A stretch of 58,392 nt of DNA from Candidatus Zixiibacteriota bacterium (lineage in GTDB: Bacteria > Zixibacteria > MSB-5A5 > SM23-73-2). Below are positions 1 through 58,392 of this stretch, in pieces. The position numbers were made by a program, and so were the translations under genes. Location of the stretch: the NCBI GenBank assembly GCA_030615745.1, contig JAUWYR010000012.1:1-58392 (forward strand), given 5' to 3'. The notes under the pieces were generated by a model, which saw only the letters and a list, made by a program, of their open reading frames with translations, made no database searches and was not told the DNA's origin. Every line of letters starts with the position of its first letter. Within the stretch, counting starts at the first letter, position 1.

Positions 1-2
1 CT

Positions 3-242
3 CCGGTTGAGATATTGAAAGAGAGATTCCGAAACATAGATCAAGAAATACTCAATCTTCCACCAATAAGACTTGAAATACTACTTGACTCCACCTATAA
101 AAAACGGAACAAAAGTGGATACCATCTACCTATACCTGTCCGGACACTACCAATTTTTGATGGCGTTTTTATGAAAATATGTTATATTTATTCTAAGGGT
201 TTTTTTAAGATTTTGAATCTGGAAGGTCGATATTTGTATTAG
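3..242 (+). pseudogene. possible C-terminal end of a transposase/integrase
   Basis: The frame is open from the window edge and ends at 240-242, so any gene here began outside the window. The readable part starts PVEILKERF and continues through NLPPIRLEILLD. A short helical tail with a Leu-Pro-Pro block after a 'TPxEIL' motif is reminiscent of the extreme C-terminus of DDE integrase/transposase proteins, but no catalytic residue is inside the window, so this is a weak inference. The last 30 or so residues look poorly conserved. It could equally be non-coding. The next gene starts only 43 bases downstream on the same strand. Confidence 0.3.
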
Positions 243-285
243 TATGTCAAGAAAAAAGCAAATAAGAAAGAGAGGTGATAGAAAA

Positions 286-981
286 ATGAAAAGGCTTTGG
301 TATTTAATCTTGTTTCCCTTTTTGCTTTTGGTGATAGCAAATTGCTCCAAGAGCACCAAAAGCGAAAAAGCTTCTGAGGGAATGATAAAGATATATTTAA
401 CCGATGTTCCTGCAGTCTACGATTCGGTTAAAATCGTAGTATCCGAGGTGTCGGTCCATAAAGCTACCGAAGATGATGATACACTTTCTGGTTGGGTAGT
501 GGTTAACGATAGTGTTCAGACCTATGATCTTTTACAGTTGAGAAATGGAGCTATGGCAGTTTTGGATTCAGGCTCTCTGGATGCAGGTCATTATACCCAG
601 ATAAGGCTTTTGATTACCGATGGGAGCTACGTTGTTGTCAATGGTCAGAGTTACGATCTGCAAATTCCTTCGGGCTATCAATCTGGGGTCAAGTTAGTGC
701 ACCAGTTTAGAATTGAGGAGAATAAGTTATATGAGCTGATTTTAGATTTCAATGCTGAGAAATCGATCGTTCATACAGAGGGTGATAAATACCAGTTGAA
801 ACCGACCATCAGGGTGGTTGCTAAAGTTACCTCAGGTGAAATCGTGGGAGTAACTGTGCCTTCTGAGACAGAGGTTTTTGCCTTAGCCAATTCCGACACG
901 GTTGCCTATACTGTCCCTATGATACCAACACTTATGCAGATACAACCATCTCAGGTATTAATGTATTGGCAGAACACATAA
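286..981 (+). CDS. DUF4382 domain lipoprotein, frameshifted near its 3' end
   Basis: This is a predicted secreted lipoprotein of unknown role. The start at 286 follows a Shine-Dalgarno AGAGGTGAT and gives a lipoprotein signal (MKRLWYLILFPFLLLVIANC, lipobox ending at Cys20); an in-frame ATG at 244 lacks these. Residues ~30-185 match DUF4382: 'IYLTDVPAVYDSVKI', 'YDLLQLRNG', 'AGHYTQIRLLI', 'LDFNAEKSI', 'KPTIRVV'. After 'GEIVGVTVP' the frame ends at 981 in a tail that looks unlike coding sequence. From base 918 frame 3 reads YDTNTYADTTISGINV and on to a stop at 1014-1016, which looks like the expected C-terminal repeat domain. The gene therefore probably carries a frameshift or a small deletion near 915. 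The DUF4382 assignment is strong; the lesion is inferred. Confidence 0.8.
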   Translation: MKRLWYLILFPFLLLVIANCSKSTKSEKASEGMIKIYLTDVPAVYDSVKIVVSEVSVHKATEDDDTLSGWVVVNDSVQTYDLLQLRNGAMAVLDSGSLDAGHYTQIRLLITDGSYVVVNGQSYDLQIPSGYQSGVKLVHQFRIEENKLYELILDFNAEKSIVHTEGDKYQLKPTIRVVAKVTSGEIVGVTVPSETEVFALANSDTVAYTVPMIPTLMQIQPSQVLMYWQNT

Positions 982-1205
982 CTGATCTGGATACTATTTA
1001 TCTGAGGGTTAAATAAATTTAAAAGCAAGTTGAATATATTACTAATAAGTGTAAGTGCTTTTGCGAAATGTAAGGAATTTTTCAAAAAGGCCAAAATTTT
1101 ATTTAGACAAAGTATAACCTTTTGAATACAGTTACAGAGAATATTAAATTCTCTGGAAATTAGCCGAAATAAAAAATAGAGCTAACCAATAATAAGGGGG
1201 GAGTT

Positions 1206-1334
1206 ATGCTTGATTTAAAAGTTTTGGACCTTTTAAAAAAGCAGAAGAAAATCTCAAAAGATTGGCTTTTAAAAAACCCACAAAAGAACTTCGTGATAAG
1301 GGTAAAAAGTGTTGAGAAGAAGGGTGTAAAGTAG
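1206..1334 (+). CDS. small hypothetical ORF, 42 aa, strong SD
   Basis: ATG 1206 is preceded by an unusually strong Shine-Dalgarno run (AAGGGGGGAG, about 1194-1203). The 42-residue product is very lysine-rich: MLDLKVLDLLKKQKKISKDW at the N-terminus and a basic tail ending KKGVK. I do not recognise it. It lies alone between the DUF4382 gene and the oppositely oriented helicase. Support comes only from the ribosome binding site and the open frame. Confidence 0.4.
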   Translation: MLDLKVLDLLKKQKKISKDWLLKNPQKNFVIRVKSVEKKGVK

Positions 1335-1392
1335 GCAGTAGACGGAATTGAGAAAGAGAAAAAAAGTTCAGTAGGCAGTATGCAGTAGATAG
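1331..1392 (+). repeat. A/G-rich short direct repeats (GTAGGCAGTA x2)
   Basis: GTAGGCAGTA occurs at 1331-1340 and 1371-1380, followed by the related TGCAGTAGATAG. The same kind of slipped A/G-rich repetition appears at 14330-14358 and 14614-14652. The first copy overlaps the stop of the 42-codon ORF. Confidence 0.5.
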
Positions 1393-1401
1393 ATCAAAAT
1401 T

Positions 1402-4086
1402 CTACACATTTTTATCTTCCGAGATCAACTTTTTTATCTCTAAATCAAAAAGCTTATCCAAATTATTTAGGTTAAAATCAATTTTTTCCTTTGGTATTTT
1501 TAACCTGTAAGACCCGGTTCTGTTGTTCTCAATTAATGTTTGGGTGAGTTTGCAAAAACTTTTTATCTGTGTTTTCAAACGGTAAAGATATTTTGCCTGG
1601 TTCTCCCCTGGCTCCAGATCGAGCTTATGTATCCATCCATCCTCACAATTTACTTTAGCCCATGCTAATTTTAAAAGATATTTAAAAGATTTTGCGGGTA
1701 GATATATATATTTTCCATTTATGATGGTTAAAAACTTATCTTTTTTTTGTTCGCCATCTAAAATCAGATAGCTTATCTTTTTCGGTATCTCGAATCTTTT
1801 GTTTTGCTTTCCCACTTTTTTCTCGTCGGATAACCTATTTAAAGTTTCTTTTAACCTTTGAGCAACTATTTCTGGAATAATCTTTTCTAATTCTTCTAAT
1901 TTTATGGTCTTTAATTTATCGAGCTCATACAAATTATTTTTAACCAGAGCCCAGATGAAATCCCTTCCTAAATTAGGTATTCTCAAAGATGCGAGTTTTA
2001 AACCTTTTTCATTCACTCCAAAAAGGACTTTTTGTGAGAGATTTTTTAAAAAATCTATGGTATTTTGCGGAGCATCTCCGTATGGATCAAGAGATTGACG
2101 GTTTTGATTTTTTGTCACCTTTGCAATGAGGTGTGAAGCATCCAAAAGCCAGCTAAGCCTTTCCGCAGCCCCTTTTATAAAGCCTGCTCTTAAACTGTAT
2201 TTTTTCTCAATATCTTTTGTTGGGATATCGGATATCCAGTCTGAAAAAAGCAAAGAGAGCTTCACTTTTCTTTTCTGTTTTAGTGTGAGGACAAGCTCAT
2301 CCTCTAAAAGCGATTTCAGCTTTTGACAGTCTTCGACTTTTTGCTCATAAAATCCTTTTTGTTCCTCTTGCGGTGTGAGACCTACCCATAGCTTTTCACC
2401 ATCATCTGTTTCCAAAAGTTCATAAAACCAACAAAGTTTCCCAAAAAAACTTTTTTGCCCCAATATCTTTTTAATGGCTAATCCTGTTCTTATGGTGATG
2501 CCCAAAAGAGCGAAGGTCTTTCCGAGCTCGGATGCGTAGAGGTTTTCTTTTTCAAGTAAAAATATTTTTTTCTCCAAAAGAAAACCTATTTTTTCTTTTA
2601 ATAAATCTTCATTTAGCTTATCATTTTTTGAGAAAGTTTTTGACAAAACATTTTTCAATTGAAAGATATTTTTGGCGCATCCTGATGCAACGAAATCTAA
2701 GATAATATCTTCTAAGTTAAGCTGGTAAAGTCTGGGTAAAATGGATTGTTCTTTAGTTTCTATATATTGGTCCCATAGGGATTCAAAGTGAAATTGGTTT
2801 GTGGCAATTACAATAGATCTTCCGAAATCCAAAGCCTTTTTTAATCTTCCTGCTCTTCCGGACATATTCTCATATTCTCCCCAGAGGATGGGACAAAGAA
2901 CTGTTTTTTGAGAATATTCTGGTGTTTGATATTTCTGGGTTTCGATGAAAACAGTCTTAGCTGGAAGGTTAACACCCATAGATAGGGTGGTGGTTGAAAA
3001 GATTGTAGTTATTTCCCCTTTTAAGTAAAATTTTTCAATTATATTCCTCTCATCATAAGATAGGTCAGCATTGTGAAAGGCGATCCCTTTTTCAAGACAG
3101 AAAATAAGTTTATCTTTTAAAGAGGTTGGCTCTAATTCGTTTAACTCGGAAATTGCAGAGTTTGCCCTTGGGAGGTCAATTCTTTCTGCAAAATCTATGG
3201 CTAATTTTTCTGACTCGAACTTCCCCTTCAAAAAGACCAGAACCTGCTCATCATCTTTTAAGAGTTTTTCTAAACAAAGGAAAAGAATCTCATCAGGTTT
3301 TTCAGTATCAATTTTTAAAAACTCCTCAATTTCATCCTCCCCAGAATTGTATTTTCTGTAATGAAATTTTCCCTCAAATAAAACTCCCTGCAAAAGCTCG
3401 ACCGGTCTTTTATTTTCATAAAGAAGTTTTAAACCTAACCATTCTGATAATTCTGCGGAGCATCTTGACGATTTGAAATCCCTTCCCTGGCCAGGCAGGT
3501 TAGAAGTTTTTAAAGTTTCGGATAGTACTGCTGATAGTCCTAAGATTTGCGGATGGTATCTGGTGGAAAGTATTTTGGTTAAAATCAGTTCCAAAATATG
3601 ACCTCTTGAATCATCCCCGATCATCTGGAGTTCATCAACTATTAAAAGATTTATCTGAGATAAAAGGTCTAAGTTTTTAATCAGAACCTGGTTGAACTTT
3701 TCATATATAACAATGGCTAAGTCGAAATCACCGTTTTCTAAATCCTGGTCAAATTCTTTTCTGTCCCTTGTTGATATTATAACTTTTATCCCCAGAGGTG
3801 AGTATTTCTCAGAGAAGTCAGAATATTTTTCCTCAGCTATTGCTTTTAAGGGAACCAAAAAGACGACTTTTTTTCTGTGGAAGATATTTACAACAGAGGC
3901 TAACTCTCCGCAAAATGTCTTTCCAGAGGATGTTGGGGCTGATATTAGCAAAGATTCCCCCTCTAAGAGTCTATATTTAGTCAAGACTTCTTTTTGAAGT
4001 GGCAATAGCTTTTCACCTTGATTTTTCTGCCATGATTTGATCACAGATTCTGGTATTCCATATCTTATTAATTTTGAAATATCCAT
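1402..4086 (-). CDS. Ski2-like superfamily 2 DEAD/DEAH-box helicase
   Basis: This is an ATP-dependent nucleic acid helicase of the Ski2/Hel308 group, about 894 aa. Visible motifs: Walker A APTSSGKT (residues 50-57), motif II as DELQ (about 151-154), motif III GLSAVL, a second RecA lobe with STTTLSMGVNLPA, and motif VI MSGRAGR (about residue 406). A long helical C-terminal half follows, as in family members with winged-helix and ratchet domains. The start at 4086 is chosen because the longer frame begins inside the promoter at 4120-4148; MDISKLIRYG then follows SD AGAGAA. Between motif III and SEWLG there is an extra ~20-residue stretch (about 193-213, including FKSSRCSAEL) encoded by a dispersed repeat. 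DNA repair or RNA processing are both possible; the gene stands alone. Confidence 0.85.
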   Translation of the reverse strand: MDISKLIRYGIPESVIKSWQKNQGEKLLPLQKEVLTKYRLLEGESLLISAPTSSGKTFCGELASVVNIFHRKKVVFLVPLKAIAEEKYSDFSEKYSPLGIKVIISTRDRKEFDQDLENGDFDLAIVIYEKFNQVLIKNLDLLSQINLLIVDELQMIGDDSRGHILELILTKILSTRYHPQILGLSAVLSETLKTSNLPGQGRDFKSSRCSAELSEWLGLKLLYENKRPVELLQGVLFEGKFHYRKYNSGEDEIEEFLKIDTEKPDEILFLCLEKLLKDDEQVLVFLKGKFESEKLAIDFAERIDLPRANSAISELNELEPTSLKDKLIFCLEKGIAFHNADLSYDERNIIEKFYLKGEITTIFSTTTLSMGVNLPAKTVFIETQKYQTPEYSQKTVLCPILWGEYENMSGRAGRLKKALDFGRSIVIATNQFHFESLWDQYIETKEQSILPRLYQLNLEDIILDFVASGCAKNIFQLKNVLSKTFSKNDKLNEDLLKEKIGFLLEKKIFLLEKENLYASELGKTFALLGITIRTGLAIKKILGQKSFFGKLCWFYELLETDDGEKLWVGLTPQEEQKGFYEQKVEDCQKLKSLLEDELVLTLKQKRKVKLSLLFSDWISDIPTKDIEKKYSLRAGFIKGAAERLSWLLDASHLIAKVTKNQNRQSLDPYGDAPQNTIDFLKNLSQKVLFGVNEKGLKLASLRIPNLGRDFIWALVKNNLYELDKLKTIKLEELEKIIPEIVAQRLKETLNRLSDEKKVGKQNKRFEIPKKISYLILDGEQKKDKFLTIINGKYIYLPAKSFKYLLKLAWAKVNCEDGWIHKLDLEPGENQAKYLYRLKTQIKSFCKLTQTLIENNRTGSYRLKIPKEKIDFNLNNLDKLFDLEIKKLISEDKNV
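3451..3499 (-). repeat. in-frame repeat insert inside the helicase gene
   Basis: On the minus strand this stretch contains AAATCGTCAAGATG and TCCGCAGA, both also found in the GAF-protein gene (6304-6353) and translated in the same frame there (K-S-S-R-C). Its other end is CCTGGCCAGGCAGG (3486-3499), a copy of the 14-base module found in intergenic hairpins. In the protein it lies where Ski2-type helicases usually have only a short turn between motif III and the 'xxWLG' segment. Confidence 0.6.
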
Positions 4087-4119
4087 TTTAATTCTCTTTT
4101 TTATTATCGGCTCAAACAT

Positions 4120-4148
4120 AATATACTGCACATTTGTGCAGATGTCAA
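4120..4148 (-). promoter_or_regulatory. sigma-70 promoter of the helicase gene with a 16-bp palindromic operator
   Basis: On the minus strand: -35 TTGACA (4143-4148), a 17-base spacer, -10 TATATT (4120-4125). The spacer holds the perfect dyad CTGCACA-TT-TGTGCAG (4126-4141). The first ATG used lies 34 bases downstream of the -10. A repressor bound to the dyad would cover the spacer and block RNA polymerase. Confidence 0.75.
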
Positions 4149-4255
4149 GGAAAAAATAAAAAAAATTTTAGCGCTTTCTTAAAATTTTAGATGAGTTTTA
4201 TAACTTTAAGAAAGAAAACATCTTAGATTTAACTAATGAAAGAAAAATATTAAGA

Positions 4256-4922
4256 AGATGTGTCAGGACCAGTCCTGACATCTTTTTCTAATACTTAAGG
4301 AATAGGAATTCCCGAAGCTAAAGGCATCCCACCTCTGGCGGGATGCAGGCAATCATAAATGATTGCACTCCACTTTTTAAGCGTCAGAAGGAAACTTCTG
4401 ACGCCACCATTAACGCAACCTGAAGGTTGCGGCTACCGATCCAAATCATAATTCTTAGATACTCTCTTTGGGTATCGGAGCCATAAAGGCTCCTCTACGC
4501 GTAGCAGCCTGCCCGGCTAGGGAGGGTTTATCCCTCTGCTGTGAACCATCAAATATCAACCATATACTGTTCTGTTCCCGACAGGTCCCCTGACCTTGTG
4601 CTGTTGCTGAATTTTGAATGCAGAAAGGAATTGCCGAATTACAAATTCGGCAACAACAATGGGAGTTTCTCAGTTTAATCCGCTAAATCCGTTGACCAAT
4701 TTGCTCTTGACTTCGGGTTTTGAGCGTATAATTTTTGGATAACAGAGGATAAGCACAGATTCGTATGAATGCTTCGCATAGAATCTGTGCCTACAAGTTG
4801 AAGGTTTTGATTGCTGAATTAGAAATTCAGCAACAATGAAGAGAAAGAATTTGTTATAGGGTGGGGACCCCCCCGCCAGAGGCGGGGGGATTTCGCTTCG
4901 CTCAACAAACCCCGCCCCTACA
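4256..4922. repeat. large block of palindromic repeat modules
   Basis: This gap has no convincing gene and is almost entirely hairpins. In order: TGTCAGGAC-CA-GTCCTGACA (4261-4280) followed by T's; a GGCATCC/GGATGC hairpin plus GCAATCATAAATGATTGC (4323-4373); GCGTCAGAAG/CTTCTGACGC (4381-4404); GCAACC-TGAA-GGTTGC (4415-4430), which opens a composite to 4540 with GGAGCC(ATAAA)GGCTCC, CTACGCGTAG and an inserted 14-base module (4508-4521); TTGCCGAATT/AATTCGGCAA (4631-4653); a GCACAGATTC/GAATCTGTGC hairpin (about 4754-4795); TTGCTGAATT/AATTCAGCAA (4811-4833); and a G-rich/C-rich element (4857-4922) ending 3 bases before the DUF1848 start codon. Related copies lie throughout the window. Confidence 0.85.
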
Positions 4923-4924
4923 AA

Positions 4925-5749
4925 ATGATAACAAGAAAAGGATATAAACTGGTCATTTCTGCGAGCAGAAGGGTTGACCTTTTGACATTTTATCCAGATT
5001 ATATGCTTGAAAAAATTAACCAGATAGGGATAAAAAACATCCACACCTTGGTTATCTGGACTAAAAATCCTGAAAATATTTTTAAACACAAAAAGTTAAA
5101 CAAAACACTCAAAAGTTTAGACCAGGTCTATATTCTTCTCACGATAACGGGTTTAGGAGGAACAGAGCTTGAGCCAAAAGCACCCAGAGAAGAGATGGTT
5201 TTACCACTTTTGCCAAAACTTATCGATTTTTTAGGGTCTCCAAAAAGAATAGCTATAAGATATGACCCTTTATTGGATGTTTATTATCAGAATAAAATTC
5301 ATCTCACTAACATAGATATAGAAATTTTTAAAAACCTTCTGGAGAATGTAAAAAAGCTTGGGATAGAAAGGATGATAACATCGTATATAACCCTTTATCC
5401 AAAAGTGGTAAAAAGATTAGAAAAAAATAATTTTCAGATAATTTTTCATTCAGAGGAAAAAATAAAAGATTTCATCAAAGAAGAAATGATTCCACTATAC
5501 GAAAAATCGAATATAAAACTTTGCACCTGTGTCTTCCCGAACTTGACTACTATGGGTTGTATCGATGGGGCTTTGCTTTCAGCACTTCATCCTAAAAAAA
5601 AGCCTTGCCCAGTTGCTAAAGATCCTTCACAAAGACCAACCTGCCACTGCACAAAATCAAAAGATATAGGAATGTGGTTTTCTTGTTATCATGGCTGTTT
5701 TTATTGTTATGGAAACCCACACACTCCTTTACTCAACGATTCTCAATAG
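4925..5749 (+). CDS. DUF1848 family protein
   Basis: The 274-aa product matches DUF1848: N-terminal 'ISASRRVDLLTFY', 'VIWTKNPENIF', 'LLTITGLGGTELEP', 'IAIRYDPLLDV', and a C-terminal cysteine cluster (MGCIDGALL, then CxCTKSKDIGMWFSCYHGCFYCYGN). The cysteines suggest an iron-sulfur or radical-SAM-like enzyme, but the reaction is unknown to me. The ATG at 4925 has no Shine-Dalgarno: the bases upstream are the end of a repeat element, so the original leader may have been displaced, or translation may begin slightly downstream. The 3' end overlaps the convergent GAF-protein gene by 17 bases. Family assignment is firm; start is uncertain. Confidence 0.85.
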   Translation: MITRKGYKLVISASRRVDLLTFYPDYMLEKINQIGIKNIHTLVIWTKNPENIFKHKKLNKTLKSLDQVYILLTITGLGGTELEPKAPREEMVLPLLPKLIDFLGSPKRIAIRYDPLLDVYYQNKIHLTNIDIEIFKNLLENVKKLGIERMITSYITLYPKVVKRLEKNNFQIIFHSEEKIKDFIKEEMIPLYEKSNIKLCTCVFPNLTTMGCIDGALLSALHPKKKPCPVAKDPSQRPTCHCTKSKDIGMWFSCYHGCFYCYGNPHTPLLNDSQ

Positions 5750-7847
5750 TTGAAAAACCAGCTAACTCCTTTTTAATCCTCTCACTATTTTTCTTAATCA
5801 TCTCCAAATATCTCAAATTCTCACCTTCAACAAAATCCTTCCCATGCTCAAGAAGTTCTGCTGAACCCAAGATGGAGGAAAGGTAGTTATTGACTTTCAA
5901 ACTTAAATCAAAGAATTTTTCCAAATTTAATTTTTGGCTAAACTTATCTGTTGAAATTCTCCTTAAAGCTAAGCCAAGATAAAAGCTTACAGTTTCAAGA
6001 AAATCGATCTCATCTTTGGTAAATGGTCTTCTTTCCCAGTTTCTCATCTCACCAACAGATATTATTCCAATGGGGGATTGGTCAACAATTAGTGGAACTA
6101 AAACCGCTGAGTTAATCTTTTCATCCATCAAAAGTCCTGCTTCTTCATCTGACATCATGCTTTCCGGGTCATTCTGATTAACCAATACAGGTCTTTTAGC
6201 ATCCAAAACCAAGCGATGCCAGGGAAGCTCGGAGAGCGAAAATCTATTTCTTTTTTGAAGATTTATTCCATCTTCTCTTATCTTATGGGATGATAATGAC
6301 AAAAGCTCTGCGGAGCTCGATGAGTCTTGACGACATCTTGACGATTTTGAATCTTTAAATTCATTTTCAATTTCTTTTTTAATCTCTGGATGGGTTATCT
6401 TTTTTTCAGATAAAACAGATATTCTGCAGAAAGAGACAGGGAGTCCGAAAGTTATAGTCTCAGCAGCATAATCGAATATTTTTTGGAGCTCTTTTTCATC
6501 TAATGATTTTTTTGCGATTTGATTTAGCTTTGTTAACTTTGTCTCTTTTAAACTTAATTTCTCGCAAAGATTAGATTTTAAAAGCAAAAGGTCAAAAAGT
6601 GAACAGATGAGTTTAAGCCATTTTGCATCCTTTGGAAGGTAGTTTTTAGCCCTTATGCTTCCGAAGGTTAACACCCCCCTTTGAGATAAAGGCAAGGCCA
6701 TAACAGACCTTATTCCTGTTACTTTTATAAGACTATCATCCAAAAGGGTATCTGAGGATATGTCCTCTATAATCTGTGGCTCATCTGCGTCTTTTACCTT
6801 TTCTACTAACGTGCCACAGGTGGGAAGGGATCTCTTTTTACTTAACAAAAGATTCCAGTCACCTGCCATAGAGAGACGGCTCATATTTTCCCCGGATGAA
6901 TCTATTACAGCTAATGATAGATAATCAAAATCGACAATCTTTTTCAATAGCTTCGCAACTTTTGGAAGAACATCCTCTATTTTGGAGCCTGATAAAATCA
7001 AATCTGTGACCTCATCTGCAACAGAGATATATGACCTGCGCCATTTATTTCTTTCATATAAAACCGCCCTTTCAGTCATAGCCCCCAAAAGTCTTCCCAG
7101 ACCAGATAAAAACAAAGTCTCCTCATAGTTAAATCTAAAGGGTGATTTATCATATATTCCGATAATGCCAAAGATTTTGTCTTTAAATCTTATGGGGACA
7201 CAGGCAAAAGCTTCGATTTTATCTGTTTCCAAAAAAAGCTTATTGTATTCGGGTAGTATTGTTATCTCATCACAGATTACTGTCTGTTTTGTTGTTATAG
7301 CCTCCTTGAAAAAGCTGTTTTCCTTTGGGATGGAATATAAAAGCTGGATTTTTTCTGAGGGAATCTGCCAGTAGCCCAAAAGAGAAAACTCGCTTGAATT
7401 CAAAGAATTCTTATATATCACCCCCATTTTGTATCTCATTGTTGACATGATTTGAGAGAAAGCCTCTTTTAAAAGATCATCGGAAAGACAAGCTTTTTCT
7501 GGCAAAGATGATAAAGCCTTAATACAGGAGATCTGTCTCAGTCTATCGAGAAGATTAAGGTGAAGCTTTTTACCCCAGAAAAGCAAATTGAAAAATCCAC
7601 TCAAGGAAAAAAAGCCTCCTGAAATAAGTCCGACAGCTTCAAGGGCTTCAAAATAAGGATCGTCCGAGAAGAAAAAGAGTTTTGAAAATAATTTCATTCC
7701 AAAGGTAAAGGAGATAACCAGAAACCCTAATGTGAGTAATTTGAAATTTCGAGGGTAATAGTTTAGATATGCTGGTTTAAATTTCAGGATAAATATGAGA
7801 GTAAAAAGGAATAAAAAAAGTAAAGCTCCATCCTTTAAAAAATGCAT
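5733..7847 (-). CDS. membrane-anchored protein with three GAF domains and a degenerate HisKA-like tail
   Basis: The 704-aa protein begins after a strong SD (AGGAGGGGGAA). Three hydrophobic segments (about residues 5-24, 34-53, 66-90) anchor it. Three GAF-type sensor domains follow (about 115-265, 270-420, 425-635). The last ~65 residues resemble a histidine-kinase dimerisation helix: 'SLKVNNYLSSILGSAELL' aligns with the usual 'HExNNPLtaIlGxAELL', but the phospho-accepting His is Leu and the Glu is Lys, and no ATPase domain follows. It may be a signalling scaffold or a decayed kinase. GAF3 carries an extra ~19-residue Ser-rich stretch (about 497-515, SKSSRCRQDSSSSAELL) encoded by a repeat shared with the helicase gene. 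No response regulator is nearby. Confidence 0.8.
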   Translation of the reverse strand: MHFLKDGALLFLFLFTLIFILKFKPAYLNYYPRNFKLLTLGFLVISFTFGMKLFSKLFFFSDDPYFEALEAVGLISGGFFSLSGFFNLLFWGKKLHLNLLDRLRQISCIKALSSLPEKACLSDDLLKEAFSQIMSTMRYKMGVIYKNSLNSSEFSLLGYWQIPSEKIQLLYSIPKENSFFKEAITTKQTVICDEITILPEYNKLFLETDKIEAFACVPIRFKDKIFGIIGIYDKSPFRFNYEETLFLSGLGRLLGAMTERAVLYERNKWRRSYISVADEVTDLILSGSKIEDVLPKVAKLLKKIVDFDYLSLAVIDSSGENMSRLSMAGDWNLLLSKKRSLPTCGTLVEKVKDADEPQIIEDISSDTLLDDSLIKVTGIRSVMALPLSQRGVLTFGSIRAKNYLPKDAKWLKLICSLFDLLLLKSNLCEKLSLKETKLTKLNQIAKKSLDEKELQKIFDYAAETITFGLPVSFCRISVLSEKKITHPEIKKEIENEFKDSKSSRCRQDSSSSAELLSLSSHKIREDGINLQKRNRFSLSELPWHRLVLDAKRPVLVNQNDPESMMSDEEAGLLMDEKINSAVLVPLIVDQSPIGIISVGEMRNWERRPFTKDEIDFLETVSFYLGLALRRISTDKFSQKLNLEKFFDLSLKVNNYLSSILGSAELLEHGKDFVEGENLRYLEMIKKNSERIKKELAGFSTIENR
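6304..6353 (-). repeat. in-frame repeat insert inside the GAF-protein gene
   Basis: The plus strand shows AGCTC-TGCG-GAGCT at the left and TCTTGACGA twice (about 6325 and 6338). Minus-strand AAATCGTCAAGATG and CTCCGCAGA are shared with 3451-3499 in the helicase gene and read in the same frame. A third, non-coding relative (CGTCTTGACGATAG) lies near 8027-8040. Confidence 0.6.
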
Positions 7848-8519
7848 TTCCCCCTCCTGATTTTAAGTTTTGATTTTTATGATATAACTTTTTTCTTAGT
7901 TTCATCACTCATCCCTGACCAAGAGGTCTTTCCGTGAGGTAAGAGTTGATGAAGTCTTCTATTTTTTTATCGACTTTTCCAGAGAAACGTTTAGTTAATC
8001 TCTTGCTCCTTGAACGCGTCTTGACGATAGTATGAGGATTTTTAAAGCTTTAAGGTTAAGTAAACTGCCAATCAGAGTTAAGAAGTTTTCTCTTTGCGTT
8101 CTCCGTTGGTCTTAAGACCAACGGATAGCAAAAACTCCCAACAGTCCTAAAAAAAATTACATCTTCTTCTTCAATTTCGCAGAGGGATAAACCCTCTGCT
8201 ACGCGTAGAGACCTGCCCGTCTGGGAGCCTTTTTGGCTCCAATCCCTTCAATCGTATGCCCACCTTGCCTCAAGGTGGGCCTTTTTCGCCCAGGTTGGGG
8301 GCAACTTGGACTACCGCTGGTAGGGGAGTCCCTTGTGGGCTCCCGAAGGACGGGAGGGGACAAGCCCCTCCTCTACGGCAATGAGTAGAGCTTTCATGGC
8401 TCCGATACCCAGGATTGTGTCTTTTGAGGCATCGGCAAAAGGATTTGCCGATGCACAAGCTTCGGGAATTCCTATTCCCGAAGCATCAAAGAAACAGATT
8501 ATTATAGCGAGATTATTTC
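7848..8519. repeat. gene-free gap with palindromic repeat modules
   Basis: I see no gene here. Contents: a relative of the in-ORF repeat (about 8027-8040); perfect palindrome CCGTTGGTC-TTAA-GACCAACGG (8103-8124); a reverse-oriented composite (8178-8240) with GCAGAGGG/CCCTCTGC, CTACGCGTAG, an inserted 14-base module (8212-8225) and a GGAGCC-type hairpin; GCCCACCTTG/CAAGGTGGGC (8258-8280); a GTAGGGGAG...CCTCCTCTAC element (8320-8377); GGCATCGGCA/TGCCGATGC (about 8428-8453) and GCTTCGGGAAT/ATTCCCGAAGC (8459-8485). Confidence 0.8.
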
Positions 8520-9590
8520 CTAATCACTTTCAAGAAGCTCTTTTTTGCCTCCAAGTATTATTCCTATAGGCTTGAGTGAATCGATGTGGTCGCAGATGAC
8601 TTTAATCGAGGCAGTAATCGGTATAGCTAAAATTATTCCTATTGCTCCCCAGAGCCAGATCCAATACATAGCAGCTACAAGAACTGCTAATGGGTTTAAG
8701 TTGACCCTTTCACCGATAAGCCTTGGGGTGATGAGGTTACCCTCGATGATCTGAACTACCTCATAAAAAATCAAAACCCACAGGACAGGCATAAGCGATT
8801 TGAATTGTATCGCAGCCACAATTAAAGGTGGGAAAAGTCCAATAGCAGGTCCGATATAAGGAACTAAATTCAGAATTCCAGCGAGCGGCCCCCAGATATA
8901 GGCATAGTTTACTCCGATTAACAGAAATCCTATTGTAAATATTATTGACAAACCGATGGTTACTAAAAATTTTATCAGGATAAATCCTTTTAACTGCTGG
9001 CTTATTTCAATAAGAATGCTTTCAGCCACATCCCTTTTTGACCCTCCAAAAGCTTTTACCAATTTCTGTTTTATGACCTTCTGATCTGCTAAGATAAAAA
9101 AGGTCAAAAAGGCGACCAAAACAGATCCGAATACAAAGGTGAGAATTGAGCCTATACCCTTTACCAGGTATTTAGTCACTCCGGAGAAGTCCTTTAACTT
9201 TAGCACCTCAAAATCAATACCTCCTTCTCCAGATGAGATTATTCCTCGGGAGATCAAATCCTGTTTTAGGTCGGATAATAAAATTAAAAGCCCGTTGTAG
9301 TATTTTGGAAGATCCTTAAACAAAGAATTTGCCTGAGCAAGGAGGAAATAACCTACCCAGAAAACGATAACCAGACTTACCAGAATAACTAAAAGAACCG
9401 AAAGGATATGGGGAATTTTCAATCGCCTCAAAAGGGAAACAAAAGGAGCTAAAACATAAGCCAAAGATACTGCAATCACTAATGGAATTACTATGGGACT
9501 GGCAAAATAAAAAAATGCTGTTGCAGCAGCTAAGGCTAAAAAAGGATATGAGATGGTCTGTAGGGTAAAATGGGATTTGGTTTCATTCAT
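8520..9590 (-). CDS. AI-2E family transporter (UPF0118)
   Basis: The 356-aa polytopic membrane protein has about eight hydrophobic segments. Family features include the N-terminal 'IVIPLVIAVSLAYVLAPFV' hairpin, 'GGILNLVPYIGP'-like sequence seen here as AGILNLVPYIGPAIGLFPP, and 'LITPRLIGERVNLNPLAVL' near the C-terminus. Members include permeases for small solutes; the substrate cannot be inferred. It starts 9 bases after the polX stop and probably shares its transcript with ligA and polX, although no good SD is visible. Family call is firm, function is not. Confidence 0.88.
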   Translation of the reverse strand: MNETKSHFTLQTISYPFLALAAATAFFYFASPIVIPLVIAVSLAYVLAPFVSLLRRLKIPHILSVLLVILVSLVIVFWVGYFLLAQANSLFKDLPKYYNGLLILLSDLKQDLISRGIISSGEGGIDFEVLKLKDFSGVTKYLVKGIGSILTFVFGSVLVAFLTFFILADQKVIKQKLVKAFGGSKRDVAESILIEISQQLKGFILIKFLVTIGLSIIFTIGFLLIGVNYAYIWGPLAGILNLVPYIGPAIGLFPPLIVAAIQFKSLMPVLWVLIFYEVVQIIEGNLITPRLIGERVNLNPLAVLVAAMYWIWLWGAIGIILAIPITASIKVICDHIDSLKPIGIILGGKKELLESD

Positions 9591-9599
9591 CTGATTTTT

Positions 9600-11309
9600 T
9601 TATCTTTTAAAAAACTTTTTTAATTTGTTTAAAGGCAAGGTATTTATCACATCATTTGGCTCCAGCCATCCTCTTTTAGCAGTGGCAATTCCAAAGTTCA
9701 TCCAAAAATAGTGATTTATGTTATGGGCATCAGTTGAGATGGTTATCTTTACCCTTTTCTCTTTAGCCTTTCTACAATTTATATCGTTCAAATCCAGTCT
9801 TTCTGGATAGGCGTTCAGTTCAAGAATTTTATCGTTGGCTTTGCAACAATCGATAATCTTGTCAATGTTCACCTGGTAAGGCTCCCTTTTTCCTATAAGC
9901 CTTCCTGTTGGGTGAGCGAGAATATCAACTAAAGGGCTCTCTATTGCTTTTATGATCCTTTTGGTCATCTCCGCCTCTGATTGGCTGAATTTGGTATGGA
10001 CTGCTACTACTACAAGGTCAAGCTCCTTTAAAACATTAGCTGGTAGATCAAGTTTTCCATCTGCTCTTATGTCCACCTCTATCCCTGAAAGAATTTTGAA
10101 ATTTTTAAGTTTTTTATTTAGTTTTTTTACCACCTCTATTTGCTTTTCAACTCTTTTTGGATCAAGACCTTTAGTTATTCCAACTGCAGTTGAATGGTCA
10201 CAGATTGCTATGTATTGATAACCCCTTTTTTTAGCTTCCTCAGCCATTTTCTCAATGGAGTTTTGACCATCAGACCAGTCTGTGTGCACATGCAGATCAC
10301 CTTTTATATCCTTCAATTCAACAAGATGTGGGAGCTTTTTTTGCAAAGCCATCTCGACTTCACCCCAATCCTCCCTTAGCTCAGGAGATATGTAAGGAAG
10401 AGCAACTGATTTGAAAACCTCCGTCTCTGTTTTTCCAGCAATCCTTTTTTTACCTTTAAAAACACCATATTCGTTGATTTTCAATCCTTTCTGGACTCCT
10501 AATGATCTTATTCTAATATTATGAGCCTTTGAGCCTGTGAAATAATGCTGGGCTGCACCGAACTCCTCCGGCTTAACTATTCTTAGGTCCGATTGAAACC
10601 CATCCTTGGTGACAATGGAGGTTTTTGTGCTTCCTTTGGCTATCACACTTGACACCTGGGGAAGTTTGACAAAAGAATCTGACACAGATTCAGGATTTTT
10701 GCTTGAGACTAAAATATCAACATCCGCAATAGTCTCTTTCATTCTCCTTAAGCTTCCTGCTAAGGTGATCTTTTCCACATCTTTGTTTTTTTTCAATTCA
10801 TTCACCAAAGCCTGTGCTTTGGGATGGATGAATGCTAAGGGGAATCTCTCTTTATATTTTCTTACCTGAGTCACGCCTTTTAATATATTTTCCTCGGTTT
10901 TCTCACCTAAACCAAAAAGACCTCTTAGTTTTCCCTGTGTAGCTTTTTTTTCTAAATCAATTACATTGTTTATCTTCAGCTTATCATAGATAAGCTTGGC
11001 ATGCTTTGGTCCTACTCCAGGAATTTTCAAAAACTCAGTTAAGGGGGCATATTCTGATTTTTTCAACTCCTCATAGTATTTTAACTTTCCTGTTTCCAAA
11101 AGCTCTTTAATCTTTTTGGTGATGGCTTCCCCTATTCCAGGAAGTTTTCCTAATTTCTCCAGATTCTTAACAGTGGAGATCTGAGTGGTTAAGTTCTCCA
11201 GGGTCTGGACTGCTTTTTTATATGCTCTGACCTTAAAAGGATTTTCTCCCTGAATATCTAAAATCTCTGCAATGTGGCTAAATATTTGTGCTAATTCCTG
11301 ATTGGTCAT
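9600..11309 (-). CDS. polX: DNA polymerase X family protein with PHP domain
   Basis: The 569-aa bacterial PolX is a repair polymerase for short gaps. N-terminal helix-hairpin-helix region 'FKVRAYKKAVQTLENL' and 'LGKLPGIGEAITKKI' (residues 1-70), a second HhH 'FLKIPGVGPKHAKLIYDKL', palm with 'ADVDILVSS' (catalytic Asp pair, about 195-200), and a C-terminal PHP domain from about 337 ('DLHVHTDWSDGQNSI', 'ICDHS', 'EVDIRADG', 'AHPTGRLIG', 'STDAHNI') that gives 3'-5' exonuclease or phosphodiesterase activity in studied homologues. ATG 11309 has no clear SD; a GGAGTG-flanked hairpin lies only 9 bases upstream. It sits between ligA and the AI-2E gene on one strand. Confidence 0.95.
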   Translation of the reverse strand: MTNQELAQIFSHIAEILDIQGENPFKVRAYKKAVQTLENLTTQISTVKNLEKLGKLPGIGEAITKKIKELLETGKLKYYEELKKSEYAPLTEFLKIPGVGPKHAKLIYDKLKINNVIDLEKKATQGKLRGLFGLGEKTEENILKGVTQVRKYKERFPLAFIHPKAQALVNELKKNKDVEKITLAGSLRRMKETIADVDILVSSKNPESVSDSFVKLPQVSSVIAKGSTKTSIVTKDGFQSDLRIVKPEEFGAAQHYFTGSKAHNIRIRSLGVQKGLKINEYGVFKGKKRIAGKTETEVFKSVALPYISPELREDWGEVEMALQKKLPHLVELKDIKGDLHVHTDWSDGQNSIEKMAEEAKKRGYQYIAICDHSTAVGITKGLDPKRVEKQIEVVKKLNKKLKNFKILSGIEVDIRADGKLDLPANVLKELDLVVVAVHTKFSQSEAEMTKRIIKAIESPLVDILAHPTGRLIGKREPYQVNIDKIIDCCKANDKILELNAYPERLDLNDINCRKAKEKRVKITISTDAHNINHYFWMNFGIATAKRGWLEPNDVINTLPLNKLKKFFKR

Positions 11310-11422
11310 GTTTTATTGGAGTGTAAACCTTCAGGTTTACCAGGTTTGCAGGCACGAATTCATTCGTGCATTTTTTTGCACAGATAAAATCTGTGCCTAC
11401 AAAGCTTTGCACTCCAGAATAG
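11310..11422. repeat. two palindromic modules between ligA and polX
   Basis: GTAAACC-TTCA-GGTTTAC (11323-11340) has a GGAGTG flank on its left. Then a double-hairpin element (11345-11403): outer stem TTTG.AGGCAC with GTGCCT.CAAA, inner hairpin 1 GCACGAA-TTCA-TTCGTGC, a T-run, inner hairpin 2 GCACAGAT-AAA-ATCTGTGC. The same architecture with other stems is at 20866-20941 and 21933-21989. The block separates ligA from its downstream gene. Confidence 0.85.
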
Positions 11423-13671
<2,249 letters not shown>

Positions 13672-13757
13672 AAATCCTCCTTTTTTGGTTTCCACCCTAT
13701 TTTTAAAGTAAGATTTTTTTTATAAAAGTCAATCAGAATTGAAAAATTTTTTCAATT

Positions 13758-13840
13758 GGTGGCGTCAGGAGTTTCCTCCCCTGGCCGGGCAGGCTGACGC
13801 TTTTTTCTGTCGGGAGGTAACTCCCGACAGCACTGAAAAA
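13758..13840. repeat. left copy of an ~80-bp direct repeat: two hairpins with a T-run
   Basis: GCGTCAGGAG...CTGACGC (13762-13800) has the 14-base module CCTGGCCGGGCAGG inserted in its right arm (13780-13793), then TTTTTT, then CTGTCGGGAG/CTCCCGACAG (13807-13830). The first hairpin plus T-run looks like an intrinsic terminator. Nearly the same sequence recurs at 14366-14450, on the other side of the dockerin remnant. Confidence 0.85.
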
Positions 13841-13869
13841 GGTGCGATAATCTACCCATTCCGTGCTGG

Positions 13870-14325
13870 TTGGATCTTCGTTCTTCGTTAGAATCTTTTG
13901 GGACCGGTGGGTGGGATTTAATGCTTACCAAACTGGATGCCTCAGGCAACACCTGCATCGGAGAATTTGTCACATCGACTGTTATGAGTGTTTCCTGCTC
14001 AGTTACCAGCCCGCCTACGGTGGTAACCTCCCCTGCTACAATAGTGACCACCCCCGCCACGCAAGTGACATCGCCTGCTACTGTGGTCACGACCGTTTGT
14101 GAGCTGATCTGCGGAGATGTCAACGACGATGGAAGTATAGACTTATCAGATGTCATCTATTTAGCAAACTATAAACTCAAAGGCGGAGACCCACCACCAG
14201 ACCCAATTTGTCGAGCTAATCCCAATGGTGATGGAGTAATAAACCTGGCTGACGTTATATACTTGGCGAACTATTTGTTAAAAGGTGGACCTGCTCCGCA
14301 TGATTGTGGAAACTACCAAGATTAG
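13870..14325 (+). pseudogene. C-terminal remnant of a beta-propeller (SBBP-like) dockerin protein
   Basis: The frame holds the end of a large secreted protein. 'TGGWDLMLTKLDASGNTC' is typical of SBBP-type beta-propeller repeats; a Thr/Pro/Val linker with VTSPAT-like repeats follows; then two dockerin type I modules ('GDVNDDGSIDLSDVIYLANY' and 'NPNGDGVINLADVIYLANY', each with the Ca-binding D/N-x-D/N pattern). There is no signal peptide, no propeller body and no SD, and the 5' end runs into a repeat 30 bases upstream, so the gene is truncated. It is enclosed by near-identical direct repeats (13758-13840, 14366-14450). A shortened expressed protein from the TTG at 13870 cannot be excluded. Confidence 0.75.
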
Positions 14326-14365
14326 AGAGTAAACGGTAAACGGAAAACAGTAAAAAACCTTTAAT

Positions 14366-14702
14366 GGTGGCGTCAGGAGCTTTACTCCCCTGGCCGGGCA
14401 GGCTGACGCTTTTTTCTGTCGGGAGGTAACTCCCAAAAGCACCGGAAAAAATTACATCTGTGCTGGTCGGATTCCCTGACTCCAACAGGTATCCCGCCAG
14501 GTCTGGGGACCTGGCGGGCACAGAATGGTAGATGGTTAATAGTTGATGGTTCATAGCAGAAGGATAAACCTTCTGCTACGCGTAGAGGAGCCTTTATGGC
14601 TCCGATACTACTTAGAGGGTAAACGGTAAACGGAAAACAGAAAACAGTAACAGAGGGGAAAATTTAATTGTTGGGGCAGGAGTTTAACTCCTGCCCCAGC
14701 TT
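14366..14702. repeat. right copy of the ~80-bp direct repeat and further hairpins
   Basis: 14366-14450 repeats 13758-13840, including the module at 14389-14402. Next come a CCCGCCAGGTC/GACCTGGCGGG hairpin (about 14502-14520), loose TAGTTGATGGTT repeats (14528-14554), a reverse-oriented composite with AGCAGAAGG/CCTTCTGCT, CTACGCGTAG and GGAGCC/GGCTCC (14555-14603), A/G-rich GTAAACGG repeats (14614-14652, also 14330-14358), and TGGGGCAGGAG/CTCCTGCCCCA (14672-14698). Confidence 0.85.
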
Positions 14703-14747
14703 TTGTAACAACCAAAAAGATTAAAATCTTTCCTTTATCGATTTTTC

Positions 14748-14776
14748 TTGACTCTTATCATCCTATTTTATATTAT
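14748..14776 (+). promoter_or_regulatory. sigma-70 promoter of the tol-pal operon
   Basis: -35 TTGACT (14748-14753), a 17-base spacer and -10 TATTAT (14771-14776), about 105 bases before tolQ. It lies just after the hairpin at 14672-14698, so that hairpin is outside the predicted transcript. Confidence 0.7.
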
Positions 14777-14881
14777 CTTTTGGATGTGGATTCACTTATT
14801 TAAAAGGAACTTTCTACCGATTTTTAAAGTAAAAGATTAATTGGCTTTTTTGACAACTAAAAATTTAAAAAAGGAAATTAT

Positions 14882-15631
14882 ATGACATCTTTTCTTTTAA
14901 TTACTCCCTTCAAGGGCAATATCTTGAAAATGATAGCTGAATCTGATATTTTCGCTAAAATTATACTTTTGATCCTGCTTATTTTCTCGATAATCTCCTG
15001 GGGAATAATAATTAACAAAATAAGGCTTTTTAAAAAGGTTAACTCAGACACTGCGAAGTTTCTATCCGCTTTTAGGAAAAGAAAGAGGCTCTCAGATGTT
15101 TATCTGGTCTGCTCAAGTTTTAAAAGATCTCCACTTTCAAAAATATTGGAACAAGGATATTCAGAGCTTCAAAACGTTTTAAAAATAAGCGAAATCACTA
15201 ATCCGAAAACAAAAGATGTAGATCTCGGTTTAGACCAGGAGAAAACAGATTTGATAAATATGGTTTTGGAAAGAGTGGGCGCAGAAGAGCTTCAGAAATT
15301 GGGCAGAAGTGTTGTCTTTTTAGCCACTACCGGGACGGTCTCACCATTTTTAGGGCTTATGGGAACTATCTGGGGAATCATAAATTCATTTTCATCAATT
15401 GGGATAAGGGGCTCAGCCAGCTTAGCTGTGGTTGCACCTGGAATTGCTCTGGCTTTGGTCGCAACTATTGTGGGACTTTTTGTAGCTATTCCAGCTGTTA
15501 TCGGATATAATCATATTAATAATAAACTGAAAGCTATCTCAGTTGAGGTCGATAATTTCTCGCTTGAGTTTTTGGGCGCAGTTAAAAAGGAGCTTTTGTA
15601 TGAAAAAAAGAGTCTACGGAGCACTCTATGA
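14882..15631 (+). CDS. tolQ: TolQ/ExbB-type proton channel subunit
   Basis: TolQ (249 aa) is the inner-membrane proton channel of the Tol-Pal system, which keeps the outer membrane attached during division. There is one N-terminal membrane segment (about 25-45), a cytoplasmic loop, and two segments near the C-terminus ('VVFLATTGTVSPFLGLMGTIWGIINSF' and 'SLAVVAPGIALALVATIVGLFVAIPAVIGYN'), which match MotA/TolQ/ExbB proteins. SD AAAGGA precedes the ATG. It is the first gene of tolQ-tolR-tolA; tolR starts inside its last 32 bases. Tol rather than Exb is inferred from tolB and pal downstream. Confidence 0.93.
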   Translation: MTSFLLITPFKGNILKMIAESDIFAKIILLILLIFSIISWGIIINKIRLFKKVNSDTAKFLSAFRKRKRLSDVYLVCSSFKRSPLSKILEQGYSELQNVLKISEITNPKTKDVDLGLDQEKTDLINMVLERVGAEELQKLGRSVVFLATTGTVSPFLGLMGTIWGIINSFSSIGIRGSASLAVVAPGIALALVATIVGLFVAIPAVIGYNHINNKLKAISVEVDNFSLEFLGAVKKELLYEKKSLRSTL

Positions 15632-15995
15632 TATAAATGTGGTTAACCTGGTTGATGTGGTATTGGTTCTTCTGATCATTTTCATGATCGCAGCACCGAT
15701 GCTTCAGTCAGGTATTGAAGTAAATCTTCCAAAGACCGAAGCAACTGAAAAAGACCTTGGAGAAGGAATAGTTGTCACCATCACCAAGGAGAACAAAATC
15801 TTTGTAGATGATAAGATAACTAATTTAGACAGGTTTGAAAAAAGACTTTCTCAGGTTTGCGCTCAAAAAGGTGCTAAGGCTGTTTATCTAAAAGCAGACT
15901 CTAAGGTTAGATATGGATTGGTGGTTAAGGTGGTGGGAAAGATAAAGGGGATAGGGATAAAAGATTTGGGATTGGTTGTCGAACCCGAAGACTAA
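15600..15995 (+). CDS. tolR: TolR/ExbD-type proton channel subunit
   Basis: TolR (131 aa) couples TolQ proton flow to TolA. The start at 15600 is chosen for its SD (AAGGAG, 7 bases upstream, inside tolQ) and because MKKRVYGALYDINVVNLVDV gives the usual short cytoplasmic leader. One membrane helix follows ('VDVVLVLLIIFMIAAPMLQSG') with the conserved Asp of ExbD/TolR (VNLVDVVLVLL). The periplasmic domain ends 'IGIKDLGLVVEPED'. Upstream in-frame starts would overlap tolQ further and lack an SD. Overlap with tolQ suggests translational coupling. Confidence 0.93.
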   Translation: MKKRVYGALYDINVVNLVDVVLVLLIIFMIAAPMLQSGIEVNLPKTEATEKDLGEGIVVTITKENKIFVDDKITNLDRFEKRLSQVCAQKGAKAVYLKADSKVRYGLVVKVVGKIKGIGIKDLGLVVEPED

Positions 15996-16015
15996 ATGAT
16001 TTGTGATTCGAGAAT

Positions 16016-16720
16016 ATGAGAAAAGATATTTTCATCTCTTTGATTTTACACATAACTTTATTTATAAGCTTGTTTTTTTTGCCGGGCTCTGCCAGACAAA
16101 AGGAATATCCCACGGTATATAGAGTTGGTCTAGTTAGTTTCCCCAAGAGAGCTATGGCAAAAGGAACTGGAAAAGAGGGGACTGTGTCTCAAACAAAAAC
16201 CGGGTCAAAAAAAGCTGAAGAGGGGGTCGCTTTAAAACAACTTAAAAAGAAAGAAGAGAAAAAAACAAAAAAAGAAGTCATAAAAAAAAGCACAAAGAAG
16301 AAAAAGAACGGAAAGGATAAAAAAGGGGAGGTTTCACAAAAAAAGGGGAATGGAAAAAGTAAAAAAGGTGAGGATTCAAAAATAAAAGAAGGAGTGGGAT
16401 CCGCTGAGTTTGAAGGTTTATCAGGTGTTGGAGTAGATTTTGGGGGGAGCTATTATGTTGATATTATGAGGGCAAAAATTGGTGAATTCTGGAGGAATCC
16501 GATTCGCGGAGCAACCTCTGTTGTAAGAACTACCATCTATTTTAAGATAGAAAAAAATGGGAAGATAAAAGATGCTATAATTGAAAAGTCCTCTGGAATA
16601 GAGCTTTTTGACCAGGCGGCTTTAAGGTCGGTTCTTTCAGCTGACCCTTTGCCTTCATTACCACAGGAATATACAGGAGATATTTTAGGGGTTCATCTGG
16701 AATTTGAGTATATGCCTTAA
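16016..16720 (+). CDS. tolA: TolA/TonB-like periplasm-spanning protein
   Basis: The 234-aa product has an N-terminal membrane anchor ('ISLILHITLFISLFFLPG', with the SxxxH pattern of TonB/TolA helices), a Lys/Glu/Gly-rich linker (about 45-130) and a C-terminal TonB_C-type domain (about 140-234: 'VDIMRAKIGEFWRNP', 'TTIYFKIEKNGKIKDAIIEKSSG', 'FDQAALRSVLSADPLPSLP'). The position after tolQ-tolR and before tolB-pal supports TolA; sequence alone fits a TonB family protein. It starts 20 bases after tolR. Confidence 0.88.
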   Translation: MRKDIFISLILHITLFISLFFLPGSARQKEYPTVYRVGLVSFPKRAMAKGTGKEGTVSQTKTGSKKAEEGVALKQLKKKEEKKTKKEVIKKSTKKKKNGKDKKGEVSQKKGNGKSKKGEDSKIKEGVGSAEFEGLSGVGVDFGGSYYVDIMRAKIGEFWRNPIRGATSVVRTTIYFKIEKNGKIKDAIIEKSSGIELFDQAALRSVLSADPLPSLPQEYTGDILGVHLEFEYMP

Positions 16721-16804
16721 GATTATCCGAAGGATCAAGAAATGTAAAGTGTTAACTGAGAGTAAAAAACCTTTAAAAAACAACGGATTTGAAGTTTAAG
16801 TGAT

Positions 16805-17140
16805 ATGAATAGAAATAAAAACTTAAAAAAGATCAAGCCGATTTTGAACGAGGTGAAAAGGAAGTTAAAAAAAATTTATGGAAATAGGTTGAAAAAGGTT
16901 ATTTTATACGGCTCCTATGCTCGTGGAGATGCAGATGAGGGTTCTGATATCGATCTTATCATACTTTTGGAAAATATGGGTGAGCCTGTTACTGAAATGG
17001 AAAAGTTTTCTGAGTCGATATGGAAATTGGACCTGAAGTATGACACTGTGATTTCTGTAATTCCCATTGAGGAAAAAGAGTTTAAAATACGAAGGCTACC
17101 ACTTATTCTCAATGCTAAAAAAGAGGGAATTACTATATGA
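16805..17140 (+). CDS. MNT-type minimal nucleotidyltransferase (antitoxin-like)
   Basis: The 111-aa protein contains the Pol-beta superfamily signature 'LYGSYARGDADEGSDIDLIIL' (GSx10DxD) and a later acidic strand 'DTVISVIPI'. In studied HEPN-MNT modules the MNT partner adenylylates and silences the HEPN toxin. It overlaps the next gene as ATGA, typical of this pair. The SD is weak. The pair is inserted between tolA and tolB, so it is probably read by the tol operon promoter; I see no promoter of its own in the 84 bases upstream. Confidence 0.9.
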   Translation: MNRNKNLKKIKPILNEVKRKLKKIYGNRLKKVILYGSYARGDADEGSDIDLIILLENMGEPVTEMEKFSESIWKLDLKYDTVISVIPIEEKEFKIRRLPLILNAKKEGITI

Positions 17141-17535
17141 AAAAGGATAAAGATATTCAGCAGCTTATGAATAAGGCAAAAGAGAGCCTTAAGGCGGCTG
17201 AGAGTTTATATAAAAACAGATTTTATGATTTTTCAGCGAGCAGGGCTTATTATGCGATGTTTTATGCTTCAGAAGCGGTTTTGCTTACAAAGAACCTGTC
17301 TTTTTCAAAGCACAAGGCGGTTATCGCGGCATTGGGGAAAAATTTTACTAAACCAGGAATTCTTCCACAAAAGCTACATCGTTATTTAATAAATGGCTTT
17401 GATCTTAGACAATTGGGAGATTATGGAACTTTTGGTTCTATAAATGAAGATAAAGCAAAGACATTACTTAAACAAACAAAAGAATTCATAAAGACTGTTG
17501 AAAATTATTTAACAAAAAAAGGTTACAAGTTGTGA
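17137..17535 (+). CDS. HEPN domain protein (toxin-like partner of the MNT gene)
   Basis: The 132-aa helical protein matches the HEPN family paired with MNT: 'AKESLKAAESLYKNRFYDFSASRAYYAMFYASEAVL', 'FSKHKAVIAALGKNFTKPGI', 'LHRYLINGFDLRQLGDYG', 'AKTLLKQTKEFIKTVENYL'. The classical RNase motif Rx4-6H is not clearly present, so nuclease activity is uncertain; many proteins of this subgroup lack it. ATGA overlap with the MNT gene indicates co-translation. The pair may be a toxin-antitoxin unit or a substrate-binding/transferase pair. Confidence 0.88.
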   Translation: MKKDKDIQQLMNKAKESLKAAESLYKNRFYDFSASRAYYAMFYASEAVLLTKNLSFSKHKAVIAALGKNFTKPGILPQKLHRYLINGFDLRQLGDYGTFGSINEDKAKTLLKQTKEFIKTVENYLTKKGYKL

Positions 17536-17601
17536 AACAAGCAAAAGTTTTTTATTATGCGATAATAATTTAAATAGAATTTTAAAATACGTCTTGAGTT
17601 T

Positions 17602-18918
17602 ATGGAAAGATTTTTAGTGAAAATAACAATCTTAGGTTTTTTGTTTCTCTTTTTTAGCTCTATTTTTTCAGGGACTGTCTTCGCTCAAACTGAGATCTAT
17701 GTTAAAATGCCGGTGGGGGGATATGCTCCTATGGATATAGGGATTGCTGAGTTTATACCCAAGGAGGGTGAGTTTTCACCGGAGGAGAAAGAGATCACAC
17801 AAAAGATTTGCCAAATCATAAGAGATGATTTAAATTTCTCCTTGATGTTTTATGTTCTGGATGTCGATTCATTTGTTTTCAATGTTTTGGAACAGGACTG
17901 GCTAAATTTGGATGGATGGTTTAAGTTAGGGGTTAAAACTGCTCTGATAGGTAAGTTGAAGATAAAAGATGACCAGATAGATGTAACTATGATACTCCAC
18001 GATGTGGAGAGGTTGAAAAAAATATTTGCCCATTCTTATAAGACCAAAATTTCTAATCTCAGGGGATTGGCCCATGCTATATCAGATGATATAGTTTATA
18101 AGCTTACAGGTGAGCCACCGATTTTTTCCACCAAGATAGCTTTCGTGTCACAAAGAGATGATGCAAAAGAAATTTATATCTGCGATTACGATGGTTATAA
18201 TTTAAAAAAATTAACCGATGATAACTCTATAAATCTTTCCCCCCGGTTTTCCCCTGATGAGAAAAGGATAACCTTCACCTCATATAAAGAAGGTAATCCT
18301 GATCTCTGGATATTGGATTTGAAAGAGAACAAAAATAACAAAATATCCTCTGAGATCGGGTTGAACTCTGCAGCCTCTTGGTCTCCTGATGGGAAAAATT
18401 TGGCATTAACTTTGACCAGGGATGGTAATGCTGAGATATATCTTATCAACCAGATGGGTGAGATAAAAAGAAGGCTCACTAAAAACTGGGCGATCGATTC
18501 ATCCCCTTGTTTTTCTCCAAATGGGAAACAGATAGCCTTTACCTCAGACAGGGCTGGTGCACCTCAGATCTACATTATGGATGTGGACGGTTCAAATGTC
18601 AGAAGGCTTACATACCAGACCAGTTATAACGATTCACCAGCCTGGTCCCCCAGAGGGGATAAGATCGCATTTGTCACCCGCTCAGCTTCGGGATTTGACA
18701 TTTGCACAATCGATATAACCGGGGAGAATTTCATGAGGTTAACTTCTGAGGGGAGCAATGAGAATCCCCAGTGGTCTTCAGATGGATACCATCTGGTTTT
18801 TAGCTCAAACAGAAGTGGGGAAAATGAGATATATATTATGAACTGGGATGGCACGGACCAAAAACCCATAACCAAAGGAGGTGAGAATTATAGCCCTTGC
18901 TGGTCTACAGGCCATTGA
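17602..18918 (+). CDS. tolB: Tol-Pal system beta-propeller protein TolB
   Basis: TolB (438 aa) is a periplasmic protein that links TolA with Pal. A signal peptide (about 1-29, ending TVFAQ) precedes the N-terminal alpha/beta domain (about 35-175) and a propeller of PD40/WD40-like repeats with recurring 'xPxFSPDxKxIxFTSxxxGNxxIxxxD' units (about 185-435). 'KIAFVSQRDDAKEIYICDYDG' begins the first blade. No strong SD is seen before ATG 17602, which favours coupling to the operon transcript. Order and spacing with pal are typical. Confidence 0.95.
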   Translation: MERFLVKITILGFLFLFFSSIFSGTVFAQTEIYVKMPVGGYAPMDIGIAEFIPKEGEFSPEEKEITQKICQIIRDDLNFSLMFYVLDVDSFVFNVLEQDWLNLDGWFKLGVKTALIGKLKIKDDQIDVTMILHDVERLKKIFAHSYKTKISNLRGLAHAISDDIVYKLTGEPPIFSTKIAFVSQRDDAKEIYICDYDGYNLKKLTDDNSINLSPRFSPDEKRITFTSYKEGNPDLWILDLKENKNNKISSEIGLNSAASWSPDGKNLALTLTRDGNAEIYLINQMGEIKRRLTKNWAIDSSPCFSPNGKQIAFTSDRAGAPQIYIMDVDGSNVRRLTYQTSYNDSPAWSPRGDKIAFVTRSASGFDICTIDITGENFMRLTSEGSNENPQWSSDGYHLVFSSNRSGENEIYIMNWDGTDQKPITKGGENYSPCWSTGH

Positions 18919-18969
18919 CCTAAAAGATAGCAAAAGATTTTTGAACGTCAAACCTAAATGGAGGTAAAA

Positions 18970-19515
18970 ATGAAAAAGGTTTTGATATTTTCTCTGTCTT
19001 TACTTTTGATTTTTGTTTTTTCAGGATGTGCAGGCAAGAAAAAAGAGGGAATTGAGCCTAAAGTTGAGTTACCAAAGATAGAAGAAGAGATGGAAAAACC
19101 TGAAGTAGGGGAAGAAGGCATCCCCCCTGAATACACAGAGGAAGAGGTGGTGCGTGGAATCGAGGAGCTTGGACAAGAGATGGAACTTAAGAATATCCAT
19201 TTCGATTTTGACAAATATTTTCTCAGGCCTGAGGCAAAAGAGATACTGCAAAGAAACGCCAGGACCTTGAAAGCTAATCCTTCCATCAAAATAAGGATCG
19301 AAGGTCATTGTGATGAGAGGGGAACAGTTGAATACAATTTAGCCTTAGGCGAGAAAAGGGCTCGTTCTGCACAAAACTACCTTATAAATTTAGGAATAGA
19401 TCCTGGTCGCATATCTATCATCAGCTATGGAAAGGAAAGACCTGTTGATTTAGATCACAACGAGGATGCCTGGGCTAAAAATAGAAGGGATGAGTTTATT
19501 ATAATTTCAAGATGA
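18970..19515 (+). CDS. pal: Peptidoglycan-associated lipoprotein Pal
   Basis: Pal (181 aa) is an outer-membrane lipoprotein that binds peptidoglycan. The start at 18970 follows SD GGAGG and yields signal MKKVLIFSLSLLLIFVFSGC with Cys20 as the lipidated residue; the in-frame ATG 12 bases earlier is less suitable. An acidic linker (about 25-75) leads to the OmpA-like domain ('IHFDFDKYFLRPEA', 'IRIEGHCDERGTVEYNLALGEKRARSA', 'ISYGKERPVD', 'NRRDEFIII'). Confidence 0.96.
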   Translation: MKKVLIFSLSLLLIFVFSGCAGKKKEGIEPKVELPKIEEEMEKPEVGEEGIPPEYTEEEVVRGIEELGQEMELKNIHFDFDKYFLRPEAKEILQRNARTLKANPSIKIRIEGHCDERGTVEYNLALGEKRARSAQNYLINLGIDPGRISIISYGKERPVDLDHNEDAWAKNRRDEFIIISR

Positions 19516-19542
19516 ATGTTATTGGAGGTGAGGTGACTCTGT

Positions 19543-20295
19543 GTGAAAAATAAAATATTAATCTTCCCCTTTTTACTTTTTTTGCTTTTAGGATGTGCGC
19601 CACTTATGCACATGCCTGATGAATTGCAAGAGGTGAAAAGAAGTAACAAGAGATTGGAAAGGGAAAACGAGGAGCTGAAACAAAGCGTTTCTCAAGTAGA
19701 TAGCCTTTTGAGGATTCAGATAGAGGAGAGTCGCGCATTAAGGGCAGATCTATCTAGCTCAATGGGCTGGATAGATGACCGGCTGAGGGTAGTTGAGAGC
19801 AAGTTAGATGATTCTGGCTTCAAAGTGAGTGAGCTTACCCGTAAAGTTGAGCTGATAAAGCCTCAGGTATTAAAGGAGGATACAACAGGAAGTTCAGATA
19901 GCACTCAGACTACAGTTAATGTTGACCCTCAAAAGCTCTATGATGCTTCTTATCTCAATGTGGTAAAGGGGAATTACGAGTTAGCTATCTTAGGTTTTAC
20001 AGATTTCTTGAAATATTTTGGCAAAACACTCCTTGCTCCGGATGCCCAGTACTGGATTGCGGAGTGCTACTATGCGCAGAAGGATTACCAGAAGGCAGTA
20101 TCTGAGTTCGAGAAGCTGATTCAAAACTACCAAAAGACCGATAATTTTCCTCCAGCTCTTTTCAAATTGGGATTGATCTATCTGGAGCTTAAGGATAAGG
20201 TTAAGGCTAACAAATACTTAGGTCAACTCGTGGACAACTATCCCGATTCCAATGAGGCAAAGCTGGCAAAGGACAGGCTGGGGGTGAAGCCCTAG
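19543..20295 (+). CDS. cpoB: Tol-Pal coordinating protein CpoB/YbgF-like
   Basis: The 250-aa product starts at GTG 19543 after SD GGAGGTGAGG. It has a lipoprotein-type signal (LLFLLLGC), a coiled-coil segment (about 25-110), and C-terminal TPR motifs (about 128-250: 'LYDASYLNVVKGNYELAILGF', 'APDAQYWIAECYYAQKDYQKAVSEFEKLI', 'PPALFKLGLIYLELKDKVKANKYLGQLV'). This is the usual last gene of tol-pal operons. In E. coli CpoB is periplasmic and not a lipoprotein; here a lipobox Cys is present. Confidence 0.9.
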   Translation: MKNKILIFPFLLFLLLGCAPLMHMPDELQEVKRSNKRLERENEELKQSVSQVDSLLRIQIEESRALRADLSSSMGWIDDRLRVVESKLDDSGFKVSELTRKVELIKPQVLKEDTTGSSDSTQTTVNVDPQKLYDASYLNVVKGNYELAILGFTDFLKYFGKTLLAPDAQYWIAECYYAQKDYQKAVSEFEKLIQNYQKTDNFPPALFKLGLIYLELKDKVKANKYLGQLVDNYPDSNEAKLAKDRLGVKP

Positions 20296-20380
20296 CTTTT
20301 TCTCGAGATATCTTAAATCGTTTGATGCTGAGACAGCTATGCAATCGGCAAGCTGATATTGTGGACAAACCATAACAAAA

Positions 20381-20806
20381 CTATCCTTTTTTCCATAAAG
20401 GACTTTTAATCATTATAGACATTATGTCAATGCACAGGTTGAATAATGATTGTGCTTCTTCTATATCATAGCGAACTTCTGGGTGTGCAGTAGGATTACG
20501 GAAATTCTCTCTTATATAATCTAAATTCTTTATTATACCATTCAGTCCTTTCTTTTTCTTTGTTGCCAAATGGCTCGTGATGTTTCCCCAATTAAGTTTT
20601 GCCGTCCTTTTTCTTTTTATAATATAACAATAGAAATTTCTTAAAACATCTTCAGTAGCGCGTAATATATGAAACGCAGCAGCTGTGGTACGTTCAAAGG
20701 CTATACACATTCCTGCTTCCTTTACATCATATTTAGCAATTTCCGAGAGTTGGTCGAAGATCCCAGGAGCAAAGAGGATGTCCTGATTGAGAGTGAGTTT
20801 ATCCAT
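20381..20806 (-). CDS. HEPN-like protein, probably 5'-truncated by a repeat
   Basis: The 141-aa product is helical and ends with the HEPN signature RNPTAH (Rx4H) in 'NFRNPTAHPEVRYDIEEAQSLF', with 'AGMCIAFERTTAAAFHILRATEDVLRNFY' before it. I know this pattern from longer hypothetical proteins. Codons upstream of the ATG stay open to a TGA at 20873-20875 and read 'HCFFTTDKKIS', which looks like the expected continuation, but the frame then runs into the double-hairpin repeat at 20866-20941. The original 5' part therefore seems lost. No SD precedes ATG 20806. An RNase or toxin function is possible but unsupported. Confidence 0.6.
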   Translation of the reverse strand: MDKLTLNQDILFAPGIFDQLSEIAKYDVKEAGMCIAFERTTAAAFHILRATEDVLRNFYCYIIKRKRTAKLNWGNITSHLATKKKKGLNGIIKNLDYIRENFRNPTAHPEVRYDIEEAQSLFNLCIDIMSIMIKSPLWKKG

Positions 20807-20865
20807 AGAAATCTTCTTGTCGGTTGTGAAGAAACAATGTATCCCTTTAGCTTCAGCTCTAAAGT

Positions 20866-20941
20866 TTGTAGGTCAACCATCCCGAAGGGTGGTTGACAAC
20901 TCTTTTTGTCAAGCAGTCCTGTAGACATGCTTGACCTACAA
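20866..20941. repeat. double-hairpin palindromic element
   Basis: Outer stem TTGTAGGTC/GACCTACAA encloses hairpin 1 (GTCAACCA/TGGTTGAC), a CTTTTT spacer and hairpin 2 (GTCAAGCA/TGCTTGAC). The same plan with different stems is at 21933-21989 and 11345-11403. It cuts the 5' end of the HEPN-like gene. Confidence 0.85.
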
Positions 20942-20973
20942 GACTGATGTTTTGACGCCAAGATGAAAAAGCA

Positions 20974-21507
20974 TTACCCTGGTTCTGCGGCACCACCCAA
21001 AATGGAAAATAATAACACAAGGATTAACGTTTGAATGATCCAGCCGATCACGCAAACCCCTATAGCTCGTAATGTGCTCTTATAATCAAGGGCTTGCCTG
21101 ACCGCGACCACCATTGCCACCAGCATCCAAATTGAGGCGGCTAGAAAAACCATCCCTCCCAGCCCTGGAATGATACCTAATACTCGAATCAAGCCGGGAG
21201 AGCTCGAAAAGCCAATAGTGCGGAGCAATTCACCGAAATCTGCTTTGGTCTGTGGCTCTGGAAGGAATTTCGTGCCAATAAAGTAAGTGAGATAAGCCCA
21301 GACATACCACCCGATAAGGGCTGCGAGCGTGCCTATCAAAATCCCGCCAAGCCCTCCTCTTGCAATGCTTCCTACTCCAGCTGCTATACTGGAGAGAACA
21401 ACAATTCCCATGGCCTGACCCATTGCCCCCGTGTCAGCCTCAACCTCTTCGTACAGATGAACATCTATCTTAGCAGCACGAATAACACGATCCTTAAAAC
21501 TGGTCAT
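20974..21507 (-). CDS. Yip1 domain membrane protein
   Basis: The 177-aa protein has about four or five hydrophobic segments and matches Yip1-type bacterial proteins: 'AMGIVVLSSIAAGVGS', 'GTLAALIGWYVWAYLTYFIGTK', 'TKADFGELLRTIGFSSSPGLI', 'LAASIWMLVAMVVAVRQALDYKSTLRAIGVCVIGW'. SD CAGGAGAG precedes ATG 21507. Its codons are visibly more GC-rich than those of neighbours, possibly a recent arrival. Role unknown; homologues sit in many envelopes. Confidence 0.85.
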   Translation of the reverse strand: MTSFKDRVIRAAKIDVHLYEEVEADTGAMGQAMGIVVLSSIAAGVGSIARGGLGGILIGTLAALIGWYVWAYLTYFIGTKFLPEPQTKADFGELLRTIGFSSSPGLIRVLGIIPGLGGMVFLAASIWMLVAMVVAVRQALDYKSTLRAIGVCVIGWIIQTLILVLLFSILGGAAEPG

Positions 21508-21932
21508 TGTACTCTCCTGAATTTATTCAATAGTTCAAAAAATAATGTCCCCTTCAAACTGCCCCTCGAAATTTTAGATAACGATCAATAACCGCATTAT
21601 TGCGTTTATGTCTCTAAATTGGTGTTATATCCGTAGTATCTCTGTTATTTTTTAGTATATCCAAAACAATTCTTCGTTTGGTTCAAGTAAAGACTTTTTT
21701 TCTGCTTTACTTACCTCACAATTTTTTACCCATCAATTTTCCTCAACCTCCTGTCAATCCCTTGAGGTTTTTTTTCGTTTTATTAACCCAAAATTACCCT
21801 ATCCCCCTCCAAAAGTCAAGCACTTTTTCCTTTCATCCAGAGCTCTTTTTCATCTGAATTCATTCTTAAAACTGAGGTTTCACTTAAAGACTCCAGTACC
21901 GTTCCAATTAAATAATGCAAATTGTTCAGTTA
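21508..21932. other. gene-free AT-rich gap
   Basis: I see no convincing ORF, RNA gene or repeat in this stretch upstream of the Yip1 gene. It contains T-rich runs (about 21690-21800) and probably the Yip1 promoter, which I cannot place with confidence. Confidence 0.5.
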
Positions 21933-22210
21933 GTAGGTCGATTTTCTAAAATCGACATCTGTTTTGTCGAAATTGGAATTTCGACCTACTTTTTTTCTCA
22001 CAGAGTAGAGGAGGGGTTTATCCCCTCCCGACCACCAACGGGAGACCACCCTGGCCGGGCAGGCGAGGGTCTCCCCTACATATTAGGTTTATTTTGTTGG
22101 ATAAGCACTATTTGTTGCCAAATTTATAATTCAGCAATTCCTTAGCTGTATTTCAAATACAGCAACAACAGAGGACGATCTTTTACTGCATTAGAAATGC
22201 AGCAACAACA
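21933..22210. repeat. palindromic repeat block
   Basis: Double-hairpin element 21933-21989: outer GTAGGTC/GACCTAC, hairpin 1 GTCGATTTT-CT-AAAATCGAC, spacer ATCTGTTTT, hairpin 2 GTCGAAATT-GG-AATTTCGAC. Then GGAGGGG-TTTAT-CCCCTCC (about 22007-22028), a GGGAGACC/GGTCTCCC hairpin holding the 14-base module (22050-22063), and three hairpins with an AGCAAC-type right flank: TTGCCAAATT/ATTCAGCAA (22116-22137, imperfect), GCTGTATTT-C-AAATACAGC (22145-22163), CTGCATT-AGA-AATGCAG (22186-22202). Confidence 0.85.
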
Positions 22211-22218
22211 CTAAAACC

Positions 22219-24069
22219 TTAAAATCTTTTTTGTGATAAAAGCTCTTCATAAGTTTTTTCGAGGTTTTTTGCCTCTGTCTTTTTCCCAAAATACTCAAGA
22301 TAGGAGATTCTATTTTTTATCATAGTTGAATATAAAGAAAGATTAACTTGAACTCGTTCATCCTTGTAAACCTTTTCATCGGTTACCCCTCTCAAGCTTA
22401 ACTCAGGAAAATCAAAGGAGTAAAAATCAACCTTTTTTCTTAATCTAAAGACGGTCCCTTCTGGAATTTTAGCTAAATTTTTCGAGACCCAGAGGTCGAT
22501 GTTTCTTACCTCTTTATTAACCATAAGATCATAGTAGATAGGGTAAGTTTCGTAGTTTTTTGTTATGATGCTTCTGAACATACCAACATATCTTTGTTCT
22601 ATTTCATTTGGGTTGAAAGGCATTTGGTGCTCGAAGAGAAAAACTTGTTTTTCAAACTCCTCGATCTCTTCTTTTGATAAAGCAAAAAGATCAGGATAGT
22701 TATTTTTTAAATAATCGAAATGCCACGACCTTATCGCTAATCTCACGTCAATGAATTTTACGTCCGGTCTTAGATTTTCAACATATCTCAAATAGAGCCA
22801 GGGGGAATAATGGTCCCAGATATTGGTCAGGATTATGGCATCTTTTTTCACTGACCTTAATATGTTTTTTGCATAATCGTAGGCAAAAAAGTTTTTGCTT
22901 CTGTCCTGCTCAAAATAGTTTTTAGTTAGGTTCAAAATAGTGAGGATTAAGAAAAAAAAGACTAAAAAATTTGTTATGTATTTTCTTTTTAAGTTTTCCG
23001 TGGTTACTTTTTTGATCTTTTCAGAAAGCTTGAGCAAAAAGAAAATCCCGCATCCTATCCAAATGGAGGTGATAAGAAATGATGGAAGAAAATATGGCTC
23101 TATATCAGGGATTTTATAGTTTATCCCATAAAAAAGATTGGAGAAAAAGACTATAAGAGAAAACCAAAGAATTTTTGAGTTTTGTTTAATTAAGAGGAAA
23201 AGTCCAAAAGCAACAAAGATTAATAGATGAAAAGGAAACTGACAATAGAATAGTTTTAAAAAGTTCAAAAAACTATTCTTTAATTGTTGGAAAGATTCAG
23301 AAAACATCCATACCTGATACTGCCAGCCGGAGATGTGGCGAAAGAAGTTATCCCAACTGGTTGGATTGCCCCAGTTAAGTATTGGGTTTTGTGCTGCTCG
23401 AATTGGAAGGTAGAAATAGACAGAGATTCCTAAAAGAAGAAACAAAAGAAGTTGAAAAATAATTTTAGGATTAAACATTTTGTTTTTTTCGGATAGTAGT
23501 AAAAAAATCAAGCCGGGTAAAAGAAGGATTGTTGACATATGATTTCCAAAACTTAATCCGTAGAGAAAGATTAAAAGATAAAGGATTTTTCGGTTTTTGT
23601 TTTTTTTCCAGAGGATTGCTAAGTATATGATAACAGATGAAAAAAAGATCGCTAAAGAGTAAACCTCATTAGTTGTGGCCTGGGACCATAAGGTGGGAGT
23701 GAAGGCAAAAATCAAAGTTCCTACCAAAGAGCCCCATAAATTCAGGTTTTTATTTTTTACATAGTTTATTTTTTCGCTAAGCAAAAGGAGCGTCAAAAAC
23801 AAAAAAAGGTTTGTAAAACAGACCAGAAGAGATGATAATAAATTGAATCTAAAGATCACATCATTTAAAGGGAGAAAAGAGAAAACTCTGCCAACAATGG
23901 TGTAGATCGGATAGCCTGTTGGATGAGCTATCCCTAAGGTGTGACAGATTACTGCTAACTCCCCTGAATCGATGAACAAAACTGTGGGAGCAGAGGTTGT
24001 TAGATAGATGATCCCTGGAAATATGATTACGAGGATGGAAAAAAGAAACTTTAAGGATTTGAAAGACAC
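22219..24069 (-). CDS. DUF2723 family membrane protein
   Basis: The 616-aa protein has an N-terminal polytopic region (about 1-370, ten or more hydrophobic segments) and a soluble C-terminal part. The signature 'TSAPTVLFIDSGELAVICHTLGIAHPTGYPIY' is diagnostic of DUF2723, a family related to GT-C glycosyltransferases such as protein O-mannosyltransferases; the Asp in 'DSGEL' would be catalytic by analogy. 'SFGNHMSTILLLPGL' also fits. The start is GTG 24069 with a poor SD. It may glycosylate secreted proteins, but the substrate is unknown. Confidence 0.9.
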   Translation of the reverse strand: MSFKSLKFLFSILVIIFPGIIYLTTSAPTVLFIDSGELAVICHTLGIAHPTGYPIYTIVGRVFSFLPLNDVIFRFNLLSSLLVCFTNLFLFLTLLLLSEKINYVKNKNLNLWGSLVGTLIFAFTPTLWSQATTNEVYSLAIFFSSVIIYLAILWKKNKNRKILYLLIFLYGLSFGNHMSTILLLPGLIFLLLSEKNKMFNPKIIFQLLLFLLLGISVYFYLPIRAAQNPILNWGNPTSWDNFFRHISGWQYQVWMFSESFQQLKNSFLNFLKLFYCQFPFHLLIFVAFGLFLLIKQNSKILWFSLIVFFSNLFYGINYKIPDIEPYFLPSFLITSIWIGCGIFFLLKLSEKIKKVTTENLKRKYITNFLVFFFLILTILNLTKNYFEQDRSKNFFAYDYAKNILRSVKKDAIILTNIWDHYSPWLYLRYVENLRPDVKFIDVRLAIRSWHFDYLKNNYPDLFALSKEEIEEFEKQVFLFEHQMPFNPNEIEQRYVGMFRSIITKNYETYPIYYDLMVNKEVRNIDLWVSKNLAKIPEGTVFRLRKKVDFYSFDFPELSLRGVTDEKVYKDERVQVNLSLYSTMIKNRISYLEYFGKKTEAKNLEKTYEELLSQKRF

Positions 24070-24161
24070 TTCTATAAATTTGGCGAGGAAAAATTCCCGC
24101 CAGAGAGTTTATTTAAATAGTGCCCTTCCAATAAAGTGAAACTAATGCTTACTCTCTCTAA

Positions 24162-24220
24162 AAGGGAGGGGACCCCGATAAATCGGGATTTCGCTAAGCT
24201 CAATAAACCCCTCCCCTACA
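24162..24220. repeat. G-rich/C-rich element with a swapped inner stem
   Basis: It shares outer sequence with 4857-4922 (GGGAGGGGACC at left; ATTTCGCT, GCTCAA, AAACCCC, CCCCTACA at right), but its inner hairpin is CCCGAT-AA-ATCGGG, where the other copy has CCCCGCC/GGCGGGG. Confidence 0.8.
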
Positions 24221-24265
24221 TAACAATTTGAAAAATCTAATTGGAATGACACTATGATTGAACTC

Positions 24266-24682
24266 TTAGAAAGGGAGGTCCTCTCCTTCCTCAGGCTCTG
24301 GTATAGTCTCCTCTTCAGTCGATTCCTTTGGTTCCTCAGGGGTTTCCTCTACTTTTCTTCCTAAAAGCCTCATCTGTTGAGCAACTATTTCTGTGATAAA
24401 TCTTTTGTTGCCATCTTTGTCTTCCCAACTTCGGTATTGAATCCTTCCCTCAATATAGACCGGACTTCCTTTTTTCAAATACTCATTGCACACCTCAGCC
24501 TGTCTGCCCCAGATCACTATATTGTGCCACTCAGTTTTGTCTTGCCATTCATCATTTTTATCCTTCCATCTGGATGATGTGGCTAAGGGGAACGATGCTA
24601 CTGATTGTCCATTAGGTGTATATCTTAGATCTGGATCTTTTCCCAGGTTTCCTATTAGGATAACTTTGTTTACTCCTCGCAT
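24266..24682 (-). CDS. ssb: Single-stranded DNA-binding protein
   Basis: SSB (138 aa) coats single-stranded DNA in replication and repair. The OB fold is clear: 'MRGVNKVILIGNLGKDPDLRYTPNGQSVASFPLATS', 'WHNIVIWGRQAEVCNEYLKKGSPVYIEGRIQYRSWEDKDGNKRF'. An acidic Glu/Pro-rich tail ends in EDLPF, the protein-interaction tip (usually DDxPF). SD AAAGGAGAG precedes the ATG and a promoter lies at 24716-24744. Monocistronic as far as seen. Confidence 0.97.
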   Translation of the reverse strand: MRGVNKVILIGNLGKDPDLRYTPNGQSVASFPLATSSRWKDKNDEWQDKTEWHNIVIWGRQAEVCNEYLKKGSPVYIEGRIQYRSWEDKDGNKRFITEIVAQQMRLLGRKVEETPEEPKESTEEETIPEPEEGEDLPF

Positions 24683-24715
24683 AAGTTTCTCTCCTTTTAT
24701 TTTTTTGTTTAAGAC

Positions 24716-24744
24716 AAAATAAATTTTTCAAATTGGATTGTCAA
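24716..24744 (-). promoter_or_regulatory. sigma-70 promoter of ssb
   Basis: Minus strand: -35 TTGACA (24739-24744), a 17-base spacer, -10 TATTTT (24716-24721), 34 bases before the start codon. Confidence 0.65.
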
Positions 24745-24775
24745 CCAATTAATTTTAAAAAAGTTTAAATTTTAC

Positions 24776-24803
24776 TTGCCAAAATATAAAAGTTTTATAT
24801 AAT
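24776..24803 (+). promoter_or_regulatory. sigma-70 promoter of nadE
   Basis: -35 TTGCCA (24776-24781), a 16-base spacer and consensus -10 TATAAT (24798-24803), giving a leader of about 70 bases before nadE. It diverges from the ssb promoter. Confidence 0.65.
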
Positions 24804-24877
24804 AAAAAGCTGAATTAGATTTTGATTCGTGGTTTTTCGCTAGGTAACTTATAAATTAAATTCAGTGGTCCTTCCAG

Positions 24878-25609
24878 ATGGGGAAAGATTTCAAGAAACT
24901 AAAAAAAGATTTAGTGAACTGGATTAAAGCCAAGGTGAAAAGTGCAAAAGCCCAGGGAGTGGTGGTTGGTCTTTCCGGTGGTTTGGATTCAGCAGTTGTA
25001 GCTTCGTTGTCCAAGGAAGCTTTAGGTAAAAAGAGAGTTCTGGGTCTTCTTCTCCCCTGTGAAAGTGCTCCCACAGATTTGGTTGATGCTCGAAATTTTG
25101 CAAAAAAGCTTGGATTAAAAACCGAGCTTTTTGATCTAACTTCTACGTATAAACAGTTAATAAAAAAGTTACCCCCAGCCGGTCTTGTGGTAAAGGCAAA
25201 TCTTAAACCAAGACTAAGGATGATGGTCTTATATTACTATGCCAATAAGTTGAACTATTTAGTTATTGGAACAGGAAACAAATGTGAGCTTAAGGTGGGG
25301 TATTTTACAAAATATGGAGATGGTGGGGTTGATTTTCTCCCATTGGGGAATTTGTATAAATCCGATGTTCTATCTTTAGCTAAGCTTTTAGGAATTCCCC
25401 AAAGAATAATTGAGAAGACTCCATCTGCTGGTCTGTGGAAAGGACAGACAGATGAAGGAGAGATGGGGATCACCTATTCTGAGCTTGAAAAGATATTAGC
25501 TGATTTAGAAAAGGGTAAAAGATTAAGAGGTGATAAAGCAAGAAAGGTTAAAAAGATGGTGGGGAAAGGGGAGCATAAACTTAAAATGCCGGAGATTTTC
25601 AAGAGGTGA
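24878..25609 (+). CDS. nadE: NAD+ synthase, ammonia-dependent type
   Basis: NadE (243 aa) converts deamido-NAD to NAD+. The PP-loop 'VVGLSGGLDSAVVASLSKEALG' binds ATP, 'LLLPCES' and 'DLVDARNFAKKLGLK' follow, and 'NYLVIGTGNKCELKVGYFTKYGDGGVDFLPLGNLYKSDV' and 'TPSAGLWKGQTDEGEMG' are signature segments. No glutaminase (nitrilase) domain is present, so ammonia or an external amidotransferase supplies nitrogen. First gene of a plus-strand run. A more upstream start is not available in frame. Confidence 0.95.
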   Translation: MGKDFKKLKKDLVNWIKAKVKSAKAQGVVVGLSGGLDSAVVASLSKEALGKKRVLGLLLPCESAPTDLVDARNFAKKLGLKTELFDLTSTYKQLIKKLPPAGLVVKANLKPRLRMMVLYYYANKLNYLVIGTGNKCELKVGYFTKYGDGGVDFLPLGNLYKSDVLSLAKLLGIPQRIIEKTPSAGLWKGQTDEGEMGITYSELEKILADLEKGKRLRGDKARKVKKMVGKGEHKLKMPEIFKR

Positions 25610-25653
25610 TATTAAATTAAAAGAGAATATGTTCATAAAAGGAGGAGGGATTT

Positions 25654-27063
25654 ATGAGCGGTAAGCTAATTGATTCACCTTGGAAGATGAAGTTGGTAAA
25701 AGAGAGTATGAAGATATTACCCAAGTTTTCTCAGAACAATTTGGTGAGGATGGCAGCTTTAGCAGAAAAATTGACCAACGACGATGATTTAAAGAGAAAA
25801 GCGCACGGGATGAAGGAGCTTTTTGCTCAAGGTCATCCCTCAGTTGAGCTTGCCAAAAGCATTATTAACAGGCTTTCATCTAACTGTAGGAATGGCTTGA
25901 TCCAGGATTTCTTCTTGAATGCTTCTCTTTTAGGTGCATACAAGCGAGAGGAGGTGTTAAATGAGCTCGGATTTGAACCTCCATATCTCATTGTTGTGAG
26001 TCCCACCATGAGATGCAACCTTAGATGCGAGGGATGTTATGCTGGCGAATATGAACAGAAATACGGACTTAGCTTTGAGGAAGTTGATAACATTATGGAA
26101 CAGGCTAAGGATTTGGGTATATACTTTGTGACCATATCCGGCGGTGAGCCTTTTGTGCGCAAAGATATGCTTGATATTTATGAGAAACATAATGATATCT
26201 ATTTCCACATCTACACCAATGGAACTCTGATAGATAAAAAGATGGCGAAAAGGTTAGCTGATTTAGGGAATGTGGCACCAGTTATAAGTATCGAGGGATT
26301 TGAGGAGGAAACAGATAAAAGGAGAGGGAAAGGAACATATAAGAAGGTTATGTGCGCAATGGACTACCTCAAAGAAGAGGGGGTGGTCTTTGGAGGTTCT
26401 ATTACTGAGACAAGATATAATATCGATTTGATCTCAAGCGAAGAATTAGTAGATATGCTTGTGGATAAAGGTGCTATGATTATCTGGTATTTTCAATATA
26501 TACCTATTGGAAAGGAGCCAAAAATAGATCTTATGCCTACACCCGAGCAAAGGGATATGCTTAGAAGGAGGATAAATTATTTGAGAGCAGAAAAGCCCAT
26601 TTTTATAGGAGACTTCTGGAACGATGGTCCACACGTGGACGGATGCATCGCAGGTGGAAGAAAATATCTTCACATAAATGCTAATGGTGATATCGAGCCC
26701 TGTGTGTTCACACATTTTGCAGTGGATAATATTCGGAAAACAACTCTTAAGGAAGCATTGTGCTCTGACTTTTTTAGAGCAATCAGGGCAAGACAGCCAT
26801 ATAGACAGAATCTTTTAACCCCTTGTATGATCATCGATAAGCCTGAGGTTCTAAGAGAGGTGGTGAAAAAGTGCAATGCTTATCCAACCCACAAAGGAGC
26901 AGAGACCATAGTCACCACCTTGGCGACTAAGCTCGACAAATATTCTTGTGAGTATCATAAAATCGCAGATAGAGTTTGGGAAAAGGAATGGACTGGAACA
27001 AGAGCTTATCAGTTTGCGTTAGAAAGATATCAAGCTCGAAAGGTGAAAGAAGTTGTTACATAA
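25654..27063 (+). CDS. radical SAM protein with a SPASM-like C-terminus
   Basis: The 469-aa protein has a helical N-terminal domain (about 1-105), then the radical SAM motif CNLRCEGC (CxxxCxxC) in 'VSPTMRCNLRCEGCYAGEYE', 'ISGGEPFVRKDML', and C-terminal cysteines ('GCIAGGRKYLHINANGDIEPCVF', 'LLTPCM', 'KCNAYP', 'YSCEYH') that could bind an auxiliary cluster. SD GGAGGAGGG precedes ATG 25654. The substrate is unknown; no peptide precursor gene is obvious nearby. The downstream 59 codons stay open in the same frame (next entry). Confidence 0.88.
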   Translation: MSGKLIDSPWKMKLVKESMKILPKFSQNNLVRMAALAEKLTNDDDLKRKAHGMKELFAQGHPSVELAKSIINRLSSNCRNGLIQDFFLNASLLGAYKREEVLNELGFEPPYLIVVSPTMRCNLRCEGCYAGEYEQKYGLSFEEVDNIMEQAKDLGIYFVTISGGEPFVRKDMLDIYEKHNDIYFHIYTNGTLIDKKMAKRLADLGNVAPVISIEGFEEETDKRRGKGTYKKVMCAMDYLKEEGVVFGGSITETRYNIDLISSEELVDMLVDKGAMIIWYFQYIPIGKEPKIDLMPTPEQRDMLRRRINYLRAEKPIFIGDFWNDGPHVDGCIAGGRKYLHINANGDIEPCVFTHFAVDNIRKTTLKEALCSDFFRAIRARQPYRQNLLTPCMIIDKPEVLREVVKKCNAYPTHKGAETIVTTLATKLDKYSCEYHKIADRVWEKEWTGTRAYQFALERYQARKVKEVVT

Positions 27064-27240
27064 AAAAGCAAAATACGGAATTCAAGGACTGATGCTATTT
27101 TTATCTTTGCCTTTCTATTGGTCTTTGGTGGAGCAGGGATCTGGTTCTATCCGAGGTATTTTTTTCTACTTCTACCTCTTTTTTTGGCTCAGAATGGACT
27201 GAGTCTTTGTGGAAAGATGAGCTCAAAAAGCAAATTTTAA
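27064..27240 (+). pseudogene. DUF2892-like small membrane ORF without a clear start
   Basis: Directly after the radical SAM stop the same frame is open for 58 codons and reads 'DAIFIFAFLLVFGGAGIWFY' then a second hydrophobic stretch, 'AQNGLSLCGKMSSKSKF' and a stop at 27238-27240. Two helices with a Cys after an 'N-L-S' turn resemble DUF2892 (the YgaP-like membrane domain). There is no ATG, GTG or SD; only TTG 27118 or non-standard starts exist. It is probably a decayed gene, or is made by readthrough of the TAA at 27061-27063. Confidence 0.45.
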
Positions 27241-27315
27241 GAGGATAAAGTTTTTTAATTTTTTCTGGACTTCAATAATTTTTACTTTCGTTTCAAAAAA
27301 GAGAGGAGAAATTTA

Positions 27316-28704
27316 GTGAAGATTTTGTTAATAAATCCCCCGGCTATTAATTTCTATCATCGCGTTGGTCTGAGAATGCCTCCTTTGGGTCTTGCATATG
27401 TTGCAGGGGTTTTAAGAAAAAACGGGCATATAGTTAAAATCATCGATTTTAACGTGGAGAAAATCAACTACAAGACTTATCCCTATCATAAATTCGACCT
27501 TGTGGGCCTATCCGTTGATACAACCAGGTATCCTGTCTCGGTTAAGATAGCTAAGATAGCTAAAAAATGTGGTGTTAAGGTTGTTGCTGGCGGATTTCAC
27601 CCAACTTTTATGGACAAGGAGGCTCTGGATACCGGCGCATTTGATTATGTTGTCAGAGGCGAGGGTGAATACATAATGCTCGATCTGATTAATCATTTAG
27701 AAGATGGTTGTTCCTTGGATAAGGTCAAGGGGCTTTCCTATCTTTCAGATGGTGAATATGTTAAAAATCCTAATGCTCCCTTGGTTTCTGAGCTCGATTC
27801 AATTCCTTTTCCAGCAAGAGAGCTTTTGCCTTTGGATTTATATACCACATCCTTTAAAAGAAAAGTTGCTGGAACCATGATAGCCTCGAGGGGCTGTCCA
27901 TATGATTGCGAATTCTGCTCATGCTCCAGATTTTGTGGGATAAATTGGAGGACAAGGTCAGTTGAGAGTATAATGGATGAGATAGATTTACTTTATAACA
28001 AATATGGATATAGATCTATTTCTTTTCTGGATGACAATTTCACATTGAGTCCTAAAAGAGTAATGGAAATATGTGAGGAGATACTAAGAAAGGGTTTAAA
28101 ATTCGCATGGTTTGCTATGACCAGAGTTGATACAGTGGTGAGAAATGAGAAGGTGGTCGAATTGATGAGAATGGCAGGTCTTCGTCAAGTTTTTGTTGGA
28201 TTTGAGAGTGGAAATCAGGAGATTTTAGATAGATATGGTAAGAAGGCAGAGCTGGATACTGCCTTTGAGGCAACTGAGATTTTGAAAAAATACAGAATAG
28301 AGGTCTGGGGAAGTTTTATCATCGGGGCAATAAATGAGACCAAGGAGATGATAAAACAGACCATAAAATTCGCTAAAAAGCTTAATCCCCATATCTGTCA
28401 GTTCTCTATTTTGATCCCCTATCCAGGATCCAGGCTCTTTGAGAAGGTCAAAGATAGGATTTTAACTAAAGACTGGGAGGCTTTCTGGGGAGGGCTTCCG
28501 GTAATGAAGTTAAACAAGCTTACACCTCAGGAGTTGAGATCCTGGATCATCAAAGCTTATGCTTCCTTTTATCTCCGACCAAAGACTTTCTTCTCAACTG
28601 GACTTCCCTTTTTATATGAGCTTTTATTAGGATTCAGGCTTCACAGAAAAATCCCCTTTATAAAGGTCAATGGTGACTGGGTTCCTACCAAAGTTTTGGG
28701 ATAA
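27316..28704 (+). CDS. B12-binding radical SAM protein
   Basis: The 462-aa protein has an N-terminal cobalamin-binding-like domain ('ILLINPPAINFYHRVGLRMPPLGLAYVAGVLR', 'VVAGGFHPTF', 'VVRGEGEYIMLDLI', residues 1-150) and a radical SAM domain with CPYDCEFC (CxxxCxxC, about 195) and 'FLDDNFTLSPKRV', 'VFVGFESGNQEILDRYGK'. Relatives include BchE/HpnR-type methyl- and cyclase enzymes, so the reaction is not assignable. Start is GTG 27316 after SD AGAGGAG. It ends one base before the rsmI start. Confidence 0.9.
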   Translation: MKILLINPPAINFYHRVGLRMPPLGLAYVAGVLRKNGHIVKIIDFNVEKINYKTYPYHKFDLVGLSVDTTRYPVSVKIAKIAKKCGVKVVAGGFHPTFMDKEALDTGAFDYVVRGEGEYIMLDLINHLEDGCSLDKVKGLSYLSDGEYVKNPNAPLVSELDSIPFPARELLPLDLYTTSFKRKVAGTMIASRGCPYDCEFCSCSRFCGINWRTRSVESIMDEIDLLYNKYGYRSISFLDDNFTLSPKRVMEICEEILRKGLKFAWFAMTRVDTVVRNEKVVELMRMAGLRQVFVGFESGNQEILDRYGKKAELDTAFEATEILKKYRIEVWGSFIIGAINETKEMIKQTIKFAKKLNPHICQFSILIPYPGSRLFEKVKDRILTKDWEAFWGGLPVMKLNKLTPQELRSWIIKAYASFYLRPKTFFSTGLPFLYELLLGFRLHRKIPFIKVNGDWVPTKVLG

Positions 28705-28705
28705 G

Positions 28706-29401
28706 ATGGAAAAAAAAGATTTTAATGATTATGGAACTTTATTTGTGGTCAGCACTCCTATTGGGAATTTAGAAGATATAACTTTAAGAGCTTTAAGGGT
28801 TTTAAAAGAGGTAGATTTGATTGCCTGTGAGGATACCAGAAGAACTCATCTTTTGCTTAAACACTATAACATAAAAAATTCTTTAACCAGCTATCACGAT
28901 TACAACAAAGAGAGGAAAGCACCAGAGCTTGTCAGGTTTTTAAAATCAAAAAAATCTTTAGCTTTGGTATCTGATGCGGGAACACCAGGAATTGCTGATC
29001 CAGCTTATTTTTTAGTAAAAAAAGCTATTTTTGAGAAAATAGAAGTTGTCTCTGTTCCTGGAGTATCTGCTTTTCTTTCTGCTCTGGTTGTTTCAGGACT
29101 TCCAACAGATAGATTCTGTTTTGAAAATTTTTTGCCATCTAAGAGGACAAAAAGGGGGAAAAGATTAGAAGAGCTTGAGGATGAAAAAAGGACTTTGATT
29201 TTTTACGAGTCTTCTCATAGATTTATACAAACCCTGGATGATATTCAAAAGATTTTAGGTGAAAGGGATATTGTTGTTGCCAGAGAACTGACTAAAAAGT
29301 TCGAGGAGATAAAAAGGGGAAAAGTAAGTGAGGTAAAAGAATATTTCCAGAAAAAAAAGATAAAAGGTGAATTTGTCATTTTGATGAGAGGGAAAGGATA
29401 G
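28706..29401 (+). CDS. rsmI: 16S rRNA (cytidine-1402-2'-O)-methyltransferase
   Basis: RsmI (231 aa) methylates C1402 of 16S rRNA using SAM. Signature segments: 'GTLFVVSTPIGNLEDITLRALRVLKEVDLIACEDTRRTHLLLKHYNI', 'LVSDAGTPGIADPAYFLV', 'VSVPGVSAFLSALVVSGLPTDRFCFENFLP', 'FYESSHRF', 'VARELTKKFEEIKRG'. The start is ATG 28706, one base after the preceding stop; a longer in-frame start lies inside the upstream gene. Confidence 0.96.
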   Translation: MEKKDFNDYGTLFVVSTPIGNLEDITLRALRVLKEVDLIACEDTRRTHLLLKHYNIKNSLTSYHDYNKERKAPELVRFLKSKKSLALVSDAGTPGIADPAYFLVKKAIFEKIEVVSVPGVSAFLSALVVSGLPTDRFCFENFLPSKRTKRGKRLEELEDEKRTLIFYESSHRFIQTLDDIQKILGERDIVVARELTKKFEEIKRGKVSEVKEYFQKKKIKGEFVILMRGKG

Positions 29402-29425
29402 TTTTTATTCCTGCCCAAATTTTTT

Positions 29426-30334
29426 ATGGAAAAATTTAAAAAGCTTTCTTTTTTTCCAGTTGATATAGCTACTTTTTTATATCTTTTAATTCTTTCATTT
29501 CTGGTTTTGATCTTTAAAAAGAATAATCCCTCCTGGGGATTTTATATTATTTTCAACTTCTTAGTTATTTTAATCATCTTTTTCCTGATAAGATTTTTTG
29601 GGGATGAATCCAAAAGATGGCAGAGGTTTTTTCGTCATTGGTATCCGGTGTTTCTTTTTACCATTCTTTATAAACAGACCCGTCATTTAATTAACATTAT
29701 CTTCGAAGGGTGGTTTGACCCTTTTATAAATTTATTTGAGCTTAAACTCTTTGGAGTTTATCCCTCAGTTTGGTTTCAGAAGATCACTTGCCTTCTGTTA
29801 AACGAATATATGATGTTCTCCTATTTTTCATATTATTTTCTTTTACCCTTATTAGGAGCTATTTTATATTTTAAAGGTAAAATAAAGGAGTTTGACAGGT
29901 TAGTTTTTTCTTCGGCAGTTGCTTTCTATATTTCCTATCTCGGTTTCATTTTCTTTCCGGTTCAAGGTCCCAGATACCAGCTTGGGGATTTATATAACAC
30001 TGAGATTACAGGGATTGTTTTTACTCCCATAGCTCAATGGATAGTAAAAGTTGGAGGGCTTCACGGCGGATGTATGCCCAGCCCGCACTCTGCTGTTGCC
30101 TTTGTAGTATTGGTCTTTGCATATAGGTATCATAAAATACTCTTTGCGATTTTAGCTCCAATAATTTTCAGTTTATTTATCTCAACTATTTATGGTCGTT
30201 TTCATTATTTCTCAGATGTGGTGGCAGGAATTTTGATAGGGGTTTTCAGCCTTTGGCTCTGTCAAAAAATCTATTCATCTGGTAATGAACCTGAAAAATC
30301 AAAGGTGCACATCGTATCCGAAAAGGCGCCATAA
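29426..30334 (+). CDS. PAP2 superfamily membrane phosphatase
   Basis: The 302-aa protein has six or more hydrophobic segments. C-terminal motifs 'GGCMPSPHSAVAFV' (SxxH-type motif 2) and 'STIYGRFHYFSDVVAGILIG' (SRxHxxxD-like motif 3, here GRFHYFSD) identify a PAP2-like phosphatase/phosphotransferase. Motif 1 (KxxxxxxRP) may be the divergent 'KQTRHLIN' or 'VQGPRYQ'. It resembles the PAP2_3 group, some of which act as inositol-phosphoceramide-type synthases. Last gene of the plus-strand run; a block of hairpins follows the stop. Confidence 0.88.
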   Translation: MEKFKKLSFFPVDIATFLYLLILSFLVLIFKKNNPSWGFYIIFNFLVILIIFFLIRFFGDESKRWQRFFRHWYPVFLFTILYKQTRHLINIIFEGWFDPFINLFELKLFGVYPSVWFQKITCLLLNEYMMFSYFSYYFLLPLLGAILYFKGKIKEFDRLVFSSAVAFYISYLGFIFFPVQGPRYQLGDLYNTEITGIVFTPIAQWIVKVGGLHGGCMPSPHSAVAFVVLVFAYRYHKILFAILAPIIFSLFISTIYGRFHYFSDVVAGILIGVFSLWLCQKIYSSGNEPEKSKVHIVSEKAP

Positions 30335-30660
30335 ATGGTAGCCACAGGCTTCAGCCTGTGAAATTACCTTTTAATTTAAGAGGAATAACGCAACCTGAAG
30401 GTTGCGGCTACCAATTCAAATCATAATTCTTAACCACATTCCTAAGGTAATGGAGCCGTGAAGGCTCCCTGGTCGGGCAGGCCAATTGCTGAACCGACAG
30501 AGAAAGAAATGCATCCCGCCAAAGGCGGGATGCAAGCAATCATAAATGATTGCACTCCGTTTAGGAAAAAGGAGGTCAAGTGGAGTCACAAAAGCTGGGG
30601 CAGGGGTTTAACCCCCTGCCCTAATAAAAAATGTCCAAAGGTCTTACTTTTGATTCTTGG
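30335..30660. repeat. palindromic repeat block
   Basis: CACAGGC-TTCA-GCCTGTG (30343-30360); a composite from GCAACC-TGAA-GGTTGC (30390-30405) through a shared linker to GGAGCC/GGCTCC and a 14-base module (30468-30481); CATCCCGCC/GGCGGGATG followed by GCAATCATAAATGATTGC (30513-30556); TGGGGCAGGGG-TTTAA-CCCCTGCCC (30596-30622). No gene is seen. The block lies between convergent genes. Confidence 0.85.
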
Positions 30661-30662
30661 TA

Positions 30663-31796
30663 TTAGCTACAAGGCGGTGGACCACCTTTGAGCAAATAGT
30701 TGGCTAAGTAAATGACATCACTAAGATTAATAATGGTATTGCAGTTCACATCACCGGATTCTAAAGGCTCTGGCGCAGGTCCGCCTTTTAGCAAATAATT
30801 TGCCAGATATATAACATCAGATAAGTTTATCTTCCAGTCTCCAGTAGGATCTCCTGGTAAGTACCACAAAACATCGTAGGTGAAAGTATCAGGCTCATCT
30901 GGAGGAGGAGAAGCTTGATCCTGTGCTAAGTAATTCCAATCGCTCCCATCGATCCTTACCCCCAAGTCGTACGCCCCGCTATCTCCAGGTTCAGCCACAA
31001 CAAGAATAGAATAATCACCAGTTAAACGATTGGGTATGGTAATTAAATCATCTAAATCTCCATCCTCGTTTAAATCTTGAGTGGTATCATAAGTTGCATC
31101 CGGGATGGTGTTGAAATCTATGCCAATAGAATCATCAATAGGATCGATTATGATTAGATCTACCGGTGAACATGCGGCAACAAATAAAGTATCAGTCAAA
31201 TATGAAACATCAACCGTAAAGCACTTGGAAATGATTATAGGAATATAGCTCAGTGCATTCGGAGTGGTAAGTGACGGAGTTAATTCTCCTGGCCAGAAAA
31301 CAGGAATTGTATCCAGGCAGAGGCAACCGGTGTCATTCACGGTGAAGGTCAGATGAGCTAACTTTCCAGGAGTGTAGAAGGAGTCGGTGAAGTCAACAGC
31401 TACAATCAAGAAATTTGGAGGAGAAGGAGTAAGAGTGCCATACAGGTTCAGACCAATAAGGCTGAAGGTTTCTATAAGAGTTCCGACATAAGCATGCGCA
31501 GCAGTAGAATCAGGATCATTTTTGTTCGGGTCCAGAAAGGTGGGCATAGAGATAACATTATAGCAAGTGTCCGCTAAAGGCAGAGAAACGCCACTCACTC
31601 CGTTATCAGTCCAGATCATAACATTTACCTCAACATCTGCCGGAAGGGTAGGCGGGGATACGTATAAAGTCTCGCCATCAGCAGAATGCAGACCACCAGC
31701 CTCAAAGTAGACCGTATCCGGAAAGCCAGGATCTTGAGCCCAGACGCTTAAGGGAATCAAAACTAAACCCAAGAGTAATAACAGATAAAGTTTCAT
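30663..31796 (-). CDS. secreted protein with a cohesin-like region and two dockerin type I modules
   Basis: The 377-aa protein has a signal peptide (MKLYLLLLLGLVLIPLSVWA). Residues ~25-180 form a beta-rich region ('VSPPTLPADVEVNVMIWTDNGVSGVSLPL', 'LAHLTFTVNDTGCLCLDTI') reminiscent of cohesins. A Ca-rich-looking middle ('DLNEDGDLDDLI', a D-x-N-x-D loop) follows, and two C-terminal dockerin modules ('GDPTGDWKINLSDVIYLANY', 'GDVNCNTIINLSDVIYLANY', each ending KGG-P). It is probably surface exposed. No SD was checked as strong; ATG 31796 follows GGAGAGGAA. Confidence 0.8.
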   Translation of the reverse strand: MKLYLLLLLGLVLIPLSVWAQDPGFPDTVYFEAGGLHSADGETLYVSPPTLPADVEVNVMIWTDNGVSGVSLPLADTCYNVISMPTFLDPNKNDPDSTAAHAYVGTLIETFSLIGLNLYGTLTPSPPNFLIVAVDFTDSFYTPGKLAHLTFTVNDTGCLCLDTIPVFWPGELTPSLTTPNALSYIPIIISKCFTVDVSYLTDTLFVAACSPVDLIIIDPIDDSIGIDFNTIPDATYDTTQDLNEDGDLDDLITIPNRLTGDYSILVVAEPGDSGAYDLGVRIDGSDWNYLAQDQASPPPDEPDTFTYDVLWYLPGDPTGDWKINLSDVIYLANYLLKGGPAPEPLESGDVNCNTIINLSDVIYLANYLLKGGPPPCS

Positions 31797-31959
31797 TTTT
31801 CCTCTCCATAAAAATGGTTGTCTGAAGTGAAAACCTCATATGTATAAGTTTCCTTGTATTTTAATAATAAGCTCAAATATTCAAATTGTCAAGGAAAAAA
31901 AGGTTTTAGTAAGGGTCAGGTATAGAGCTTCTGACGCCCCATTAAAAAAATAAAAACAC

Positions 31960-34413
31960 TCAGCCTTCCATCAACTCAACAAACGAAGAACTTTTCTGAA
32001 GATTTCTGAAGTGTTGGTCTAATCTGACCTCAAATTTGGAAGGGCTTAAATGGAGTTTTAAAGCCTGTTTTAAAAATTTAATCGCCCTTTTCTCGTCTTT
32101 TCTCAAAGCATAAAAACGGGCAAGATCGTATAAGATGGCACCATTTTCTGGAGCTAATTTCTTTGAAATTTTCACCTCTTTTTCTGCCTTATCTTCTTCT
32201 CCTACAGCCAGGTAAGCTAAGCCTCGAGTTGAGTGCAGGTAGGGATTATCTGGATCGTTTTTCAGTTGTTCGGAACATAGCTGGATGGCTTTTTTATAGC
32301 ATTTTTCAGCTTTGTTCAAATTGTTTGTAAGTTGATGCACTAAGCCAAGGAAATAAAAAGCCAAAAAATCAAAATGTCCTAAATCAATTGATTTTTGAAA
32401 ATAGTTCAAAGAATTTTGATAATCTTTTTTAAGGAGATAAATCCAGCCCACATCCAAAAAGACATTGGGATCCCCTCCGGTATCTATGCACTTTTGGTAT
32501 CTCTCTAAAGCCAGGACAAACTTACCCAGTTTCAAAAAAGTGCTCCCGATATAATAAAAAGCAGTGCTATAATCGGGAGCCACATCTAAAGCTTTGGTAA
32601 AGGTTTCCAGAGCCAAGTCGTAAAGCTGTTGGTCATAGTAGGTTATTCCCAGCAAAAGAAATGCTTCTTTGTCTGTTGGTCTTATCTCTAAGGCTTTTTG
32701 AGCCCATTTTATTGCCTCATCATAGTTTCTCAATTCCTCATAGAGCCATCCTAATGCCCGATAAGCCTCATAAAAATTCGGTCTTAGTTCTATTGCTTTC
32801 TTAAACTCTTCGATAGCATCCTCAGTCATCTTTTTGAACATATAAACCCGACCCAAAGAGCGATGTGCCTCAGGTAATTTCGGGTCTATACTTAAGGCTT
32901 TTTGGCTCGTCCTTTGGGCTTCGTCCAATACCGAAACACGACGATCATAGTAGGCTTCATACTTGTAAACGTAGACGTCTGCTAAGCCAGCATAAGCTAA
33001 AGCATAGTCAGGATCGAGCTTGAGGGATTTCTCATACATTTTTATGGCAAAATCGATATCGTCCTTTTCCAGCTTCCAATAATAGTCCCTTCCCTGTAGG
33101 TAATAGTCATAAGCTTGAATAGAAAATGTGGGCTTCTTTTCAATTTGAACAAGCTCACTGGGGCTGAGCTTCACTTTAAGTGACTGGGCGATCTTGCGGG
33201 CAACCTCAGCTTGGAGGTCAAATATATTTTTTAGCTCCTGATCGAATCTTTGGGCCCAGACATGAAATCCATCAGCTGTCTTTACCAGTTGTGCATTAAT
33301 ACGCAGTTTTTCACCAGCTTTTCTTACTGATCCCTCCAAAACATAGTCCACAGATAGCTTTTTGCCAATTTCCCTTATATTTACTGGCTTTCCTCTGAAA
33401 GGAAGGACATCGGACCTGGATAAAACCTTTATACCCCCAATGCTGCATAAGTCGGTGATTATGTCCTCGGTCATCCCAGCTACAAAATAGTCGTCTTCTT
33501 TTTTCCCGCTCATATTTTCCAGATACATAACAGCTAAGGATGGTCTTTTGGGTTCTTCTAACTTTGGCTCTTTTTTTATCTTCTTTTGATACCAAAGGTT
33601 TTCATCTTTTTGCAACCTTTTTAAGTCCCCCAAAAGCTCATCTGTGTGCTGATATCGAGCCTGGCTCTCTTTTTGTAAAGCTCTGTCAATAATCTTTTGA
33701 AGTTCATCAGATATTCCGGCTTTGTAATCGGCTAAAGGTTGGGGGGTCTCAGTTAAAATAGAATAGATCAAAGCTGCCTGATAGTCTCCTTTAAAGGGTA
33801 TCTTTCCTGTTATCATCTCATACATAACTATCCCCAGGGAGAAAATATCAGACCTGTGATCTACCGGAAGGCCCTGAACCTGTTCTGGAGATATGTATTC
33901 TAAAGTTCCTAAAACTGTACCGCTAACTGTCAGGGAAGTAACATCTTTCAGCGTGGCTAATCCAAAATCGGTTATTTTGACAACTCCATCATTGGTAATC
34001 ATTATATTATCAGATTTGACATCCCTGTGTATTATCCCTTTCTTGTGAGCAGCATCTAAACCCTCGGCTATCGGAATTGCAATCTTAAAAAACTCCCTTA
34101 AAGATAGGTGCTTTTCTCGGATGATTTGTTTAAGCGATTTACCTTCAATGAATTCCATACAGATGAAGCATGCATCTTGAATTTCATCGATCTCGTATAT
34201 AGTGGCTATATTACTGTGATTCACGGCTGAAGCTGTTTGTGCCTCTTGGATGAATCTCTTTTTTGCTTCGGTCTCAGCGGTTAGATGTTTCGCCAAAAAC
34301 TTAAGAGCTACAGTCCTTTTTAGCCTAATGTCCTCCGCCTTATAGACTACCCCCATCCCACCTTCGCCACGTTTCTCTAAAATTCTGTAATGAGAAATTA
34401 CTTTGCCTATCAT
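31960..34413 (-). CDS. Ser/Thr protein kinase with TolB/FlgO-like region and TPR repeats
   Basis: The 817-aa protein starts at ATG 34413 (MIGKVISHYRILEKRGEGGM), as relatives do; a GTG nine codons upstream is less likely. The kinase domain (about 8-265) has GEGGMG, Lys in 'VALKFL', HRDVKSDN, DFGLATL and SPEQV. A region 'SLAVMYLENMSGKKEDDYFVAGMTEDIITDL...' (about 295-435) matches the adenylate-cyclase/TolB-like domain found in such kinases. The remainder is about nine TPRs. No membrane segment is seen, so it is cytoplasmic. Targets unknown. Confidence 0.93.
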   Translation of the reverse strand: MIGKVISHYRILEKRGEGGMGVVYKAEDIRLKRTVALKFLAKHLTAETEAKKRFIQEAQTASAVNHSNIATIYEIDEIQDACFICMEFIEGKSLKQIIREKHLSLREFFKIAIPIAEGLDAAHKKGIIHRDVKSDNIMITNDGVVKITDFGLATLKDVTSLTVSGTVLGTLEYISPEQVQGLPVDHRSDIFSLGIVMYEMITGKIPFKGDYQAALIYSILTETPQPLADYKAGISDELQKIIDRALQKESQARYQHTDELLGDLKRLQKDENLWYQKKIKKEPKLEEPKRPSLAVMYLENMSGKKEDDYFVAGMTEDIITDLCSIGGIKVLSRSDVLPFRGKPVNIREIGKKLSVDYVLEGSVRKAGEKLRINAQLVKTADGFHVWAQRFDQELKNIFDLQAEVARKIAQSLKVKLSPSELVQIEKKPTFSIQAYDYYLQGRDYYWKLEKDDIDFAIKMYEKSLKLDPDYALAYAGLADVYVYKYEAYYDRRVSVLDEAQRTSQKALSIDPKLPEAHRSLGRVYMFKKMTEDAIEEFKKAIELRPNFYEAYRALGWLYEELRNYDEAIKWAQKALEIRPTDKEAFLLLGITYYDQQLYDLALETFTKALDVAPDYSTAFYYIGSTFLKLGKFVLALERYQKCIDTGGDPNVFLDVGWIYLLKKDYQNSLNYFQKSIDLGHFDFLAFYFLGLVHQLTNNLNKAEKCYKKAIQLCSEQLKNDPDNPYLHSTRGLAYLAVGEEDKAEKEVKISKKLAPENGAILYDLARFYALRKDEKRAIKFLKQALKLHLSPSKFEVRLDQHFRNLQKSSSFVELMEG

Positions 34414-34584
34414 TTTACTTTCTAAGTGAGAAAACTGCACTACTACGCTTAATTAAGGTAAATCCCTTATCTTTGTCAAATGAAATCTTAAAAAGAGATT
34501 TGTTTGTTTATAAAATAGCACAATATTTTCTGCGAAGTAATCCTGTACTTGAACTACAAAACTTATAAGTGGTGGGAAGATATT

Positions 34585-34973
34585 TTCAAACCTGAAGGTT
34601 TGAGTTACATTTCCTGGCCGAACAGGCTGTAACTTGAGGCTTTGGTCATGATAATAAGTTGCGGCTACCAATTCAAATCATAGTTTTCTTACACAGCTAC
34701 GGGTATCGGAGCCATAAAGGCTCCTCTACGCGTAGCAGAAGGTTTATCCCTCTGCGAAATTGAATAACAAAATATTGTGCCCGCCAGGTCCCCTGACCTG
34801 GCGGAAATGTCTGGTCGGGTCAGGGGACTCGACCAGCACAGATGTGGTTTTCCCCAGTGCTGTCGGGAGTTACTTCCCGACAGATAATAGCGTCAGCCTG
34901 CCCGGCCAGGGGAGGAAACTCCTGACGCCACTATTTAAGGAATGCATCCCGCCAAAAGCGGGGTTTCACTCCA
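34585..34973. repeat. palindromic repeat block
   Basis: CAAACC-TGAA-GGTTTG (34587-34602); GTTACA/TGTAAC around a module (34613-34626); composite 34658-34756 with a shared linker, GGAGCC/GGCTCC, CTACGCGTAG and an AGAAGG-TTTAT-CCCTCT hairpin; CCCGCCAGGTC/GACCTGGCGG (about 34781-34804) with a paired GGTCGGGTC/GACTCGACC follow-up; CTGTCGGGAG/TCCCGACAG (about 34859-34882); GCGTCAG/CTGACGC with a module in its left arm (34897-34910); a truncated GCATCCCGCC element (34942-34972). Confidence 0.85.
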
Positions 34974-34975
34974 TT

Positions 34976-36301
34976 TTATTTTACAACCTTTCCTACCAAG
35001 TCATAGTCTAAAGTTTCAGTAATTTTCACCTGCACAAAATCTCCAATTTTTAAATTGTTCCCTTTTACAAAAACTACTCCATCTACTTCCGGTGCCTGAT
35101 ATTGGGCTCTTCCAACATAATAACCTTTTTTCTCTTTTGATTTCCCTTCTATTAGAACTTTGATTTTTTTTCCAACCCTCTTTTTATTTTTCTCGAAACT
35201 GATATTCTGTTGCAAAAGCAGAAGTCTGTCGAATCTATCTTGTTTTACTTTAGCTGGAATTTGTCCTTTAAAATCATAGGCTTTTGTGTTTTCCTCTTTT
35301 GAATAAACAAATGCTCCGACCCAATCGAATTTAGTTTTTTCTACAAAATCTAAAAGCTCTTCGAAATCTTTTTCTCTCTCACCGGGAAAGCCTACCAGAA
35401 AAGTTGTTCTTAAAGATAGATCTGGAATTTTTTGCTTCAACTTTTCGATAAGTTCAATTACTTTTTGTTTTGTTATTTTTCTTCCCATTTTTGATAAAAT
35501 CTTATCTGATATATGTTGAAGTGGCAAATCCAAATATTTGCAAACTTTTGGGTTTTTTGAAATTGTTTGTATCAATTCAAAAGAATAGTGTGCAGGATGA
35601 GTGTAAAGCAACCTGATCCATTCGACATCAGTTTTCTCAGACAATAAAGAAAGAAGCTTTTGCAGTTTTTTCTTTTTATATATGTCTTCTCCATATAAAG
35701 TTGTATCCTGAGCAACTAAATTGATCTCCTTTATCCCTTGGTCTGCAAGATATTTTGCTTCTTTTAGAACTTCTTCTGTTGGTTTGCTTCTGTATTTTCC
35801 TCTTATCTGAGGAATAGAACAATAGGTGCAGAAATTCTCACATCCATCAGCGATCCGAAGGTATGCAAAAAAAGGACTGGTGATTATCCTTTTTTCAACT
35901 CTGAGATGTTTTTCTACGTCTGGTTGATTTATAAATCTTATTCTTTTGTTTTTTAAAATCTCTTTGCAAGCAAAACCGATTTTGGGTATATCTGATATTC
36001 CTAAAAGGGCATCTATCTCAGGTATTTTGTGCCACAATAGTTTTGAATATCTTTGAGCTAAACATCCACAAACTATAAGTTTCTTTTTATCTTTGAGTTC
36101 GATTAACCTCCAGATCTCATCCAAAGATTCCTTTTTAGCTTCCTCGATAAAGCCGCATGTGTTTAAAATAAATATATCAGATGTGTTTTCATTCTCCACT
36201 AAATCAAAGTTAGAATCTAAAAGAAAAGCTTTAATTCTTTCGGAATCGATCTGGTTTTTGGCACAACCTAAGGTTATGATACAAATTTTTCTTTTTTCCA
36301 T
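34976..36301 (-). CDS. rimO: Ribosomal protein uS12 methylthiotransferase RimO
   Basis: RimO (441 aa) methylthiolates an Asp of ribosomal protein S12. N-terminal UPF0004 domain with three Cys ('ITLGCAKNQIDSE', 'LNTCGFIEEAKKESLDEI', 'VCGCLAQRY'), radical SAM motif CENFCTYC in 'RIADGCENFCTYCSIPQIRGKYRSKP', and a C-terminal TRAM domain. 'NLVAQDTTLYGEDIY' and 'PLQHISDKILSKMGR' separate RimO from MiaB. It follows lolA on the same strand. Confidence 0.95.
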   Translation of the reverse strand: MEKRKICIITLGCAKNQIDSERIKAFLLDSNFDLVENENTSDIFILNTCGFIEEAKKESLDEIWRLIELKDKKKLIVCGCLAQRYSKLLWHKIPEIDALLGISDIPKIGFACKEILKNKRIRFINQPDVEKHLRVEKRIITSPFFAYLRIADGCENFCTYCSIPQIRGKYRSKPTEEVLKEAKYLADQGIKEINLVAQDTTLYGEDIYKKKKLQKLLSLLSEKTDVEWIRLLYTHPAHYSFELIQTISKNPKVCKYLDLPLQHISDKILSKMGRKITKQKVIELIEKLKQKIPDLSLRTTFLVGFPGEREKDFEELLDFVEKTKFDWVGAFVYSKEENTKAYDFKGQIPAKVKQDRFDRLLLLQQNISFEKNKKRVGKKIKVLIEGKSKEKKGYYVGRAQYQAPEVDGVVFVKGNNLKIGDFVQVKITETLDYDLVGKVVK

Positions 36302-36311
36302 AATAATTTAA

Positions 36312-36334
36312 AGCACAGGATCTTAACCTGTGCT
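36312..36334. repeat. AGCACAGG/CCTGTGCT hairpin
   Basis: An 8-bp perfect stem with a 7-base loop lies in the lolA-rimO gap, 10 bases upstream of rimO. It could affect rimO expression. Confidence 0.6.
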
Positions 36335-36374
36335 ATCAGAAGATAAATTTAATTTTTTTAGATGAAAAAGACCC

Positions 36375-37043
36375 TCATCTGGTCAGATCAACGACTTCAA
36401 CACCCTTTGGAGCCCTGAACACAAACTCAGAATCTTTTATTTTTGAATTAGTCTTTATCTTGGAAAAAACAAAACTTACCAGATTATCATTTATATCCCG
36501 ATATTCTAATTTTTTTATCAAAAAGCTTTTTTTGTCCACCCATAAGATAAGCCTTTTTATAAAAAGATTATTTTCATCCTTTACTTTTTTTTCAAGCTTT
36601 TTAGGAGATAAAACCAATTTATAACACAATTTTTTTTCAATCTTCTCTTCTCCTGCCAGTTGCGGATTATAATTTTTTCTGAAATTGTATAAATACTGAT
36701 TTGGCTTAAAGATTTTCCTAGATTTGTCTATCTTTGATTTTGTTACCTGCTTATTATTCTCAGAGAAGACCCAGAGGGTTTCGCCGTCAGTTGTTATGAC
36801 CTCTTTTTTTGTCTCGATCTTAAACATATCTGGATTTTTCAGATACATCATACCTTTTACTTCTTGAGTATCTGAAAAAACAGAGGATTCAACCCTCTGA
36901 ACAAACTCCATTGAGACATCTTTTAGCAAGTTATATTTTTTTTCAATCTCTTTTGCTATTTTTTCAGAAGTTATAGCATAGGAAATTGGGGAAAAAAAGA
37001 AAATAAATCCTAAAAGTGAGAAAAGTATTTTATTTTTATTCAA
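36375..37043 (-). CDS. lolA: outer-membrane lipoprotein carrier LolA-like protein
   Basis: The 222-aa product ferries lipoproteins across the periplasm. The start is placed at TTG 37043: an AAAAGGA SD lies eight bases upstream, and it gives a signal peptide (about 1-24, 'ILFSLLGFIFFFSPISYA'). The ATG used by a longer frame lies inside ftsK. Family features: 'ISSEKIAKEIEKKYNLLKDVSMEFVQRV' (seen as TSEKIAKEI...), 'GMMYLKNPDMFKIETKKEVITTDGETLWVFSENNKQV'. It overlaps the ftsK 3' end by 8 bases. Confidence 0.88.
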   Translation of the reverse strand: MNKNKILFSLLGFIFFFSPISYAITSEKIAKEIEKKYNLLKDVSMEFVQRVESSVFSDTQEVKGMMYLKNPDMFKIETKKEVITTDGETLWVFSENNKQVTKSKIDKSRKIFKPNQYLYNFRKNYNPQLAGEEKIEKKLCYKLVLSPKKLEKKVKDENNLFIKRLILWVDKKSFLIKKLEYRDINDNLVSFVFSKIKTNSKIKDSEFVFRAPKGVEVVDLTR

Positions 37044-39252
37044 CTTTTTTCCTTTTAAGAAATTCTTTTTTTTCAAGGTATGATGCATCCACCAGAACTT
37101 CTCTTGCTTTGCTTCCATCATATGGTCCCACAATCCCTTCTTCCTCGAGTTGATCGATCAGTCTTGCTGCTCTCTGGTAACCTATTTCAAGTCTTCTCTG
37201 CAAGAGTGAGACAGAGCCCTGCTTGTGCCTTATCACAAGTTCCGCTGCCTTGAGGAAAAGGTTGCCTTTTCCCTTTTCTAAATAAACTTCTTGTTCTGTT
37301 GTCTCTTCTTTTTCAAAAATATTAAGAGGCTTAACAGAATAGTTCTGGTTTTTGAGAAACTCGACAATCCTTTCTGTATCCTCTCTTGAGATATAAGCTC
37401 CATGAACTCTCTCTGGCTCAGGATGACCGGGCCTGATAAAGAGCATATCACCTTTTCCCAGAAGTTTTTCAGCGCCATTCACATCCAGAATAGTCCTCGA
37501 ATCTACCTTGGAGGCGACCTGAAACGCAATTCGCGCTGAGAAATTCGCTTTGATAAGACCGGTAATAACATCAACAGATGGTCTCTGAGTTGCCAGTATA
37601 AGATGAATGCCAACAGCCCTTGCCATCTGTGCTAACCTGGTTATTAAAGCCTCTATCCGAGTGGAGCCGGCCATCATCAAATCAGCCAGCTCATCCACTA
37701 TGATAATGAGATATGGCAGAATTTTACTTTCTTTACGATTGAAATCCTCTATATTTCTTGTTCCTGCCTGGGCTAACTTTTTGTATCTCCCCTCCATCTC
37801 TATTACTATCTCAGAAAGGATTTTCTCAGCAAGCTTCGGGCTTGTTACCACTTTTTTTTCGAGGTGAGGGATTCCATCATAACAGGTTAACTCCAGCATC
37901 TTAGGATCGATCATCATAAACCTCACCTCATCCGGATGAAGTCTGAACAAAAGGCTTGTTATGATCGAATTTATACATATACTTTTGCCCGAGCCTGTTG
38001 ACCCGGCGATCAGAAGATGGGGCATAGATGATAAGTCTGTGACAAAAGGTTCGCCTGAGATGGTCTTTCCGAGTGCTAAAGCCAATCTATAGGATGTATC
38101 CAAAAAAGCAGATGAGGTCAAAATATCTTTAAGGTAGACTATTTGAGGAGAGCGATTTGGGATTTCAACTCCAACCGCAGCTTTTCCTGGAACCGGGGCA
38201 ACTATCCTTACCCTCCTTGCCTGTAAAGCTAAAGCCAGATCATCTGATAATCCCACGATCTGATTCACCTTTACGCCCGGAGCTGGTTTGAACTCATATC
38301 TTGTGATCACGGGTCCTGGAAATTTCTCTATGAAGTCCCCTTCGATTTCCACCTCAAAGGTTGATAAGGTTTCATTTAAAGCTTTTGCAGTCTGGTTTAG
38401 TTCCTCAGTTGAGACAGAGGATTTGGTCTGTGAAGGGTCTTCCAATAGCTCTAAATAGGGAAATTCATATCCTTCAAATTTGTATTCTTCTCTTTTCAAC
38501 TCAAATGAATTTTTTTCTTTTGTGACTGACTTTTTTTCACCTTTATACTCAGGCTCCAGCTCTTTTTCAAAAAGCACTTCAGGTTTTTTCTTTAATTCTT
38601 TTTCGAGTTTTCTTTTTTTTGATTTTATTTTTCTTCTCTGATTAAGCGAGCTTAAGGGCTTTCGTATTTTCGTAAACAAAAACCCGAAACCGGATATCCA
38701 CTCACCTAATCTGAATGGTGAGATCGTTACAACTAAGATTATAAGAATTGCAATTCCTATTATATATGAACCAGCTATTCCGAAAAGTTTTAAAGATAAG
38801 ATGGTCAAATTAAATGCTATCCAACCTCCGAAATCGACTGAGGAGAAGGTATAAAGATTATTTTTGGTAATTGCATTTATATTTAAGACAGCTCCAAATA
38901 CTAAAACCCAAAAAAAGATATAAAGAAGTTTTTTAAAAGAACCTTTTATCTCTAATCTAAAAAGCAGGTTAGTTCCTAAAAGGAGTAGAAATATCGGGAG
39001 AAGAAAAGCGGAAAATCCCAGTATGTAAAACAGGGAATAGGAGACATAAGCTCCTACCAGTCCTGCCTGGTTTTCCACCTCTTGAGAAAAATGAGTTTTT
39101 AGAGTTTTTGTTTCTTTTCCCTGGATTAATTTCAAATCGTTAGTGTGATCATAGGTGAAAAGGCTCAATGCCAGGAAGAAAGCTAAAGCTAAAAGTAAAA
39201 TCCCTAAGATCTCATTTCTTCTTGACTCAGATATTTTCGAAAAAAAGCCCAT
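37036..39252 (-). CDS. ftsK: DNA translocase FtsK/SpoIIIE
   Basis: FtsK (738 aa) pumps DNA at the division septum. Four N-terminal membrane segments (about 15-190) precede a charged linker. The motor domain carries 'PGPVITRYEFKPAPGVKVNQI' (alpha region), Walker A 'IAGSTGSGKSICIN' and Walker B 'IIVDELADLMM'. The C-terminal gamma winged helix 'AAELVIRHKQGSVSLLQRRLEIGYQRAARLIDQLEEEGIVGPYDG' reads KOPS-type sequences in homologues. It is the first gene of ftsK-lolA-rimO. No strong promoter was found upstream. Confidence 0.97.
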   Translation of the reverse strand: MGFFSKISESRRNEILGILLLALAFFLALSLFTYDHTNDLKLIQGKETKTLKTHFSQEVENQAGLVGAYVSYSLFYILGFSAFLLPIFLLLLGTNLLFRLEIKGSFKKLLYIFFWVLVFGAVLNINAITKNNLYTFSSVDFGGWIAFNLTILSLKLFGIAGSYIIGIAILIILVVTISPFRLGEWISGFGFLFTKIRKPLSSLNQRRKIKSKKRKLEKELKKKPEVLFEKELEPEYKGEKKSVTKEKNSFELKREEYKFEGYEFPYLELLEDPSQTKSSVSTEELNQTAKALNETLSTFEVEIEGDFIEKFPGPVITRYEFKPAPGVKVNQIVGLSDDLALALQARRVRIVAPVPGKAAVGVEIPNRSPQIVYLKDILTSSAFLDTSYRLALALGKTISGEPFVTDLSSMPHLLIAGSTGSGKSICINSIITSLLFRLHPDEVRFMMIDPKMLELTCYDGIPHLEKKVVTSPKLAEKILSEIVIEMEGRYKKLAQAGTRNIEDFNRKESKILPYLIIIVDELADLMMAGSTRIEALITRLAQMARAVGIHLILATQRPSVDVITGLIKANFSARIAFQVASKVDSRTILDVNGAEKLLGKGDMLFIRPGHPEPERVHGAYISREDTERIVEFLKNQNYSVKPLNIFEKEETTEQEVYLEKGKGNLFLKAAELVIRHKQGSVSLLQRRLEIGYQRAARLIDQLEEEGIVGPYDGSKAREVLVDASYLEKKEFLKRKKVE

Positions 39253-39709
39253 AATTTCTAAAGGTTAAATTTTTTTACTTCTTACTAAATTTGTTTTGCC
39301 CGTTCAAAAAACCCTCTATTAAATCTTTCGAAAAAGACTTGTCTTTTCTTAATTTACGAATTTAATAGAATAATTTTGAGGAGTCAATAGGAAAATGAGT
39401 TTTTGGTTTTATGAATAGAGGAAAAAAATGCTTGATTTTTGGAGGGGGATTGGGTAATATTTAGATGACAGAAGGAAAAGATATAATTGGGGATCAACTG
39501 TTTTTGGATGCTTCAGCAATAAGAATCCCGAAGCTAAATAGTACCTGCGTTGCCCAATGCTTATGTATCGAGAGGTATAACTTGCGGTGCAACATTTAAT
39601 ACCAAATAATGAAAACACTTTGACTTTTGAGGGGATAACAGCTAAGATAAAGAAGAGTAAACTTTTAGTTCGTAAACAACCAGCTAGATGAAAGCACGAG
39701 GAGGTTTTA
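39253..39709. other. gap with a possible gene fragment
   Basis: 39581-39691 is an open frame without a start that reads 'LAVQHLIPNNENTLTFEGIT' and ends KKSKLLVRKQPAR. It looks protein-like, but I cannot name a family; it could be the end of a decayed gene. Near 39526-39540 is a piece (AATCCCGAAGCTAAA) of the repeat also found at 4305 and 40325. Otherwise I see nothing. Confidence 0.35.
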
Positions 39710-40243
39710 ATGGAGAAAAAAAGATTCTTGGAGGTGCAATACTTGACTTTGAGGAAAGAGATTGAGGAAACAAAGAGCCGAACTTTCAAGATACTTGTGG
39801 GGGGCGTTACTGTCGTACCTGCGGCTCAGTTTCTTGCTCAGAGTCTTGGGATAGAGGTTCTTCAGCTATTGTTACCATTTCTGGTGATGATCATTATGCT
39901 CCTATTTCTTGCAGAGAACAATGCACTAATGCGATGTGGTCGTTACATAAGATTGCATATTGAACCTAAGATACCTGAAGTTACGGGTTGGGAGGTTTGG
40001 CTGGAGAAACCAAGTGAGTTTAACCCGCGGGCTGTTGATCACTACGTAATCTACAGCTTTTATTTGCTCTCTGCGTTGTACTACATTGTTTCAGTATATC
40101 TCGCCGCAAGCATTGCCTTCGTTACTTACGACTTGGTTGGTTTGGCTGTTGCTTTAGGCGTATATATAGCTTTGGGAATCGGGATAGCGATTCTGCTCGT
40201 CTTAAAGGTGAAAGCTACTACTACGACAAAACTTGAACGCTGA
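39710..40243 (+). CDS. hypothetical membrane protein
   Basis: The 177-aa product starts after an excellent SD (GAGGAGG, 39699-39705). The N-terminal ~25 residues are charged and helical, two segments (about 28-65) and two near the C-terminus (about 108-168) are hydrophobic, and between them lies a region with 'RCGRYIRLHIEPKIPEVTGWEVWLEK'. I do not recognise the family. Codons are somewhat more GC-rich than the neighbours. A repeat block follows the stop. Confidence 0.7.
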   Translation: MEKKRFLEVQYLTLRKEIEETKSRTFKILVGGVTVVPAAQFLAQSLGIEVLQLLLPFLVMIIMLLFLAENNALMRCGRYIRLHIEPKIPEVTGWEVWLEKPSEFNPRAVDHYVIYSFYLLSALYYIVSVYLAASIAFVTYDLVGLAVALGVYIALGIGIAILLVLKVKATTTTKLER

Positions 40244-40282
40244 TTCGCTAAGCACCTGCAATCGACGGCGTGTTTGTAACTC

Positions 40283-40470
40283 TCCCTGATCCTTCGGGAA
40301 TCCGAAGGATGCTTCGCATAGGAATTCCCGAAGCTAAGTAGCATCGGCAAATCCTAATGCCTTTGCATCAAAAGAACAATATGTTGTGCCCGCCAGGTCC
40401 CTCCTGGCCGGACAGGCTGACCTGGCGGGAATACCTGGTCGGGTCAGGGGACCTGACCAGCACTGATGTA
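40283..40470. repeat. palindromic repeat block running into the hutH 3' end
   Basis: CCTTCGG-GAAT-CCGAAGG (40283-40299); GGAATTCCCGAAGC and GCATCGGCAAA pieces (about 40321-40352); CCCGCCAGGTC/GACCTGGCGGG with an inserted module (40403-40416); CTGGTC/GACCAG (about 40435-40460). The right end, read on the minus strand, contains AATTACATC then GTGCTGGTC, which also occurs at about 14451-14470 and encodes the last residues of HutH. Confidence 0.8.
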
Positions 40471-41970
40471 ATTTTTCAGCCCGAAGTTGTTTCGCATCAA
40501 TTCCTTCACCTTTATGATATCACCAACCATTACCCTATCTTCTTTCAATTCTTTAACCTTTTGTCTTATCTTTCGATAGATTTTTCTGGTTCCAATTCCT
40601 GGCAAAAGAGGAGCTCTGAAATCTATTCCCTGGGAGGCGGCTAAAAACTCGATGGCTAAAACATCCTCGGTATTATTTACGATCTCCCTCGCTTTTCTGG
40701 CTGATATTGTGCCCATCGAGACATGGTCTTCCTGGTTTATAGATGTTGGAATTGAATCGACTGATGCTGGATGAGACAATACTTTGTTTTCCGAGACTAA
40801 AGCGGCTGATGCTATCTGAGCCATCATAAATCCTGAGTTTATCCCTGGATTTTGAACGATAAATGCTGGCAGACCAGAGATGTTAGGGTTGCATAAGGCG
40901 GCAATCCTTCGCTCAGAGATATTGGCTAACTCTGACACTGCTATTCCCAGAAAGTCTAAAGCGAAAGCTATCGGTTCTCCGTGAAAATTACCTCCTGAGA
41001 TAACCTCTTTTTCATCAGGAAAAACTAAGGGATTATCTGTTGCTGAATTTATCTCTATCTCCAAGACTTTCCTTGTATATCCTAATACATCTCGAATAGC
41101 TCCGTGAACCTGAGGGATGCATCTGAAAGAGTAAGGGTCTTGAACCTTTGGACAGGCTTTGTGAAATTCTCTTATCTGTGAATTTCTCATAAGCTCCCTC
41201 AGGTTTTTTGCGGATATTTCCTGCCCTTTGAATCTCCTTACGTTTTGGATTTTTTCATCGAAGGCAACTGGTGTGCACAATGAAGCCTCTGCGCTCAGAG
41301 CACCGGCCATATCAGCAAGTTCAGCTAATCTTTGCGCTTTTAGAAGAGTTAATACTCCGATAGCAGTCATAACCTGAGTTCCATTGATTAGAGCAAGCCC
41401 TTCTTTTGCGGAGAGTTTTAAAGGTTTGATTTTTGCCCTTCTGATTGCATTTTGACCTTTTAAAAGCCTATCTTTGTAAAATGCCCAACCTTCTCCAATC
41501 ATAACCAGTCCGATGAAAGCTAAAGGTGCTAAATCGCCTGAGGCGCCAACAGAGCCTTTTTCAGGAATCAACGGATGAACGCCTTTATTAATCATATCAA
41601 CCAGAGTCTGGACTATCTCTAATCTCACTCCAGAGTATCCTTTTGCTAAAACATTCGCCCTTAAAAGCATAATGGCTCTAACTTCCTCCTCAGAGAAAAC
41701 AGGACCAACTGATAGAGCATGAGATAAGATCAAATTTCTTTGCAGCTTCTCAATATCTTTTTTGCCAATCCTTTCACAACAGAGTTTTCCAAAACCTGTA
41801 TTTATTCCATAAACAGTCTTTTCAGATTGGATTAGTTTCTCAACAAATTCGCGGCACTTTTTTATCTTTCCCCCCGCTTTTTTAGATATTGCAACCTCAG
41901 CTTTTCTGGTTGCAATAGCTTGAACATCCTCAAGTGTAAGTGAGTCCCCGTCAATTAAAATCTTTCTCAT
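40444..41970 (-). CDS. hutH: histidine ammonia-lyase-like enzyme
   Basis: The 508-aa enzyme deaminates histidine to urocanate in typical members. The MIO cofactor triad is the Ala-Ser-Gly in 'GSVGASGDLAPLA'; 'ATDNPLVFPDEKEVISGGNFHGEP' and 'SIPTSINQEDHVSMGTISARK' are diagnostic. The start ATG 41970 follows TTTGGAG. No hutU, hutI or hutG is in the window, so an isolated aromatic ammonia-lyase role is possible. The C-terminal ~10 residues (NYISAGQVP) are encoded by an intergenic repeat, which seems to have replaced the original end. Confidence 0.92.
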   Translation of the reverse strand: MRKILIDGDSLTLEDVQAIATRKAEVAISKKAGGKIKKCREFVEKLIQSEKTVYGINTGFGKLCCERIGKKDIEKLQRNLILSHALSVGPVFSEEEVRAIMLLRANVLAKGYSGVRLEIVQTLVDMINKGVHPLIPEKGSVGASGDLAPLAFIGLVMIGEGWAFYKDRLLKGQNAIRRAKIKPLKLSAKEGLALINGTQVMTAIGVLTLLKAQRLAELADMAGALSAEASLCTPVAFDEKIQNVRRFKGQEISAKNLRELMRNSQIREFHKACPKVQDPYSFRCIPQVHGAIRDVLGYTRKVLEIEINSATDNPLVFPDEKEVISGGNFHGEPIAFALDFLGIAVSELANISERRIAALCNPNISGLPAFIVQNPGINSGFMMAQIASAALVSENKVLSHPASVDSIPTSINQEDHVSMGTISARKAREIVNNTEDVLAIEFLAASQGIDFRAPLLPGIGTRKIYRKIRQKVKELKEDRVMVGDIIKVKELMRNNFGLKNYISAGQVP

Positions 41971-42080
41971 TTTTTTCTCCAAAGATTAAGACAATGTTTA
42001 TTAGAAAGAAAAAACTTTTTAATTTTTGATAATATATAACATAAGTGAATTAAAACAAGATGAAATTTTGCAAAATACAA

Positions 42081-42160
42081 TGGAGTGTCAAGCTTCAGCT
42101 TGACCAAAGAATTCTTGAAGAAAAAAAACCTTTTTGGTAAACCTGAAGGTTTACACTCCA
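42081..42160. repeat. two GGAGTG-flanked hairpins
   Basis: GTCAAGC-TTCA-GCTTGAC (42087-42104) and GTAAACC-TGAA-GGTTTAC (42137-42154), in opposite orientation, each with GGAGTG on its outer side. Both lie in the pfkB-hutH gap. Confidence 0.85.
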
Positions 42161-42177
42161 AAGAAAACGAAAAGATT

Positions 42178-43092
42178 TTACCTTTTATATTCTGAAAGTT
42201 TTTTCAAGTTCTCTATTCCTGAGTATCTGCATCTCTGAGTGGCGATGAAATTGGCAAATTCAAAAGATTTTTTGGGCTCTTTATTTTTAAGATAATAAAT
42301 TATGAAAGCAGATGAGAATATATCGCCACAACCTGTGGTGTCAACAACTTTTTCGATCTTAGGAACTTTCACTCTTTGGGCTTTTGCTTTATTTTTATAT
42401 TTGCTGATAAAATATCCGCTTTTTTCACCATTGGTCACCAGAATGAATTTTACTCCCAAATTCAAAATTTTTTCACCGAAATCTTTAATGGCTTTTAAAG
42501 TTTTTAGCTCTTTTTTTGCCAAAGTCAGAAGCTCTAAAAAATTTAGCTGCAAAATATCTGCTTGTGAAATCCATTCTTTCCATCTGGAAGGGGGTCTTTG
42601 AAATCTTTTGCCATCCTTTTTTATTCCTAAAGTCAAGCTGTGCAGGTCCATAAAAATCAAAGCATCTGAATTTTTTCTTATCTTTTTTAAAGTAGCCAAG
42701 CTCAAATCAAAACCTGAGATGAAATTGACCAATATCACATCTGACTTTAAGAAGGGCTTAATATCTTTAAACAAAAGTTTCGGAACTGAGTATCTTAACA
42801 CCTCTTTCCTTTCTCCGATCTTATCGTAATATAAAAAAGCATGATTATTTTTTTTCTTAACTTTAGTAATTCCAGAAAGATCCACATTTCTAAGGTCTTC
42901 AAGATAAGCCATAACCTCTGGGAAGAGATCATAGCCTAAGTTGCAAACCGGGAGAATTTTTACCCTGTCTTTACCTAAATATGAGAGGGCTAAAATGTTA
43001 AATAAAATCCCTCCAAAGCTTTGTTTTGCTCTGCCATCGGGGAATATGATAGTATCTTTGTTAATAGTTCCGATTATAGTTATATTAAACAT
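42178..43092 (-). CDS. PfkB family carbohydrate kinase
   Basis: The 304-aa protein matches the ribokinase/PfkB family: N-terminal 'IIGTINKDTIIFPDGRAKQSFGGILFNILALSYLG' (substrate-side Gly motif) and C-terminal 'VVDTTGCGDIFSSAFIIYYLKN' (anion hole GCGD with catalytic Asp). The sugar substrate cannot be told from sequence. It shares the strand with the envelope genes at 43207-46421, but its position does not prove a role there. Confidence 0.88.
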   Translation of the reverse strand: MFNITIIGTINKDTIIFPDGRAKQSFGGILFNILALSYLGKDRVKILPVCNLGYDLFPEVMAYLEDLRNVDLSGITKVKKKNNHAFLYYDKIGERKEVLRYSVPKLLFKDIKPFLKSDVILVNFISGFDLSLATLKKIRKNSDALIFMDLHSLTLGIKKDGKRFQRPPSRWKEWISQADILQLNFLELLTLAKKELKTLKAIKDFGEKILNLGVKFILVTNGEKSGYFISKYKNKAKAQRVKVPKIEKVVDTTGCGDIFSSAFIIYYLKNKEPKKSFEFANFIATQRCRYSGIENLKKLSEYKR

Positions 43093-43120
43093 AAGCTGAG
43101 AATTACCACTTTTTACTGAT

Positions 43121-43167
43121 AGGTCTTTTTAGTCCAGCTTTTGGTGGAGCTGGGAGTTCCGCCCTAT
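43121..43167. repeat. large imperfect hairpin
   Basis: GATAGG (left) pairs with CCTATC (right) and encloses CCAGCT/AGCTGG in the pfkB-waaF gap. It may belong to the dispersed hairpin families, but no close partner was seen. Confidence 0.5.
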
Positions 43168-43206
43168 CAACATAAAGATACAAATAGGATATAATCAATA
43201 TTGACT

Positions 43207-44244
43207 CTATTTTTTTATTTTCTCTGAAACTGCCTTAAAAACTTCCTCAACAGTTATGTCTTTCATACATCTGAAATGCTCTTCCGGACATTTTTTCTTC
43301 CCATGTATTCCGCAGGGTCTGCAATAAAGCTTTTTTTGTATGATGATATTATCATCTCCATAAGGTCCAAAGCCGAAATCTGGCGTAGTTGAACCGAAGA
43401 TGGCAATAGTTGGGGCCCTCATAGCTGAGGCTATGTGGACTGGTGCACTGTCATTGGATAAAAGAACTTCACTTTTTGAGATTAAGACAGCTGACTGTAA
43501 AATTGTTGTTTTTCCTGCTAAAACTTTTGGCTTTTGTTTCATCATTTCACTTATTTTTTGGCAAAGAAATTTGTCCTCTTCTCCTCCTACTAAAACAATT
43601 TTTAGTTTTTCTTTTTCGGTTAAAAGATCAGCAACCTGGGCAAATCTTTGGGCAAGCCATCTTTTGGTCTGCCATACTGAGCCCGGTGCAATTGCTACTA
43701 TTTTATCTTTTTCATCTATTCCTGAATCTTTTAAAAATCTTGAGATAAAGAGAGTATCCCTCTCAGATGGGAAAAGTTCAGGTGGGAGGTTTAAAGGTTC
43801 AAAGTTGAAATGGTTCAATAGTGAAAGGTTGCGTTCTATTTCGTGAATTAAAGAATTGTATTTAACCTTTTTTGTAAATAGAAAAAAGCCTTCAGATCTG
43901 TCGAATCCTATTCTTTCCGGGATTTTTGAAAGGTAAGCTAAAAGTGCGCTCCTTAAGGAGCGATGAGGGATCAAAGCTAAATCGAATTTTTTTTGTTTTA
44001 TCTTTTTCACCAGACGAAAAAAGTCTGAAACTTTTTTTTCATCTCTTTTTTTATCATAGATGATTATATCATCAAGATAAGGATTATTTGAAAAAACCCC
44101 TTTGGTCTGAGGTATCAAAAGAAAAGAGAGTTTAGCTTCTGGAAAAAGCTTTCTTGTGGCTTTAACCAGAGGGGTGGTTAAAATCACGTCGCCTAAGAAG
44201 GCGGTGTTGATGATCAATATTTTTTTTATAAATTCAAAAATCAA
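43207..44244 (-). CDS. glycosyltransferase family 9 (heptosyltransferase-like)
   Basis: The 345-aa enzyme resembles LPS heptosyltransferase II: 'ILIINTAFLGDVILTTPLVKATRKLFPEAKLSFLLIP', 'VAIAPGSVWQTKRWLAQRFAQVADLL', 'LVGGEEDKFLC', 'LLSNDSAPVHIASAMRAPTIAIFGSTTPDFGFGPYG', then a Cys-rich 'CRPCGIHGKKKCPEEHFRC'. It would add heptose to the inner core. The TTG at 44244 is the furthest start; no SD is visible, so initiation could lie a few codons later. Upstream neighbours are envelope genes. Confidence 0.88.
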   Translation of the reverse strand: MIFEFIKKILIINTAFLGDVILTTPLVKATRKLFPEAKLSFLLIPQTKGVFSNNPYLDDIIIYDKKRDEKKVSDFFRLVKKIKQKKFDLALIPHRSLRSALLAYLSKIPERIGFDRSEGFFLFTKKVKYNSLIHEIERNLSLLNHFNFEPLNLPPELFPSERDTLFISRFLKDSGIDEKDKIVAIAPGSVWQTKRWLAQRFAQVADLLTEKEKLKIVLVGGEEDKFLCQKISEMMKQKPKVLAGKTTILQSAVLISKSEVLLSNDSAPVHIASAMRAPTIAIFGSTTPDFGFGPYGDDNIIIQKKLYCRPCGIHGKKKCPEEHFRCMKDITVEEVFKAVSEKIKK

Positions 44245-44264
44245 AATGCAAAATTAAAAATTTA

Positions 44265-44624
44265 TTATTTTTTGCTTTTTAGTTTTAATATGCTTGAACC
44301 GAGTATGTTTGCTAACTCTGTTGTTTCTTTTAGTAATGAGTTGATTATATCTTTGTCTGCTTTGCCTGTATCCCTTAGAAGTCCGAGCCAAAACTTTGTT
44401 TCATTAGCTGATTTAAGGGCATGGTTTAAGAAATTGGTGAAATCTTTTTTGGAGCTTCCTGCTTGTGCTTCGATTATATTCGCTCCAATACTTGTAGAAC
44501 TTCTGAGTAGCTGGTCACCTAAGATTTTTGTCGTTCGTTCATAAGGTAGTGTATCGAGGAATCTGATTACACTAAGCGCAAATTTATACGCCCTTTTCCG
44601 AATATTCAATTTTGAACTTTTCAT
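44265..44624 (-). CDS. four-helix bundle protein (23S rRNA IVS-type)
   Basis: The 119-aa protein 'MKSSKLNIRKRAYKFALSVIRFLDTLPYERTTKILGDQLLRSSTSIGANIIEAQAGSSKKDFTNFLNHALKSANETKFWL' is the four-helix bundle family first known from 23S rRNA intervening sequences; its function is unknown. ATG 44624 has SD AAGAGAT, and this SD is part of a 19-base sequence (44630-44648) found exactly again inside the AsmA-like gene. It sits between lpxL-like and waaF-like genes. Confidence 0.92.
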   Translation of the reverse strand: MKSSKLNIRKRAYKFALSVIRFLDTLPYERTTKILGDQLLRSSTSIGANIIEAQAGSSKKDFTNFLNHALKSANETKFWLGLLRDTGKADKDIINSLLKETTELANILGSSILKLKSKK

Positions 44625-44629
44625 TTTTA

Positions 44630-44648
44630 ATCTCTTGATGCATACGCA
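44630..44648. repeat. 19-base exact repeat ATCTCTTGATGCATACGCA, copy 1
   Basis: It is identical to 47791-47809 inside the AsmA-like gene. A variant sharing 13 of the first 14 bases is at 51813-51829 in the iscR 3' end. It provides the SD of the four-helix bundle gene. Confidence 0.75.
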
Positions 44649-44656
44649 CTTTAAAT

Positions 44657-45550
44657 TTATTTGAGAGTAGTGCTTTTCCATCTGCGGTGTAGCCAATACC
44701 AGTGGTCTGGATATTTTTTCACATAATCTTCTAAGAGTGAAGTATAAGCCTGGGTTAATCTGTTAATGTCTTTTTCTTTATCACCAGTTTTTTCTTCCTT
44801 TTCTATTTTTTGGAATATTATTTTCTGCTTTTTATTATCCAATCTTATGATAAAACCCATAATCATAGGCGCGTCAGTCTTCAAGCAAAATGCAGCAGGA
44901 CCTCTGGGAGTTGATGCTGGATAACCAAAAAAGTTTACTATGGTTCCATCCCTTCCTGCATCCTGGTCTGAAAGCATAGCGATAAACCTGTTTTTTCTCA
45001 AAGCCTTTATCACTCCCCTGGTTGCAACACCCATCTTTATTATCCCGATACCCATCATCTCCCTGTGTCGGTTCATCAGATTATCCACCAAGAGATTGTG
45101 CTGTTCCCCTACTAAGAAATCTATAGGATAACCTTTTTGTCTTAAAGCTGCGCCCATTAGCTCCCAGCTTCCGAAATGCCCGGTAACCAGAACTGCTCCT
45201 TTTTTCTCTTTCAAAGCAGAATCAAAAAGTTCTTCACCCTGAATCTCAACTAAATTTAATATCTTCTTTTTATTCAGCTTTGGAAAAAGAATATATTCGG
45301 TTAAAGATTTTCCGATGTTTCGGTAAGTGGATCTGGCTATTTTTTTTAAATTTTTTTGGTCTTTATCTCTGAAACACCGAGAGAGATTTTGCAAAGTGAT
45401 CTTTTTTCTTTTTGGGATTATAAGATATGCTATCTCCCCGATTAGAGAACCAAAAAAAATATCTGTTCTGTAAGGGAAAAGATTCAAAAAAAATTTTATA
45501 AATAAAACCAAAAAGTATTCGAGTCTGTACCTAAATTTTTTACTCTTCAT
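44657..45550 (-). CDS. LpxL/HtrB-type lysophospholipid/lipid A acyltransferase
   Basis: The 297-aa inner-membrane enzyme transfers a secondary acyl chain to lipid A. Family features: N-terminal membrane segment, 'VTGHFGSWELMGAALRQKGYPIDFLVGEQHN' with the HX4E catalytic pair (HFGSWE), 'SDQDAGRDGTIVNFFGYPASTPRGPAAFCLKTDAPMIMGF', and 'YPDHWYWLHRRWKS'. It overlaps the upstream metallopeptidase gene by 11 bases, so it is co-translated. Lauroyl versus other chain cannot be told. Confidence 0.93.
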   Translation of the reverse strand: MKSKKFRYRLEYFLVLFIKFFLNLFPYRTDIFFGSLIGEIAYLIIPKRKKITLQNLSRCFRDKDQKNLKKIARSTYRNIGKSLTEYILFPKLNKKKILNLVEIQGEELFDSALKEKKGAVLVTGHFGSWELMGAALRQKGYPIDFLVGEQHNLLVDNLMNRHREMMGIGIIKMGVATRGVIKALRKNRFIAMLSDQDAGRDGTIVNFFGYPASTPRGPAAFCLKTDAPMIMGFIIRLDNKKQKIIFQKIEKEEKTGDKEKDINRLTQAYTSLLEDYVKKYPDHWYWLHRRWKSTTLK

Positions 45551-46421
45551 CAGCTAAGTTTTCTTCTTCCTCTTTTTCCCATTTCTCTAAAATCTTTTTT
45601 GTCCTTCTTTTTTTCATAAAATAAAAAAGCACAAGTAAAAAGGCAAGACCTAACCAGAGCAAAAAGGTGTCACCTAAAAGGACAATGAACTGATACCTTT
45701 TTTTAAGATATTCCTCAAATTCTTTTTGAAAACCTGAAAAATCTGAGCCTGTGCTTAAAATAAAAGCTTGGTCCCATTTTTTTCCAACTCCTATGTAGTC
45801 AATTAAAGCACAGAAATTTTCCTCCCCATATTCGGATAGAAAATATGAAACCGCCAAAAAGCTTTCAGTGTAGGCTAATTCAGCCTTACTTCTTTTGAAG
45901 GTATTAAGCTTTTCGATTTGCGACAGAGAGACCAGAGAGCCGGTTAGCAAAGCTTTTGCCACAGCAATATCCTGACCTATCCTCCATTCTTTTGATTTTT
46001 GCATGGCAAAACCCTCATCTACCCATCTGGGAAGGTATTTATAATTTGCCTTTTTGTTTAGAAAAAGATGGGCTAACTCATGGGAAAGGATTTCAGTTAA
46101 CGATTTATTGTAATGAAACTTATATGGTGATTTTATAACTATGAGATTTCTTTCAGGATAAGCAAATCCAATTCCCCAATCTGGAAATCTCCCTCCGGTT
46201 TTAGATAAGAATTGTTTTTCATTGTCAGTTACGAAAACTTCAATTTTTTGGTCAATTGTTTCCTGAAGGGAGGAGGATATGTCGTTGTATGAGGATATTA
46301 AAATGGATTCGATCTTAGAAGCAAGTTTTTTATCAGAACAATGGATGTCAAATTGTGTCGCTGTTTTTGAAGTTATTGTAAGGGTTAAAAAACAAAAAAT
46401 TATAAGAAAATTTTTTTTCAT
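45540..46421 (-). CDS. membrane-anchored gluzincin-like metallopeptidase (peptidase MA-like)
   Basis: The 293-aa protein has a signal peptide ('FLIIFCFLTLTITSKTA'), a zinc motif HELAH in 'TEILSHELAHLFLNKKANYKYLPRWVDEGFAM' with the third ligand-like Glu in 'DEGFA', and a C-terminal membrane helix ('TFLLWLGLAFLLVLFYFM') with a charged tail. The HExxH...EGxA layout fits gluzincins. It may act on periplasmic or surface proteins. It is first in the cluster with lpxL-like and waaF-like genes. Confidence 0.82.
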   Translation of the reverse strand: MKKNFLIIFCFLTLTITSKTATQFDIHCSDKKLASKIESILISSYNDISSSLQETIDQKIEVFVTDNEKQFLSKTGGRFPDWGIGFAYPERNLIVIKSPYKFHYNKSLTEILSHELAHLFLNKKANYKYLPRWVDEGFAMQKSKEWRIGQDIAVAKALLTGSLVSLSQIEKLNTFKRSKAELAYTESFLAVSYFLSEYGEENFCALIDYIGVGKKWDQAFILSTGSDFSGFQKEFEEYLKKRYQFIVLLGDTFLLWLGLAFLLVLFYFMKKRRTKKILEKWEKEEEENLADEE

Positions 46422-46541
46422 GCAAATCGGAACTTTTCAATTTTTAGATAGGAGCAAAGCTTTTTTATTAAAAGAGTCTTCCTAAAAGTGGTATTCGAAT
46501 AATTTTTTTCTATCCTTAAAAGAATTTTTGTTGTAACGACT

Positions 46542-48977
46542 TTATTTTTTCTCTAAAAGTTTTTGTAGAAAATCCTTTGCTTTTTCCTCAAGCTCTTTTT
46601 TTAATTTCTCATCTTTTATTTTCACTTTCTCCTGAAGTAGTTTTTCAGCTCTTGATGTTTGTAAGGCAAATTTTGGAGCAGAAGCTTGACCTGAGATCAC
46701 TATATCTAATACTAATCTTCCCTTCTCATCCTTAAAGAACTCTGTTAGCTCGCCTAATAGATCGAATCTTTTCGAGAGTTGGGGTGAAAGATAGAGGGTA
46801 AGGTAATAATCTACGTATCCCTCCAGGGTGATATATCCGGAAAGCTCCCAGTCAAAATCTTTTGTCCGGGCAAAGAAATCTTCAAAGTGTAGTTTTCTGT
46901 CCTCGATTCTAAAAGAGTTTTTCAGAGTTTTTATTTTTTGGTCTTTGAGCTCTTTTATCTTCAAATATTCGGACAGGAGGTTAAGGATTTTTAGATTTAT
47001 AAGTTCACCATCTGTTATGGTAGCATTTCCTGAACCTGAAAGGGTGTTTTTGATCTGGTCAACTGTGTTTCCCTTGCCTGAAAATGTGGCTACTAAATTG
47101 AGCTTTCCAAAAAGATGGTCTTTGGCCGGCGTGAATCTGGACAAAAAATCATTTGCCTCAAGGTTGGAGCTTGAGATCTCAAAGTTGAAAATCAGATGTT
47201 CTGGGTCATTTAAATCTGCTTTAGCTTTTCCTCCCAGATTTCCCGTGTAAACATTTGAGACAAAATTGTCAAGCTCTAAGATTCCATCAGTTAGGTAAAG
47301 CTGAAAAGCTAAATTTGAAAATTCTATTTCTCGGAACAAAAGCTTTTGAACATTTATTTGACCAGAAAGATTCAAGTAGGGGAATGGAATTGTATCTGAG
47401 ATTGCCATTTGGGGCTCACCCTTTTCTTTTTTTGCTGGAAATATCTCATCTAAATCGATATAAGGTGAGGAGAGTGTGAACTGTAAAAGTGGTGGGCTTT
47501 CTGTTTTTTTCAAAAGAAAAGATAAAAGATTTTCTATTTTACCATCAAGGCTAAAAGAGGATTTGCCTAAAGATGCGAAAAGATTAGTGATTTTCAAATC
47601 ATTTTGTATCAAGTTCAAATCACCATTTAACTCATCTAAAGGAACGCCTAAAAGGGGATGCGTTGCTTCTATTTTTCTCAAACCGATGTTGCCAGAAAGT
47701 CTTGCCCTATCTATTTTTTTAATCTTTCCATAAGCTTTAAAATCAAACTTGACAAAGCCTTTAAATTTAGCCCCTTCCGGGAGTTTACCTATCTCTTGAT
47801 GCATACGCAAATTCTCTAAAAGTGATAAATCCAGGTCTGCTTTAAAATCCAATGATAGATTGGGGTCTTTATAATTATCGACCACAGCTTTTATTTCAAC
47901 CGGGGACTCACAAACCTTTGCCTGGGAAGAAAAAAAGCTTAAGCTTTTGGAATCGAAGTTTATCTCACCATAGGGCATATTAAAAGGATATGGATAATCG
48001 GATGATTCCAATTTAACCTCTCTGAAAACCACCTTGCCTTCGATCTGAGGAAAAGGCTCGAGCTTTGGCTCACCGGCATAGGTTGCAGAGATTTTGAGCT
48101 TACCTGAGCTTTTCATCTTTTCGAGAATTGAACTATCCTCAAAAGGAATAGAGCCTAAAAGTTCAGAAACGGAAATCTTTTCAGAAGAAAGATTAAGATA
48201 AACAAATGGTTTTTCTGATATGTTTTTTACTTTACCTTTTAATTCAATTTCCACCTCACCCAGAGTTATTTTAAGCTTTTCTATCAAGAGTGAATCGCCT
48301 AAAAAGTTCATCTTGATATCATGCTCTAAGCTGAGATAGAATTCTGGAATCTGTTTTTTTATGGTTGGAAAATTCAGGTCTATTTTTTTAATTTCGATTT
48401 TACCTTTAGCATATACAATCTCTGTTTGGGGATCCAAAGAAAGCTTTGCTTGCTGTCCAATGTGCTCCAAAGTAATTTTGTATCCTTTGGTCTGGTCAAA
48501 ATAGTCTATTTTCCCGTCTTTTATCTCCATTTTGTCAAACACAATAGGGGGGAGGGTAAATTCCCCTTCTTTTTTCACTAAATCATCGATATTTAAAAAA
48601 CCCTGTTTGTTTTTTGCTAAAGCTATAACCGGTTTTTCTAATATGATTTTTTTTATTTCAATTTTCCTTTTCAAAAGCGGGAAAAACTTAACCCTGATTG
48701 AGAAACGCTCAAAGGTTAAAAACTTTTTTTGAATAAACCCTTCACGAGCATACACGGTCATTCCTTTCACATCAGCACCCAATCCACCTAAAATAGATAT
48801 TGAGACATCTTTGATTTCCACTTCTCTATTCAAGGCTTCTTCCAACCTCGGCTCTATCATACTCAGGAGTTTTTCTTTGGTGAAAATGAGCTTGACCCCA
48901 ATGCTTGAAACCAAAACAATGATCAAACAAATTGCAACAATCCATAAAATTATCTTTATACTTTTTTTTGTAGCCAT
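46542..48977 (-). CDS. AsmA family protein
   Basis: The 811-aa protein has one N-terminal membrane helix ('IILWIVAICLIIVLVSSIGVKLIF') followed by 'REVEIKDVSISILGGLGADVKGMTVYAREG' and a long beta-rich body. The C-terminal AsmA-like part has 'GSGNATITDGELINLKILNLLSEYL'. Such proteins are proposed to move phospholipids to the outer membrane. The stretch LRMHQEIG (about residues 390-397) is encoded by a 19-base repeat found again upstream of the four-helix bundle gene. SD GAAAGGAGA lies at the end of the small upstream gene. Confidence 0.9.
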   Translation of the reverse strand: MATKKSIKIILWIVAICLIIVLVSSIGVKLIFTKEKLLSMIEPRLEEALNREVEIKDVSISILGGLGADVKGMTVYAREGFIQKKFLTFERFSIRVKFFPLLKRKIEIKKIILEKPVIALAKNKQGFLNIDDLVKKEGEFTLPPIVFDKMEIKDGKIDYFDQTKGYKITLEHIGQQAKLSLDPQTEIVYAKGKIEIKKIDLNFPTIKKQIPEFYLSLEHDIKMNFLGDSLLIEKLKITLGEVEIELKGKVKNISEKPFVYLNLSSEKISVSELLGSIPFEDSSILEKMKSSGKLKISATYAGEPKLEPFPQIEGKVVFREVKLESSDYPYPFNMPYGEINFDSKSLSFFSSQAKVCESPVEIKAVVDNYKDPNLSLDFKADLDLSLLENLRMHQEIGKLPEGAKFKGFVKFDFKAYGKIKKIDRARLSGNIGLRKIEATHPLLGVPLDELNGDLNLIQNDLKITNLFASLGKSSFSLDGKIENLLSFLLKKTESPPLLQFTLSSPYIDLDEIFPAKKEKGEPQMAISDTIPFPYLNLSGQINVQKLLFREIEFSNLAFQLYLTDGILELDNFVSNVYTGNLGGKAKADLNDPEHLIFNFEISSSNLEANDFLSRFTPAKDHLFGKLNLVATFSGKGNTVDQIKNTLSGSGNATITDGELINLKILNLLSEYLKIKELKDQKIKTLKNSFRIEDRKLHFEDFFARTKDFDWELSGYITLEGYVDYYLTLYLSPQLSKRFDLLGELTEFFKDEKGRLVLDIVISGQASAPKFALQTSRAEKLLQEKVKIKDEKLKKELEEKAKDFLQKLLEKK
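47791..47809. repeat. 19-base exact repeat, copy 2, inside the AsmA-like gene
   Basis: Identical to 44630-44648. On the minus strand it encodes L-R-M-H-Q-E-I in frame. Confidence 0.75.
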
Positions 48978-49123
48978 TAGTCTCCTTTCAAAAAATTTGG
49001 AAACCGATATTTAAAAGAGGAGAAAATTCTTGGAATCTTTGCTTCTTTTTCCATAGTATTAAGTTTTAAAAGATAGGCCCTGGTCAGTTTCGCTTTTTCA
49101 AATTTTGTTTCAATCTTCCACAT
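48977..49123 (-). CDS. undescribed 48-aa protein between mnmA and the AsmA-like gene
   Basis: This short gene starts with an ATG that overlaps the mnmA 3' end by 14 bases, has SD GGAGGAGGG inside mnmA, and stops as TAATG with the AsmA-like start, so it fills the gap exactly. The product (MWKIETKFEKAKLTRAYLLK, then LNTMEKEAKIPRIFSSFKYR, then FPNFLKGD) is basic and mostly helical at its start, with no signal peptide or membrane helix. I do not recognise it. Both overlaps suggest translational coupling and strongly favour a real gene. Confidence 0.7.
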   Translation of the reverse strand: MWKIETKFEKAKLTRAYLLKLNTMEKEAKIPRIFSSFKYRFPNFLKGD

Positions 49124-50243
49124 AATCTATTATCCCTCCTCCCAGGACCTCATCACCTCTGTAAAAAACAGCTGACTGACCTGGAGTTATCGCTCGCTCA
49201 GGACTTTCAAATTTAACCAAAACGTTCCTTTCTGTCAACCTCGAAATCTCTCCTTTTTTTGGTTTATGGGAATATCTTATCTTTATCTCACACTCGAGCT
49301 TATCCTCAAGATTTTGAATTGATATCCAGCTAAGATTTGAAACATAGAAAGTTTTTTTTAACAAATCCTTATCCTCACCCACCCATAAAGCATTTTTCTC
49401 TGGTTCGATCTTTAACACATATAGGGGCTTTCCAAAAGCGATGTCCAGACCTCTTCTCTGTCCTATAGTATAAAATGGGATTCCTTTGTGAGTTCCAATT
49501 CTTTCACCCATTAGGTTATAAATCGGTCCCTCTTTGACCCCTGTCCCTTGCCCCTTTTCCCATTCCCTTATGAATCTCGGATAGTCATCATCCGGGATAA
49601 AACATATTTCCTGGGATTCTTTTTTTGAAGCGGTCTTCAAGTTGTATTTATAAGCAAGTTCTCTTGTTCTTTTTTTTGTCAATTCCCCTAAGGGAAAAAG
49701 AGTCACCGCAAGATTTTCCTGAGAAAGCCCCCATAGAGCATAGGATTGATCCCTTGTCGGATCCTTTCCTTTTAAAAGTAAATATCTTTTTCTTCTATTA
49801 TCATATTCGATTGTGGCATAATGTCCGGTAGCTATAAAATCCGCTCCCAGTTTTTTGGCTTTTTCCCATAAAATCTTCCATTTAATCTCGGTGTTACAGA
49901 CGATGCAGGGGTTTGGTGTCCTTCCTTTTTCGTATTCGTTAACAAAATTTTCGATAACTTTCTTTTTAAACTCCTCTTTGAGGTCAAATACATAGTGAGG
50001 AGAGCTAATCTGACCACATATATGGCGAGCATCATTCATCGATTCAACAGAGCAGCATCGTCCATCCTTAAAAAGATCTCCGCCCACATCCTTGTAATCC
50101 CAGAGCTTTAAGGTGATGCCGATAACATTGTATCCTTTTTCCTTTAATAAATAAGCAGAAAGGGAACTGTCAACTCCCCCGCTCATCGCCACCACAACTG
50201 TTTTTCTTGCAGAGGTGGGCTTCCCCTTGGATAAGCTATGCAT
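49110..50243 (-). CDS. mnmA: tRNA 2-thiouridylase MnmA
   Basis: MnmA (377 aa) thiolates U34 of tRNAs using sulfur from IscS. PP-loop 'VVVAMSGGVDSSLSAYLL', 'TPNPCIVCNTEIKW' (first catalytic Cys), 'ADFIATGHYATIEYD', 'GKDPTRDQSYALWGLSQENLAVTLFPLGELTK', 'KKESQEICFIPDDDY' (second catalytic Cys), C-terminal 'YTIGQRRGLDIAFGKPLYV'. It overlaps iscU by 8 bases in the iscR-iscS-iscU-mnmA run. Confidence 0.97.
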   Translation of the reverse strand: MHSLSKGKPTSARKTVVVAMSGGVDSSLSAYLLKEKGYNVIGITLKLWDYKDVGGDLFKDGRCCSVESMNDARHICGQISSPHYVFDLKEEFKKKVIENFVNEYEKGRTPNPCIVCNTEIKWKILWEKAKKLGADFIATGHYATIEYDNRRKRYLLLKGKDPTRDQSYALWGLSQENLAVTLFPLGELTKKRTRELAYKYNLKTASKKESQEICFIPDDDYPRFIREWEKGQGTGVKEGPIYNLMGERIGTHKGIPFYTIGQRRGLDIAFGKPLYVLKIEPEKNALWVGEDKDLLKKTFYVSNLSWISIQNLEDKLECEIKIRYSHKPKKGEISRLTERNVLVKFESPERAITPGQSAVFYRGDEVLGGGIIDYVED

Positions 50244-50616
50244 TTGATTTTTTTCTTTTTTTGTAATCCTCTATCGCTTTGTGCAGAGCATCAGCAGCCA
50301 AGTTGGAGCAATGAAGCTTGTTTTTTGGAAGACCATCCAGAGCATCTGCAACTGTTTTTCTTGATATTTTCTCCGCTTCCTCTAAGGTCTTGTTTTTGAC
50401 AAGCTCAGTTATCATGCTCGAGGTTGCAATGGCTGCGCCACAGCCGAAGGTCTTGAACTTGACATCTACGATATGATCATTTTCAACTTTTATGAAAAGC
50501 TTCATTATATCTCCGCACACCGGATTACCGACCTCTCCCACACCATCGGGATTTTCTATTTCTCCCACATTCCTCGGATTTGTGAAATGTTCTATAACTT
50601 TATCTGAATAACTCAT
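50236..50616 (-). CDS. iscU: Fe-S cluster scaffold IscU
   Basis: IscU (126 aa) assembles Fe-S clusters on three Cys: 'GNPVCGDIM', 'FGCGAAIATSSM', 'LHCSNLAADAL' plus the usual Asp ('CGD'). It lies 15 bases after iscS. Length is normal. The C-terminus ends with KKRKKSNA. Confidence 0.96.
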   Translation of the reverse strand: MSYSDKVIEHFTNPRNVGEIENPDGVGEVGNPVCGDIMKLFIKVENDHIVDVKFKTFGCGAAIATSSMITELVKNKTLEEAEKISRKTVADALDGLPKNKLHCSNLAADALHKAIEDYKKRKKSNA

Positions 50617-50631
50617 ATTTTTCTCTCTTTT

Positions 50632-51801
50632 TCATTTTTTTGATTGAGCATATATTGGAGACATCGACCTCAGGCGCTCGATTATCTCAGGCAAAACACT
50701 TAGTGTGTAGTCTACATCATCTATGACATTCTCTCTTCCAAAGCTGAACCTGATGGAGCTTTGTGCAACTGCTGGCTCAATCCTCATAGCTGAAAGGACA
50801 TGAGAGGGCTCTAAGGAGCCTGAGGTGCAGGCAGAACCTGAAGCGACTGCGACCCCTTTCATATCCAGACTCAAAATGATCGATTCCCCTTCAACCCCTT
50901 TGAAAGATATGTTTAGGGTGCTGGGAATCCTTTTTTCTGGGTGACCGTTCAGTTGAATATCTTTAACAGTTTCTTTGAGTTTTTTAAAAAATGTCTCAGT
51001 TAAGTTTTTCAGATGCTTATTATGCTTATCCATATCTTTTAAAACCATCTCTACCGCCTCTCCCAATCCCACAATCCCAGGGATATTTTCTGTTCCAGCT
51101 CTTCTTGACCTCTCGTGGTGACCCCCATGGGATAAAGGGATTATCCTTGTTCCCTTTCTTATATAGATAGCTCCAACACCTTTAGGACCATAGATTTTAT
51201 GTGCTGAAATAGAGGCTAAATCGACAGGCAATTTTCCAACATCTATAGGAATTTTCCCTGCTGATTGCACAGCATCTGTGTGAAAATAGACCCCTTTTTC
51301 TTTAGCTATTCTAACTAATTCCTCTATTGGTTGAATGGTTCCGGTCTCATTGTTAACATGCATAATAGAGACTAAAATTGTATCATCTTTTATATTTTTC
51401 TTTAAATCAAAAGGATCGACAAATCCATATTGATCAACCGGAAGATAGGTTATTTCATATCCCTCTTTTTTCAAGAATTTACAGCTTTCCAATACTGCGT
51501 GATGCTCCACCGAGGAGATGATTATATGTTTGCCTTTTTTTTTATTGGCAAAAGCCACACCCTTTATGGCTAAATTATCAGATTCGGTTCCTCCTGAGGT
51601 GAAATAGATCTCATAGGGGGAGCAGTTAAACAATTTGGCAACTTTTTCTCTGGCCTCTTCCAAAGCAACTTTAGCTACCTTGCCATATTCATGGATGGAG
51701 GATGGATTGCCAAATTTCTCCTTATAATATGGAAGCATTGCCTCTAATACTTCAGGATGAACCGGGGTAGTGGCACTGTGATCCAAATAGACTTTTCTCA
51801 T
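50632..51801 (-). CDS. iscS: cysteine desulfurase IscS/NifS
   Basis: IscS (389 aa) is a PLP enzyme that takes sulfur from cysteine for clusters and tRNA. 'MRKVYLDHSATTPVHPEVLEAMLPYY', 'FTSGGTESDNLAIKG', PLP-lysine in 'SISAHKIYGPKGVGAIYIRKG', and the catalytic Cys loop 'VASGSACTSGSLEPSHVLSAM'. It overlaps iscR by 4 bases (ATGA). Longer loop spacing than NifS is typical of this group. Confidence 0.97.
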   Translation of the reverse strand: MRKVYLDHSATTPVHPEVLEAMLPYYKEKFGNPSSIHEYGKVAKVALEEAREKVAKLFNCSPYEIYFTSGGTESDNLAIKGVAFANKKKGKHIIISSVEHHAVLESCKFLKKEGYEITYLPVDQYGFVDPFDLKKNIKDDTILVSIMHVNNETGTIQPIEELVRIAKEKGVYFHTDAVQSAGKIPIDVGKLPVDLASISAHKIYGPKGVGAIYIRKGTRIIPLSHGGHHERSRRAGTENIPGIVGLGEAVEMVLKDMDKHNKHLKNLTETFFKKLKETVKDIQLNGHPEKRIPSTLNISFKGVEGESIILSLDMKGVAVASGSACTSGSLEPSHVLSAMRIEPAVAQSSIRFSFGRENVIDDVDYTLSVLPEIIERLRSMSPIYAQSKK

Positions 51802-52265
51802 TTCTTCCTCCGATCTCTTGATACATGAGTATTTTTCTTAAAAGAGATCTCTTTTGCTTGTTTTTCGAGATCTGCTAAGGTTACATTTGATAAAATCTTT
51901 TCTATGTTATCTTCTAATTTTTTCCAGAGTATTCTCGATACACAGGTTTTTGGTCCGGTACAGCTTTTTTCCCGTAATTTCGGATAATCGCAATAGGAGA
52001 TAGAAATTGGACCATCTAAAACATCTATTATATCTCTCACCGTTATTTTATCATGGTCTTTTCCAAGGATATATCCGCCCTTAGCTCCTCTTACCGATTT
52101 TAAGATTCCAGCGTTTTTAAGCTTATGAAATATCTGCTCCAGATAGGTAACAGACATTTTCTGTCTTTTGGAGATATCCTTTATAGTTACCGGTCCATTT
52201 TTGGACACGCTTGCAACTTCCAGCAAAGCTCTCAGACCATATCTTCCACGGGTGGATATATTCAT
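51798..52265 (-). CDS. iscR: Rrf2/IscR family transcriptional regulator
   Basis: The 155-aa regulator has an N-terminal winged helix ('MNISTRGRYGLRALLEVASVSKNGPVTIKDISKRQKMSVTYLEQIFHKLKNAGILKSVRGAKGGYILGK') and three Cys in 'SYCDYPKLREKSCTGPKTC', fitting an Fe-S sensing Rrf2 protein that controls the isc operon. The last residues (THVSRDRRKK) lie over a relative of the 19-base repeat. SD AAGGAG precedes the ATG. An inverted repeat overlapping the promoter is a candidate autoregulatory site. Confidence 0.95.
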   Translation of the reverse strand: MNISTRGRYGLRALLEVASVSKNGPVTIKDISKRQKMSVTYLEQIFHKLKNAGILKSVRGAKGGYILGKDHDKITVRDIIDVLDGPISISYCDYPKLREKSCTGPKTCVSRILWKKLEDNIEKILSNVTLADLEKQAKEISFKKNTHVSRDRRKK

Positions 52266-52280
52266 TTTGCTCCTTTTTAT

Positions 52281-52321
52281 TTACGTCTATCAATATACGT
52301 AATCTTTACTAATTTTGTCAA
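52281..52321 (-). promoter_or_regulatory. promoter of the isc operon with an overlapping dyad
   Basis: Minus strand: -35 TTGACA (52316-52321), an 18-base spacer, -10 TATATT (52292-52297). TTACGT-N10-ACGTAA (52281-52302) covers the -10 region, a position expected for Rrf2-type repression. Confidence 0.7.
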
Positions 52322-52379
52322 GATTATTTAAAAAAATTTTATCTTTGATATTTTTTTAATAATGGTTATATTTTTAGCT

Positions 52380-53987
52380 ATGCAAAAAGTGGAAAAAATA
52401 CTGGTTATACGTTTTAGCTCCTTTGGGGATATTATTTTGACCTTTCCTTTAATCGAGGCTCTGAAAAATAAATTTCCCGAATCGACCCTTTTTTTCCTCA
52501 CCAAAAAAAAGTATAAAAGCCTTCTTTTGAAAAATCCTTTGATCAAACAGGTGATTGAGTTTGACCAGAAAGAGGGGCATAAAAACTTTTCTGGATTTTT
52601 GAAATTGATAAAGAACTTAAAAACTTACAATTTCGATCTGATAATAGACCTTCATTCCAATCTAAGAAGCTTTTTTGTAAGGGGGTTGGTTAATTCTAAG
52701 AAAAAAATAAAATATAACAAAAGACGGTTTTCAAGATTTTCGATGGTTCATTTTAAATTTCTCAGGGTGAAATCTAAGCATACTGTTGACTCTTATCTGG
52801 ATGTTTTAAAAAAAATTAAAGTTGAAGCTGGGGGCAGGTTACCAAAATTTCATTTATCTGAGGATGACAAGGTTTTCGCTTTAGATTTCTTGAAGAAAAA
52901 TGGACTTACGGATGGTGATATCCTTGTGGGTATGGCACCAGAAGCAAAATGGGAAACCAAAAGATGGGACAAAAAAAACTTTTTAGAAGTTGGTAAAAAT
53001 CTTTTAGAGAAACGTAGATTAAAAATACTCTTAGTTGGGGGAAAAGATGATAGAGAGAGCCTTTTCTGGATCGGTTCTGAGCTGAAAGGGAAGAATGTGA
53101 TTTATGCTTTGGATTTACCTTTTAATAAGTTAGCAGGGATTATCAAAAGATGCAAAGTCTTTATAACAAATGATTCGGGTCCTATGCATCTTTCATCATC
53201 TTTGGGAGTTCCAACTATAGCTATTTTCGGACCAACCCATCCTAAATTGGGATTTCCCCCTTTAGGACTTATGGATGAGGTTTTGACAGCGAATGAAGGG
53301 TGTAGCCCCTGTAGTCTTCATGGAGAAAGAAGATGTTTCAGAGATAAAAAATACTGTATGGAGAAAATTACTTTTGAGAAAGTAGCTTTTGTCGCAGAAA
53401 AGATTTTAAATAGCCAAAAGGTTGTCTTTATTGATAGAGATGGAACTTTAATCGAGGATAAAAATTTCTTATCCAAATTAGAGGAGGTTAGCTTCATTTC
53501 AAAATCTGTGGACGCAATTAAGATTTTCAAAAGCTTGGGTTATAAAGTCGTTGCGGTGTCCAATCAATCAGGGATAGGACGTGGTCTTGTCACTTTCGAG
53601 GATGTGGAGAAGGTTAACCAGTTTATCTCAGATGAGCTTAGAAGGAAAAATGCTGATGTGGATGGTATATACTTTTGCCCTCATCATCCGGATGAAAGAT
53701 GTGATTGCAGAAAGCCTGAAACAGGATTGATTAAAAAGGCAAAAGAAGAGCACAATCTAAATTTAGGTAATGCTGTAATTATTGGTGATAAGCTTTCTGA
53801 TATCCTTTTAGGTAAAAGAATATCTGCAAAAACAATTTTGGTTCTCAGCGGGTATGGTGAAAAGGAGCTTGAGAAGGTTAAAAAATTTAAAAAAGACAGT
53901 TACGAACCAGATTTTGTTGCCAAAGACCTTTTTGATTCGGCTTTATGGGTGAAAGAAAATTTTTCCGAAATTAAATTAAGCCTATGA
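52380..53987 (+). CDS. fusion of GT9 heptosyltransferase and HAD heptose-bisphosphate phosphatase (GmhB-like)
   Basis: The 535-aa protein joins two activities. Residues ~1-340 are a family 9 glycosyltransferase ('ILVIRFSSFGDIILTFPLIEALKNKFPE', 'GMAPEAKWETKRWDKKNF', 'FITNDSGPMHLSSSLGVPTIAIFGPTHPKLGF', Cys-rich 'GCSPCSLHGERRCFRDKKYC'). From ~348 a HAD phosphatase follows ('VVFIDRDGTLIEDKNF', 'VVAVSNQSGIGRGL', 'CPHHPDERCDCRKPETGLI', 'AVIIGDKLSDI') with the zinc-loop of GmhB. GmhB makes the heptose-1-phosphate precursor, so both halves serve heptose supply and use. ATG 52380 is preferred; no SD is seen. It overlaps the next gene by 4 bases. Confidence 0.92.
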   Translation: MQKVEKILVIRFSSFGDIILTFPLIEALKNKFPESTLFFLTKKKYKSLLLKNPLIKQVIEFDQKEGHKNFSGFLKLIKNLKTYNFDLIIDLHSNLRSFFVRGLVNSKKKIKYNKRRFSRFSMVHFKFLRVKSKHTVDSYLDVLKKIKVEAGGRLPKFHLSEDDKVFALDFLKKNGLTDGDILVGMAPEAKWETKRWDKKNFLEVGKNLLEKRRLKILLVGGKDDRESLFWIGSELKGKNVIYALDLPFNKLAGIIKRCKVFITNDSGPMHLSSSLGVPTIAIFGPTHPKLGFPPLGLMDEVLTANEGCSPCSLHGERRCFRDKKYCMEKITFEKVAFVAEKILNSQKVVFIDRDGTLIEDKNFLSKLEEVSFISKSVDAIKIFKSLGYKVVAVSNQSGIGRGLVTFEDVEKVNQFISDELRRKNADVDGIYFCPHHPDERCDCRKPETGLIKKAKEEHNLNLGNAVIIGDKLSDILLGKRISAKTILVLSGYGEKELEKVKKFKKDSYEPDFVAKDLFDSALWVKENFSEIKLSL

Positions 53988-54604
53988 TATTACAAAAGCT
54001 TTGTGTTGGGGAACTTTCCACTAACTGTTATATTCTGGGAGATGAGAAAACAAATGAGGGGGTGGTGATAGACCCTGGTGGTGATTTCGATCTGATAGAT
54101 GAAAATATAGAAAAACTAAATCTCAAGATAAAATATATAATTTTGACTCACGGACATATTGATCACATAAAAGCTTTAGTCCCACTCAAGAAGAAGACAA
54201 AGGCAAAGGTATTAATTCACAAGGAGGACTTACCAATACTCTCTGACCCTACATATAACCTAGCACAATTTATCGGAGAAAATGGTAGTTTTTCAGAACC
54301 TGATCTATTATTGAAAGATGGGGACACAATAGAATTCGGCAAAAAAAAGCTTTTAGTTTTACACACTCCAGGTCATACTCCGGGAAGTATCAGTTTATAT
54401 ACTGATAATTTACTTTTTACCGGAGATACCCTTTTTTGTGAAGGGATAGGGAGGACAGACCTTCCCGGCGCATCTTGTGAAAACCTTTTTTCCTCTATAA
54501 AACAGAAGCTTTTTACTAAACCAGATGATACTGAAGTTTTTCCTGGTCATGGTCCTTCTACAACTATTGGATGGGAGAAGAAAAACAACCCATGGATAAA
54601 ATAG
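53984..54604 (+). CDS. MBL-fold metallo-hydrolase (glyoxalase II-like)
   Basis: The 206-aa protein has the metallo-beta-lactamase motif THGHIDH (HxHxDH), 'LHTPGHTPGSISLY', 'FTGDTLFCEGIGRTDLPG' and 'VFPGHGPSTTIGWE'. It resembles YcbL/GloB-type hydrolases of unknown substrate. ATG overlaps the preceding stop (ATGA), and the next gene starts in its last codons, so the three genes are translated together. Confidence 0.92.
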   Translation: MILQKLCVGELSTNCYILGDEKTNEGVVIDPGGDFDLIDENIEKLNLKIKYIILTHGHIDHIKALVPLKKKTKAKVLIHKEDLPILSDPTYNLAQFIGENGSFSEPDLLLKDGDTIEFGKKKLLVLHTPGHTPGSISLYTDNLLFTGDTLFCEGIGRTDLPGASCENLFSSIKQKLFTKPDDTEVFPGHGPSTTIGWEKKNNPWIK

Positions 54605-55431
54605 AGGATTTGATAGATGGATACTCAGATTTTCATGTGCATCCTGATTATTCAAAGGATGCTTGTGGAAGTGTAGATGAGTATTGCCAAAAGGCAATAG
54701 AACTTGGTCTGAAAAGAATATGCTTCACTACCCATTATGATGCTGATCCAGAAAGAAAAGAGATTGATTATTTTATGAGGGTGGATGGAAAGTTAAAGGT
54801 AATCACTCCAAAGATAGTGCAGAGATATATAGATGATGTAAAAGAAGCTAAAAAAAAATATAGTTCTTCTGGTCTTGAGGTCTTCGTTGGCTTGGAGGTG
54901 GATTATGCCCCACATATCGAGAAGGATTTAAAAGGGGTGCTTTCAGGTTTGGATTTAGATTACACCTTAGGTGCAATACACTGCCTGGATCATACTGCAA
55001 TAACAGCATCCTCTGAGGCTTATAAATATTTTCAAAAAAAGACACTTAAAGAGTTTATTAGAGAATACTATAGAGTGTTTACTTTAGCTTCCTCAAGTGG
55101 GTTATTCGACTCTATGGCTCATTTAGATGGATATAGAAAGTATGGGTTGGATTTTTATGGGAAAGATATAATGGTTGCACATCGAGAATTTATCGAGCCA
55201 GCATTGGAGGCACTAAAAAGAAACAATGTGGGAATAGAGGTGAATACGCAAGCGAGAAGAAGGGGACAAAATGAGTTTTACCCTTCCAGAGAAATTTTGA
55301 GTTTAGCAAAGAAGGCAGGTGTGAAAGTGGTTGCCATTGGGTCTGATGCACATCGGGTTGAGGATCTGGGAAAGGATATAAAAGAGGCAGCAAGTTTAGT
55401 AAAAGATTTTTTTTATTTGAAAATAAAATAA
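54592..55431 (+). CDS. PHP-domain phosphoesterase (HisJ-type histidinol phosphatase-like)
   Basis: The 279-aa protein begins 'MDKIEDLIDGYSDFHVHPDYSKDACGS' with the PHP HxH motif, then 'ICFTTHYD', 'VGLEVDYAPHIE', 'LGAIHCLDH', 'MAHLDGYRKYG', 'EVNTQARR' and 'AIGSDAHRVEDLG'. This fits the HisJ/HisK histidinol phosphatase family, though other PHP enzymes share it and no his genes are nearby. ATG 54571 is an alternative start 7 codons upstream; neither has a well-spaced SD. Confidence 0.88.
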   Translation: MDKIEDLIDGYSDFHVHPDYSKDACGSVDEYCQKAIELGLKRICFTTHYDADPERKEIDYFMRVDGKLKVITPKIVQRYIDDVKEAKKKYSSSGLEVFVGLEVDYAPHIEKDLKGVLSGLDLDYTLGAIHCLDHTAITASSEAYKYFQKKTLKEFIREYYRVFTLASSSGLFDSMAHLDGYRKYGLDFYGKDIMVAHREFIEPALEALKRNNVGIEVNTQARRRGQNEFYPSREILSLAKKAGVKVVAIGSDAHRVEDLGKDIKEAASLVKDFFYLKIK

Positions 55432-55762
55432 AGAATTAAAAAGATATGAGCACAAAGCTGGGGTAAGGGTTTAACCCCTGCCCCAACAGTTGAACATTTT
55501 TCTGGAGCGAAACAATTTGTTGTTTCATGTTAATATAGAATCTCTGCAATTCAGGGAGGCAAATATCAAATAAAGTAATGCTACGCTTCTAACCCTTTTA
55601 TAGATACATTGGTATAAGGAATTACGTTGTCTACGAAGTCTGAAGATACTTATTCCCCAAAACATTTGTGAAAAATAAATGGTCTGAGATAAACTTCTAT
55701 ATATATTTTTAAAGGTATTTATTTTGATAGTTAATGTGGCTCAATTGTGCCAAAAGAAGATG
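55432..55762. other. gap with one repeat hairpin
   Basis: TGGGGTAAGGG-TTTAA-CCCCTGCCCCA-type hairpin (55459-55485) with flank GAGCACAAAGC, as at 30584-30622. It follows the PHP gene and may act as a terminator or repeat. The rest (55490-55762) shows nothing I can name. Confidence 0.6.
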
Positions 55763-55981
55763 TTAGTCTTCGCTTCCTTTGCCGGTTGCAAGTTCCATAA
55801 TTTCGTCAAAGGTGAGAAATTCTATTAGAAGCTCATCGCCCTGCAGGATTTTGTTGACTGCTCGAATGAATTTATCACTATTGAGCTTCTGCAGTCGATA
55901 AGGATGCCAGATACGAGGATTGATTCCTTCAGGGTCCTCATCCTTTACCCTTGGATTTCTTCTGGCTTTTTGATTTTTCAT
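55763..55981 (-). CDS. small hypothetical protein
   Basis: The 72-aa product starts after a strong SD (GGGAGGG). It is hydrophilic, with a basic start (MKNQKARRNPRVKDEDPEG) and 'NPRIWHPYRLQKLNSDKFIRAVNKILQGDELLIEFLTFDEIMELATGKG'. I do not recognise it. The SD and clean reading frame support coding. It lies downstream of the Fur-type gene on the same strand, separated by a 138-base AT-rich gap. Confidence 0.65.
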   Translation of the reverse strand: MKNQKARRNPRVKDEDPEGINPRIWHPYRLQKLNSDKFIRAVNKILQGDELLIEFLTFDEIMELATGKGSED

Positions 55982-56119
55982 TTAACCCTCCCAAAAAATT
56001 GATAATAAGCCAGAATCCGACTTTCAAAAAAGGATACGGATGGAAGGAAGAACTAATAATAGTAATTATTACTAATTTTTATGTTAATGATACTTATTTC
56101 TATAGGGCGAAATTACTTA

Positions 56120-56515
56120 TTACCTCCTCTTTTTACACCTATCGCAGAGCCCGTAGAAATATATTCTATAATTCTCTATAGAAAAATCAGTTTTCTTTTC
56201 AGCTTTCTTTGAAAGATTTTCTTTGGTCTTTAGGTCTAAGTCAAATACCTTGCCGCAAACTTTACAGATGAAATGATGGTGGAGGGAGGTATCGCCATCG
56301 AAGTGGTCGGATGGGAAATCTAACAAAAGCTTTTGAATCAAGCCCTGTTCACACAGAAAATTCAAGTTCCGGTAAACGGTGCCCAGGCTGAGCCGGGGAA
56401 AGTCTTTCCTAACTCTTTGATAGACCCACATAGCCGTGGGATGAATTTTGGTATTTTTTACTTCTTCTAATATCCTTTGCCTCTTTTGGCTCCTACGATG
56501 ACTTGGCAAATCCAT
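56120..56515 (-). CDS. Fur family transcriptional regulator (PerR-like)
   Basis: The 131-aa regulator has a winged helix ('RRSQKRQRILEEVKNTKIHPTAMWVYQRVRKDFPRLSLGTVYRNLNFLCEQGLI'), the metal-site 'DGDTSLHHHFICKVCGKVFDLD' and the C-terminal 'GLCDRCKKRR' with the second CxxC of the structural zinc. PerR or Fur cannot be distinguished; the regulatory-site His and Asp are compatible. The start at 56515 is chosen because the longer frame begins with the TTG of the -35 box. No SD is obvious. Confidence 0.9.
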   Translation of the reverse strand: MDLPSHRRSQKRQRILEEVKNTKIHPTAMWVYQRVRKDFPRLSLGTVYRNLNFLCEQGLIQKLLLDFPSDHFDGDTSLHHHFICKVCGKVFDLDLKTKENLSKKAEKKTDFSIENYRIYFYGLCDRCKKRR

Positions 56516-56543
56516 CTCAGATAGATTTTTGACTTTTTTATAG

Positions 56544-56572
56544 TAAATAAAGATTTTATTCGCTTTTGTCAA
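56544..56572 (-). promoter_or_regulatory. sigma-70 promoter of the Fur-family gene
   Basis: Minus strand: -35 TTGACA (56567-56572), a 17-base spacer, -10 TATTTA (56544-56549), about 28 bases before ATG 56515. No clear Fur/PerR box was identified. Confidence 0.6.
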
Positions 56573-56625
56573 GATTTTTCCTTGATATAGTGGATATTAA
56601 AGTGGATATTAAAATTGTATATATA

Positions 56626-56692
56626 CATCAGCAAAAGGATTTGCCGATGTCTACAGAGTTTTTATAAGCGTCAGGAGTAGAGCTCCTGACGC
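56626..56692. repeat. two hairpin modules without insertion
   Basis: CATCAGCAAA/TTTGCCGATG (56626-56649, with one G-T pairing) and GCGTCAGGAG-TAGAG-CTCCTGACGC (56668-56692). The latter is the uninterrupted form of the hairpin that carries the 14-base module at 13780, 14389 and 34897. Confidence 0.8.
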
Positions 56693-56758
56693 AACTAAAA
56701 AATTTTTGTGAAATCACATTGGATATTTAAGGGATAGGATCTGCCAGGAGTGGGGTGG

Positions 56759-57658
56759 TCACAAAAGGATTTCTTCTTTCCACCCTAACTTCACCAGTTC
56801 AATCTTTTTAAAATCACTTGTGCCTAACTTGTGCTTGGTGTCAGCGAAGACGATGTGATGAGGGGGAGGCTTTATGGGACTCTCTTTGCCGAAGTAAGTC
56901 AGACGCTTGGCTTGGAAAAGACGTAAGCCAACTGCGTCCAATGCCACCGGGTCCGTTCCTACTAAAATACCCTTGTAGTTCCAGATATAGGTCGAATCGA
57001 AATGGTGGGGACCGATGCTGTAAAAAAGCGGTGTGAGCAAAACCAGAATGTTCAATCTGGTTTTATCTTTTACTATTGGCAATCTCCATAGCTCTGCTAA
57101 ATCGGCACAGGAGTTACCATGATATTTTGAAGGTCGGGGCACGAACATGATGTAGTTTTTGATACATCCTCCAACGCCTGACCAGTGGTGAGTTCTAAGC
57201 GGACGGACGTTAATCAGGGCGGTAGAATTGAGAAAGATCCGATTACGTAATACTCCACGATCGTCAATGCCGATCTTCTTTTCGGGAACACCTACTTCCA
57301 TCACACGTTTTTTGATAGCTTGCTCCACCTCTTTGGGGGTTGGAAGTGGGCCCCAAACATTGCTTTTGACCCCTACCACATCCTCGGGCTTCACCAAAAG
57401 CTTCCATGATTCCACAGGGTCTTTTTTATCAAAAAGGGAGGTGACCGACCGGTCCAGCATTTGTTGAATCACTTTAGGATTGATGCGTCCTTTTTTATCT
57501 ACTGCCTCCGGGTCTCGAACCAGAACCACTTTTGTCTTTTTGGCAAGTTCAAGTTTTTTCTCTTCTGGTGGAGACAAACCCATGGCTACTGCAAGAGTAG
57601 CATAGGTAGCTTTGCGAATGAAGTCCCGGCGGGTAATGGTTTCCTGAGATTCGCTCAT
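56759..57658 (-). CDS. DUF362 domain protein with Tat signal
   Basis: The 299-aa product begins with a twin-arginine signal ('TRRDFIRKATYATLAVAMGL', RRxFI). 'VVLVRDPEAVDKKGRINPKVIQQMLDRSVTSL', 'WGPLPTPKEVEQAIKKRV', 'LINVRPLRTHHWSGVGGCIKNYIMF' and 'GILVGTDPVALDAVGLRL' match DUF362, a family with possible Fe-S or redox function. Its start shares one base with the stop of the upstream DUF6599 gene (TAATG), so they are co-translated. Base composition is higher in G+C than most of the window. Confidence 0.9.
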   Translation of the reverse strand: MSESQETITRRDFIRKATYATLAVAMGLSPPEEKKLELAKKTKVVLVRDPEAVDKKGRINPKVIQQMLDRSVTSLFDKKDPVESWKLLVKPEDVVGVKSNVWGPLPTPKEVEQAIKKRVMEVGVPEKKIGIDDRGVLRNRIFLNSTALINVRPLRTHHWSGVGGCIKNYIMFVPRPSKYHGNSCADLAELWRLPIVKDKTRLNILVLLTPLFYSIGPHHFDSTYIWNYKGILVGTDPVALDAVGLRLFQAKRLTYFGKESPIKPPPHHIVFADTKHKLGTSDFKKIELVKLGWKEEILL

Positions 57659-58392
57659 TAATTTTTCACCTCTTTTGCTGGTGGCTCTAAGAGTTTATTT
57701 CCAACAGCTTCGATCAAAGCCTGAGCAAAAGCTTTTGAGGAAGCATCAAAGACCACCACCACGAACTCATCCTCTAATTTGGTTACTACCCATTTACCCT
57801 CCTCAATCTGGACAATATTGGATTTTTTTGCTTCAGGAATATAAGCATTTACAAAACTTTTAAAAGCTTTCCCTGCCTCCTTCTGGTCCGGGTAACGAAC
57901 TAAAAGAAGATAGCTTTGTCCTTTTTGGTATCTGGCAAACACTGCCTCGGTACGGGGGCTAAGTTTTAGTATATTTTCAGAAGCTACGTAGTAATGATAG
58001 TTCAACGAAGTGTGTAGGTGGAAGTAACGAACGCTTTGTTTTAGCAAACCCTCAGTTGGCAGATAGGCTAAAAGCTTTGGTCTTGAGCCGGTGGCTTTGA
58101 TATTTTTGGCGATTTTTCTGGCAAGATCGAATACAGCTTTTTTTGTCTCAGGTGTCTGTCGTTCTGAAAAGATGCATACAAAAAAGTTACCTTTCCAGAA
58201 GCATAACAGGCTTCCTCTGTATTCTGAGCCCTGACCAATGCCCATTTCTTCCCCTTCACGGGCATGGCTGAAGATTCCATAGGCGTCTTCTGGCGAGCCC
58301 ATATCAAAAAGCTCAACTAAGATGGTTGGCTGCCTGTCTTTGACCAGACGGAGCACCACCAACTTCTGGAAACCGTATGACCGATAGACCTC
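57658..58392 (-). CDS. DUF6599-like protein, 5' end outside the window
   Basis: The frame continues past the window edge (EVYRSYGFQK before VVLRLVKDR), so only the last ~244 codons are present. 'ILVELFDMGSPEDAYGIFSHAR' and 'KYVVTKLEDEFVVVVF'-like sequence (seen as KWVVTKLEDEFVVVVFDA) match DUF6599, often next to DUF362 genes. Role unknown. The visible part has no signal peptide; that would lie upstream. Codon use is GC-richer than neighbours, as in the DUF362 gene. Confidence 0.8.
   Translation of the reverse strand, partial: EVYRSYGFQKLVVLRLVKDRQPTILVELFDMGSPEDAYGIFSHAREGEEMGIGQGSEYRGSLLCFWKGNFFVCIFSERQTPETKKAVFDLARKIAKNIKATGSRPKLLAYLPTEGLLKQSVRYFHLHTSLNYHYYVASENILKLSPRTEAVFARYQKGQSYLLLVRYPDQKEAGKAFKSFVNAYIPEAKKSNIVQIEEGKWVVTKLEDEFVVVVFDASSKAFAQALIEAVGNKLLEPPAKEVKN

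Follow-up and report, generated by a model that had tools for sequence, protein, structure and literature searches.

More than one hundred copies of hairpin units of 15-18 bases in the non-coding DNA and in many proteins, core ones included, of a Candidatus Zixiibacteriota genome

Small dispersed repeats (SDRs) of Nostoc were reportedly described by Elhai et al. in 2008 (Genome Res 18:1484). They are 21-27 bp long and are found within other repeats, we know of no enzyme for them, and the mobility of sequences of about 20 bp has been an open question since their description. One of them, SDR5, has its insertion point in HIP1, between nucleotides 3 and 4 (PMC4390886). Small palindromic units are also found within DNA repair, tRNA and other protein genes, as intragenic REPs that belong to the GTAG and CGTC superfamilies; they are 20-40 bp long, the stem behind the tag is long and the tail mostly fits CCA, and those of the CGTC type have no dedicated transposase (PMC3733652). 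Rickettsia palindromic elements (RPEs) measure 105-146 bp and have terminal inverted repeats and long stem-loops (PMC2229807). IS200/IS605 elements insert without duplication 3' of a tetra- or pentanucleotide, using hairpins (PMC7290912).

Here, we describe hairpin units of 15-18 bases that are present in more than 100 copies in a genome of 2.28 Mb, both in non-coding DNA and in many proteins. Two families, F1 and F2, follow one layout, in which a mini-hairpin with a stem of 3 bp comes after a head of 8-9 bases. The F1 unit, TCGTCAAGATGCTYCGCA, has 18 bp divided into a nine-base head and a nine-base mini-hairpin (TGC-TTC-GCA), with TCC/GGA as a variant stem and CTC/GAG in a nested block. Across the whole 2.28-Mb genome, the pattern AAATCGTCAAGATGCTCCGCA with up to 3 mismatches gave 26 matches, against 0 for the reversed-pattern control; a broad F1 pattern, TCGTCAAGANNNTYCNNN with one mismatch allowed, returned mostly background and was set aside. 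The F2 unit, also 18 bp, is TCTCTTGA plus a TNN-ATAC-NNA hairpin. It was found by following a variant in the helicase gene (2066-2101). Exact F2 copies number 75 in the genome, against 0 in the reversed control, and 124 against 11 when one mismatch is allowed. The NN pairs of the F2 stem covary, being complementary or wobble in 75/75 copies (TGC/GCA 42, TCG/CGA 20, TCC/GGA 8, TCA/TGA 2, and TAC/GTA, TTG/CGA and TTC/GGA 1 each); a few copies in the sister species have the further stems TTC/GAA and CTC/GAG. F4 is a near-palindrome of 15 bp, CCTGCCCGGCCAGG plus one base, and the 14-base module CCTGCCTGGCCAGG matches 16 times in the window (the whole stretch of 58,392 nt analysed), where 0.39 matches are expected. 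A fourth form of 15 bp (TCTCTTGACCTTCGG) was seen nested inside other units.

The closest known kinds are the SDRs, the intragenic REPs and the RPEs. The SDRs are also very small mobile repeats with precise insertion points (PMC3116915, PMC4390886); our units are of similar size (about 20 bp) and their empty sites show precise insertion. However, the units appear to differ from SDRs in sequence, come from another lineage, have 15 and 18 bp, follow YNNN/CNNA rather than HIP1, lie in frame in dozens of genic copies and have covarying stems. With the intragenic REPs they share the intragenic position of a small palindrome, and F1 has CGTC near its 5' end, but its 3-bp stem stands 4-5 bases from TCGTC and its 3' end is GCA, while F2 and F4 have no tag; none of the three families fits the definition of a CGTC-tagged REP. 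Nor do they fit that of a GTAG-REP or REPIN with RAYT, since F1 and F2 lack a GTAG head and the Y1 genes of the genome are unflanked. The features of the window are collected in Table 1.

Table 1. Units, composites and host genes in the window; ^ stands in a palindrome at the site of the unit.
Feature	Position	Strand	Remarks
Ski2/Hel308-like helicase gene	1402..4131	-	host of three tiny inserts (F1, F4, V3)
V3 composite, 36 bp: F2 (TCTCTTGATCCATACGGA, 2077-2094) nested in F1	2066..2101	-	second helicase insertion, NRQSLDPYGDAP in another frame
F1 unit TCGTCAAGATGCTCCGCA	3454..3471	-	Hel308-like helicase; exact 18-bp in-frame insertion; K-SSRCSA with flanking AA; same-genus orthologue lacks exactly 6 residues (GRDFKSSRCSAELSEW vs GKDAEELAGW)
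F4 unit CCTGCCTGGCCAGGG, 15 bp	3485..3499	-	within helicase; sequence match alone, sister species has a different insert at the spot
F4 unit	4508..4522	+	breaks intergenic palindrome GTAGCAG^AGGGTTTATCCCTCTGC; empty twin with 0 mismatches in 22 after removing exactly 15 bp
GAF-domain protein gene	5733..7847	-	host of V2
V2 composite, 36 bp: TCGTCAAGATG[TCGTCAAGACTCATCGAG]CTCCGCA	6309..6344	-	GAF-domain gene, SSRCRQDSSSSA
F1 head only, TCGTCAAGAC	8018..8027	-	weak, 10-base match
F4 unit	13779..13793	-	intergenic palindrome GCGTCAG^GAGGAAACTCCTGACGC; by eye; near-identical copies at 14389 and 34897 are in the empty-twin test
F4 unit	22049..22063	-	intergenic palindrome GGAGACCCT^(C/T)GTGGTCTCC; empty-twin test
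F4 unit	40402..40416	-	intergenic palindrome; empty twin with 0 mismatches after 15 bp removed
F2 unit, exact copy	44631..44648	+	N-terminal part (or upstream) of 23S rRNA-intervening-sequence protein ORF; minus-strand peptide CVCIKR
AsmA-family protein gene	46542..48977	-	host of F2
F2 unit TCTCTTGATGCATACGCA	47792..47809	+	AsmA-family gene; minus-strand reading RMHQEI; the same-genus orthologue and two from the order each lack exactly 6 residues

The initial annotation had reported two pieces common to the helicase and GAF-domain genes, and both are where it placed them, AAATCGTCAAGATG at 3461-3474 and 6334-6347 and TCCGCAGA at 3452-3459 and 6307-6314, all on the minus strand. These pieces are members of a dispersed family with a unit of exactly 18 bp, F1, and the phenomenon is genome-wide. 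Two further insertions had escaped the initial annotation, one of 36 bp in the same helicase gene (2066-2101) and one in the AsmA gene (47792-47809). The shared peptide KSSRC...SA is in frame in both copies, although the E-L of the proposed 'SAEL' turned out to be flanking sequence outside the repeat. Likewise, the 14-base module said to be carried by the helicase piece is present at 3486-3499 but belongs to the separate 15-bp family F4 and is not part of the same piece. A same-frame insertion had been proposed, and helicase and GAF gene do have the same reading; across the genome, however, copies lie on both strands and in at least five of six frames, with no fixed frame. Of the non-coding relative placed at about 8027-8040, nothing more could be recovered than the weak match to the F1 head.

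The comparison of filled and empty sites makes it almost certain that the units are mobile and insert precisely and in frame. In an independent test, for which repeats of the same genome served as empty twins, stretches of varying length were taken out at each copy and the resulting junctions matched against 346 kb of DNA of this genome (the empty-twin test); the best removed length was 15 for F4 in 13/14, 18 for F2 in 13/15 and 18 or 36 for F1 in 3/3. Since these intergenic empty twins give 15, 18 or 36 bp, the length of the unit is a property of the element and not the outcome of selection on the reading frame. Target-site duplication was absent both from the DNA-level empty sites and from the empty twins.

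F2 inserts 3' of YNNN. Of 72 distinct sites, 51 have C at -4 (p=8e-22) and 71 have either C or T there, and CNNA precedes the unit 36 times where 4.2 are expected. The preference is seen in both classes of sites (30/38 genic, 23/28 intergenic) and, by eye, in most exact F2 copies of the sister species. For F1 the flank preference is weaker (C at -5 in 11/18) and was found post hoc. All exact F2 copies themselves end in CNNA, although C and A are partly built into the search pattern (ATAC..A), and F2 thus regenerates CNNA at its own 3' end, so that units can stack or nest. A tandem trimer at C34:40205-40258 has three F2 units in a row whose sequences differ, which argues for serial insertion rather than slippage, and F2 pairs 18 bp apart are found in the sister species. 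Besides stacking in tandem, units are found nested in one another, and the TCC/GGA type of F2 is seen almost only within F1, and at many places, so that the 36-bp composite moves as one piece. The 28-base core of V3 occurs at 7 exact places in the genome. The GAF copy is lengthened by an 18-base block, TCGTCAAGACTCATCGAG, which is inside it and itself similar to the F1 unit.

In genes, units of 15, 18 or 36 bp amount to whole codons and the reading frame is therefore preserved. The host proteins were set against orthologues of two kinds, those of the sister species and those of relatives in the order, one genome representing each species and some orthologue searches using several gene segments joined per query. 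At about 20 genic sites, alignments with both sets of orthologues showed that exactly 6 or 12 residues are missing there; in the DNA alignments the gain amounts to exactly 18 or 36 bp, with units in both orientations and without a duplicated target. The orthologue comparison proposed in the initial annotation, an insert absent from relatives with the same peptide found elsewhere, is borne out at these sites, and the residues are not shared by distant orthologues, the finding it had named as contrary to its claim. Single units correspond to gaps of exactly 6 residues in the helicase (site 1), SMC (two sites), PriA (two sites), AsmA, ComEC, LptF/G, a SurA-like protein and a HAD hydrolase. Inserts of 6 residues absent from the orthologues compared are also found in HflX (FSK[SSRCSA]NVV), a VWA-like membrane protein (RRF[AEHLDD]FES), an ATPase (CQ[NRQDAP]QSS), GatB (ETG[LLMHTQ]KKA), where solved GatB chains likewise have no insert, a metallo-beta-lactamase-fold protein (DAL[CVCIKR]EDDP vs DALEDDP) and a further sequence (LAD[MRMHQE]IGYPPGDES vs LADIGYPPGDES), and one in a lipoate-ligase-like protein is seen against family f3. 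The 36-bp composite corresponds to gaps of exactly 12 residues in the helicase (site 2), a CoA-dehydratase-type protein and a protein kinase; at helicase site 2, V3, the residues are absent from same-genus and order relatives.

Not all sites are equally clean. In the helicase, the F1 insert is placed in the turn that leads from motif III to the following helix, where Hel308 structures have a gap of 19 residues; the surface-turn position between motif III and the WLG segment that had been suggested for it agrees with this alignment. The stretch missing from order relatives is 19 residues, not 6, and comprises F1 and an F4-like 15-mer. At this turn a different insert, of 13 residues, is seen in the sister species, so the turn has probably been hit repeatedly. 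HflX shows a clean 6-residue gap against the sister species but a shifted 4-residue gap in the solved structure, so the HflX loop varies in length on its own. The V2 region of the GAF-domain protein is wholly absent from order relatives, while its boundaries against the sister species are not clean, and this is the least clean site, the region being variable even within the genus, from one of its two species to the other. The F2 copy at 44631..44648 may lie upstream of the true start codon, since the Pfam domain of that ORF begins at residue 29.

Forty-two of the 75 F2 copies are within ORFs of at least 150 codons. The genic copies are read in five frames, giving SLDAYA, LLMHTQ, CVCIKR, RMHQEI and AYASRD. 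In the sixth frame there is a TGA, and among the F2 copies a long ORF stops there in just two cases, at apparent gene ends. This pattern is compatible with translation of the insert. A frame-avoidance statistic was set aside because ORF calling already leaves out stop-containing frames.

F2 has expanded in this species and, to a small degree, in its sister; the two have no tested genic site in common, hence the tested insertions postdate their split. Exact F1 18-mers are present in other families of the order (G005, G009 and G010), as intergenic hairpins in the copies read. A search of 84,980 genomes for an exact 21-mer gave one match, in Mitsuokella, where about 0.2 are expected by chance. 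In viral contigs, one F2 match was seen, inside a coding stretch and chance-like in appearance, and no F1 was found.

The explanation that we consider probable is that the copies represent non-autonomous mobile DNA units of very small size, and that an IS200/IS605-type (Y1/RAYT) transposase moves them in trans in the form of single-stranded hairpins. The unit would be excised or copied as a single-stranded hairpin, which an HUH transposase of this type would paste 3' of a tetranucleotide; genic copies would then persist, with five of six frames free of stops and the hexapeptides placed in tolerant turns. A Y1 mechanism is proposed because the lack of duplication, the insertion 3' of a tetranucleotide (seen for F2, weaker for F1) and the hairpin are the marks of IS200/IS605. 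Non-autonomous units that are moved in trans by recognition of a hairpin, without duplication and 3' of a tetra- or pentanucleotide, are known from IS200/IS605, REPINs and RAYTs, but there the units are larger, with a hairpin at either end, and the repeats flank their RAYT genes, unlike here (PMC7290912, PMC3116915, PMC2817692). The genome has three Y1_Tnp genes with intact frames (C17:32268, C25:17668 and C65:20014), one of them checked by Pfam. Neither F1 nor F2 flanks any of the three. Y1 genes are present in 28/30 relatives whatever the copy number, so that their presence does not track the elements, and the units have one 3-bp-stem hairpin, in the 3' half only, where IS200/IS605 needs hairpins at both ends. 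The bias towards the lagging-strand template that the mechanism would predict is, in local GC skew, confounded with gene orientation. Because of the missing flanking units, the equal presence of Y1 in element-free relatives and the single hairpin, we put the Y1 route of mobilisation itself at slightly less than an even chance.

The same observations leave some room for a host process without a dedicated transposase, in which replication template switching or repair synthesis would paste hairpin snippets at breaks. That the units are tiny with a single weak hairpin, that no transposase gene is flanked by them and that they sit in other palindromes, which are fragile sites, would agree with such a process. 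However, a length fixed to the base, fixed ends and a defined target motif at dispersed, non-homologous sites are hard to obtain by template switching, and F1, F2 and F4 are independent families with the same length precision, so we regard this explanation as rather unlikely. We give a similarly low standing to another class of enzyme, be it a different HUH protein, a Cas1-like protein, a tyrosine recombinase or a reverse-transcription route. In its favour, Y1 genes show no link to copy number, and the insertion of Nostoc SDR5 is likewise precise, always falling on one point within HIP1 (PMC4390886), but among known enzymes Y1 best fits insertion 3' of a tetranucleotide without duplication (PMC7290912).

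It is very improbable that the units are fragments of larger known repeats (RPE, REP/REPIN or MITE) and not units of their own, since, although they occur in mosaics of larger intergenic palindromes and F1 includes the CGTC tag by which one REP superfamily is defined (PMC3733652), the inserted length in genes and empty twins is exactly 15, 18 or 36 bp with no larger palindrome attached. The pieces had been likened to RPEs, and in-frame insertion in many unrelated conserved proteins is indeed common to both (PMC2229807, PMC3733652), but identity is rejected on size and structure, RPEs having 105-146 bp with terminal inverted repeats whereas the inserted unit has 18 or 36 bp (15 bp for F4) with a 3-bp stem. 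Finally, ordinary protein motifs, be they conserved or convergent, or ancestral residues that relatives have lost, the DNA identity being coincidental, could have accounted for sharing by two genes alone but are rejected as practically impossible, because identical DNA in at least five frames gives unrelated peptides and is also non-coding and on both strands, and because orthologues in several families and solved structures are without the residues.

Relative to SDRs, intragenic REPs and RPEs, the units described here stand apart in being smaller, exactly codon-sized, directed to a defined target motif and nested with co-mobile units, and their size places them among the smallest pieces of mobile DNA on record. 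It is conceivable, as a tentative extension, that units of 15-18 bp are the smallest transposable units known, single-stranded mini-hairpins that carry their own target motif at the 3' end, are moved in trans and, being a multiple of the codon in length, seed the proteome with random hexapeptides, essential enzymes included. For the open question raised by the SDRs, ends, length, target motif, lack of duplication and a covarying mini-hairpin are here defined by comparison, and with ends, target and hairpin defined the mechanism is directly testable in vitro using short oligonucleotides and the three candidate enzymes. The approximately 40 genic F2 copies, together with the genic F1 copies, constitute a natural experiment in how conserved proteins (GatB, PriA, SMC, HflX, LptF/G) tolerate insertions, which shows that essential proteins, too, tolerate random six-residue inserts, and the genic units show a route by which short protein indels of precise length arise.

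Some units probably travel within larger elements. Three copies of the 18-bp unit F2 have identical flanking sequence; two lie at contig ends, adjoining an ORF with the transposase-like motif HMTDNGS. These same-flank copies probably represent a single F2 inside a multicopy insertion sequence. A variant of the other 18-bp family, F1 (TCGTCAAGATCCTTCGGA), has the left flank AATTAAATAATGCAAA in common among four copies (L049, L052, L053 and L055), all positioned on the edge of a larger repeat of the GTAGGGG type. Given this common flank and edge position, the bigger repeat seems to have brought the variant along with it. The 18-bp units can also be stacked head-to-tail, as in a trimer whose units differ, and the sister species has unit pairs at 18 bp spacing (L331 and L332).

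The 15-bp F4 unit is inserted in palindromic repeats that form mosaics in intergenic DNA of the window, with palindromes such as GTAGCAGAGGGTTTATCCCTCTGC, GCGTCAGGAG...CTCCTGACGC and GGGGAGACC...GGTCTCCC.

Coordinates of mosaics and units (G000, this genome)
Feature	Locus	Position
Intergenic mosaics	window	4270-4920; 8090-8480; 13700-14500; 22000-22100; 34600-34950; 40380-40430
F2 in PriA gene	L262/L263	G000 C9:61408; C9:62765
Trimer	L281	G000 C34:40205-40258
Same-flank F2		G000 C12:26291; C37:2; C42:2

Single genes can be hit repeatedly. The PriA gene has two exact F2 insertions plus a diverged peptide resembling a third (NKSLDAFAKRPE), and SMC likewise has two insertions. The helicase match in the sister species (L081/L102/L195) is in two pieces, with one stop within the region, and a different 13-residue insert, STKSPSRSERGKD, whose DNA includes CCCGGTCTGAGCGGG, occupies the turn that holds the F1/F4 pair in G000.

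At gene 3' ends, units supply the stop codon or the final protein residues (L036, L139, L283 and L045), which constitutes a further route of protein change.

Follow-up and report, generated by a model that had tools for sequence, protein, structure and literature searches.

GTAG-tagged double hairpins in a Candidatus Zixiibacteriota genome are very probably REPINs

REPINs are also known as HH dimers or BIMEs. The RAYT is a domesticated transposase and, like the IS200/IS605 enzymes, an HUH tyrosine nuclease. Published accounts of REPINs already cover the GTAG tag and the length of the stems, their complementary variants, the head-to-head dimers and the flanking of RAYT genes (Bertels & Rainey 2011, PMC3116915; Di Nocera et al. 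2013, PMC3733652). In E. coli, BIMEs pair y with z REPs, as y-z1 and y-z2 (Corneloup et al. 2021, PMC8266576). RAYT/TnpA-REP biochemistry has established that the GTAG tag and stem features of the single-stranded hairpin are recognised, with cleavage nearby (PMC8266576).

We analysed a stretch of 58,392 nucleotides from Candidatus Zixiibacteriota (GCA_030615745.1, contig JAUWYR010000012.1), referred to throughout as the window, which comes from a 74-contig draft genome that is 98.6% complete. An initial annotation had drawn attention to three double-hairpin elements and had known of no described family with this plan. Re-reading of the sequence bore out the coordinates and stems: each element consists of a tag, a hairpin, a spacer, a second hairpin and the inverted tag, in a GTAG ... 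CTAC frame. The claim of an undescribed plan fell, as GTAG-tagged head-to-head REP dimers with complementary stem variants are described in PMC3733652. We are highly confident that the double hairpins are REPINs, that is, head-to-head GTAG-tagged REP hairpins with a short AT-rich spacer, and, as members of the REP/BIME family, presumably non-autonomous mobile DNA; matching transposases adjoin matching hairpins. The features of the window are listed below, with the hairpins of the complete elements in brackets and with E values for matches to covariance models R1 and R2.

20868-20939, REPIN A, GTCAA class, noted initially as the element at 20866: GTAG-[GTCAACCATCCCGAAGGGTGGTTGAC]-AACTCTTTTT-[GTCAAGCAGTCCTGTAGACATGCTTGAC]-CTAC
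20868..20897, plus strand, REP half 1 of REPIN A: GTAG and the hairpin GTCAACCA-T-CCC.GAA.GGG-TGGTTGAC; R2 match, E 9.6e-10
20898..20907, no strand, spacer of REPIN A, AACTCTTTTT
20908..20939, minus strand, inverted REP half 2 of REPIN A: GTAG and GTCAAGCATGTCTACAGGACTGCTTGAC; R2 match, E 2.2e-6
21933-21989, REPIN B, GTCGA class: GTAG-[GTCGATTTTCTAAAATCGAC]-ATCTGTTTT-[GTCGAAATTGGAATTTCGAC]-CTAC
21933..21956, plus strand, REP half 1 of REPIN B, of the TTTT type; R1 match, E 3.3e-7
21966..21989, minus strand, REP half 2 of REPIN B, of the AAATT type; R1 match, E 1.4e-7
11348-11400, REPIN C, GCAC class, noted initially as 11345-11403: GCAG-[GCACGAATTCATTCGTGC]-ATTTTTTT-[GCACAGATAAAATCTGTGC]-CTAC
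11317..11416, GGAGT...ACTCC outer inverted-repeat element, 15-nt arms, 87% complementary, 70 nt apart
22005..22079, fourth pair, GGGAG class: GTAG-A-GGAGGGG ... GGGAGACC ... CTAC, one tag-foot junction degenerate
4753..4794, minus strand, singleton REP, GCAC class, with an enlarged hairpin loop, found by the GTAG-hairpin scan

The left tag of REPIN C has decayed by mutation, reading GCAG instead of GTAG, and the element is probably nested within the GGAGT...ACTCC double hairpin at 11317-11416, which the initial annotation had passed over. The GGAGT class also flanks a RAYT (L053) in the sister genome G001 (LJUW01, Zixibacteria SM23_73_2). The pair at 22005-22079, just downstream of REPIN B, was absent from the initial annotation; its right half was recovered by the GTAG-hairpin scan, and its fold z was -3.15. 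What had been recorded as a half copy at 4754-4797 is not a broken half but one complete GTAG-tagged hairpin on the minus strand. More adjacent perfect hairpins, lacking the GTAG tag (GCATCCCGCC..., GCGTCAGAAG..., CCGCCAGGTCCCCTGACC...), occur at 4324-4431, 8429-8484, 30510-30553 and 34781-34836, and are probably other REP-like classes.

Folded as single-stranded DNA, the three elements gave z values of about -4.9 to -6.0, and none of 200 shuffles folded as well. REPINs A and C adopted a two-hairpin fold. For REPIN B, one long interrupted hairpin was preferred over two separate ones, since base pairing is possible between its two feet (GTAGGTCGA/TCGACCTAC), so that the two-hairpin drawing is not the sole possible structure. 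Hairpins followed on the plus strand by a T-rich spacer could be read as intrinsic transcription terminators with a T-run. At all three elements, however, the long ORFs on either side are both encoded by the minus strand, which places the T-run on the wrong strand for those transcripts, and neither the GTAG/CTAC frame nor a second hairpin would be expected of a terminator. We consider this reading extremely improbable.

The transposases also support the REPIN assignment. Three Y1 transposases were found in the window's genome, all above the cut-off of NCBIfam NF047646, REP_Tyr_transpos (REP-associated tyrosine transposase), with scores of 145, 103 and 128 bits against a cut-off of 80. The RAYT motifs HFH/HLH (the HUH motif, H-x-H) and YIHxNP (the catalytic Tyr region) were read in their sequences. 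The single PDB match of the L011 protein was 4ER8, E. coli TnpA-REP, at 2e-16. Each of the three genes is bordered by its own hairpin class; these flanks, and those of one RAYT of G001, are as follows.

RAYT L011, on contig C65 of the window's genome: GTCAA hairpins on both sides, the class of the element at 20866
RAYT on contig C17 of the window's genome: GTCAGGAG on both sides
RAYT L010, on contig C25 of the window's genome: GTTG-CTGCAT-type hairpins around the gene
RAYT L048, in G001: complete GTCGA REPINs on both sides, the second half of the upstream copy being decayed; the class of the element at 21933

Short GTTG-tagged palindromes, TTGTTGCTGAATT...AATTCAGCAACAA, often repeated, were also observed at 4600-4830 and 22110-22210 of the window, and are of the same class as those around the distant RAYT L010. 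These palindromes have the look of a second REP superfamily, one whose tag is not GTAG.

Identity was 44-52% among the RAYTs associated with GTCAA, GTCGA and GTCAG, and 23-26% between these and the GTTG one. The relatedness of the RAYTs thus tracks the REP foot, a pattern in the compared sequences that is consistent with co-evolution. RAYTs were found in 18 of the 20 relatives searched, at 2-15 per genome. Neither the GTCGA nor the GCAC class had a cognate RAYT among those found in the genome of the window, where both look orphaned; loss, a gap in the 98.6% complete assembly and trans-mobilisation are possible explanations.

Covariance models identified further copies in the genome and its relatives. 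The model for the GTCGA class (R1) matched 57 halves in the window's genome and 40 in G001. That for the GTCAA class (R2) matched 29 halves in the window's genome, which has a GTCAA-flanked RAYT, versus 0 in G001, where the class occurs in none of the RAYT flanks read. At E <= 0.01, matches were obtained in 15 of 20 relatives for GTCGA and in 12 of 20 for GTCAA. Cells in the alignments were paired in 97.2% (GTCGA) and 98.0% (GTCAA) of cases, percentages that are somewhat flattering, since the way in which the sequences were collected imposed the outer GTC/GAC and the alignment omitted a small number of 24-mers that were plainly unpaired or unrelated, so that the information comes from the inner pairs only. 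The covariation score was 0.495 versus 0.136 in shuffled alignments for GTCGA, and 0.538 versus 0.215 for GTCAA, and the signal was lost when the partner was slid by 1 to 3 columns. In the GTCAA alignment, the unpaired column T13 was invariant. These pair counts support the compensated stem changes and the selection for structure that had been proposed at first sight.

Strong stem covariation in an intergenic location is also what a structured RNA family, such as a riboswitch, sRNA or attenuator, would show under selection for RNA structure. Against this, no Rfam family reached the gathering score anywhere in the window. Copies are dispersed, at tens per class per genome, and are absent from orthologous sites in G001. 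The 5′ tag is moreover exactly the RAYT recognition tag, and the same hairpins flank RAYT genes. A structured RNA family is therefore very unlikely, although transcribed REPs could secondarily affect mRNA, as is known for REPs.

The abundance and placement of the hairpins were determined in an unbiased sample of 427 kb of the window's genome, made up of the window and 20 further stretches. GTAG ranked first of the 256 tetramers immediately upstream of hairpins (4.1% versus an average of 0.6%), and 65 GTAG hairpins had stems of at least 7 bp, versus 4 in each of three shuffles. Extrapolation from the sample gives an estimate of about 350 GTAG hairpins genome-wide. Only 9 of the 65 lay within ORFs of at least 100 aa, which make up 84% of the sample. 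Across the genome, the strict pattern GTAGGTCRA-N30-60-TYGACCTAC occurred 16 times, versus 0 for the reversed control.

In the sample there were 13 close head-to-head pairs, each with a common 4-base foot and a spacer of 6-16 bp, and close pairs on the same foot were head-to-head in 13 of 13 cases. The other neighbours amounted to only 2 tail-to-tail and 5 tandem arrangements, all joining different feet. Every one of the 23 pairs examined in the window's genome was heterotypic, carrying two different inner stems, and 18 of them stood on the same 4-base foot. Among pairs from other organisms, 53 of 58 were heterotypic and 5 homotypic. A homotypic pair would amount to one long perfect palindrome; heterotypic pairing would favour two hairpins.

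An assembly artefact or chimeric contigs could be suspected in a draft of this kind. The copies are spread over many contigs, however, and differ in their flanks, and the same classes are present in SM23_73_2, which was assembled independently, as well as in further published genomes, which leaves this explanation with practically no weight.

Comparison of orthologous gaps with G001 revealed differences in occupancy. In the polX-ligA gap, the GCAC element REPIN C is present in the window and absent from the G001 gap, where another hairpin sits; the GCAC class is present at other places in G001 (L228, L229). Two further orthologous gaps were full of hairpin repeats in the window's genome and contained none in G001. 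These differences in presence and absence show turnover of the elements. Synteny with G001 was unusable at 20866 and 21933, where the flanking genes are on different contigs, and at the L009 RAYT site, where contigs break. An intergenic region some 1 kb long (L033, 17100-18260, contig C17) holds at least seven hairpins of mixed classes, namely CGTC, GGGAG, GGTCCCCTGACC, GTGCAGGAATT, GCCGCAACC and TGTCGGGAG, with none of these in the orthologous G001 gap; it is a probable insertion hot spot.

The stems themselves fall into few types. In the window's genome, the GTCGA class comprised 12 distinct hairpins among 30 instances. The GTCGAGATT/GTCGATTTT stem variants were also found in Poribacteria records (L057, L067, L068, L083, L100, L103 and others), in REPINs near-identical to the window's class. 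The TTTT/AGATT types, and 24-mers that match exactly, for example GTCGATTTTCCAAAATCGAC, likewise occurred in other bacteria, Poribacteria records included. As the pattern search beyond the genome returns chance matches, with only 42 of the 83 matches checked (in loci L057-L136) having a pair of hairpins 7 bp or longer, isolated matches in organisms such as Saccharothrix and Rickettsia did not enter the REPIN counts. Since Poribacteria belong to a different phylum, the occurrence of these stem types there points to either horizontal transfer or deep conservation.

The initial annotation had offered two causes for the compensated stems, selection for structure or a copying mechanism that rebuilds palindromes. 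The former is upheld by the covariation. In the latter, templated repair or strand switching would perfect each stem and give each copy a new one; nearly all stems do pair perfectly, however much their inner letters differ, and half-changed intermediates are rare. But the variants are few and repeated, and some occur in other bacteria, which fits the copying of fixed types with selection for pairing. A few recurrent stem types in many identical copies, shared with Poribacteria records, argue for inheritance and copying, not for rebuilding at each copy. Palindrome rebuilding is not needed and is very unlikely as the source of the stems; quasi-palindrome correction may contribute occasionally.

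Under the REPIN reading, and by analogy with the published TnpA-REP biochemistry, the RAYT would recognise the hairpin in single-stranded form by its GTAG tag together with features of the stem or foot, would cleave near the bound hairpin, and would by the same analogy spread REPIN copies to intergenic sites. The inner stem letters would be partly free provided that the stem pairs, which would yield compensated stems without any special copying mechanism. A more specific proposal is that REPINs of this lineage are obligate heterodimers. The tag and usually the foot would be common, being read by the RAYT, and the inner stems would have to differ, so as to form two hairpins and not one long cruciform. 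Classes lacking a RAYT would be kept in trans by related RAYTs, and classes would have passed horizontally between Zixibacteria and Poribacteria. We put this combination forward tentatively, as a possibility that is much more likely to fail than to hold.

A literature search found no published description of REPs in Zixibacteria, and this lineage and its REP classes are probably undescribed. The elements share with the REPINs of Bertels & Rainey (2011, PMC3116915) the inverted REP pair, short spacer, hairpins and RAYT link, as well as common compensatory changes and a mostly extragenic location. Those REPINs were reported for Pseudomonas fluorescens and other RAYT-bearing genomes, and are drawn as one long hairpin, whereas here two-hairpin folds with different inner stems prevail. 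With the GTAG REP superfamily, as presented in the text of Di Nocera et al. (2013, PMC3733652), they have in common the terminal GTAG, stems of 6-13 bp, frequent loops of 2-4 nt, dimers arranged head to head, stem residues that alternate in complementary fashion, the presence of several families per genome, REP-flanked RAYT genes and dimers that have now and then inserted into other palindromes. The phyla mentioned in that text include neither Zixibacteria nor Poribacteria. The classes found here have GTCGA, GTCAA, GTCAG, GCAC, CGTC, GGGAG and CAGAG feet.

What is new is the lineage, the coexistence in it of many REP classes, and stem variants that Poribacteria apparently share. A supposed unknown is thereby placed in a known class, to which a lineage rich in REPINs and RAYTs is added, useful for testing co-evolution of RAYT specificity with the hairpin feet. 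Modest leads are offered by the heterotypic pairing and by the stem types apparently held in common with Poribacteria. Comparison with the BIME/TnpA-REP system of E. coli (4ER8; PMC8266576) was made by architecture. Both systems have heterotypic pairs of GTAG-tagged hairpins and homologous transposases with conserved HUH and tyrosine regions. The invariant unpaired T13 of the GTCAA class is reminiscent of the bulged group 2 REPs, and the GTCGA class, a perfect palindrome without a bulge, resembles the second (group 3) REP type (PMC8266576).
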